This document shows, piece by piece, positions 1 to 35,186 of a stretch of DNA of 35,186 nucleotides (positions within the stretch are counted from its first letter, which is position 1; every line of letters starts with the position of its first letter). The translations under genes and the position numbers were made by a program. The notes beneath the pieces were generated by a model, which had not been told where the DNA came from, ran no database searches, and saw nothing but the letters and a program-made list of their open reading frames with translations. The DNA comes from a virus. The stretch lies in IMG/VR virus record IMGVR_UViG_3300044993_000595, positions 1-35,186 of that record; one strand, 5' to 3'.

Positions 1-78
1 TTCTGTAACCTGAGTAGTCGATAGCTGGCTAATCGGTCCAACAAATTTCGTTTGTCTGAGATCAGTTTTGGTAGACAT
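1..78 (-). CDS. N-terminus of a probable phage structural protein, cut by the window edge
   Basis: Only the first 26 codons are present, reading MSTKTDLRQTKFVGPISQLS and onward, and the frame is still open at base 1. The start is supported by a GAGAGG ribosome-binding sequence a few bases upstream and by its position 9 bases after the stop of the 109-residue gene in the same minus-strand run. The context, a cluster of fibre and appendage genes, suggests a virion structural protein. There is too little sequence to assign a family. Confidence 0.55.
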   Translation of the reverse strand, partial: MSTKTDLRQTKFVGPISQLSTTQVTE

Positions 79-87
79 TTAAACCTC

Positions 88-417
88 TCAATCTCTATGC
101 TTCCTAAAATACAATCTATCACCAACCCGTAACTGAAAAGTAAAAGCTACCTGGGTTCTAGGTGGCGATCCAACATAATTAAAATCAAATCCATTTTCTA
201 GCGTCTGGCCGTTCAGGTCAACCATCAGCTCATCGCTAGTATACTGTCCACTGTTGGGGAGCGTAACGTTTACACCAGCATTTATAGGGCCCGTAATCTC
301 ATTGCCGTTTCCAGGAGATCCTGACACAACAAGCAGATACTCGTCATAAATCGGTGGAGTCGAAGACTCATCAAACGATCTCAAGACTCCATTGACGATA
401 CGAGTAAATTTGGCCAT
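88..417 (-). CDS. Small tail appendage protein, paralogous to a domain of the 926-residue protein
   Basis: This 109-residue protein is not a named family to me. From about residue 23 it aligns clearly with residues 668-767 of the protein at 2857-5637. Both carry an IYxExLxVVSGSP segment, then NExTGPI, TLP, LNGQ and VGDxLxFR in the same order. It therefore looks like a free-standing copy of a beta-rich fibre module, of the kind that carries a VxLNGQxL strand pair. It lies between the 566-residue fibre-like gene and the next structural gene in the same direction, so a role in the baseplate or fibre is inferred. No catalytic residues or membrane segments are seen. Confidence 0.7.
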   Translation of the reverse strand: MAKFTRIVNGVLRSFDESSTPPIYDEYLLVVSGSPGNGNEITGPINAGVNVTLPNSGQYTSDELMVDLNGQTLENGFDFNYVGSPPRTQVAFTFQLRVGDRLYFRKHRD

Positions 418-429
418 TAAACACTACCT

Positions 430-2130
430 TTACAATACCCCAACAACCTCAGGCTGAACCCACAATTTATTTGTATCCTGAACTATACCGATCCTAACAA
501 CAGCATCATTGTTAGCAGTCGGGGCAGTCACTGAGAAAGCTCCTGATGAAGTCAAGAAGACAGGCTTACCAATGTCTGCTGCGGCAAAGTTGGCATCAGA
601 AACTTGTAATGAGTGTTCACCAAGCATAATCACTGTCATATTATCACCGGCAGCGACCGTAGTAGAAGAAAAAGCGACACCAATTACATAAAAATTGTCA
701 TTTGATGAAGCGTCTTTGTCTGCTTTGTAAATTCTACCAGCAGTTTCACCGGTTTTTGCAAATCTTACAAGCCAAGTTGTATTTGCTGCAAAAGCTTCTC
801 CTGCAACCATCGTTCGGCGAGCAAGAGGAGCGCTGTTAACTGCGATGTCGTTTGCGTTAACCTGGATAGAACCATCAGCGTTAGCACCAACAGCAAGAGG
901 AGAACCAGCACCGCCAGTTAAACCAGCACCAGCGACAGAAGCGGCTAGTTTAGCTTCTGTAACAGCGCCATCTTGAATTTTAGCGGTAATGACAGAATCT
1001 GTAGCCAACTGGGTAGCTGTGATTCCTGCGTCTGCAACCTTAAGACCTGCGGCAGACTTAGAAAGTGTTGAGCCGTCAAGTTCAAGAGAGAGCTGACCAG
1101 AGACAAACTGAAGACCTTGACCGTCATGATCAACTTCAATAGTAGTGCCTGTGATCGTAATACCGTCGCCACCGTTGAGGGTTGTGATGGAGTTAAAGAA
1201 TACAAAGGTGATAGGATCTGTACCTAAAGTAGCTGGGTCAGAGTTACAAACAAACACCTTGCCTGCATTTGTAGTTCCTTGAGAAACCGCAACATAAGAC
1301 CCTTTGATCTCATTGATAGGTGTAAGCTGGTCAAAATCTTCAGCTCTTGACCAAGCACCTGCAGCCACTACATAAATACCGTTATTAGCAGCAGAGGTTT
1401 GATCCTTAACAAGTACCCTATCGCCAACAACCAAGTTTACACCATCGACGGTTTGAGTACCTGATAGTGTGATGTTTGCAGTGGTGGCAGCCCGAACAGC
1501 TTCCTTAGGTTTTACGCCCTCGATAGCATTATCTACATAAGTTTTGGTTGCAGCGTCGGAACCAACAGTAGGAGCAGCGAGGTTTGTAAGTTTAAAACCA
1601 CCCATTGACTGGTCGGCTGTAAAAGCTCGCGAACCGTTTTGGAGGATAGCGGTGTTAACCTCGCCAAGGTTAACGTTGGCATCGGGCATCGTGATTGTTC
1701 TGGTAGTGCCTGTAGCGATACCAGAAGCTTGGAAGGCGATCTTTTTTGTGTTATCGACATCGTCAGAGATTCTAAAAACGTTATCTTGAAAGTCTGGGGT
1801 AATACTAACGTTTTCAACCGCAGTTTCCAATGATTGGAGAGCTTGCTTAATTGTTGAGTTTGCAGGGATCGTGTTTCCTGTAAAAACTCCAAGATTATCG
1901 GAAGCAGGAGCAACACCAGAAAGGTTCTGGAGATTTGAGATGTGCCCCAGGTTGATGTTTGAGTCGGGTACTGTGATCGTGCGGTTTGCCGTTAAAGTTC
2001 CCGCAAAAGTTACGTTGTTTGCACCGCCAAGATTTAGTTTGAGGTTTTGTAAAACAAGCGTATTGGCCGTAAGATCTACATCTCTGTGAACCCCAGAAAC
2101 TAGGCGCGAAAGCTTTGAAATATCTGCCAT
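430..2130 (-). CDS. Tail fibre-like structural protein
   Basis: The 566-residue product is rich in Thr, Val, Asn and Ala with few charged residues, as in trimeric fibre shafts. Residues 40-62 and 140-156 repeat the motif TIT(V/M)PDxNxNLG, a signature of phage fibre repeats. Residues 194-312 form a module often seen in tail fibres: ATKTYVDNAIEG, then VDGVxLVxGDRVLVKDQT, then NGIYVV and a final ITFVFF. Residues 360-400 contain short repeated strands of the type xITAxxLAxxSV. The C-terminal 100 residues resemble the 149-residue protein two genes upstream. It probably forms a fibre or a fibre-like baseplate appendage that contacts the host surface. The exact position on the virion cannot be told. 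The start is the first ATG after a GGAG-type ribosome-binding site. Confidence 0.8.
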   Translation of the reverse strand: MADISKLSRLVSGVHRDVDLTANTLVLQNLKLNLGGANNVTFAGTLTANRTITVPDSNINLGHISNLQNLSGVAPASDNLGVFTGNTIPANSTIKQALQSLETAVENVSITPDFQDNVFRISDDVDNTKKIAFQASGIATGTTRTITMPDANVNLGEVNTAILQNGSRAFTADQSMGGFKLTNLAAPTVGSDAATKTYVDNAIEGVKPKEAVRAATTANITLSGTQTVDGVNLVVGDRVLVKDQTSAANNGIYVVAAGAWSRAEDFDQLTPINEIKGSYVAVSQGTTNAGKVFVCNSDPATLGTDPITFVFFNSITTLNGGDGITITGTTIEVDHDGQGLQFVSGQLSLELDGSTLSKSAAGLKVADAGITATQLATDSVITAKIQDGAVTEAKLAASVAGAGLTGGAGSPLAVGANADGSIQVNANDIAVNSAPLARRTMVAGEAFAANTTWLVRFAKTGETAGRIYKADKDASSNDNFYVIGVAFSSTTVAAGDNMTVIMLGEHSLQVSDANFAAADIGKPVFLTSSGAFSVTAPTANNDAVVRIGIVQDTNKLWVQPEVVGVL

Positions 2131-2143
2131 TTTCTTCTCCTAA

Positions 2144-2380
2144 TTACTCTTCTGCATTAAAAGAGGGATCTTTTGCCATCTCTTTTATAAGATTGGCTTC
2201 GCCCTGTTTTACTATCTGGACCCCTAAAAGCACCTCAAGTCCATAAACGTTGAGGTATTTGTTCATATCGGAAACGGCTTGTTCGACCCTTTCTTTTATC
2301 TTTTTTCTTAGCATCGCCTCAATCTCTACGTATTGCTCTTCTGGAATTGATTCGATGTCAATTTTTCTAATTCTTTCCAT
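2144..2380 (-). CDS. Small charged alpha-helical protein, unknown
   Basis: I do not recognise this 78-residue protein. It is highly charged and predicted helical, with a Glu/Lys/Arg-rich stretch between residues 16 and 40, and no Cys, membrane segment or signal peptide. It sits 3 bases after the stop of the 149-residue gene and 13 bases before the start of the fibre-like gene, so it belongs to the appendage operon. A fibre chaperone or linker is possible from position alone. That is a guess. Confidence 0.6.
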   Translation of the reverse strand: MERIRKIDIESIPEEQYVEIEAMLRKKIKERVEQAVSDMNKYLNVYGLEVLLGVQIVKQGEANLIKEMAKDPSFNAEE

Positions 2381-2383
2381 AAC

Positions 2384-2833
2384 TTACAGCTTTCCGACGA
2401 GCTGCATTTTAACCAGCAAGTCCTTATTTGAAGGTGTGTTTGTATTTCTTACAATAACCCCTACCCTAATAACAGCATCTCCAGCTACAAAACCATTAAC
2501 CCCTATAACTGGATGCTGGTTGGTAAGGCCCCCAGTTTTGGATACATAAACATAATCTCCATGGGGAAAAGATACGGATACGTTTTCAATTCTTCCTGCT
2601 AAGGAAACGGTACCAGTGGCATTATCTGCAATAGGCGCTTGAGTCACTCCTGCAATAGAAAAAATAGTATCGTCATCTGAAACGTCAATCGTTGTAATAT
2701 AGCCGTTATTATCTACTGCTACAGGTGTTAAAGCAGGAATTAAAGAGCCAGATTGATTTTTCATCTGTGTCGTCAGATTTGAGTTTGCAGCCTGAGCTTC
2801 TGCTATAATTGCAGCAAATGGTCTGTAGGTCAT
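2384..2833 (-). CDS. Beta-rich appendage protein related to the C-terminus of the fibre-like protein
   Basis: This 149-residue protein has alternating short strands and turns and ends in xAVIRVGVIV, a gap, then VKMQLVGKL. The C-terminal 100 residues of the 566-residue protein have the same order, with xAVVRIGIV, KLWVQPEVVGVL and a preceding strand of the form GKPVFLTSSG against GDYVYVSKTG here. The two proteins therefore share a module. The pattern also recalls small decoration or beta-sandwich proteins of phages, but I cannot name a family. It follows the 926-residue gene by 23 bases and is co-directional with it. A structural role at the tail tip is inferred. Confidence 0.65.
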   Translation of the reverse strand: MTYRPFAAIIAEAQAANSNLTTQMKNQSGSLIPALTPVAVDNNGYITTIDVSDDDTIFSIAGVTQAPIADNATGTVSLAGRIENVSVSFPHGDYVYVSKTGGLTNQHPVIGVNGFVAGDAVIRVGVIVRNTNTPSNKDLLVKMQLVGKL

Positions 2834-2856
2834 ATCTCAATCTCTTTGTTTAGGTA

Positions 2857-5637
2857 TTAAACAACCCACCAATTTGCCCCATCGCTTATAATCGATATTG
2901 TCTCGTACTGAGTTGTAATCGAGTAAGGAGTGGATGTGCGGTCGACACCATCAACTGTTTGGTTTAACACAGTTGCTACAAACAAAGTGTTACCAGTATC
3001 AAGTTTTTTGACTGTAATATGTTTACCGCTGTTTCCAACAGCAGTTGGAAGTGTTACAGTTCTGTTGCCACCTGAGTTGTTGACTAGTATATAGTCATTT
3101 GAAGCGGTCGCTGTATAGTTTGTACCGGTTACGGTTACAACATCATAAATAGGAGCAGCAGGAGCAGCAGAGATGGTTATGTCATTCGCATTTTCCGTGA
3201 TTGTAACGCCAGGACCCTGTTGAATTCTTCTAAAATTGAGAGTTACACCAGTCTTGTTCTTAAAGACGGCAGCTCCTGTTCCAATGTTTGCGCCCGTATT
3301 AGCCTCACCCGAACCGCCACCACCAGCCGCTGCTGCCTTACCTGGATCGATACGGAAAAGAAGCTCATCACCAACTACAAGGTTTTGTTGAATTTGAATA
3401 GTTACAGATTCGGTATTATTGGCACCAACTTCTGTATAATCAGCACCCAAACGAAGTCGTTGACCATTTAAGTAAACTTCAAGGTCAGCTTTACCGACTA
3501 TATATCCATTAACCGCGTTAAAAAAGTGAGAGTCATAAGGCAGAGTAAGGTTGGTACCTGAGGTAATAGGACCCGTAACTTCATTATCGTTAGCAGGAGA
3601 GCCCGATACGACGGTTAGGACTTCTTCGTATATTGTAATCGGATTACCTGCAAGCTCTTTGAGTTTTTTGTCGAGTTTTTTGATTGCTAAAGTGAGGTTG
3701 TCACCATCACTGATATAGTTATTAGAAGCACCAGTACCCTGTGTTGTAACAGTGACGGTGGCGCCGTTTACGTTAACGTTAGAAGCGTTTGTTGCAGTAC
3801 CAGCATCTGTATTCGTAACTGTAACTGTAGCACCAGAAACAGTTGCGTTAAAATCAATCACGCCGTTTATTGCAGTTTGTAAAGCGGCAGCTACTTGGTT
3901 GGCCGTATCACCAGTAGTGATTGCAACTTCAATAGGTATTTTTCCAACAACATTTGGATTACCACCTAAATTGTCCCTATTAAACCAAATATAATACTCA
4001 TTCAAATCAAGGGCGCTATAAATTAGCATGTGCTGACCAGAAGTGATAGCAGATGCTGCTGGAACAGTAATATCTGTAACTTCTGAAACTAGAGCACCAA
4101 GTTTGTTAGAATACTCTGGAGAGTTATCTACTTCACTAACAGAGCCGATATAGGTTATAATATCTTTGGATGTATTGTCAGAGATATCTCTATCTTCACC
4201 TTGCTCAAGTTCTGAACCAAGGAAACGAACATAAACCCTAGGTAGTGATCCACCGTTATCTGATCTTAGCAAAAACCAGAAGGTATCTTCAGTAAATGGA
4301 ACGTCTTTTCTGGCCGCAACGCGGATATGCCGATCTGTCGAAGGAGTTGGGTTCGTCTCATAAACACCAAGGGCATACTGGGCTTTGGCTCCGGAAATGC
4401 CGGTGGACGTATAAGGATACACAACAGAAAGAGTCACTTGGGAAAGTGAGTCTACAGATTGGATTTTTAAATATTTCGTATCATCGTCAGTGGCCAATTT
4501 AACCCAGTCGCCAGCTTGAAGAGGACCTGTCCAAGAAACGCCCCCAACAGAAGTTACAATCGCACTTCCGTTTGTGAACACAAGATTGGGCACAATATTA
4601 ACGCCACGCTTTAAAGTTACATAAGCCGCTTGATCGTCGGCAAGCGTAATGTCACTGCTTGATGGATTTGCGTTTAATTGAAAAGAAAGTCTTGAGCTAA
4701 CAAGAGCAATTTGTATTGCCTGATCCCAGTTAATTCGACCAGCAACGGTACTACTATGGGAGATCTGGCCTCGACCAGTGATTACTGTATTTCCAAGGTC
4801 TTGTCTTAATTTGACTAAAGAACCACCAACATTTTGAGAATACCAAAAAGTTGTCCCCTTCATTTCCTTGAAGGAAGACATGACAGCATCCATCCACTCT
4901 TTTAAGTTGTAGATCTGTTTGTCACCACCACGAAAAGGATTAACTGAATTTGAGGTCGACGTTACAGGATTTTCTAATCGACCTTCTGCTTGGTTTGTCC
5001 ATGGATAAACATATGCTGGATTTGGATTTGTACGACCCGCTGTTCCTAATCGGAAAAGCATAGGTCTTTGGTCTGTGATATCGACGACGTTACCAGCAAC
5101 GTCAACCGTAACCTTAGCAATAGGCACTACGTTAGAAGCCCATACCGAAGTTGTGATAACGATGTTATATCGCAATATATTAGCTAGCGGTACGTTTGAA
5201 GAAAATTCGTTTTTATTTGTAGGGTTCCAGAAATAAACCGTATCTGAAGTTGCCGTATCTGCAAAACGCTCATACTCGATACCAACATAGTTTACAGCAT
5301 TAGGTGTGAAGGCGCCGCGAACCTTGGTATTGATCGTTGAGTTTAAAACCTCAGGAGTGGCCGTAGAAGAAACCGTGTAAAAAGTACCAGACTGCCTTGA
5401 AGATCCGTGGAATAGCGTACTAGACGCAACAAGCATCTGTAGCCCTGATGCAGCGGCTCCAATAGCCCCTGTCATGTTTATCTCAAATCCACGAACCACA
5501 TAGACGTTGTTTTCACCGGTGACAAAACCTTTGAGCAACTCGTCAAAATCTGCCGATACAGCAGATTCAATGGAACGAAGATGAGGAACGTCAATTCTTT
5601 GAGATCCTAACCATCTTTGTCTACGCCTAACTGACAT
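2857..5637 (-). CDS. Large modular baseplate or tail appendage protein
   Basis: The 926-residue protein is a virion structural protein by composition and modules. Residues 1-250 form an N-terminal region seen in no other protein here and probably attach to the baseplate. Residues 517-635 hold a module (ITSGQHMLIYSA, EYYIWF, DTANQVA, AAIN, TQGTG) that recurs in the 680- and 2186-residue proteins. Residues 668-767 match the 109-residue protein. Residues 765-785 are a flexible Ala/Gly-rich linker. The last 130 residues are typical of fibre tips, with GPGVTITENANDITIS, then RTVTLP, HITVKK, TVDG and a final ISDGANWWVV. It is the first minus-strand gene after the 5753-6938 cassette and starts 115 bases from it, so it may have its own promoter in that divergent gap. 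Confidence 0.8.
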   Translation of the reverse strand: MSVRRRQRWLGSQRIDVPHLRSIESAVSADFDELLKGFVTGENNVYVVRGFEINMTGAIGAAASGLQMLVASSTLFHGSSRQSGTFYTVSSTATPEVLNSTINTKVRGAFTPNAVNYVGIEYERFADTATSDTVYFWNPTNKNEFSSNVPLANILRYNIVITTSVWASNVVPIAKVTVDVAGNVVDITDQRPMLFRLGTAGRTNPNPAYVYPWTNQAEGRLENPVTSTSNSVNPFRGGDKQIYNLKEWMDAVMSSFKEMKGTTFWYSQNVGGSLVKLRQDLGNTVITGRGQISHSSTVAGRINWDQAIQIALVSSRLSFQLNANPSSSDITLADDQAAYVTLKRGVNIVPNLVFTNGSAIVTSVGGVSWTGPLQAGDWVKLATDDDTKYLKIQSVDSLSQVTLSVVYPYTSTGISGAKAQYALGVYETNPTPSTDRHIRVAARKDVPFTEDTFWFLLRSDNGGSLPRVYVRFLGSELEQGEDRDISDNTSKDIITYIGSVSEVDNSPEYSNKLGALVSEVTDITVPAASAITSGQHMLIYSALDLNEYYIWFNRDNLGGNPNVVGKIPIEVAITTGDTANQVAAALQTAINGVIDFNATVSGATVTVTNTDAGTATNASNVNVNGATVTVTTQGTGASNNYISDGDNLTLAIKKLDKKLKELAGNPITIYEEVLTVVSGSPANDNEVTGPITSGTNLTLPYDSHFFNAVNGYIVGKADLEVYLNGQRLRLGADYTEVGANNTESVTIQIQQNLVVGDELLFRIDPGKAAAAGGGGSGEANTGANIGTGAAVFKNKTGVTLNFRRIQQGPGVTITENANDITISAAPAAPIYDVVTVTGTNYTATASNDYILVNNSGGNRTVTLPTAVGNSGKHITVKKLDTGNTLFVATVLNQTVDGVDRTSTPYSITTQYETISIISDGANWWVV

Positions 5638-5752
5638 TTAATACCTCACGTCGGTGCTTACTCACTAAAGATTGTCTATCAGTCGAAAATACTAGATTTA
5701 ATCTTAAAAATATAATATCATAGTCTTAGGGCAAGGCTCGAAAGGAGACCTT
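5638..5752. promoter_or_regulatory. Divergent intergenic region with TATAAT box and near-palindrome
   Basis: This 115-base gap separates two divergently read units. TATAAT at 5711-5716 is a perfect -10 for the plus-strand cassette, but no convincing -35 lies 16-18 bases upstream. The box is part of ATAATATCAT, one mismatch from the palindrome ATGATATCAT found at 26731 and 28966. Read on the minus strand it is GACTATGATATTAT, which matches 28963-28976 in 13 of 14 bases. It could therefore serve the minus-strand 926-residue gene instead, or as well. Bases 5733-5752 can fold into a hairpin that covers the AGGAG sequence of the plus-strand gene. Confidence 0.5.
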
Positions 5753-6085
5753 TTGGGAAAAGGCAGGCACTTTAAAACTGACAAAGAACATGGCCGAATT
5801 CAGGAATTGTCCCACAAAAACAAGGAGTTGCAGCGCGAAATAGCTCGACTACGGAGAGAGAACGAAAGGCTCAAAAGCCAATGGGTGCCCCCTAAAGAAT
5901 CAAGGGTAGAGGGGGCAGCGAAAGTTAAGCCTAAGAAAAAAGACAGAGTATGCCATGAATGTGGCAAGGGAAAATTGATAATATTTAAATATGGAAAACC
6001 AGACGGCGAGTGGTATTATCGTAGCTGTGAAGTTTGCGGCTATAGAACTCGCTCTAAAAAACTTACACCGGAGGTGGAAGAATGA
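5753..6085 (+). CDS. Coiled-coil and zinc-ribbon protein, TTG start
   Basis: This 110-residue protein starts at TTG, preceded by AGGAG at 5743-5747. No in-frame ATG lies near. Residues 17-45 form a basic coiled coil (ELQREIARLRRENERLKSQ). Residues 65-100 hold a zinc ribbon made of CHEC and, about 24 residues later, CEVC, with basic residues around the second knuckle. Such ribbons bind nucleic acid or mediate protein contacts, and small phage transcription factors use them. The function here is not known. The stop overlaps the next start by 4 bases, so it is coupled to the 106-residue gene and the exonuclease. It is the first gene of a plus-strand cassette inside the minus-strand tail block. 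Confidence 0.75.
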   Translation: MGKGRHFKTDKEHGRIQELSHKNKELQREIARLRRENERLKSQWVPPKESRVEGAAKVKPKKKDRVCHECGKGKLIIFKYGKPDGEWYYRSCEVCGYRTRSKKLTPEVEE

Positions 6086-6402
6086 AGACTGTAAAAATTA
6101 CAAAAAATATGCTTAAGAATCCAGAGGTTCTTTTAAGAAAAGCAGGGGCCGTCCACGGAAATCGAGCGTTTCCAACCCAGGTATATATGAACGAAAAGGA
6201 TTATTCCGAGCTTCGAAAAAATCTCACAAAAGCTTTTAAAAAAGAATACCCTCACACGATCGAAAGAAGAATCCAGGCATCGGTCGAGATGGTGCTTCTT
6301 AATCTAGGTCCTGTAAATCTTAAAAAAGGTATCGAAAAAGGATATCTTCTGGTTGATGAAAGAGCTATTAAGGAGCAAATCGAGAAAGAGCAGGAGTCAT
6401 GA
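6082..6402 (+). CDS. Unknown 106-residue protein
   Basis: I do not recognise this protein. It is basic in its first two thirds and acidic at its C-terminus, and is mostly helical by residue pattern, with no membrane segment, Cys cluster or signal peptide. ATGA overlaps join it to the zinc-ribbon gene before it and the exonuclease after it, so the three are probably translated together. A role with nucleic acid is suggested only by these partners. Confidence 0.7.
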   Translation: MKTVKITKNMLKNPEVLLRKAGAVHGNRAFPTQVYMNEKDYSELRKNLTKAFKKEYPHTIERRIQASVEMVLLNLGPVNLKKGIEKGYLLVDERAIKEQIEKEQES

Positions 6403-6938
6403 AGCTTCTCTCGCTAGATCTTGAGATGAACCAGCCTAGCGGAAAAGTTATCCAGGTAGGCGCTTGTGTCTTTAGGAAAAAGGACGGCGCTATAATTGAT
6501 AAGTTTATGGTTTACGTTAACCCTGGCGAGAAACTAGACAAGCAAATCGTTGAACTAACAGGTATCACACAAAACAAGGTCGACACCGAAGGGTACTCGT
6601 GTAAGGAAGCTTATTTTAAACTTAAACAATTTGCCCAAAAGCACAAAGTTCTAAAAAATCCGTTGGTTTGGGGCTCAGGTTCATGGGACGATTCAGCACA
6701 CCTTTATAAGGAAGCTAACCCAGGAGAGCCAAACTTCATGGGACACCGCGTATGGGATGTAAAAACCCTTTACCAGATGTACAGGTTTGAAAATGGTCTT
6801 TCAATAAAAGGTGGACTTGCTGCGGCGATGGAAGAACTTGGGCTAACTTTTGAAGGAAAAAACCATAATGCATTATTTGATGCTATAAATACGGTTAAAA
6901 TTTATAAATTTTTAACTTCTAAACTAGAAAATTTCTAG
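6399..6938 (+). CDS. DEDDh-family 3'-5' exonuclease
   Basis: The 179-residue protein carries the three motifs of DnaQ/RNase T-type exonucleases. ExoI is LSLDLEMN with D7 and E9. The LTGIT segment follows at 53-57. ExoII is GSGSWDD with the Asp at 97 or 98. ExoIII is HNALFDA with H156 and D161, which places it in the DEDDh group. These four acids bind two metal ions, and the His activates water for removal of 3' nucleotides from DNA or RNA. The length fits a stand-alone exonuclease domain. It could act in replication proofreading, recombination or RNA turnover, and the sequence does not decide this. Its TAG stop shares a CTAG with the stop of the convergent gene at 6935, so no room is left for a terminator. 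Confidence 0.88.
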   Translation: MKLLSLDLEMNQPSGKVIQVGACVFRKKDGAIIDKFMVYVNPGEKLDKQIVELTGITQNKVDTEGYSCKEAYFKLKQFAQKHKVLKNPLVWGSGSWDDSAHLYKEANPGEPNFMGHRVWDVKTLYQMYRFENGLSIKGGLAAAMEELGLTFEGKNHNALFDAINTVKIYKFLTSKLENF

Positions 6939-7363
6939 CCTCTATCAGAAGGCTCAAAACCTACAAGTCCTTTAAAATCAAAACTTAAACGCACAACGCC
7001 TTTAGCTTGAGCTTGAAAACTTTGTTTGCTGATCTTAGCGTTTGGAACAAAAAGAAGATCTTCGCCAGTACTCCTATCTTGGATTCGAATACTAATATAC
7101 TCAGCCTTTACGATGTCGGTAATTTTTGGCCTAGCGTTGAAAGACTGAATACCGCCAGAATTCCTTATACGAATCCCAGAGATAGAGCCGGCGACCATGG
7201 CCCGAGTTGAGTGAATCTCTTGAGGAAAGGGAGTGTCGATACCGTAAACTTCTGTTTCTCCATAGTCAAGAGTATACGAGACAGACTGGGCTTCGTTATA
7301 AACTCGGTTGTTGATGTAAATTTTAACTAGGGCTCCGGAAAGTACAATTGAAGGTCTAGACAT
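6935..7363 (-). CDS. Small beta-rich tail or baseplate protein, possibly tube-like
   Basis: The 142-residue protein consists of alternating strands with no long helix. It has the segments YGETEVYGIDTPFPQEI and GSISGIRI, then two strands near the C-terminus (VRLSFDFKGL). The size, the single-domain layout and a conserved YGxD turn recall the tail-tube or tube-initiator fold of contractile phages, but the similarity is too weak to name it. Its start overlaps the end of the 680-residue gene by 8 bases. It is the last gene of the main baseplate run before the plus-strand exonuclease cassette. A tail or baseplate structural role is inferred. Confidence 0.65.
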   Translation of the reverse strand: MSRPSIVLSGALVKIYINNRVYNEAQSVSYTLDYGETEVYGIDTPFPQEIHSTRAMVAGSISGIRIRNSGGIQSFNARPKITDIVKAEYISIRIQDRSTGEDLLFVPNAKISKQSFQAQAKGVVRLSFDFKGLVGFEPSDRG

Positions 7364-9398
7364 CTGAATCTTCTCCCCAAATTGCCACTTTTTCGTCAGA
7401 AATTTCTGACCATTTACCTAATCCCTCTGATCCTGGATAAAGGATGGTGATAACAACATTGATACCTGTAGCCGCCACCTCTTTAATAAGATCCTCTGCA
7501 TAAGTTCTTCCGGCAACAACGTCGGTAAGATATGCAGGAAAATCTTTCCCTGATTTATCAATAGAGACGGGACCTGTTTTGGCAACAAGCCTGACCTCTG
7601 TTCCAGATGGGTGGGTGTTTACGATACGATACGCAGGGCTTAAAAGAATAGTGTTATTACTTGGTCTAGCCAGATAAGGAATTGGGCCCTCTTGTTTGTC
7701 CGTTCCGTAAGCGATTATTAAAAAACCTTGCTCATCTGGAAAATTGGCGGAGTTAGAAACTTGAATCACCCTACCTGAATCTGGTGAAATCGTAGCGGTT
7801 GAAGACGTTCCTATATCAGAAAGAACGTAGGACTGAGAAGGGTCATAGGTGTAAGGACCTTCTTGATCAGGTAAAAGCTCATCGGGATTTGGAGAAGAGC
7901 TTGTAGTTGAGACTAAATTGGTACCTTGCTGAAAAACACTTATAGATAAGCCTGTTACGTTACCATTTGCAACGTCATTACAAGCACCTACTGCTGCGTT
8001 GCATATCCTAAAAGTCGAACCTGACGGCGGAGAACAATTAAAGTGGATGATGTTATTTATTGCGCTTGCAGCACTAACAGCTACGTCAGTAGCGGTTGTC
8101 GCTGTCGAGATATCTACCCTAATGCCAGTTCTTGAAGGAATTGCAGGGTCTACAAGGTTTCCACCTGTTTTGTCAAAATAAACATAGTAAAGATTTGTGT
8201 TATTTGCTGAGTTTAAAAGAAAATAATTACCATCTGAGATGGAGCTGGGATTTGGAACCGTTACATCCGTAATTTCGTTTTTTCCTGGGTCGTAAGTTTC
8301 CGTAGTAATAACTGGCTCATGAATATGGGAGGCTCCTTTTCGGTCACGGCGAACGACCTTTGTCGTTGCCGGTATGAAAACCTCAAGAAGTCTTGCCTCT
8401 TCTTGGAAGATAGCTGCGTATCTAGATTTTGTTGTAAGGCTATTTTTAAAAGGCTGAAAAAATAGAACACCATCAACAGTTCCTTGTTGGACAATTTCGG
8501 CTACTCCTACAGGGTTTTCTATTTCGAAATACGCATTATTTACAGTTCCGCCTTTTACTTTGGTAATCGTAAACGTTCCCTTATTTACAGAACTGAAACC
8601 GGAAGCAAAGATATTTACATAATCGCCAACTTTAACTTTTCCAATAGAGGGATTTGCTCCTGCTGACCATGTAAACCGTAATGATCCACCGGAAACAAGA
8701 GATACGGTCCATTGTGTAGATGCGCCTCCAGTTGTTGGTCGAACTTTGTCAAAAAGTAGTTCATTTTGCGCTCGTCCGCCAAGAACAACAACGGAAGATT
8801 GAGGTCCTTCTGTGTCAGAGATAATAACAACATACGCACCTGAGCCATCATCTTTTGCAAAAGCTCTTCCGGTCTTGCCTTGCGCTCTTAAAGACTTAGT
8901 AATTGCATCGGCCACTTCTTGAGCGGTTGCGGCGTTTATATTAATAAATTGTGAAGTTTCAAATTTTATCTGAATAGCTTCGTCACCATCAAATTTTAGT
9001 TTGAGAAGGTCTCCGTTATTAAGATTATATGGCTCTACATTGCCACTTTTTGCGGTAGCCTGAGTAAGCTCATCGCCAAACATAATTCTTAAAATAGACA
9101 TCAAAAGATCGCGAACCTGTTTTCGATTGATTACCGAGATACCTATTTTCCGAAAAATGTCATCGCTCAGTCCAACTTTAGTTGGTCTAACCAAGTTATA
9201 GTCAGCAAGTCTCTGATCTAGGTATCGATCTACAGCAGTTGCAATGTATACGTTGTCGTGGATAGCCTCGACGTTATTAACAAGATTTACGGCAGGATTT
9301 GCTAAAGCCCATAGCATGGCATCCGTGTTTGGACCACGAATGGCACTGTTAAATAGCTTTCTTAGCCTTTCGTACTGTTCCTGCTTAGTAGTAGCCAT
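7356..9398 (-). CDS. Baseplate protein related to the J-like N-terminus, with shuffled beta modules
   Basis: The 680-residue protein follows the giant J-like gene with a 2-base gap. Its N-terminal 110 residues (ATAVDRYLDQRLADYNL, GLSDDIFRKIGI) resemble the entry domain of baseplate J-type wedge proteins. Residues 243-300 are a WxxGxxPxxxxxxxGDYVNI and NKGTF module that recurs several times in the J-like protein. Residues 375-493 are the SDGNYFLL, YYVYFD, AINN and QQGT module found also in the 926- and 2186-residue proteins. This copy has two Cys (466 and 473) absent from the others. Residues 625-670 end with a strand and helix region of the type seen at the C-terminus of wedge proteins. It probably sits next to the J-like protein in the baseplate wedge. 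Confidence 0.72.
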   Translation of the reverse strand: MATTKQEQYERLRKLFNSAIRGPNTDAMLWALANPAVNLVNNVEAIHDNVYIATAVDRYLDQRLADYNLVRPTKVGLSDDIFRKIGISVINRKQVRDLLMSILRIMFGDELTQATAKSGNVEPYNLNNGDLLKLKFDGDEAIQIKFETSQFININAATAQEVADAITKSLRAQGKTGRAFAKDDGSGAYVVIISDTEGPQSSVVVLGGRAQNELLFDKVRPTTGGASTQWTVSLVSGGSLRFTWSAGANPSIGKVKVGDYVNIFASGFSSVNKGTFTITKVKGGTVNNAYFEIENPVGVAEIVQQGTVDGVLFFQPFKNSLTTKSRYAAIFQEEARLLEVFIPATTKVVRRDRKGASHIHEPVITTETYDPGKNEITDVTVPNPSSISDGNYFLLNSANNTNLYYVYFDKTGGNLVDPAIPSRTGIRVDISTATTATDVAVSAASAINNIIHFNCSPPSGSTFRICNAAVGACNDVANGNVTGLSISVFQQGTNLVSTTSSSPNPDELLPDQEGPYTYDPSQSYVLSDIGTSSTATISPDSGRVIQVSNSANFPDEQGFLIIAYGTDKQEGPIPYLARPSNNTILLSPAYRIVNTHPSGTEVRLVAKTGPVSIDKSGKDFPAYLTDVVAGRTYAEDLIKEVAATGINVVITILYPGSEGLGKWSEISDEKVAIWGEDSDV

Positions 9399-9400
9399 CT

Positions 9401-12400
9401 TTAACTTCCAATCTGTCTAACAGAAATGTCTGTTGTTGGGTCAATAATTCTAGCCTTCTCTGAAGGAGAGATACGGATAGTATCGTTAGAAGCATTATAA
9501 AGAGGAGAACTAATTGCAACAGCTCTAACCCCAGGAATAGTGTTCACAGACTCAACGATATCGCTGATGGCGATAGATTGGCCAATCGGGTTACCATCGA
9601 TAAGAGCTGAAATATTTGTTCTAACCTGTTCTGTAATTTGGGCAAACGGAATGCCGGTCTCGATACGAACGTCGATAGCGACCTGAACACGTCTAAATAG
9701 AGGCTCGCGAATAAATATCTCAGCTCCAGCAGCTCCTACGCCTGAATAGGTTACAGGATCTCTTGGGTCACCGTAAACTATACGGTTTGCCTCTCCGATC
9801 ATGCCAGTATGGTAGCGATAGCTATCTAATCCTTTTATGATCTTAGTGTTAAAATTAAGTTTAACCATTGCAGAGATTTGAACTTCGCCAACATCGTTAA
9901 TCTTGTTGTGCTGTTCGTAAGTTGAAAACACCATAATCCCACGATCTGTGGATGCTGGGTCATTTAATAGCATTCTAATCTTTTTGTATCCTACATAAGG
10001 ATTTTTTTCTTGAACAAAAATAGACTCTTCATTTCCTGCTAAAGAAGTGAACGCTTTATCTGACATAGTACCAACAACAAGTATTGTATCCTGATCGATG
10101 ACTCGATCAACAACCCAAGAAGCCTTGTTGGTTGAGCCCAAAAAATTGCTCGTGATTACGAAAGAATCTCCAGGAACTGTAGCTTCATATTCAAAATACA
10201 GCATTTGAGGGCGATGCAACTGAAGAACGTTAGTAATTAAAATACCAGTTTCTGCTGAAACCGCAGGATTTATGCACTCAAGGAAAGTTCTTCGGCCTTG
10301 TTGCAAGATCTCGATGTCAAACTGAGCATTCATGTTACCTTCGGTTGCATCCGTAGTTTCGGCAAACCCTGTTGTTGTAACAGTGACCTTATTGGTAGAA
10401 GCTACGGCTGTAAGATTGGTACCAGCTACGGTGTTAATCGCCAGCGCTGTGGCTGTCGCAACCTGCGTAGCAGTGTCCGAGCTGTTAATTGCAACCTGGA
10501 TTCCAGTTTTACCAACTAAAGCAGGGTCTCCACCACCACCGTTTACGTCATACCACACATAGTATTCAGTAGTATTAGCAGCGGCATTTATCAACCAATA
10601 ATCACCAGTGGTGATTAAGTTTCCAGAGATACAAGTTGCTTTTGTGATCTCCTGCAGCTTAGCACCAGATTTGGTAACCATAAAAGTTCCTTGGTTGTTT
10701 GACAAGAAATCAGTACCGAAAGTGATCTCATCACCTGGGCGAGCAACACCAAGAAGCGGTTCTGTTCCAACGCCGTTCCAAACAAGCTTCATCTTGTTAT
10801 TTGTTGCTTGAACATTAAACTGAGTAGTGCCTGTATAGCTAAGAGAGATAGAATTAAGAGGCAAGTTGACAGATTCTTCAACAGAGTTTGGATTATCTAT
10901 ATAGATAGAGTTATTGAAGCGTCGAATCACCCTGAAAGTGCCTCTGTTTAAAATTGCAAAAGGTGCTGAGATTATTACGCTATCGCCTTCAGATACAGAA
11001 GAGGTGCAAGAAAAACTAGAAGTAGTGTATGGATTACCGACAAGAGTTGGACCGGAAACGGCACCTCCACCGCCACCACCAAGGTCGTTGTAGACTAGTG
11101 TTATGTTTGCGTTTGGAGCTGTGGCTTCAACCGTCACAACGCCTCCAGAAGAAGTGGCTGTGACCCCTGGAAGAACACCAATAGCAGAAGCAAGGTTGGC
11201 AGCAGTAGCAGCAGCGTTAGGCCCAACAACAAAATCCACACCAGCAATCAAAGAGTTACCACCGATGATGAACTGGTCACCTGTAATGTTGGCGTTATTG
11301 AGGATAGAGCACGTTCCTGTTGAAAACTCGTTTACTCCCAAAGAGTTTAAAACCCTCAAGGTTTTACCGTTTTCTGAAACACCGGTTACAAGAAAAGAAC
11401 CGTTATTTTCGGTTTTACTCATGCCAGATACCGTAACGATATCTCCTATAGATACTTCTGTAAAGTTTACAGGACCGGTTAGGATGTAGATATTCACCTC
11501 ATCTGTATTTGTAATTCTTTCTATGTTAAGCGTTCCGCTTGCAGTGGCGTTCAGGTTTAATGCCTTAGAAAAGAAAGGTTGGGTACCCGATCCGTTCCAG
11601 CTAATACATGTGAAGTCGCCTTGTTTTTCAACCTTAAAAGTTCTACCCTGAGAACGGATATGATGTCTTGGTTTACCAAAATGCCTGTCTGTAAGCGTTC
11701 TACCTGTAAGGGCAATTTTCGATTTACCTACTGTTTCAAAGTCTCCGTCAACCTCTATAGAGGCTGTTTCTTTAAAGAGAGTATCTTTAGGTTGCTTAAA
11801 ATTTGCAGAAAGTTTTACCCATTGATCACTATGGAATCCTGCTAAACCTGCGCGATTCACACTCGTAAGTGTATACTGGTTCTTAATTTGAGCAGAGACT
11901 CCTAAGACAGGGGTTTCTACCGTGTTTGCAGTACCGCCAACGACCTGAATAGAGCCGCTTCCGCCCAAGAGGTTTGTGGCAAGCTCCATACGACCTTCCC
12001 TACTTGTAAGGTTTATTGAGCCAAGCGTTGTAAACCCAGAGACAGCAAGAATGTTCGAAAATCTTACGGCCTGATCAATACTTGTGGGAACAAGTCTAAT
12101 TTCTTCAGATTGGTTAAAAGCGTAGCCAGTATCGGAAGTATAGGTTAGAGGAACCTTGAAAGTAAACTGAGGAGAGCCGCTTAGGTTAGTACTTGCAATC
12201 CAGTTGACACCGTCTTTTAAATAATAAGAATCAAAAGCAAAATCATTTTGCTCGGCAGTGCTTCTGTTGATAACGCCAGAACCAGAAATACCGCCATCAT
12301 TTACAAGAGTAGCCGTCAAAATATCTGAAAGAGTAGAAGTTGTAACATATGTCTGAATTTCTGCAGCAGTTGTCGAAGAAGCTTGAAAGAAGCTAAAAAC

Positions 12401-15400
12401 ACCTGCTATAAGGGTAGCCTTATCCTGCTCAGCAACCGCTTCGCCGTTTTTCCTAACAATTGTAAAGCTATTTGCAGTAGGGGCGAATCCAGGCTGAGTA
12501 CTAACGCGGAAAGTTCCTGTATTTTTCTTGCTTAATTCAGAACCTTGAGATATGGTTACATATTCGCCGCCTGCCAAACCACCCAAACCAGGAGCCGTAC
12601 CAGTACCTGTCCAAGTATAAGTTACCTGATCAACGCCTGCAACAGGAGTGTTTGCGGTTATTGTGACGTCCCATTCTGTGGTTCCATCTATAGTAGTAGG
12701 AACAGGGGCGCCAGATTTAAGTGAAATTTTTACTTCTACGTTATCATTAACAGTAACCGTATGCAAGATTGGGCTATTCGGAACTGTAGGATAAGAATAT
12801 CCTACGTTGATTCTTTCTCCAGACCTTCCCCATTTTTTTGCACGATATAAGATAGCGTCCTGAGAGGCAGGAGGGTCGATAACCCTTTTTGCTTGCATCA
12901 AAGCTTTGAAATTATCAAACTTAAAAGCTGAACCAAAAAACTGAGTGAAAGGAGTTGTCGGTCCGCCGTCAAAATCATAAGCATTAAAACTATTAGGGTT
13001 AACAGCTAAGCTTGTATTTGTTTTGGCCTTTCTGAAAAAAGGAACACCAAAAGTTTTGTTTGATGCATCGTCATCCAGAACAACGACAACCTCATCTTCG
13101 TGGCCAAAATCGAGAGGCTGAGCAAAGTATAAGCGATCATCAAGTCGGAGTCTTTTAACTAAAGGGTCTTGATCAAGGGTGAGTGTAGCTCCTGAATAGT
13201 TATCAAGCTCTGTATTTTCTGAGGTACTCAAAGCATCTAAGATAGAGCCGTAGGGTTGCAAGTATCCAACAATCAAGTTGGGGTCTAGCCCTATGGTGGA
13301 AGGGTTGATAGAGCTTGTGATAGTAGAAATATAGTTAGAAGGAGGAACAGCAGAAGCCTCTGAAGCAAAAGCGGCATGTGCAAAAAGAGGAAAAGAGCCT
13401 TCTTTGTAACCGCTTTCATAAAAAGCTACTAGAGAGTCTTTGCTTGTGTCAGAATCTCCGGCAGTGAAATTTAGAAGCTTACCAGAAGCATCAAAAGTAA
13501 CAACCAGTATAGCCCCTTCAGATGTTTTTGTTTTTGTTTTACAAACTATGATTTCGTCATCAACAGTTGAAAACTCAGCAGCTTTAACCTGAGTATTGAG
13601 TTCATCAGAAATTTCACTTAAAAACTTAGTTCCTGAGTTAACTTTAAGTTTTTGAGGAACCTTTTTAGTTCTAACAACAACAAAGCCTTCTTGAAAAATA
13701 ATTCCAGATTCAACAACAGCAGCAGCGTACTCTGTGGCGGTAACTTTAATATCTAGAGTGCTTCCTGTAACCGCATTTACACGGCCTTCAAGTCTGTTGG
13801 GAGCTGAAAGCTGTGGTGACCAGACAATTACGTAATCCCCAACCTGAACTGTCGAGAATGCTGTAGATACAGATGAGGTATACCGAACGATATTTGCGGT
13901 AGGTTTTAGAACACCAATCAAAGAGGTGGCGGCTACACCTGTATTTACTATAGAAGCATCTTTATCGTCAAATAAAAACCATATGTGAGCAGTAGATGCT
14001 AAAGTGATAGTTCCACCAAGAACTCTCGCGGTCTCAACTCGCGCTTCAGTTTCTCGACTACCAGCAGTAAGCTCATCCCCTGCAGCAAGAGGCGTTTTAA
14101 GTTTAATTTGAGCAGTGTTTCTAGAAAATTCAAAATCAGAAGATTTTCCAGAGGCAGTCAAACCAATAGTTGTTGAAAACATATTCTTGGTTACAAGCGT
14201 AGAGCTTGGAGAGATTTCAAGCTTAGCCCTGTTTGAGGGACCAAGATTTGAAGTAATGTAGATTTGCTCGCCAACAATTGTAGCAGTTATGCCAGTGAGC
14301 TTCTTATTAAGTACGTTTACCCAACTTTCAAGAGAGTTTGTAGAGGCAACGGTGGTATGAGAACCTTCAGCGACAAAATCAGCGTCTGTGATTGTGTATG
14401 TAATGCTGTTTGTCCCGTCAACAGACAGGATAAGAGTATCGCCTGTAGCGATAGTATTTGACCAATCCGCCTGCCTGCGAGACTTAAGTGTGGCCGAGTT
14501 TCCATCTTTTGAAAGGGGAGATTTATTTTTAAATAAACGAAGAGTTTCTACCTTATTTGAAGGAAAGCCCATCAAAACAGACGCATCTCTTCCAGATGTC
14601 ACACTTACGGATTGGATATCTTCATTGTCATTACTGCGAGCCTGTAGGACAACTTTAGTTCCGCCCTCAGAAGTCGCAGCTTCAAAAAGTAAGCTACTGT
14701 TTGCGTTGATAGAGGCAACTATTTCGTAAGCTGTGGCGCCGCCAGGGCTGATAAAATCGCTGTCCTGAAACGTATGCTCAGTAGTGACCCCTCCTATCGA
14801 TATAGCAAGTCGGTCCGTACCGCGAACATCAAACGGAGCTTTAAGATTTGAAACGATAAAAGCTTTGGCCACACTTGTTTGTCGACCACCGGTCTCAAGC
14901 TGGAAGTTAGTCTCTCCGCCAAGAGCAGAGTCAACCAAAAACTCAATACCTACGCCAGACGTTTTTTGCTCGTATCCCGTTCCATCATCGATATAAAGCG
15001 TAGTTTCTCCTGCGCTTGTCACAATCTCAGAGGAAACAACGGTAGCATTCTCATCTGAGGGAGTAGCCCCAATGACTGAGTTTTTAACAGCCAAAGAGGT
15101 TCCGAGTCCGCGAGAAAGACGCGCTCGCTTAATACGAATACGAAGTTCTTCATCGGTTTCAACATCACGACCGGTTTTGAATGGAAGGATATTTGTTACC
15201 TGAGCACCTGAGAAAGGTACTGATGAGAATTCTTTGATAGCACCGATTGGTACGTTTCCAATCTTTCCTGGTTCCTGGGCAGATACGGGTACACTATTAA
15301 CCTCAGTCTCACCGTCAAGAATGACGGCAGGCTGCGTAGTGGAAAAGTTAATGTCTGCGGTAGCCCCTGAAGACGGCGCTCTAACTACTGTTCCAGCGGC

Positions 15401-15961
15401 GATAGTGCGAGTACCGCCTTGAGCAAGAATTACGGTCTCATTGATATTATGAAATTTAGCTGTTGGAGTAGATAGTGTTAGCTTCCAGTACCCACCGATT
15501 GGTGTTTTACTTGTATATGCAAGGGGCCCTTCTACGTTTGGGGTTCCACGGCCTATATAAACTTGTCCAGAATTTGGAAAGCTGGAAGCGTCTGAAACAA
15601 AGATCTCTACAGATCCAATATTTGGAGCTTTTGTTCCTGCGTATATCTTTGTTGATTTTTTTGTAAAACTAGAGTCTGTAATTTTTACAGTACCAGAGGC
15701 AACACGGGCAGGCAAATCACGAAGACCTTCATCCGTAGCAATACGTCGAAGAGATTCGCCTTCTGCGCGGTCAACAGACAGATCTCTGAGAATCTGCATT
15801 GCATCGCCAGATACACGGGCAGACATCAAAGCTACAACCTCAAAAAGTTGGGTCGTTAAAGAGCCTACATTGACATCGTTGCCGCCTGTTCTGGAAATCC
15901 AGTCAGCGAGCATTTCTCCTAGAAACTGTTCTTGCGATTTTGCATTAGGTGTCTGAGCCAT
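9401..15961 (-). CDS. Giant baseplate J-like wedge protein with long internal insertion
   Basis: The 2186-residue protein has the ends of a Baseplate_J family (gp6/gp47-type) wedge protein. Residues 1-110 contain the ESLRRIATDEGL and ARVASGTVKI entry segments. Residues 180-300 contain the AGTVVRAPSSG strand, EPGKIGNVPIGAI, and TGRDVETDEELRIRIKRAR with the following SLAVKNSVIGA, all hallmarks of the family. The last 100 residues hold VQVAIDVRI, TNISALIDGNPIG, and VESVNTIPGVRAVAI. Typical members have 300-500 residues. Here about 1700 residues are inserted, made of beta modules with a repeated GDxVxI and NxGTFxV pattern and one SGDYWLI, YYVWYD, ATQVA module at 1775-1890. It should form baseplate wedges, with the insertion projecting outward. 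The GAGGAATT ribosome-binding site lies 6 bases before the ATG. Confidence 0.88.
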   Translation of the reverse strand: MAQTPNAKSQEQFLGEMLADWISRTGGNDVNVGSLTTQLFEVVALMSARVSGDAMQILRDLSVDRAEGESLRRIATDEGLRDLPARVASGTVKITDSSFTKKSTKIYAGTKAPNIGSVEIFVSDASSFPNSGQVYIGRGTPNVEGPLAYTSKTPIGGYWKLTLSTPTAKFHNINETVILAQGGTRTIAAGTVVRAPSSGATADINFSTTQPAVILDGETEVNSVPVSAQEPGKIGNVPIGAIKEFSSVPFSGAQVTNILPFKTGRDVETDEELRIRIKRARLSRGLGTSLAVKNSVIGATPSDENATVVSSEIVTSAGETTLYIDDGTGYEQKTSGVGIEFLVDSALGGETNFQLETGGRQTSVAKAFIVSNLKAPFDVRGTDRLAISIGGVTTEHTFQDSDFISPGGATAYEIVASINANSSLLFEAATSEGGTKVVLQARSNDNEDIQSVSVTSGRDASVLMGFPSNKVETLRLFKNKSPLSKDGNSATLKSRRQADWSNTIATGDTLILSVDGTNSITYTITDADFVAEGSHTTVASTNSLESWVNVLNKKLTGITATIVGEQIYITSNLGPSNRAKLEISPSSTLVTKNMFSTTIGLTASGKSSDFEFSRNTAQIKLKTPLAAGDELTAGSRETEARVETARVLGGTITLASTAHIWFLFDDKDASIVNTGVAATSLIGVLKPTANIVRYTSSVSTAFSTVQVGDYVIVWSPQLSAPNRLEGRVNAVTGSTLDIKVTATEYAAAVVESGIIFQEGFVVVRTKKVPQKLKVNSGTKFLSEISDELNTQVKAAEFSTVDDEIIVCKTKTKTSEGAILVVTFDASGKLLNFTAGDSDTSKDSLVAFYESGYKEGSFPLFAHAAFASEASAVPPSNYISTITSSINPSTIGLDPNLIVGYLQPYGSILDALSTSENTELDNYSGATLTLDQDPLVKRLRLDDRLYFAQPLDFGHEDEVVVVLDDDASNKTFGVPFFRKAKTNTSLAVNPNSFNAYDFDGGPTTPFTQFFGSAFKFDNFKALMQAKRVIDPPASQDAILYRAKKWGRSGERINVGYSYPTVPNSPILHTVTVNDNVEVKISLKSGAPVPTTIDGTTEWDVTITANTPVAGVDQVTYTWTGTGTAPGLGGLAGGEYVTISQGSELSKKNTGTFRVSTQPGFAPTANSFTIVRKNGEAVAEQDKATLIAGVFSFFQASSTTAAEIQTYVTTSTLSDILTATLVNDGGISGSGVINRSTAEQNDFAFDSYYLKDGVNWIASTNLSGSPQFTFKVPLTYTSDTGYAFNQSEEIRLVPTSIDQAVRFSNILAVSGFTTLGSINLTSREGRMELATNLLGGSGSIQVVGGTANTVETPVLGVSAQIKNQYTLTSVNRAGLAGFHSDQWVKLSANFKQPKDTLFKETASIEVDGDFETVGKSKIALTGRTLTDRHFGKPRHHIRSQGRTFKVEKQGDFTCISWNGSGTQPFFSKALNLNATASGTLNIERITNTDEVNIYILTGPVNFTEVSIGDIVTVSGMSKTENNGSFLVTGVSENGKTLRVLNSLGVNEFSTGTCSILNNANITGDQFIIGGNSLIAGVDFVVGPNAAATAANLASAIGVLPGVTATSSGGVVTVEATAPNANITLVYNDLGGGGGGAVSGPTLVGNPYTTSSFSCTSSVSEGDSVIISAPFAILNRGTFRVIRRFNNSIYIDNPNSVEESVNLPLNSISLSYTGTTQFNVQATNNKMKLVWNGVGTEPLLGVARPGDEITFGTDFLSNNQGTFMVTKSGAKLQEITKATCISGNLITTGDYWLINAAANTTEYYVWYDVNGGGGDPALVGKTGIQVAINSSDTATQVATATALAINTVAGTNLTAVASTNKVTVTTTGFAETTDATEGNMNAQFDIEILQQGRRTFLECINPAVSAETGILITNVLQLHRPQMLYFEYEATVPGDSFVITSNFLGSTNKASWVVDRVIDQDTILVVGTMSDKAFTSLAGNEESIFVQEKNPYVGYKKIRMLLNDPASTDRGIMVFSTYEQHNKINDVGEVQISAMVKLNFNTKIIKGLDSYRYHTGMIGEANRIVYGDPRDPVTYSGVGAAGAEIFIREPLFRRVQVAIDVRIETGIPFAQITEQVRTNISALIDGNPIGQSIAISDIVESVNTIPGVRAVAISSPLYNASNDTIRISPSEKARIIDPTTDISVRQIGS

Positions 15962-15984
15962 TCAATTCCTCTTGTCTTATATTA

Positions 15985-18615
15985 TCACGCCGCAAGCTTA
16001 AAGCTAATCGGATAAACCCCTAAACCGTTTGCAATAAATACAGAAAGGTTCACTGTAAAGATTGGTCCTTCTTGGATTATTTGGAGCTTCTCAATACCTG
16101 CAAACCTAGGGTCTTGTGCTATCAGGGCTGAGATTATGTTATATGCGTTTTGAGCGTTTATATCCGCATTTGACATACCAGGCCTTAACCCAGAGCCAAA
16201 GCTAGGAAAACGAAGAAGTTGTCCAGGTTCGGTAATAAACTTGAGCTTTAAAGCCTGGAAAATATTAGTTAATCCATAAGAAAGTCTTAAATCGCCAAAA
16301 GCGTCAACCGCAATATCGTTATCGTCGGTCAGAAGAAGGTCAATCTTCGAAAGGCCGGTAAGCTCGTCATCCTTGGTAGCAGGGACGGGTCTAGTGGCCA
16401 AATCATCAGGGACAGGAAGGTCTGATGGAATGTAAATCTGGTCCTGACTATTGACGGTACCAGGGAGATAGGCCTGCATCTTTGCCGATGACGATGTTGT
16501 AAAAATTGAAAGATTATCAAGACCGTCAACGGTAATAAGGAAGTTGGTGTCGTTGATTTTTTCGATATTTATGATCGTTCTTCGCTGTTTCGGCTGGGTG
16601 TTACTGAACAAGAATATCTTTTGACCGATAAACAGATTTTCGGCTGAGTCTATATTGAACTGGCGACCATCGCCGTTTGAAAGAAGAGGTTTTTGGAATC
16701 CAACCTCATCAATGTACGGTGACTTTAAGGCGTTTAAGGTTACAATCTCAAGCCAACGCTCAGAGTCGCCAAGATATCTGGCAGCAATCTGCTCGATTGT
16801 CAAGCCAAAAGGAACTGGTGCCCGAATCTTAGATTGAGAGTCTTCGAAAGTAATATTTGCATCCTGGGCCTCAGCTTTAACAAATTCATAGGCAGCGTTT
16901 TGGTTTTGCTGAACATCGTCAGTCATTGTCAATACGCCCATCAATTGAATTGCATCGTAAAGCTTTTTTAAGATATCGTACTCATCAATAGTGATCGGCT
17001 GAAGCCTAGATTTAGGAGCAGCACGGCCATAAATTCTTGAAAAAGTATCGTCACCTGTGCCAAATGCGTTTGAAATCTGATAGGCTAAATCTTGAATTGT
17101 ATTTCTATGTCTCTGGATGTCGTCAACAGTTAAAAGGCTTGTTCTATTGATTTCGTTATCTATGGCATTTTGAACAGAAGAGGGAAAGCTTATTGAGTTA
17201 GCGTCCAACTGATTAAACAGGTCGAAATTTTGCACCGGATTATCAAATAAGTTGTTAATTGGACTTGTCTTTGAAGACAAGACCGTGTTCTCATCGATAG
17301 CGGTACCAAGGGGCAAACCTTCTCGCTCTCTTTTAAACTCTTTTACTTTTCCAATATCACCAACAAGCTTGGCAGTAACGGCGGCAGCAGTGAGGCCAGC
17401 TTGGTTGAGATTTGATAGAGAATCAGCAATTGCAAATTTAGCATCAGAAATAACATTTTCAGGAAGATCAACAACAGAAGCTGTTAATCCTGCAAGATTT
17501 TTTACAAAAAGGGTAGTCTCACGAAGAGCGTTAAAAGGTCCGTTGACATCTGAGCGAACGGCTCTAACAAGATTGTAGGCAGAGCCTAACGCTCTTCGGG
17601 CCTCTGTAAGCCCACGAAGAACATTCTGAAGAGTATTTGAACCAAGAGGGTTTGGAACAGAAACACTTAAAGGAGCAAGGTTCTTGTCCAGCTTAACACG
17701 GCGAAAAGCTTTCAACTGCAGACTGAACTTATACTCATTAGGAGAGTCAGCAGATTGGCTATAAGTAAACATTATTGGTGTGACAAGATAAGTTTGATTT
17801 TGTTTTGGAATATCCAAAGCTAACCTGTAATCAGACCATTCTGAGGTTTTTTTTCTTTCTGAATATTGCTCTAGAAATTGATCAAGAAGAAGTGCCTGAG
17901 CATAGCCAGTGCCTGCATATCCACCTATAGCGCCTTCTACATTTGCAGAGGTTGGTCTAGGATTGGGGTTTTTGCCATTAAAAGTATCGATTGTTCTTTG
18001 TATGTTTGTTTTTAAACTTGAAAAAGCCTGAAGAGTTCCACCGAACAAAGTTTGAAGACTTGAAGGAGTTTCTGTTGCGGAAGGATTGACATTTCCACGA
18101 TATGGCCAAACACCAAAAGTGCCAGCCATAGAGATCATTTTGAACTTGGTTCCACCATGCTCTTCGACAATGCCCCTTAAAGTAGCAGACGTATTAATAG
18201 CAAACTGGTTAGAAATAGATATTTGCTGGGGCGTGATAGGCAACTGAAAACTCCAAGACTGATTGACCGGCTCAAATCTTATTTGGAAACGACCATCAGC
18301 CTCAGACGTAAATACTCGAGAAGCGGTTTTGCCTAAAGAAACAACCTCATAAAGACCACCCTTACCCTTAGGGCGAACAACGACAAGTCTATATGGAAAA
18401 AGCTTATCCCATCTAGATCCCTGAATGTCGAGAGATTGAAAGAAAGATTCTCCCTCAAAAGAAGAGGCATCTGCTTTCCAGGGTCCCTCTATGGTGTCAC
18501 TAGATCTTGAACGAGCAGAGCCAGTCTGACCTAAGGCAGACTTGGCAGCATCGTTTAACGCCCTGCCCACATCTGGAATATTAGGCGTTTTGGGTTTAAT
18601 AGGAAATCTAGACAT
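15985..18615 (-). CDS. Baseplate fusion: XkdP-like, LysM and gp25/W-like domains
   Basis: Three regions are visible in 876 residues. Residues 110-310 (SWSFQLPITPQQISISNQFA, and YLVTPIMFTYSQ to FSLQLKAFRRV) look like the N-terminal domain of XkdP-type LysM tail proteins. Residues 604-637 (GLTIEQIAARYLGDSERWLEI) are a LysM fold of the kind used in phage baseplates as a structural rather than wall-binding unit. Residues 755-876 (SKIDLLLTDDNDIAVD, LSYGLTNIFQALKLKFITEP, GSGLRPG) match the GPW/gp25 wedge family, which in other phages is a separate protein of about 130 residues. The domains between 320 and 560 are helical and not recognised. It should form part of the baseplate wedge or hub-to-wedge connection. 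The ribosome-binding site can be covered by a hairpin (see 18619-18650). Confidence 0.85.
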   Translation of the reverse strand: MSRFPIKPKTPNIPDVGRALNDAAKSALGQTGSARSRSSDTIEGPWKADASSFEGESFFQSLDIQGSRWDKLFPYRLVVVRPKGKGGLYEVVSLGKTASRVFTSEADGRFQIRFEPVNQSWSFQLPITPQQISISNQFAINTSATLRGIVEEHGGTKFKMISMAGTFGVWPYRGNVNPSATETPSSLQTLFGGTLQAFSSLKTNIQRTIDTFNGKNPNPRPTSANVEGAIGGYAGTGYAQALLLDQFLEQYSERKKTSEWSDYRLALDIPKQNQTYLVTPIMFTYSQSADSPNEYKFSLQLKAFRRVKLDKNLAPLSVSVPNPLGSNTLQNVLRGLTEARRALGSAYNLVRAVRSDVNGPFNALRETTLFVKNLAGLTASVVDLPENVISDAKFAIADSLSNLNQAGLTAAAVTAKLVGDIGKVKEFKREREGLPLGTAIDENTVLSSKTSPINNLFDNPVQNFDLFNQLDANSISFPSSVQNAIDNEINRTSLLTVDDIQRHRNTIQDLAYQISNAFGTGDDTFSRIYGRAAPKSRLQPITIDEYDILKKLYDAIQLMGVLTMTDDVQQNQNAAYEFVKAEAQDANITFEDSQSKIRAPVPFGLTIEQIAARYLGDSERWLEIVTLNALKSPYIDEVGFQKPLLSNGDGRQFNIDSAENLFIGQKIFLFSNTQPKQRRTIINIEKINDTNFLITVDGLDNLSIFTTSSSAKMQAYLPGTVNSQDQIYIPSDLPVPDDLATRPVPATKDDELTGLSKIDLLLTDDNDIAVDAFGDLRLSYGLTNIFQALKLKFITEPGQLLRFPSFGSGLRPGMSNADINAQNAYNIISALIAQDPRFAGIEKLQIIQEGPIFTVNLSVFIANGLGVYPISFKLAA

Positions 18616-18682
18616 AAAATCCTCTCTATAATAAGATTGTTTTTAGAGAGATATCTTTAATATATCTTTAAAAGAGGGACAA
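18616..18682. promoter_or_regulatory. Divergent region with 11-base tandem repeat and inverted repeat
   Basis: This 67-base gap lies between the minus-strand baseplate fusion and the plus-strand peptidase gene. ATATCTTTA occurs at 18651-18659 and again at 18662-18670, a spacing of 11 bases, close to one helical turn. CTCTCTA at 18622-18628 and TAGAGAG at 18644-18650 form an inverted repeat with a 15-base loop. TATAAT at 18627-18632 could be a -10 for the plus strand, but it has no -35 partner. No promoter can be called firmly. Confidence 0.4.
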
Positions 18683-19234
18683 TTGACCAACTTTAACATA
18701 TTTTTATTGATACTTTTTAATATAGCTTTAGCCCAAAAAAACACCGGTATTGTAAAAAATACAAAAGAAGCAGCGTTAGACGTTAAGGAATTTGTAGAAG
18801 ATTACAAAAAGCTAATGAAGGGCATTCTTGACGAAAAGGTTGTAGATAGTGTAAAAATTACAATGACAGACCTGCCAAGGCCTAAAGTTGGACTATGCTG
18901 GCCTGGTCAAGACCCTAAAAAGATACAGCTAGATATCCGAGGCTGGGAGTCATACGACCATATTAAAAAAGAAGTTTTAATCTTTCACGAACTTGGACAC
19001 TGCACCTGCGGTCTTGATCACAACCATTTTACAGGAAACTATAAAAAAGAAACCGGAGTACCAAAAAAGAAAGAGGACAGACTAAATTCTGGGTTTCTTG
19101 AGGATGGGTGCCCAACCTCGATCATGCATCCCATACTGATTAGTAGAGAATGTTACGCAAGACATCGAGACCACTACAGGTATGAACTGCACCTAAGATG
19201 TTACGCAGAGGTGGCAAGAAAGAAGAAAAACTAG
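18683..19234 (+). CDS. Exported metzincin-like metallopeptidase, TTG start
   Basis: The 183-residue product starts at TTG, with GAGGG 4 bases upstream. Residues 1-17 are a signal peptide-like hydrophobic stretch ending in ALA before Q18, although it lacks a basic N-terminus. The active site is FHELGHCTCGLDH, with H102, E103, H106 and a third histidine at H113. Met148 lies in SIMHP, which fits a metzincin Met-turn. The distance from the first His to the third is one residue longer than in HExxHxxGxxH. Cys at 107 and 109 and four further downstream Cys may form disulfides outside the cytoplasm. It probably cuts a protein in the periplasm or outside the cell. The target is unknown. It is the only plus-strand gene between tail genes, and its TAG stop shares CTAG with the convergent gene. 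Confidence 0.8.
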   Translation: MTNFNIFLLILFNIALAQKNTGIVKNTKEAALDVKEFVEDYKKLMKGILDEKVVDSVKITMTDLPRPKVGLCWPGQDPKKIQLDIRGWESYDHIKKEVLIFHELGHCTCGLDHNHFTGNYKKETGVPKKKEDRLNSGFLEDGCPTSIMHPILISRECYARHRDHYRYELHLRCYAEVARKKKN

Positions 19235-20607
19235 GTTTTATCTTTATACACCCTAGCTGACTCAGCAGGTCGATACTTGGCAGGAACTTCTCTATCTACA
19301 ATTATTTTATTTCCTTGGACAGAAGCGATTGTAAGCCCCAGCTCTTCTTGGGTATCTGAAACAAGAAAAATATTATCTCCTGAAGCAAAATCTTGTATAG
19401 ATTTAAGGTGTAAAACTTTTGTTCCGTTTGACGGCGCAGAAAGGATAGAGGCTGTCAAAAGACCGCTGTAGATATTTTTAGCAAGATCAATCTGAGCTTG
19501 GAGGGCGTTCTGTGCGTTAATAGCCTTTTCAAACCCTTTAAAAGCAAGCAGAGAGCCCCCAAAAAAATTAAGCCGAAGAGATAGAAAATCCCATCTTTCA
19601 AGGTACAGACCAGAGCCAGTAACGTTGCCGTTTGTAAGGTTTTGTGTAAGTGAACCTAAATTGGTATCTATCTGTGTCACCCTTGTTGCAACGAAAGTTT
19701 GTCTTGTAGTGATGGCGTTTTTAAACGTCGTGAGGTTCCCAGATTGAAGACGGGTAGCACCTAAAAGGGCAGGGTTATAAGAGTTAAAACCTGCGCATGT
19801 GGTTTGGCCATGACCAGTGTTAAAAGCGGTTAGACCTAGCCAGGTGTCGATCGCGGCAACGATAGTGTTAATATTTGCTATCGCCGTGTTGTTTTGAGTC
19901 TGTCTAGACGTTACTGGGTCGTTAGTCAATATCAGTCCTTGAGTAGTAAGAACATAGGTTTTAAGATCGTTAACCTGAGTTACCAAAGTATTATAAGTGG
20001 CTTGAAGAGCAGCATTGCTGATAATAGTGTCAGGTCCAGGTGTCCACGTTCCGCCGTTTGAGGTACAGTCTGTCTGGTTTGTATACTGAGGTATGCTACA
20101 TGTACCGTTGGTACATAACTGACCAGTAACTCGCTGAATCAAGGGATAGGTTTCGATAGTATTAATCGATGTGAGGATGTTGTTTATCTTGCTTTGCTCC
20201 GCAGCTACGGCTGTTGGATAGTTTTCATTGTAAAGTTTACCGACGGCTTTATTTCTAGCATAAGGCTTAGGCTGGGTCCAGATTTGAGGGGCCGTGCTTG
20301 GCGGAGGATTTTGGGCATCATTAGGATATAGATGGTTGCCAAGCTTAAAATCTGCAGCATCTTGAATATCTGTTTCTGTTAAGGAAGTTCTTGCTATACC
20401 GTTATATCTGGAAAGCTCAACCTGATACGCATTGATCAAAACCGTCTTGCCATCAACAAGATTTTTATTTGCCTGATCAAGTTCGTAAGCTTTTTGCTTT
20501 TCTACTTCGATCTTTTGTTTAGAAGATTCGATACCGGTTTTTTCAACTTCGGCGTTTACAATCTTTTTGCTAAATGAAATTCTGTCTTGTTTAGATAAAG
20601 CCATCAT
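19231..20607 (-). CDS. Unknown tail-block protein with coiled coil and Cys motif
   Basis: I do not recognise the 458-residue protein as a whole. Residues 8-60 are a charged coiled coil. The middle is Thr/Asn/Gln-rich and helical, with a Cys-containing segment at 165-190 (CTNGTC, then QTDC and GGTWTPG). This resembles a short motif found in extracellular and phage structural proteins. Residues 392-458 form a small beta domain (GTKVLHLKSIQDFASGDNIF, then LTIASVQGNKIIVD) common in phage tail proteins. The start is one of two adjacent ATG codons that overlap the stop of the 92-residue gene. The neighbours are baseplate genes, so a virion component is inferred. Confidence 0.68.
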   Translation of the reverse strand: MMALSKQDRISFSKKIVNAEVEKTGIESSKQKIEVEKQKAYELDQANKNLVDGKTVLINAYQVELSRYNGIARTSLTETDIQDAADFKLGNHLYPNDAQNPPPSTAPQIWTQPKPYARNKAVGKLYNENYPTAVAAEQSKINNILTSINTIETYPLIQRVTGQLCTNGTCSIPQYTNQTDCTSNGGTWTPGPDTIISNAALQATYNTLVTQVNDLKTYVLTTQGLILTNDPVTSRQTQNNTAIANINTIVAAIDTWLGLTAFNTGHGQTTCAGFNSYNPALLGATRLQSGNLTTFKNAITTRQTFVATRVTQIDTNLGSLTQNLTNGNVTGSGLYLERWDFLSLRLNFFGGSLLAFKGFEKAINAQNALQAQIDLAKNIYSGLLTASILSAPSNGTKVLHLKSIQDFASGDNIFLVSDTQEELGLTIASVQGNKIIVDREVPAKYRPAESARVYKDKT

Positions 20608-20882
20608 TGCATCCTGTACGGTAAAACAAAAGTTTGAAGAGCTATGCCAATCGCATCTATAGCTTCTTTCTTGTTGCCCAGCGCTATACTTTTGGAAATA
20701 TTTTCACTTTGGCCTGCCGCAATTTGTGCCATCCTGTCATATGCGGACACAAGAGTCATCGAATGCTTACCATTAAACGTAGCAACTTGACCAGCAATAG
20801 CAATATAAAACATGCCTTCCTCTTCACGTCTTAGCATGTCCAAATCTTTTTGGCTTCTGATGACTCTGTCTGTCTCTTTCAT
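20604..20882 (-). CDS. Unknown 92-residue protein in the tail operon
   Basis: I do not recognise this protein. It is a mix of charged N-terminus and Ala/Ser/Gly-rich helices, without Cys, signal or membrane segments. It overlaps the genes on both sides by 4 bases (the CPBP protease before it and the 458-residue gene after it), so the three are probably translated in a coupled way. A small assembly or linker protein is possible but not shown. Confidence 0.62.
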   Translation of the reverse strand: MKETDRVIRSQKDLDMLRREEEGMFYIAIAGQVATFNGKHSMTLVSAYDRMAQIAAGQSENISKSIALGNKKEAIDAIGIALQTFVLPYRMQ

Positions 20883-21379
20883 AAAAGACCTAAAAAAATA
20901 CTTAAAGAAATAACGTAAAAGGTTAAGTATGTCAATACATCATAAGTTACATGGCAAACCATCACAGTCCCCAATCCGTGTTTTTTGGCAAAATAAAGCA
21001 TAGCTGGAACGTAGGCCAACAGTATTAGAGCCCATTCTACGCTCTGATAAATATGGCCAATTGAAAAAAGTAAAGAGCTTACTACTGCCACAGGGGCTAC
21101 TAGGTACTTGTTTTTTGTTAGATGATAAAGCAAAAGACTCGGAAAGACAAAAAACATATCTTCCCAGAAGACAAGGAAAAGGGAAGGCAAATCAAAAAGG
21201 TCTAAATTCATAGGACGTAAACCGGTTATAGTGACATGGAAGACTCTCAAAACAGTGATGAGGGCCATCGTCACCAAAAAAGAACCAAAAGCTTTCGGTT
21301 CAAAACGAACTAGATCAGGAAAAACTTTCCTGGCAAGGAAGATCATAAAAACAGCTATGAGTACAAACAATAACAACAA
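20879..21379 (-). CDS. CPBP/CAAX-like intramembrane metalloprotease, TTG start
   Basis: The 166-residue protein has about five or six hydrophobic segments and the motif layout of the CPBP (Abi, type II CAAX protease) family. Motif 1 is FWEDMFFVFP with E73 and D74, in place of the usual EExxxR. Motif 2 is FSIGH with H109. Motif 3 is HVTYD with H143 and D147. It is compact for the family. In bacteria, members process prenylated or small peptides, support bacteriocin immunity, or act as membrane proteases. Here it lies between the spike and the 92-residue gene, with the 3' end overlapping the latter by 4 bases. The initiator is TTG with AGGAGG four bases upstream. A second TTG three bases on gives a 7-base spacing and is also possible. 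The target is unknown. Confidence 0.72.
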   Translation of the reverse strand: MLLLFVLIAVFMIFLARKVFPDLVRFEPKAFGSFLVTMALITVLRVFHVTITGLRPMNLDLFDLPSLFLVFWEDMFFVFPSLLLYHLTKNKYLVAPVAVVSSLLFSIGHIYQSVEWALILLAYVPAMLYFAKKHGLGTVMVCHVTYDVLTYLTFYVISLSIFLGLL

Positions 21380-21387
21380 GCGCCCTC

Positions 21388-22446
21388 CTAGGTCGCAAAA
21401 GCTTTTGTGGCAAACGGCCCTATTGCCGTGCTAAGAACTGGGGCCCCATAATTGCCAGTGCCAACAAACTGTGTTGTAGGAATAACAAGAGGTTGACCTC
21501 CTGGTCCGCCTAAAAACACCTGTCCTTCCAAAGTAATTTGTGCGGCCTGAGCTTTTATTTGAGATTCTCCCGTAATTGAAACCATCTGTGATTTTAAGTC
21601 TATCTTAGATTGGCCCGAAATGTCAAAACTTTGTGCCTTCATAGAAGCTGAACCTTGGGCTTCGAGGACAAATTTGTCCATCTTCATGGACGTGTCTTTC
21701 TTAGAAACCGTACTCAGGGCATCGTCCGTTTTTACGGTTGTGGCTTTTTTGCTTTCGATAAGCGTTGAGCCAGTGTTGTTGAGTAAAAAATTACCACCTT
21801 TTTCTATTCTTTGGGTTGCACCTTTGTGTTTAAACTGAACGGAGCCATCTTTTTCTATGTCAAAAGACGTGTCCCCTTGTTCTTTATCTAAAGGATTTCC
21901 CTCGTTATCGGTAGCTCCTTTGAATGTAAGATTTGCAGAGCCGTCATCAGAAACAGATACGGAAATGCCGTTAAACTCCCCAGCTAAAATCTTGCCCTTG
22001 CCCTTAAGTTTTGATTTTCTATCGGGATGGGGAAGTCCGCCTATAATTATCCCTTTTTCAGAAGACCCGTCTAAACAAAGCAATAAAACTAGGGCCCCGT
22101 CTTGACCAGCGAAATCACGACCTTTTGTGTTTTTATTTTTGACTTTATCCTGAGTTCTTAGTCTTGCTTCAAAGAAATCGGCTATAGAGCCAAAAGAACT
22201 TGCGGCAATACAATTTTTGTAAGTGATGGGAGTTACAGCTCGGTTGCCGTCTTGCTCAATCACTACTACGTCGTATTCGGGTACGAGTTTTGATATATTA
22301 GAATCGTCTTCAGCGTTATAACTTCGAACCACAATACCGGCTCGCAACGCAAAATTTTTATATGTTTTTTCAAAACCGCCAGTTAAACTTTTAGTGTCAA
22401 GGCCCATAAGGCCATATGGTAAGACTGATCCATTTTTTAATTTCAT
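21388..22446 (-). CDS. Baseplate spike (gpV/gp5-like) protein
   Basis: The 352-residue product has an OB-like region around 60-150, with DGALVLLLCLDGSSEKGIIIGG as its core. It is followed by a loop of basic residues, then a repetitive beta-helix from about 165 to 318. The helix shows short xVSV, FxIExDGSxxF, xxMKMDKFxLEAQG and xxIKAQAAQITLEG strands with G/N turns. These are the parts of P2 gpV and T4 gp5 spikes, without a lysozyme domain. It should form the trimeric tip that pierces the outer surface. It overlaps the hub gene by 4 bases, as expected for the hub-spike pair. The C-terminal 35 residues after the helix are not the usual metal-binding HxH tip. Confidence 0.85.
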   Translation of the reverse strand: MKLKNGSVLPYGLMGLDTKSLTGGFEKTYKNFALRAGIVVRSYNAEDDSNISKLVPEYDVVVIEQDGNRAVTPITYKNCIAASSFGSIADFFEARLRTQDKVKNKNTKGRDFAGQDGALVLLLCLDGSSEKGIIIGGLPHPDRKSKLKGKGKILAGEFNGISVSVSDDGSANLTFKGATDNEGNPLDKEQGDTSFDIEKDGSVQFKHKGATQRIEKGGNFLLNNTGSTLIESKKATTVKTDDALSTVSKKDTSMKMDKFVLEAQGSASMKAQSFDISGQSKIDLKSQMVSITGESQIKAQAAQITLEGQVFLGGPGGQPLVIPTTQFVGTGNYGAPVLSTAIGPFATKAFAT

Positions 22447-24308
22447 TTTTTCCTACCTTTAGCTTTGCCTTTTCCGGTTTTTGATTTTGAAATCTGAGAA
22501 GGGGGAATTCCTGGTCTGCTAGGGAAAGGTGAATTTTTGGTAGTATTTTTAGAAAAATCATCAGATCTTCCTACGATAGCCTGATCATCAGATATTCCTG
22601 GCAAATTGTTATCGAAATTGTCTTGATCGTTCTTCTTCTCTAGCTGGTAATCAGAATAATCCATCTGACCGAAAATTTTGCTACCTTTTTCAGAACGGAT
22701 ATCCACACCATGAGAAATATCTATAGAGGTACGAAAAGAACGTTTTCCATCTGGGGCCAGAGTACAGGAATGGCTAAGTCCCTCAATATGATAAACAACA
22801 CCATCAAGTTCTAGGTTGTCGCCAACGGCAATAGGCTCAACGATACCAAAGCACTCTATTGAACCATTTAGTTTTAGGTGGCCTCCGATTAGAGAGTCCC
22901 CTAAAAGCTTTGCCCATGTAGGAGCTAAAAAGGCCGCCTTATCTGTGGTTATCGTGTCAAAGTTAGAAGTGACGATATACGGTTTTAAGCCTGAACGCCT
23001 AACATCTAACTGGTCAACTACGAAGTTTTTCGCAGCGATCTGCTGAGAGATATACCCCTGGTTAGACTCTTGCGTAGCTTGTGGAACAGTAGCAAAAACC
23101 TGTACAAAGTTTATTCGTGCGGCTTCGTCTCTTCCTATGTTGATATCTTTAAGTAGATCCGGAGACACTTTCCATCTTGGAAGATTTAAAAATTTAGTAG
23201 ATGTTCCTTTGTAATTTTCAGTAGAAAAGGGCAACTGTCTAAATACTATAGTAGGCATAACAAGACCATCTGGGGCAACTCTTAGGGTTGTAAAAAGTTC
23301 ATTTATGGGAGAGTTTGTGTACTGATTAAGAATAGACCAAACAGATACCTGGTTCCAGTATTCAGGCTTTAAAAAACTTGAGCCCTGACACGGAACTGGA
23401 GTAGTATAATATCTGCCTGTAATTTTTGATATCTTAGGATTCATTCCTTGGGCAAGGGTTGTGTTTGCAGAGTTTGATGCAGAATAAGTTTGAATGCCAA
23501 ATAAATAGTTGTAAATATCTTTTGCAGACTTAGCGTTAGGCTGACCCAAAAGCTTCCCAACCTTGTCAGGAATATAAAAATGGGTATTTTGGGTTATATC
23601 AAATCCTTTCTTGTCAGTAGCGGCTTTGTTAAAGCCAAAACCAATAGTGGAGTCAATCAAAAGCCTTAAGATATTTTGAACAGCAAAGGTTCCTTTTTTA
23701 GAAACAAACTGTTCCCATATGTTTGAGATCCTACTGACAAACAAGAACTGATTAGATGCTTCGTTTTGTGAAAGCAAAAACGGATTAAAGTAAAGAGTGT
23801 TGTTAAATTCAGTAAAAGCAAACCCAGAAATTTGATACATAATTCGTTTGGTTCCAGTTGCTGGGTCTATACCCAGAACACGACGAACAGACTGAACCTT
23901 AAAGAGTCCTTTAAAACCGTCCTGAATATTGTTTATAGGCTTTAAATCCCTGGCTGCGTTTCCAACACGACGAGCGTCTTCTGGAAAGTCCAGCATGTTA
24001 ACAAACACAAAATCACCAGGCGCTACAGCCGTGCTATAATTCACATCAGCCGCATATAGCATAGCCTGCATAGAAGGCGTGTGACTTTCTTTCGAGTAAA
24101 AGACAGAAACAGAAGCGCAATCGTTTTCAACAACTAAGGGAGGCCTGGTTGAAAGAAAATAGGCCTTATCTCCTGCCGTAAGCTCAGCTTCAGGCAAATT
24201 TAAAAAACGATTATTCCATCGCACAAAAGTGAGGACCCAGTGGGGAGAAACGGAGTGAACCCCATCGGCGCCATTTGCTAGAATTTCTCTAACGTATGCC
24301 TTACTCAC
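22443..24308 (-). CDS. Baseplate hub protein (gp27/gpD-like)
   Basis: The 621-residue protein ends with the signature of hub proteins. Residues 481-535 hold LNGSIECFGIVEPIAVGDNL, then VVYHIEGLSHSC, and a final DISHGV. This region is typical of gp27-type hubs of large phages, in which it presents the beta-barrel that carries the spike. The N-terminal 180 residues (GDFVFVNMLDF, KVQSVRRV) form the first barrel domain. The C-terminal 50 residues are acidic and then basic, ending in a lysine-rich tail. It overlaps both neighbours, the tape measure by 8 bases and the spike by 4. It should sit at the tube end as a ring to which the spike binds. Confidence 0.82.
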   Translation of the reverse strand: MSKAYVREILANGADGVHSVSPHWVLTFVRWNNRFLNLPEAELTAGDKAYFLSTRPPLVVENDCASVSVFYSKESHTPSMQAMLYAADVNYSTAVAPGDFVFVNMLDFPEDARRVGNAARDLKPINNIQDGFKGLFKVQSVRRVLGIDPATGTKRIMYQISGFAFTEFNNTLYFNPFLLSQNEASNQFLFVSRISNIWEQFVSKKGTFAVQNILRLLIDSTIGFGFNKAATDKKGFDITQNTHFYIPDKVGKLLGQPNAKSAKDIYNYLFGIQTYSASNSANTTLAQGMNPKISKITGRYYTTPVPCQGSSFLKPEYWNQVSVWSILNQYTNSPINELFTTLRVAPDGLVMPTIVFRQLPFSTENYKGTSTKFLNLPRWKVSPDLLKDINIGRDEAARINFVQVFATVPQATQESNQGYISQQIAAKNFVVDQLDVRRSGLKPYIVTSNFDTITTDKAAFLAPTWAKLLGDSLIGGHLKLNGSIECFGIVEPIAVGDNLELDGVVYHIEGLSHSCTLAPDGKRSFRTSIDISHGVDIRSEKGSKIFGQMDYSDYQLEKKNDQDNFDNNLPGISDDQAIVGRSDDFSKNTTKNSPFPSRPGIPPSQISKSKTGKGKAKGRKK

Positions 24309-26664
24309 CTTTTGGTGCTCCTTTTGGTTGGATCAAATCTCTTCCTTGAGGACCAACTCCAATTTTGGAGTAAAGTTCAGAAAGTTTCTTAGACGCTTCA
24401 GACAGGCCTTGCATGTCAGTTTCAGATATCTTTTTAAGGTTTTGAGCAGCGGTGACGATTTCTTGCGAGAACGTTATAAGGTTCTGATTGGCAATGTCTA
24501 CCTGACCTGTAAAATTTTTCATGGTTTCCATAAATGCTTGATCGCCGGCTGCTTGACCTGCGATCATCTTGTCGGCAGCTCGAGCGGGCCCTTCTTCCAT
24601 TTTTAAGGAAGTTTGAATTTCTTGTGCTGCGGTTGCCCCTGACCGACCAAAAACGTTACCCTGTATGAAAGACTCTTGCTCTGCGGCGGTCATCTTTGCT
24701 ATCGCGGCAACGTCATAGCCCATACCAGAAAGGTATTTGCTTGCAGCTTCCCTGTACTCTGGAGAGCCTTTTTTTCCAGCGGCATCTAGATCTTTTAGTT
24801 TTTGTGCCTGCCGATCAATGTCCGCACGTGTAGATTGGGCCTCACGTTTGATTTGTTTTGCTTTTTTAACAAATTCTTCTTTTGACAAACCGACTGTTGC
24901 CGCCATACCCTCAACAATCGGACCACCAGCTTCTAGCTGTTCGTTTGTTAACTGAAGTAACATATTTCTCTGATCGCGATTCAAATTTTTCAGTGCAGGG
25001 TCACGATTTAATGCCGCAGCCTGAATGACACCACGAGCACCTCCTGCTTCACCAGATAAAGCTTCGGTAACTTCATAAGCCTTTCGTGCCCCCTGAACCT
25101 GAAACATATTTGTCCCAGCAACAAACTTAGAAAACCCTTCAACAACGCCTCTTTGATTGCTGTCGATAGCGCCAGATCTTGATATGATTTGGGTAGACAT
25201 GTCCACAAAGCGTCTTTGCTCTTCTGCGAACTGAGAGTCGTCAAGACCGATAGATACAGCCTCAGCCATTACCTTGACCATAGAAGCATTTGCTTCACCG
25301 GAACCAGTAGTAAGGCCTGAGATTCTGCCCATGGCAGTACCGGCATTTGTAAGGTTAAAATTTCTCTGAAGTGCGTTTACAGAATTCGCATTATCACGAG
25401 CAGCTCGAGTCGAGCCACCAGCCCCGATAATGTCTCCCATAGCTTGACGAGTAAGATCTGTAGTAAAGCCTGCACGGGTTCCCGAGATCAAGGACGAGAT
25501 CATCTGCTCATCGCTCATTCCCGTCATGCGCTGAGCTGAAAGGTTTGGCATCAACTCTTGTTGATACCTTTCGATAGCAGCCCTTCTTACTGGGTCTAGA
25601 TTTTTTCTTGCCTCAAGGTTTTGCTGGAAAGCAGCCGCACGCCTTTCTTCCATCTGAGATTGATAGGTACCAGCCATCCGACCCATGACATCACTAGTTC
25701 CGCCCATGGCAGAAAAAGCAGCACCGCCAGCAGCTAGGGAGCCTGCGATCAAAGGAACACCTATGGGGGCACCAAGACCAGAAGCGGTTAAAGCAACACC
25801 TGCAGCGGTACCAACACCTGCAAGGAGTTTCATCCCTAAGCTTATGTTGTCAATGGTTTTTTGTCTGTCGATTTCTTTTTTTGAATCAGTTAAAGCCTTT
25901 TGTATTTCTGGTGCAAACAAAGTTTGTTCAAGGCCCTGCCTGTTCATAACGTCACGAGCACCTTGCCCATAAATAGAACGAACGGAACCTTGAGCAGACA
26001 AAATTTCACGAGGAGCCTGATTGAATGCCGTAGCAATATTTGCCCCCATGACACCAGCAGCTCCGACACCACCTAAAAGACTCAACATACCAAGAGGGCC
26101 CATAGAGGCAATACCTCGACCGAGTCCAACAGCTCCTGCAGCAAGCTGGCCACCAAGGCCTGCACCACCGACGCCAGCGCCACGGAAAGCCGCAGCTCCA
26201 CGCTGCATAGCGCCAAGATATCCGCCTTCGCCATCAAAACCTGGACGTCGCCGATCCTGCAACGCTCGCATCGTAGCCTCTTCTGAGACTCTCATCTTTT
26301 CGCGATTAGTAGCTATCTGCTTTTCTATCTCAGCAGTATCCTTGGCCAACTTGAGCATTTCTTTTCTCTGCTCAAGTTGTTTGGCTATGGTCTTGGCAAG
26401 AGCTTCTTGCTGTTTGACTTGCTCTCTTATAAATTTATCTAATTCTTGACGAGTTCTACGGTCTTCCTGGTCAGCCCTAATCCTGTCTCCAGGAGTTGGG
26501 GCTGCCCCGAGTCCAGCCCTGGAAACGGCCTGTTTTACTTCAAGCTGAGCGCGAGAGCGATCAGAGGCCTGATAGACCGATTGAAGTTTTTTCTGCATCT
26601 GCTCTACAGCTCTGTCAAATTCTTTTGTGTCGATGACCGAACTGAACCGTATTTCCTTTTTCAT
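24301..26664 (-). CDS. Tape measure protein
   Basis: The 787-residue protein shows the composition of a tail length determinant. Residues 10-140 form long charged helices (VKQQEALAKTIAKQLEQRKE). Residues 150-215 and 275-322 are Ala/Gly-rich hydrophobic stretches (GVGGAGLGGQLAAGAVGLGR, SLAAGGAAFSAMGG) that could insert in membrane during DNA injection. The remainder is helical, to a disordered C-terminal tail. The start is at the beginning of the minus-strand block, followed by the hub. At about 0.15 nm per residue the tail would be near 120 nm, an inference from the family rule. No peptidase or lysozyme domain is seen. The ribosome-binding site is only a weak AGTAGG, so expression may be limited. 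Confidence 0.8.
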   Translation of the reverse strand: MKKEIRFSSVIDTKEFDRAVEQMQKKLQSVYQASDRSRAQLEVKQAVSRAGLGAAPTPGDRIRADQEDRRTRQELDKFIREQVKQQEALAKTIAKQLEQRKEMLKLAKDTAEIEKQIATNREKMRVSEEATMRALQDRRRPGFDGEGGYLGAMQRGAAAFRGAGVGGAGLGGQLAAGAVGLGRGIASMGPLGMLSLLGGVGAAGVMGANIATAFNQAPREILSAQGSVRSIYGQGARDVMNRQGLEQTLFAPEIQKALTDSKKEIDRQKTIDNISLGMKLLAGVGTAAGVALTASGLGAPIGVPLIAGSLAAGGAAFSAMGGTSDVMGRMAGTYQSQMEERRAAAFQQNLEARKNLDPVRRAAIERYQQELMPNLSAQRMTGMSDEQMISSLISGTRAGFTTDLTRQAMGDIIGAGGSTRAARDNANSVNALQRNFNLTNAGTAMGRISGLTTGSGEANASMVKVMAEAVSIGLDDSQFAEEQRRFVDMSTQIISRSGAIDSNQRGVVEGFSKFVAGTNMFQVQGARKAYEVTEALSGEAGGARGVIQAAALNRDPALKNLNRDQRNMLLQLTNEQLEAGGPIVEGMAATVGLSKEEFVKKAKQIKREAQSTRADIDRQAQKLKDLDAAGKKGSPEYREAASKYLSGMGYDVAAIAKMTAAEQESFIQGNVFGRSGATAAQEIQTSLKMEEGPARAADKMIAGQAAGDQAFMETMKNFTGQVDIANQNLITFSQEIVTAAQNLKKISETDMQGLSEASKKLSELYSKIGVGPQGRDLIQPKGAPKGE

Positions 26665-26789
26665 TATGCCTACTTAGCCTCTTTCAACAGAACCCTACCC
26701 TATAAAGATTGCCCTCATCTGCTTATATTCATGATATCATGTTGACATGGGCCAAATCTTCTGAGATACTAGCCTTGGAGGCAATTATA
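26665..26789. promoter_or_regulatory. Divergent control region with palindrome CATGATATCATG and plus-strand promoter
   Basis: On the plus strand TTGACA at 26742-26747 and GATACT at 26765-26770 are 17 bases apart, a good sigma70-type promoter for the operon that begins at 26790. The perfect 12-base palindrome CATGATATCATG at 26730-26741 touches the -35, a common place for an operator or activator site. The minus-strand tape measure gene must also start from this region, but no clear promoter for it could be chosen. Confidence 0.65.
26742..26770 (+). promoter_or_regulatory. Sigma70-like promoter TTGACA-17-GATACT
   Basis: The -35 is a consensus TTGACA, the spacer is 17 bases, and the -10 GATACT fits the consensus in four of six positions. 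The same GATACT is used in the promoter before the DUF932 gene at 33257. A transcript would begin near 26777, and TTGGAGG at 26775-26781 is the ribosome-binding site for the 26790 gene, so the leader is very short. Confidence 0.62.
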
Positions 26790-27032
26790 ATGACAAAGGA
26801 AAAGCTAGAAAACGAGATAGAATTTAAGAAAAAATGTATTTTTTACACGGAAAGACTTATCAAAGACCCTCCTAACGACAGTCTTTCGCAAACTATGTTA
26901 AACCAGGCCGCTAGGCTTAAAGCCGAGCTGTCTCGTCTTGAGGCGGAATTGGGCAAATTTAAAGACAGTACTAAAAACAAAAAACTTAAGAAAAAACAAA
27001 CACTTAAAAAGCAAAAAAGGAGCAAAAAATGA
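26790..27032 (+). CDS. Small lysine-rich coiled-coil protein
   Basis: The start is set at ATG 26790, which has TTGGAGG 8 bases upstream. An earlier in-frame reading from 26709 would cross the promoter and is unlikely. The 80-residue product is a helical coiled coil (KLENEIEFKKKC, then LKAELSRLEAELGKF) with a tail of mostly lysine (KKLKKKQTLKKQKRSKK). The basic tail may bind nucleic acid or an acidic surface. I know no family. It overlaps the next gene by 4 bases and is the first of six genes read together. Confidence 0.62.
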   Translation: MTKEKLENEIEFKKKCIFYTERLIKDPPNDSLSQTMLNQAARLKAELSRLEAELGKFKDSTKNKKLKKKQTLKKQKRSKK

Positions 27033-27388
27033 TTCTTTACACGATTGCAATATTGGCTTTAGGAGCCCTTTTGGGCGGTTATTTTTATCGCCAAAAATTC
27101 AAACAAAAGGCTCAAAAAGGTCTTGAAGCTATGTTTCACAAAGGGTTTGAGTCAGGGATAGAGAAGGCCCGGGCCGATCTAAACGCATCCCTTGACGCCT
27201 ACCAAAACGCAGAGCTTCAGGAAGAAGCAAAAATAGCAAAGCTTGCTGAGGAAATTGGTATCGAGGTAAAAATGGAAGAATCCTCTTGCGGCGCAGGGTG
27301 CGATCACTCTGAAACGTACTCCATCTCAGTGCCTAAAAAAACTAAAAAGAAAACAACCAAAAAGAAAACTAGAAAGTCTAAAAAATGA
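27029..27388 (+). CDS. Single-pass membrane protein with Cys motif and lysine-rich tail
   Basis: The 119-residue protein has one N-terminal membrane segment (residues 2-20, ILYTIAILALGALLGGYFY), followed by a basic stretch and a helical region of about 60 residues. Residues 86-94 are CGAGCDHSE, which could bind metal. The last 17 residues are almost all Lys/Thr/Arg. The positive-inside rule suggests that the long part faces the cytoplasm. It is not a known lysis protein: there is no second hydrophobic segment, no lipoprotein partner and no muralytic enzyme nearby. It overlaps both neighbours by 4 bases. Confidence 0.65.
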   Translation: MILYTIAILALGALLGGYFYRQKFKQKAQKGLEAMFHKGFESGIEKARADLNASLDAYQNAELQEEAKIAKLAEEIGIEVKMEESSCGAGCDHSETYSISVPKKTKKKTTKKKTRKSKK

Positions 27389-27777
27389 CATGGCTTCCAA
27401 TAGGCTCTAGTGTAGTTTATCCGGACGGCGTTAAAAGAGGCCGTCCGCGAGATGGTGAGAGATTTGCTTATAACGGCGAAATCTACACCTGGGACAATCA
27501 AATTGAGCGATGGTCTAATTGGAGGGGTAAAATAGTTGAGTTTAAAGAAAAAGAAGGCCCCGTACTTTCTATGTATGACAACTGGACACACGCAGAATGT
27601 CAGCCACCGCTTACAAAGCACGAAGATGAAGCTAAGAAAAAAACTGAAGGGGAAAAACTTCGCGATTTCTTTTTTTCCAAAAATGAATTAGGCTGTGAGT
27701 GCGGTGTTTGGCTAACAGGTTCAGATCGCCACAGCAAATACTGTAAGCTTTACAGGGAGGAAAATGAGTGTGGGTAA
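27385..27777 (+). CDS. Unknown 130-residue protein with clustered C-terminal cysteines
   Basis: This protein is not recognised. The N-terminal part has a small SH3-like or Trp-rich appearance (NGEIYTWDNQIERWSNWRG). The C-terminal 30 residues contain GCECG, DRHSKYC and ENECG, with enough Cys and His for a small zinc site. Its start overlaps the membrane protein gene by 4 bases. Its end overlaps the 78-residue gene by 14 bases, so it belongs to the same operon. A function cannot be given. Confidence 0.62.
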   Translation: MTWLPIGSSVVYPDGVKRGRPRDGERFAYNGEIYTWDNQIERWSNWRGKIVEFKEKEGPVLSMYDNWTHAECQPPLTKHEDEAKKKTEGEKLRDFFFSKNELGCECGVWLTGSDRHSKYCKLYREENECG

Positions 27778-28000
27778 TTTTGTTGTTCTCGAACATCTCC
27801 CGTGGTTGGAAGTGCCTAGAATCGTTGGCTATTTTAACGATCTAAAAGAAGCAGAGCTTGAAGCGCAGAAACTTAACTCAAAAAGTTTTGATTCTAATTT
27901 CAGTGTTGGAAATCTTAGCTACACATTTGAGATAAGGCCTGTAATAACTTCGGAAATGTTCGAAAATATAAAAAGACTCACGCCTTCTTTGAGGTTTTAG
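27764..28000 (+). CDS. Unknown 78-residue protein
   Basis: The ATG follows an AGGGAGGAAA ribosome-binding site inside the end of the previous gene. The product shows a beta-alpha-beta order (FVVLEHLPWLEV, FNDLKEAELEAQKLN, YTFEIRPVI) suggestive of a small ferredoxin-like fold, and no catalytic residues. I cannot name a family. It ends directly before the next ATG. Confidence 0.6.
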   Translation: MSVGNFVVLEHLPWLEVPRIVGYFNDLKEAELEAQKLNSKSFDSNFSVGNLSYTFEIRPVITSEMFENIKRLTPSLRF

Positions 28001-28357
28001 ATGGGAATGGATAGCATCATCCTAACAGGAATGGTATCGCTTTCTTGCGGAAACATATCTGATACCAAGAGCGTAAAAAACGCCTGTTCAACAGGCATTG
28101 AAGCAGCAGCACGCCAGAGCGGCATATACGAAAATATAAAAAAAGAAGAAAATAAGCTTGCTGCAAAAGCAGAAAATAAGATCAAAAAACACATGAGCCC
28201 AACGACCATTGAAATTGTGAGTACAATGGTTCTATCTGGAAGGCTTCTTTTTGGGCACAACAGTTCTTTCAGATTAGGCAAGGGTCCTTTGGGAGGAAAC
28301 TATGTGTTTGAAACAAACACGAAAGATTTTTATCTAAAGATCGGTTGGGACCTATGA
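28001..28357 (+). CDS. Unknown 118-residue protein
   Basis: The ATG directly follows the stop of the previous gene, with TGAGG a few bases upstream. ATG at 28007 is a second possible start. Residues 38-62 are a charged helix (KKEENKLAAKAENKIKK). Around 66-84 a mildly hydrophobic segment follows, and the last 35 residues are strand-like (NYVFETNTKDFYLKIGWDL). The N-terminus includes one Cys, but not in a proper lipobox. No family is recognised. It overlaps the next gene by ATGA. Confidence 0.6.
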   Translation: MGMDSIILTGMVSLSCGNISDTKSVKNACSTGIEAAARQSGIYENIKKEENKLAAKAENKIKKHMSPTTIEIVSTMVLSGRLLFGHNSSFRLGKGPLGGNYVFETNTKDFYLKIGWDL

Positions 28358-28695
28358 ATCAGTACGAAGACAAAGCAAACAGAAGGCAAGTTTGGGAACA
28401 TAGGTTTGATTTTAAGGAAAACGGCGGATATTACATGAAGGTTTGTTACAGGCCCAAAAACCGTTTTTGGAAAATTATGCACAAGCTTGGTCTTATTAAG
28501 ACCCAAGTTCCGATTGCTGAAATTGAAAATAGTCCGATGGACTGGGAATATCTTTGTGTTGAAATTGTAGACGGCTTGAAAGTAAAAAGTATATTTTCCA
28601 CAACTAACGGCATCAAAACATTTCGAATATCCATACCGAACGAGACTGCGGACAAGTACGAGGCCATAATAAGTTTTGAGAGGCTTTACAGCTAA
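28354..28695 (+). CDS. Unknown 113-residue protein, last gene of the operon
   Basis: The start is set at ATG 28354, part of an ATGA overlap with the previous stop and preceded by TTGGGA. A TTG at 28345 in the same frame is less likely. The protein is mostly beta by pattern (YYMKVCYRPK, CVEIVDGLKVKSIF, FRISIPNET) with a basic middle. I do not recognise it. The gene is followed by 286 bases without coding sequence, which hold the structured region and terminator of this unit. Confidence 0.58.
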   Translation: MNQYEDKANRRQVWEHRFDFKENGGYYMKVCYRPKNRFWKIMHKLGLIKTQVPIAEIENSPMDWEYLCVEIVDGLKVKSIFSTTNGIKTFRISIPNETADKYEAIISFERLYS

Positions 28696-28699
28696 AACC

Positions 28700-28714
28700 T
28701 TGTAATAATTACAA
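28700..28714. promoter_or_regulatory. Perfect palindrome TTGTAATAATTACAA
   Basis: Two 7-base arms meet around a single central base, 4 bases after the stop of the last operon gene. It is too tight to form a useful RNA hairpin, so a protein-binding site is more likely. No other copy was noticed in the window. Confidence 0.4.
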
Positions 28715-28750
28715 TTTATCTTAAGCGCCAATCTTTAGTATGACCGAATA

Positions 28751-28783
28751 GGTCCTGTTTAGGTTTAAGTCTGACCCAGGACC
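28751..28783 (+). ncRNA. Stem-loop GGTCCTG / CAGGACC
   Basis: The 7-base arms at 28751-28757 and 28777-28783 close a 19-base loop in which GGTT (28762-28765) can pair with GACC (28773-28776). GACC at 28742-28745 can instead pair with GGTC at 28751-28754, so two folds compete. It directly precedes the branched structure at 28784-28860 and may be part of the same RNA. Confidence 0.4.
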
Positions 28784-28860
28784 GGCCTAGGTTTCATAAA
28801 TCTCAATTAGACTAAAAAGAGATGAAATCCTCGACGAGGATACCTAGGCTCTTTTTTCTT
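28784..28860 (+). ncRNA. Candidate branched RNA with U-tract end
   Basis: Three helices can form together. P1 pairs GCCTAGGT (28785-28792) with ACCTAGGC (28842-28849). Inside it, ATCTC (28800-28804) pairs with GAGAT (28819-28823). ATCCTC (28827-28832) pairs with GAGGAT (28836-28841) around a GAC loop. TCTTTTTTCTT follows at once, as in an intrinsic terminator. It is not a tRNA or any riboswitch I recognise. It may be a stable small RNA, or a complex terminator for the operon that ends at 28695. Confidence 0.42.
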
Positions 28861-28927
28861 GATTTTATAAAAATGTGAGTTAATTTTATTTTACCCTCCA
28901 CAATAAAAAACAGTTCCCCATTGTTTC

Positions 28928-28959
28928 AAGCCCCTCCAAAAGAGGGGTTTGTTTTTTTT
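28928..28959 (+). terminator. Strong intrinsic terminator
   Basis: AAGCCCCTC and GAGGGGTTT pair over 9 positions, with one G-U, around a CAAAA loop. They are followed by GTTTTTTTT. This closes the 26790-28695 transcription unit and insulates the gene at 28982. Confidence 0.85.
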
Positions 28960-28962
28960 GGG

Positions 28963-28976
28963 ACTATGATATCATG
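28963..28976 (+). promoter_or_regulatory. -10 like TATGAT inside palindrome ATGATATCATG
   Basis: TATGAT at 28965-28970 fits a -10 in five of six positions, and no -35 precedes it (the terminator occupies that space). The 11-base sequence ATGATATCATG at 28966-28976 is identical to 26731-26741. A transcript starting about 7 bases after the box would leave fewer than 10 bases before the ATG at 28982. Confidence 0.5.
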
Positions 28977-28981
28977 TAAAT

Positions 28982-29809
28982 ATGAAAACAAACATAGATA
29001 TAATGCTTTTTAAAGCCGGAAAAGAAGACAAGTTCAAAAGAGCAGACCTAGTTCTTGAAAGGGCTTCCAAAACAGGCTTCGTTGAAATGTACACAATGGA
29101 ATGCACAAAATGGAACTACCCCGACAACGGTAAAAATACCGAGCTTCCAAAAGAAGATGGCACCTTTGATGTGGAAGGCCACTCGTGCTCTGATATTCAG
29201 GCGGTTTGGGATGTTCGATGGTGGGAAAGGCGACACTGGCACACTATCAAGGATAGTGTTATAAACTACCTCGAGGGCATCAAAGAGTTCATCATAGATG
29301 ATTTTAAGTTTTGGATAAAAAAAGAACCAAAGTATCTTTTCAAAAAGATGAAGGACTGGCTATTCATCAACCCATTTAAGGTTCAGCAGGAAGGATGGGT
29401 TTGGGTGGTAGACTCTCTATCTGCTTCGATGAAGTCTGCGGCCTATGAACTTGCAGACGACTTAATATCCATAGAACAGGGCTTCGAAAGCTCTATAGAG
29501 CGTTTTACAAGAACAGGAAAAATCAACGAAGTGAAAAAAGTACAAGCAAGAGCTGACGAGCTGATGGCTACCGAGGCCGGTCGTCACCAGGTATTCTTGC
29601 ACATGGTTAAAGAAGATAACCTTGTAAAGGTTACAGATTACATGTGGGTGAACGAAAACGATCCGACATGTTTTGTTATAGACGACAATTTTATGCCGTT
29701 TAACATGAAAAACGGCTGGTCGCCAGAAATGCTCACAAAAGTCATCTCGTATTGGTTCCGTGTATTCTACGGAGTAGATGTGACCGTAAAAGTAAAGGAA
29801 AACAGATGA
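28982..29809 (+). CDS. Unknown 275-residue protein, possibly leaderless
   Basis: I do not recognise this protein. It is rich in Trp and aromatic residues around 78-110 (VRWWERRHWHTIKD, DDFKFWIKKEPKYLFKKMK) and helical between 125 and 200. The C-terminal part has CFVIDDNFMPFNMKNGWSPE and ends basic. The segment MYTMECTKW to EGHSCSDI holds two Cys. There is no Shine-Dalgarno sequence, since ATGTAAAT precedes the ATG. The stop overlaps the start of the oxygenase gene by ATGA, so the two are probably coupled and may act in one pathway. Confidence 0.7.
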   Translation: MKTNIDIMLFKAGKEDKFKRADLVLERASKTGFVEMYTMECTKWNYPDNGKNTELPKEDGTFDVEGHSCSDIQAVWDVRWWERRHWHTIKDSVINYLEGIKEFIIDDFKFWIKKEPKYLFKKMKDWLFINPFKVQQEGWVWVVDSLSASMKSAAYELADDLISIEQGFESSIERFTRTGKINEVKKVQARADELMATEAGRHQVFLHMVKEDNLVKVTDYMWVNENDPTCFVIDDNFMPFNMKNGWSPEMLTKVISYWFRVFYGVDVTVKVKENR

Positions 29810-30666
29810 GTAGATTAAGACTTATCCAAGATTTTGATGTAAAGATTGTCGACATGGAATCTGAAAAGTGGCCTGAAATGCTTGCGTATTCTTTTCGAAA
29901 TACCGGCTTTGCAATTTTGAAAAACCACGGGGTCGATTTCAGAAACATAGAAGTACTTTACGCTCAATGGACCGAATTCTTTGCTTCTAACCAAAAATAC
30001 ATGTACAAATCAAAAGACGAAAACAACGGATATATCCCTTTTCGATCTGAAAACGCAAAAGGAAACCCAGTGAAAGATCTTAAAGAGTTCTTTCACGTGT
30101 TTGCACCGTTTGAGAATGTTCCAAATGGCGTGAGTCGGATGATCACGAAAAGGGTGGCTGAAGATATGCTGAAGATAGCTAGGCACCTACTTTTTGTCCT
30201 TCAGCCAAACATTTCAAATGAACTTTACCGCTTACAGGGCGAAACCATACAAAACATGGTAAAAGATTCCAAAAACAACTTGTTAAGAGTCCTTCACTAC
30301 CCAGCTATCGAAGGCGAGGTGGAGCCTGGAGCAGTAAGGGCTGCAGCCCATGAGGATATAAACCTGATAACGCTTCTTCCTGCGGCAACACAACCAGGTC
30401 TTGAGGTTCAAGATCTTAAGGGTAACTGGCACAAGATTGAATGTGATCCTGGAACTATCGTGGTAAACGTCGGAGACATGCTCCAGGAAGCAAGCGGCGG
30501 AGTATTTAAAAGCACAACCCACAGGGTGGTCAATTCCGAAGGCGAAAACGTAGCAAGATACTCGATGCCACTGTTTGTACACCCTCGTCCAGAATGTATT
30601 TTAAGTAAGAAATACACGGCAGGGCAATATCTTGACGAAAGACTTAAGGAGATTGGACTAAAATGA
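29806..30666 (+). CDS. 2-oxoglutarate/Fe(II)-dependent oxygenase, isopenicillin N synthase-like
   Basis: The start at ATG 29806 is chosen because it overlaps the previous stop (ATGA) and follows AAAGGA. A longer in-frame reading begins inside the upstream gene and is unlikely. The 286-residue protein has an N-terminal helix domain (AYSFRNTGFAILKNHGVD) as in the IPNS family, where it precedes the double-stranded beta helix. The iron ligands are H182 and D184 (AAHEDINLITLLP) and H239 (STTHRVVN). The 2-oxoglutarate site is R251 and S253 (RYSMPLF). Members hydroxylate or ring-close small molecules. In phages, other iron oxygenases of this fold modify nucleobases or proteins, and the substrate here is not known. 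It overlaps the next small gene by ATGA. Confidence 0.9.
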   Translation: MSRLRLIQDFDVKIVDMESEKWPEMLAYSFRNTGFAILKNHGVDFRNIEVLYAQWTEFFASNQKYMYKSKDENNGYIPFRSENAKGNPVKDLKEFFHVFAPFENVPNGVSRMITKRVAEDMLKIARHLLFVLQPNISNELYRLQGETIQNMVKDSKNNLLRVLHYPAIEGEVEPGAVRAAAHEDINLITLLPAATQPGLEVQDLKGNWHKIECDPGTIVVNVGDMLQEASGGVFKSTTHRVVNSEGENVARYSMPLFVHPRPECILSKKYTAGQYLDERLKEIGLK

Positions 30667-30842
30667 AAAACAAGTTAAGCATGGACCCTTCGCCAGAATT
30701 TGCAAAAGATGCGATAGATTTGCTAAAAAAGATATCTGAAACAGCCAGCGAACAAGAAAAACTGTTTGAGATCGTTAAAAAACTTTCAGAGTATTACATG
30801 AAAGGTAAGCGGTATGACTTATACTCCCAAGAAAACCATTGA
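30663..30842 (+). CDS. Small 59-residue helical protein
   Basis: The gene starts at ATG 30663, overlapping the oxygenase stop by 4 bases, and ends at TGA 30840-30842 inside the next gene. The product begins MKNKLSMDPSPEFAKDAIDL and is two charged helices (LLKKISETASEQEKLFEIVKKLSEYY) with a basic tail. It is not recognised. The tight overlap with the oxygenase and the codon pattern support a real gene. It shares 29 bases with the following gene. Confidence 0.6.
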   Translation: MKNKLSMDPSPEFAKDAIDLLKKISETASEQEKLFEIVKKLSEYYMKGKRYDLYSQENH

Positions 30843-31194
30843 AGAAGAACAGGAAGAAATCGAGATCAAAGTTTCAAAAAAGATTGACGAGCTTTTGGCA
30901 TCTATAAAGCAGGTTGGTTCCATGTACGTCGAGCCTGGGGACGTTGTTCTGGTGCAAGTAGACAAAGATACTACCAATGAGATGATGGCAAATCTTCAAA
31001 AGATGTTATCAAAAGTGTTTAAGGACAATAAAGGTATCTTTACAACAGACAAAATTGAGTTTAAAGTAATAAAAAAAGGAGAATCAGATGGTCAACAAAG
31101 CAAAGAAATTGAAGATCTCAAAAAAGAAGTCGAGCAGCTCAAAACGCAGCTCCAAAACCTCCAAGGTTTCGTCTCAAAGCACACGCCAGTCTAA
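30814..31194 (+). CDS. Unknown 126-residue protein with two coiled coils
   Basis: The start at 30814 lies within the end of the small gene and has a GGTAAGCGGT sequence upstream, a weak ribosome-binding site. Residues 8-33 form a charged helix (EEEQEEIEIKVSKKIDELLAS). Residues 36-88 look like a beta-alpha unit (VEPGDVVLVQVDKD, DKIEFKVIKKG). Residues 95-120 form a second coiled coil (EIEDLKKEVEQLKTQLQNLQ). From 31088 onward its sequence is shared with the next gene in another frame for 107 bases. No family is recognised. Confidence 0.6.
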   Translation: MTYTPKKTIEEEQEEIEIKVSKKIDELLASIKQVGSMYVEPGDVVLVQVDKDTTNEMMANLQKMLSKVFKDNKGIFTTDKIEFKVIKKGESDGQQSKEIEDLKKEVEQLKTQLQNLQGFVSKHTPV

Positions 31195-31444
31195 AGGCTT
31201 GCTTGCAAAAGCAAAGAAACTCTTGACCGGAAAGAAGGAAAAGGTAAGCGCGCTGTCTAAAAGTGAAAGCAAGCGACTCGCTACCCTTCAGCTTGAAGCT
31301 ATCGGAGACCAAAATGGTAACGGTATCGGTATGATCAAGGTTTACGACGGCAAGAAGACCGAGACTCTCATTGCAAACAACGCAGAAGAGTACCGACAGA
31401 TTCTTCGCCGCATCCTAAGCGGAGAACTCAGAATCGCACTATGA
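31088..31444 (+). CDS. Unknown 118-residue basic protein overlapping the previous gene
   Basis: AAAGGAG at 31075-31081 with a 6-base spacer makes ATG 31088 a good start, although it lies 107 bases inside the previous gene. The first 55 residues are Lys/Ser-rich (KKLKISKKKSSSSKRSSK) and probably disordered. The C-terminal 65 residues are a compact alpha-beta domain (LEAIGDQNGNGIGMIKVYDG to EEYRQILRRILSGELRIAL). A shorter start at an internal codon is possible. No family is recognised. It ends in an ATGA overlap with the 200-residue gene. Confidence 0.62.
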   Translation: MVNKAKKLKISKKKSSSSKRSSKTSKVSSQSTRQSKGLLAKAKKLLTGKKEKVSALSKSESKRLATLQLEAIGDQNGNGIGMIKVYDGKKTETLIANNAEEYRQILRRILSGELRIAL

Positions 31445-32043
31445 AGAAGATCTTTTCGTTAGTGATAAACACATCAAATGGGCAGGTAAGAGTCAAGACC
31501 GTAAAAAGTTTTCTCGATAACCTGCCCAGAAAAGTATTTGCTGGACATGAAGATTTCAAATACGAAACAAATGTCTACGCACCCTCTAATACGTTTGTAG
31601 GGTCCTACAGTGCGGAAGCCATGGGTCCTAGCGAAGTTACCTACGTAAGGAAAACCACGCCGATACTTCTTCCTAAGGATTTTAAAGAAATGAAGGATCG
31701 CTTTCTAAAGTTCTTGCTAGAAACTAAGGAAGTGGTCCTTTCAGGAAAGGACTTCAGTGAATACACTACAGACACAGAAAGTAACGTAGTTAAAATAGAC
31801 CCTGCCAACATACTTCAAGGCATCGAGGATGCAAGTGTAAAACTTGTAATGAACATGATAAATGGGCCCTACGCACTGATAAGGATCAAACCAAGAACGT
31901 GGTGCTTGATATCAGAAGACTCGTGGGATATGATCTTACCTATAAGAAACTATGAAGACAAACTTATCGGAGCAGCCCCAGTAGCAAGTAAGCTGGGTTC
32001 GTGGGTTATCATCGAAGTCGAAAGAGGTTCAAATGTTTCTTAG
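31441..32043 (+). CDS. Unknown 200-residue protein
   Basis: The start overlaps the previous stop by 4 bases. The product has an N-terminal strand (KIFSLVINTSNGQVRVKTV), a mixed alpha-beta middle (LPKDFKEMKDRFLKFLLETK) and a C-terminal beta region (YALIRIKPRTWCLISEDSWD, WVIIEVERG). There is no signal, membrane segment or metal motif. No family is recognised. It overlaps the PcfJ-like gene by 11 bases, so it is a likely partner of that gene. Confidence 0.68.
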   Translation: MKKIFSLVINTSNGQVRVKTVKSFLDNLPRKVFAGHEDFKYETNVYAPSNTFVGSYSAEAMGPSEVTYVRKTTPILLPKDFKEMKDRFLKFLLETKEVVLSGKDFSEYTTDTESNVVKIDPANILQGIEDASVKLVMNMINGPYALIRIKPRTWCLISEDSWDMILPIRNYEDKLIGAAPVASKLGSWVIIEVERGSNVS

Positions 32044-33256
32044 AACACTGATGCAATACATGATCGACGAAAAGGAAAAGGAAGCTCCACTATTTAAGGA
32101 ACTTCGAAATAAGTACCCAGACTTTGGCGAGAAACTGCTGATGCCAGCTTCGGTAACCGGAGAGACAAAAAATCCACTTATCGGGTTTGCAAGTTCCAAT
32201 GACTGGAAATCCCTGATCGAATTCTACACAGGGCACCGATCGTCTAAGATCACAAGCATCTTTTTAAGCAAGCTGCTCATAGAATATGAGACCGAGGAAT
32301 ACGAGTACGGAATCGATAAGATTTTGATGGATTACCAATCAAACAACACTCCTGATCGATCAAGACCTAATTCGTTCACTGTTCTGTTGGATAAAAAGAA
32401 GAAAAAGAAGATGATCGACCGTTTTTTCCTAGAGAAAGCTCAGCTAGCAAAAAGATGCGGTTTAAACATCGGTCAGATACAGAACGTTCTTGAGAATCAC
32501 AACTCTGTTGGGGAAAAACACACAAGCCGGCGCTACAGCCAAGTCAGCATCTTCGGTTTAACAAATATTAAAGATCTGATCGGTACAGAAAAGACGTACC
32601 GAATCCTTCTGACCTGGAACGGAGACACAGGATACGGAACGCTCTCGGACTCGGTCTACATGTTCGAAACTCTTGTCCAGCACTCCAAAAACCCAGCACT
32701 GGGCTACAAGATTGATAGAATCAAAGATTGTCCCATATCGAACGTCAAGGATTTCCATGATTTCCTGGTTCAAGAACAAAACTACGTCGAAAGAAAGATA
32801 GGCTCAATGCCGATCCAATACACAGGGTTCAGAGCATGGCTGTCTAAGCTAAAGATCGAAGGCCTGGAAACCTACATACCAGAACAAACCGGAGATCTTG
32901 TCGAGATCGGACAGAAACTCCACAACTGCATCGGTACCTACAAGAAACGAGTGGCAAATGGCTCCGATACGATCGTAGCATTCAAACAAGGCGACCAGTT
33001 TAAAATGGCGATGAATGTATATATCGTAGAGCCTAAGTTTGCACCCACGGAAAGGGGGATGGTCAACACCGAAAACATGGCTGAGCTGGAAAGCATGATG
33101 AGGTCGATCACGCCTGGAGAGGTGAGAATTGTAGAGTTTAAGGAAAACTACAATAAGACGGTTCAAGATGAGACGAAAAATCTTGTGGAAAAACAGCTAG
33201 TTGAATTATTTACAGAATACAAGAAAGAATTATTGGACAATAAAACTGCTACGTGA
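32033..33256 (+). CDS. PcfJ-like protein
   Basis: The 407-residue product has the C-terminal PcfJ motif at about 283-325: DLVEIGQKLHNCIGTYKKR, then GSDTIVAFKQGDQFKMAMNV. The Leu-His-x-Cys core is at 296-299. PcfJ was named from a conjugative plasmid of Enterococcus, and such proteins occur in plasmids and large phages. Their activity is not established. The rest is mostly helical and has a Lys cluster at 121-126. The start has GAAAGAGG about 6 bases upstream. It lies directly before the promoter of the DUF932 gene, and that promoter (33234-33262) overlaps its 3' end. Confidence 0.72.
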   Translation: MFLRTLMQYMIDEKEKEAPLFKELRNKYPDFGEKLLMPASVTGETKNPLIGFASSNDWKSLIEFYTGHRSSKITSIFLSKLLIEYETEEYEYGIDKILMDYQSNNTPDRSRPNSFTVLLDKKKKKKMIDRFFLEKAQLAKRCGLNIGQIQNVLENHNSVGEKHTSRRYSQVSIFGLTNIKDLIGTEKTYRILLTWNGDTGYGTLSDSVYMFETLVQHSKNPALGYKIDRIKDCPISNVKDFHDFLVQEQNYVERKIGSMPIQYTGFRAWLSKLKIEGLETYIPEQTGDLVEIGQKLHNCIGTYKKRVANGSDTIVAFKQGDQFKMAMNVYIVEPKFAPTERGMVNTENMAELESMMRSITPGEVRIVEFKENYNKTVQDETKNLVEKQLVELFTEYKKELLDNKTAT

Positions 33257-33262
33257 GATACT
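33234..33262 (+). promoter_or_regulatory. Sigma70-like promoter TGGACA-17-GATACT
   Basis: TGGACA at 33234-33239 and GATACT at 33257-33262 are 17 bases apart. The -10 is the same as that at 26765. It overlaps the last codons of the PcfJ-like gene. A transcript would start near 33269, about 20 bases before the DUF932 start, and would carry the strong ribosome-binding site TAGGAGGT at 33279-33286. Confidence 0.6.
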
Positions 33263-33290
33263 GAACCTACTTAACCAATAGGAGGTAAGT

Positions 33291-34250
33291 ATGGCTCATG
33301 AAGTAGAAAAAATGATGTTCACAGGCGATGTACCATGGCACAAGCTTGGTCACAGATTCGAACAAGCGCCCAGCCTTGAAGAGGCTTTAGTAGCAGCAGG
33401 CCTTGATTGGACCGTATCTACAGAACCAGTTTTCTCTGGTGCTGGCGAAAAAGTTGAGGCCCAGCTTACTCGCCGATCTTCAGACAACTCGATCTTAGGT
33501 GTCGTCGGTCCAAACTACGTACCACTCCAAAACAGCGAAGCTTTTGAGTTTTTCCGTCCGTTCCTTGATCAGAAAGAAGCGGCGATCGAAACTGCAGGAT
33601 CTCTTCGTATGGGTAAGCGCGTATGGATCTTGGCTAAGATCAACCGTGACCCTATGACCGTAAAAGGTAACGACATCGTAGATAAGTATGTCTTGCTGTC
33701 AAATAGCCATGACGGAACATTGGCGGTTCGAGTAGGCTTTACACCCGTTCGGGTTGTTTGCAGTAACACACTGGCTGGTGCCCATAACAATAAAGCTTCT
33801 AAGCTTATCCGTGTAAAACACACTAAGAATGTTGTTCAAAATCTTGAAAACATTCGTGAAATTATGGACCTTGCGAACTCAGAATTTGAGGCAACTGCAG
33901 AACAGTACCGATTGCTTGCTAACAAGTCGATCAACCAGAAAGATCTTGAGAAGTATGTAAAGCTTGTGTTCAACACACAGTCACGCATCGTTGAGGCAGA
34001 AGGTAACCTTGACTCCATCAACAACAAGAGAATTCTTGATGAGGTTCAGCCTTTGTTTGAGGTTGGTCGCGGTAACGACATGCCTGAGATTAAAGGAACT
34101 TTCTGGGCAGCCTACAACGCAGTTTCGGAATATTTACAGTATAACCGAGGCGAAGATGTAGGCGGACGACTTGATAGCTTGTGGTTTGGTCAAGGTGCTC
34201 AGCTTAACAAAAAGGCATTTGAAACAGCCATCATCATGGCGGCTTCGTAA
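33291..34250 (+). CDS. DUF932 (phage/plasmid-like TIGR03299) protein
   Basis: The 319-residue protein matches the family from its first residues: MAHEVEKMMFTGDVPWHKLG, then SLEEALVAAGLDWTV, LGVVGPNYVPLQNSEAFEFF, and VCSNTL in the middle. The family is widespread on phages and plasmids, and its biochemical role is not firmly established. A part in DNA recombination or replication has been suggested for relatives by context. The gene has its own promoter, the best ribosome-binding site in the window (TAGGAGGT) and a terminator right after it. It also uses more CGT, GGT and AAG codons than its neighbours, so it should be well expressed. It starts 34 bases after the PcfJ-like gene. Confidence 0.85.
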   Translation: MAHEVEKMMFTGDVPWHKLGHRFEQAPSLEEALVAAGLDWTVSTEPVFSGAGEKVEAQLTRRSSDNSILGVVGPNYVPLQNSEAFEFFRPFLDQKEAAIETAGSLRMGKRVWILAKINRDPMTVKGNDIVDKYVLLSNSHDGTLAVRVGFTPVRVVCSNTLAGAHNNKASKLIRVKHTKNVVQNLENIREIMDLANSEFEATAEQYRLLANKSINQKDLEKYVKLVFNTQSRIVEAEGNLDSINNKRILDEVQPLFEVGRGNDMPEIKGTFWAAYNAVSEYLQYNRGEDVGGRLDSLWFGQGAQLNKKAFETAIIMAAS

Positions 34251-34259
34251 AAATTACAA

Positions 34260-34286
34260 GGGGGCTAAGGATGGCCCCATTTTTTG
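34260..34286 (+). terminator. Intrinsic terminator after the DUF932 gene
   Basis: GGGGC (34261-34265) pairs with GCCCC (34274-34278), extended by a T-G pair, around a loop of about 6 bases. ATTTTTTG follows. It closes the DUF932 transcript a few bases after its stop codon. Confidence 0.8.
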
Positions 34287-34334
34287 TTGCAAATGTAAAA
34301 AAACATAGTAAAAAGGAAAAAGGAGGAAATTAAT

Positions 34335-34571
34335 ATGAACGAAGAACAAACACTACCAGTAGGTTCGGTTACGGTGCAGTCAGCGCTGCAGAATAAATCA
34401 GAAAGTTTTATGACTCTGGAAGAGGTTGAGCGTAAACATATTGAAAGAGCGCTTTTTACTTTCGGAAGTAATAAAACCAAGGCGGCAAAAGCTCTTGGGA
34501 TCTCTCTAAAGACGCTTTACAACAAGCTTCACGCTTACGGAATGATGGAGAAGTCTGCGGATGAAAAGTAA
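34335..34571 (+). CDS. Fis-type helix-turn-helix DNA-binding protein
   Basis: The 78-residue product has an acidic or flexible N-terminus. From residue 27 it carries the Fis/NtrC C-terminal helix-turn-helix (HTH_8): LEEVERKHIERALFTFGSNK, then TKAAKALGISLKTLYNKLHAYGM. It lacks the AAA+ and receiver domains of NtrC proteins, so it should act as a small dimeric DNA-binding protein, like Fis. It may be a phage transcription regulator that binds AT-rich palindromes. The start has AAAGGAGG at 34320-34327. It overlaps the next gene by 11 bases. Its own promoter is not clear, although TTGCAA at 34287 might be a -35. Confidence 0.86.
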   Translation: MNEEQTLPVGSVTVQSALQNKSESFMTLEEVERKHIERALFTFGSNKTKAAKALGISLKTLYNKLHAYGMMEKSADEK

Positions 34572-34872
34572 GAAACACGGGTCGTACAAACTAGCTTTTG
34601 ACGTTTCTTACTCTGACAAGTTGATAGGAAGAATGGCTAGGAAAGGTCACCAGATTGTTTGCGTGGCCGCACACGGAGAGACCGACGAGCTATGGTTTGC
34701 AAGAGCCATGGCCAACGGGGCTGAGATCGTGTTTTCTAGAGACCATGACTTAATCAAACTGTTAGCGAAAAGGGTCGGGAGTAGGGTCAGGATTATAAAC
34801 GACGAAAAGAATATAATGATAACAAGCTCCCCAAATTTGATGGATATGTTTGGAGACGGCGATGACACGTAA
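34561..34872 (+). CDS. PIN-like nuclease-type protein (DUF5615/Mut7-C-like)
   Basis: The 103-residue protein has the acidic pattern of small PIN-like proteins: LAFDVSYSDKL with D14 and D19, then GETDELWFARAM with E40, D42 and E43, and FSRDHDLIKLLAKR with D61 and D63. These could bind Mg and cut RNA. In bacteria such proteins often serve as toxins paired with a DNA-binding antitoxin. The gene overlaps the Fis-type gene by 11 bases, in the order expected of an antitoxin-toxin pair, though that partner is not a known antitoxin. It is equally possible that it is a phage RNase. The assignment rests on the motif order, not on an alignment. Confidence 0.55.
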   Translation: MKSKKHGSYKLAFDVSYSDKLIGRMARKGHQIVCVAAHGETDELWFARAMANGAEIVFSRDHDLIKLLAKRVGSRVRIINDEKNIMITSSPNLMDMFGDGDDT

Positions 34873-35071
34873 AGAAGCAAACATGGAAATTGTTCGGCTG
34901 ATAATAAACTACATCAACATGAACCCAGACCAGAGGTTTACCCAGATTATCCAGAACCTGGATATCGTAGAATACGATGGCGACTCCAATATGTTGAGAG
35001 ATAACTATCACGAGGAATCAAAAGACACGCTTGAGCGTATAAAAAATACACTGAGAGGGAAACATGACTGA
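34862..35071 (+). CDS. Unknown 69-residue protein
   Basis: The start is set at ATG 34862, which has TTTGGAGA upstream inside the previous gene. A TTG at 34850 in the same frame has no good ribosome-binding site. The product is helical and polar, with a central RFTQIIQNLDIVEYD segment, resembling small phage proteins of unknown function. It overlaps the previous gene by 11 bases and the next by 8. Confidence 0.6.
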   Translation: MTRKEANMEIVRLIINYINMNPDQRFTQIIQNLDIVEYDGDSNMLRDNYHEESKDTLERIKNTLRGKHD

Positions 35072-35186
35072 ATTAGTCTTAGCAGTACTGGCAAGCTTTG
35101 GAATCTTCTACTTCATGCACAGAAAGTTTGAGAAGGAACAAGCAGTTCGTGAAAAGCAGTTCGAGGCCACAATGCGAGCCTTAGAA
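35064..35186 (+). CDS. Small membrane protein, cut by the window edge
   Basis: Forty-one codons are present, and the frame is open at the last base. GAGAGGG lies 6 bases before the ATG. Residues 2-18 (TELVLAVLASFGIFYFM) form a membrane segment, followed by a charged helix (HRKFEKEQAVREKQFEATMR). It is an N-anchored protein with a coiled-coil tail in the cytoplasm. Nothing further can be said from this part. Confidence 0.55.
   Translation, partial: MTELVLAVLASFGIFYFMHRKFEKEQAVREKQFEATMRALE

Follow-up and report, generated by a model that had tools for sequence, protein, structure and literature searches.

A palindromic regulatory element, possibly a promoter core, in a small group of uncultivated tailed phages

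The palindrome ATGATATCAT serves a small group of uncultivated tailed phages as a genuine regulatory element and, from its position and conservation, we consider it probable (at roughly 60%) that it forms the core of a class of phage promoters, in the shape of an extended -10 made of TGA and TATCAT that would need no -35 box. The element was studied in a 35-kb virus record (the window, that is, the whole stretch of 35,186 nucleotides), which carries minus-strand late genes, including those for a sheath-like protein and baseplate proteins, and plus-strand units that start at 5753, 26790 and 28982. Viral contigs encode 77 relatives of the sheath-like protein, whose only match in a named phage is to the distant Myxococcus phage Mx1 (46% over 29% of its length). 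The gene at 9401-15961 shows no DNA similarity to known phages, Rfam and tRNA searches of the window were both empty, and few relatives were found for the 275-aa protein encoded at 28982-29809, the 2OG-oxygenase (29752-30666) and a 787-aa protein. The comparison set consisted of two relatives, G001 (149 kb) and G002 (67 kb), together with several shorter records; G001 also carries genes with intein or LAGLIDADG domains at 141464-144283 (minus strand) and 11767-13659 (plus strand), one of them within ribonucleotide reductase. Genes and start codons were called with a simple home-made caller, and the labels "early" and "late" reflect the nature of the downstream genes, not timing data.

Occurrence and conservation of the palindrome

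The initial annotation had reported two exact copies, which we find as ATGATATCAT at 26731-26740 and 28966-28975, and a one-mismatch copy that is indeed present but starts at 5712, one base to the left of the position given (5713). The window holds no further exact or one-mismatch copies. All three sites lie in non-coding gaps ahead of plus-strand genes (starts 26790, 28982 and 5753), as had been claimed, and the longer common string GACTATGATAT(C/T)AT was recovered at site 28966 on the plus strand and at site 5712 on the minus strand. The relevant features of the window are the following.

5666-5673, minus strand: late element AATCTTTA before the sheath gene
5700-5707, plus strand: late-type element AATCTTAA just upstream of the 5712 site
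5712-5721, plus strand: copy with one mismatch, ATAATATCAT, ahead of the zinc-ribbon gene and divergent from the sheath gene
5753-6085, plus strand: gene for a coiled-coil plus zinc-ribbon protein, downstream of the 5712 site and conserved among close relatives
26703-26710, minus strand: late element AATCTTTA, enriched family-wide, before the late gene at 26664 (minus strand)
26731-26740, no strand assigned: palindrome ATGATATCAT in the gap from which the late gene at 26664 (minus strand) and the early unit at 26790 (plus strand) diverge
26742-26770, plus strand: early promoter of the sigma70 type, TTGACA-17-GATACT, its -10 preceded by TG, conserved in L101, G001 and G002
26790-27032, plus strand: first gene of the early unit behind the 26731 site, with homologues in L101 and G002
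28927-28959, plus strand: intrinsic terminator directly upstream of the 28966 site
28966-28975, plus strand: palindrome ATGATATCAT, exact match, with the predicted extended -10 TGA-TATCAT (hexamer 28970-28975)
28982, plus strand: predicted transcript start, with TATCAT exactly 6 nt before the ATG at 28982
28982-29809, plus strand: first gene of the third plus-strand unit, with a predicted leaderless start and no Shine-Dalgarno sequence
34335-34571, plus strand: Fis-type HTH_8 protein, a candidate binder

Many coding copies at chance frequency, which the initial annotation had named as evidence against a regulatory role, were not seen: five of the six exact copies in the window, G001 and G002 are non-coding (Fisher p 4.6e-6; 251 kb, about 6% non-coding, with 15 kb non-coding and 236 kb coding), a count in which one copy in a gene missed by the caller is assigned to coding and in which related sites are not independent of each other. 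Two candidates for non-coding copies, G001 60977 and G002 29012, were rejected because both are located within genes or probable genes. Among 30 palindromes built from the permuted half-site, no other had more than one non-coding copy (as counted before the reassignment of one copy to coding). When the upstream gaps were scanned for 9-mers with no motif set in advance, divergent gaps entering twice, ATGATATCA/TGATATCAT came first and CAATCTTTA next. No enrichment of the palindrome was detected in five more distant phages (573 kb), so that the element is both real and specific to the subgroup. Literature searches on the palindrome motif and on AATCTTTA yielded nothing relevant.

The two halves of the palindrome differ in their conservation. 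At orthologous and related sites TATCA(T/C), the right half, is retained whereas the left half varies, with ATAATATCAC, ATAGTATCAT and AATATATCAC seen at orthologous sites, and this constancy of one half only favours a directional element. At position 4 of the hexamer, the non-coding copies include eight of TGATATCAT, none of TGATATAAT and three of TGATATTAT, that is, C nearly always. In the counterparts of the 26731 site in L101, G001 and G002, TATCA(T/C) is retained beside TTGAC and the left half is degenerate. Most close relatives keep TATCA(T/C) about 26-31 or 50 nt before the start of the zinc-ribbon gene, which is found in every close relative with the sheath region covered, G001 included. 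The 28966 site is absent at the corresponding place in L101 and G002.

Promoter-like elements and their distance from start codons

Three promoter-like types can be recognised in these phages: early, late and palindrome. The early type (TTGAC-N17-GATACT-like, with TG before the -10) mostly lies 16-22 nt before an ATG; the L101 counterpart of the promoter at 26742 reads TTGACA...TGAAATAAT, and a second promoter of this type, TGGACA-17-GATACT, lies at 33234-33262 (plus strand) of the window before the DUF932 gene at 33291, with a similar sequence before the G002 homologue. The late type, AATCTT, usually takes the form AATCTTTA and precedes structural genes throughout the broader family. The other element enriched in sister phages reads TGTTATA(T/C)T or TGGTATAAT, both plain extended -10 elements, and some of the extended -10 elements of the TGnTATAAT type in these phages are also located 6 nt before an ATG.

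The distances of seven hexamers (AATCTT, TATCAT, TATAAT, TATATT, TATACT, GATGAT and GATACT) to the called start codons were compared in 15 records. Exactly 6 nt before the start there are 20 hexamers, whereas the distances of 2-5 and 7-12 nt have 3.1 each on average (Poisson p 1.5e-10, a value that supports the distance rather than the choice of hexamers because these were picked after the motifs had been seen); a dead zone at about 7-15 nt is followed by a second peak at about 16-31 nt. AATCTT accounts for 11 of the cases at 6 nt, the start codon is ATG in 20/20, and the TATCAT at 28970-28975 is among them. Such spacing is what leaderless transcripts would look like if the polymerase started 7 nt after the -10. 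The cases span all three promoter types and come from G001, G009, G013, G014, G015, G017 and the window, so that leaderless starts appear to be common.

The only copy of the palindrome with this geometry is that at 28966, where the T run of the terminator ends about 6 nt ahead of the palindrome and the best -35 match is 3/6. The -10 boxes that had been claimed at 28965 (TATGAT) and 5711 (TATAAT) are indeed there, but the geometry is matched by TATCAT, which lies five bases beyond; TATGAT was rejected as the -10 because, at 11 nt from the ATG, it would fall in the dead zone. Melting of the TATCAT hexamer by RNA polymerase would lead to initiation about 7 nt further downstream, at 28966 on the A of the ATG at 28982, which would yield a leaderless mRNA, translated as such, right behind the terminator. 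Just upstream of this region, at 28730-28858 (plus strand), a late-type AATCTT at 28730 has its predicted start at 28742, where a structured stretch follows that terminates in a T run (MFE -37.8, z -3.66; no Rfam match), likely a small phage RNA; a different structured stretch is present at the same place in G002 (L090 19757-19848, z -4.04).

At other copies, leaders of about 11-25 nt are predicted. The copy at G001 55330 lies 17 nt before an ATG, that at G001 52864 31 nt ahead of the ATG of a putative reading frame, and that at G002 15806 30 nt before the start of the zinc-ribbon gene; the copy at G001 4649 occupies a 58-nt divergent gap, 18 nt from a helicase gene (minus) and 30 nt from a chaperonin gene (plus). 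TGn directly precedes the hexamer at 26731, 28966, G001 4649, 52864 and 55330, and G002 15806, but not at 5712 (ATAATATCAT). The best TTGACA matches at palindrome sites reach only 2-4/6 at spacers of 15-19, which amounts to no -35, and the predicted start base is A at 6/9 sites. The palindromic shape would be largely a by-product of the promoter core because TGA plus TATCA reads identically on both strands. The C that recurs at position 4 of the hexamer, as it does in AATCTT, suggests that a phage-modified polymerase reads the element.

Several observations speak against a promoter. Sigma70 hexamers do not usually have a C at position 4, some of the related sites have TATCAC at their end, which is a poor -10, and the predicted distances other than that at 28966 are broad enough to arise by chance. 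Moreover, the hexamer at 26731 lies 49 nt from the gene start, with a good sigma70 promoter in between. The role of the palindrome is less certain at 26731, where it abuts the -35 of the early promoter, with a late AATCTT 29 nt away on the other strand, and at 5712, where it overlaps a late one; at both sites it may only add a second start or couple the use of the neighbouring promoters. At 5700, AATCTTAA is probably older than the palindrome because it is also found ahead of the zinc-ribbon gene in relatives that lack the latter (L010, L014, L020 and L022).

Operator function and candidate binding proteins

The initial annotation left a choice between an operator and a part of a promoter. At 28966, the 6-nt geometry, the upstream terminator and the lack of a -35 speak for the promoter, and the case for a dimer site only is weaker, given that TATCA(T/C) but not the left half is preserved at orthologous and related sites. 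It is nonetheless possible, although we would not bet on it, that a dimeric phage regulator uses the palindrome as its operator, placed between early and late promoters; at 26731 this operator would cover the early -35 and may shut off the early genes in favour of the divergent late promoter. The perfect dyad in five non-coding copies speaks for such a regulator, the constant C is not needed by sigma70, and the early -35 is abutted in the window, L101, G001 and G002 with AATCTT 28-29 nt away, a spacing of 28 nt that recurs in an unrelated G001 gap at 21.9 kb. Conservation of both halves is however not what we observe at orthologous sites, most late elements have no palindrome, the spacing elsewhere varies (21, 36 and 47-52), and at 28966 there is no other recognisable promoter to regulate. 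The lack of a palindrome at most late elements and the variable spacing also led us to reject it as an upstream element of late promoters.

Rather improbable is a division of labour in which the palindrome serves as a core promoter at 28966, G001 55330, G001 4649 and G002 15806 and as a regulator site at locations of the 26731 type. As this would predict, the TG ahead of the hexamer survives at sites without another recognisable promoter and is lost beside the late-type AATCTT, but two readers of one sequence would be required and independent sites are few. A chance or compositional artefact is very improbable: the window has only three sites, and at least three such matches were reached in 2/100 shuffled windows (mean expectation 0.73), but the element is enriched in independent relatives and comes first in the unbiased motif scan.

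As to what might bind the element, the Fis-type protein that had been put forward is encoded in the window and in G002 but does not qualify as a general reader because G001 (149 kb) carries the motif without a detectable HTH_8 gene; the zinc-ribbon protein is still a candidate. Two further proteins are candidate phage transcription factors by domain similarity: a small G002 protein (49996-50451; L091:10396-10851) with a sigma region 4-like helix-turn-helix (Sigma70_r4 over cut-off), and a G001 protein (L084 16220-16576) with a weaker sigma70 region 4-like helix-turn-helix, below the family cut-off.

Comparison with known promoters and implications

The proposed promoter core resembles the extended -10 sigma70 promoter (TGnTATAAT) in having TG one base before a hexamer that matches the -10 at 5/6 positions and no recognisable -35, but differs in the nearly constant C (for A) at position 4, in the perfect palindrome and in that some related sites end in C. 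The middle promoters of phage T4, which depend on MotA, combine a -10 without a -35 with an activator box near -30, and T4 possesses early promoters of the sigma70 type and late promoters as well. The palindrome is likewise a -10 without a -35 beside early sigma70-type and late promoters; unlike in T4, no common activator box was apparent by eye in the 40 nt upstream of the palindrome sites.

According to Warman et al. (2021), as described in PMC10268837, bidirectional promoters with a symmetric -10 have starts 7-25 bp apart, usually 18 bp. The palindrome similarly offers a -10 on each strand, with predicted starts 23 bp apart, within that range although not at the usual 18 bp given there; the starts are predicted here, and G001 4649 is the only site within a divergent pair that has no other promoters. 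In that 58-nt gap the palindrome is accompanied by neither a TTGAC box nor an AATCTT element, so that both strands may be used there, and perfect copies could fire divergently, most plausibly at this site. The broader proposal, that a phage-modified polymerase reads a symmetric -10 (RTGATATCAY) both ways, one 10-bp element starting two divergent units and, at leaderless genes, setting the transcript start on the start codon, is one that we consider doubtful.

Leaderless promoters of mycobacteria have a -10 hexamer in place of the Shine-Dalgarno sequence just before the start codon (PMC4633059). The same replacement is predicted here upstream of the start, with the difference that it concerns phages and extends across three promoter types.

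Collectively, these observations provide a promoter map, with early, palindrome and late types, for large uncultivated sheathed-tail phages for which the sheath protein reveals a single distant named relative, Mx1. The sequence alone indicates that leaderless starts are common in these phages, and the 6-nt rule leads to testable transcript starts and should aid in correcting start codons.
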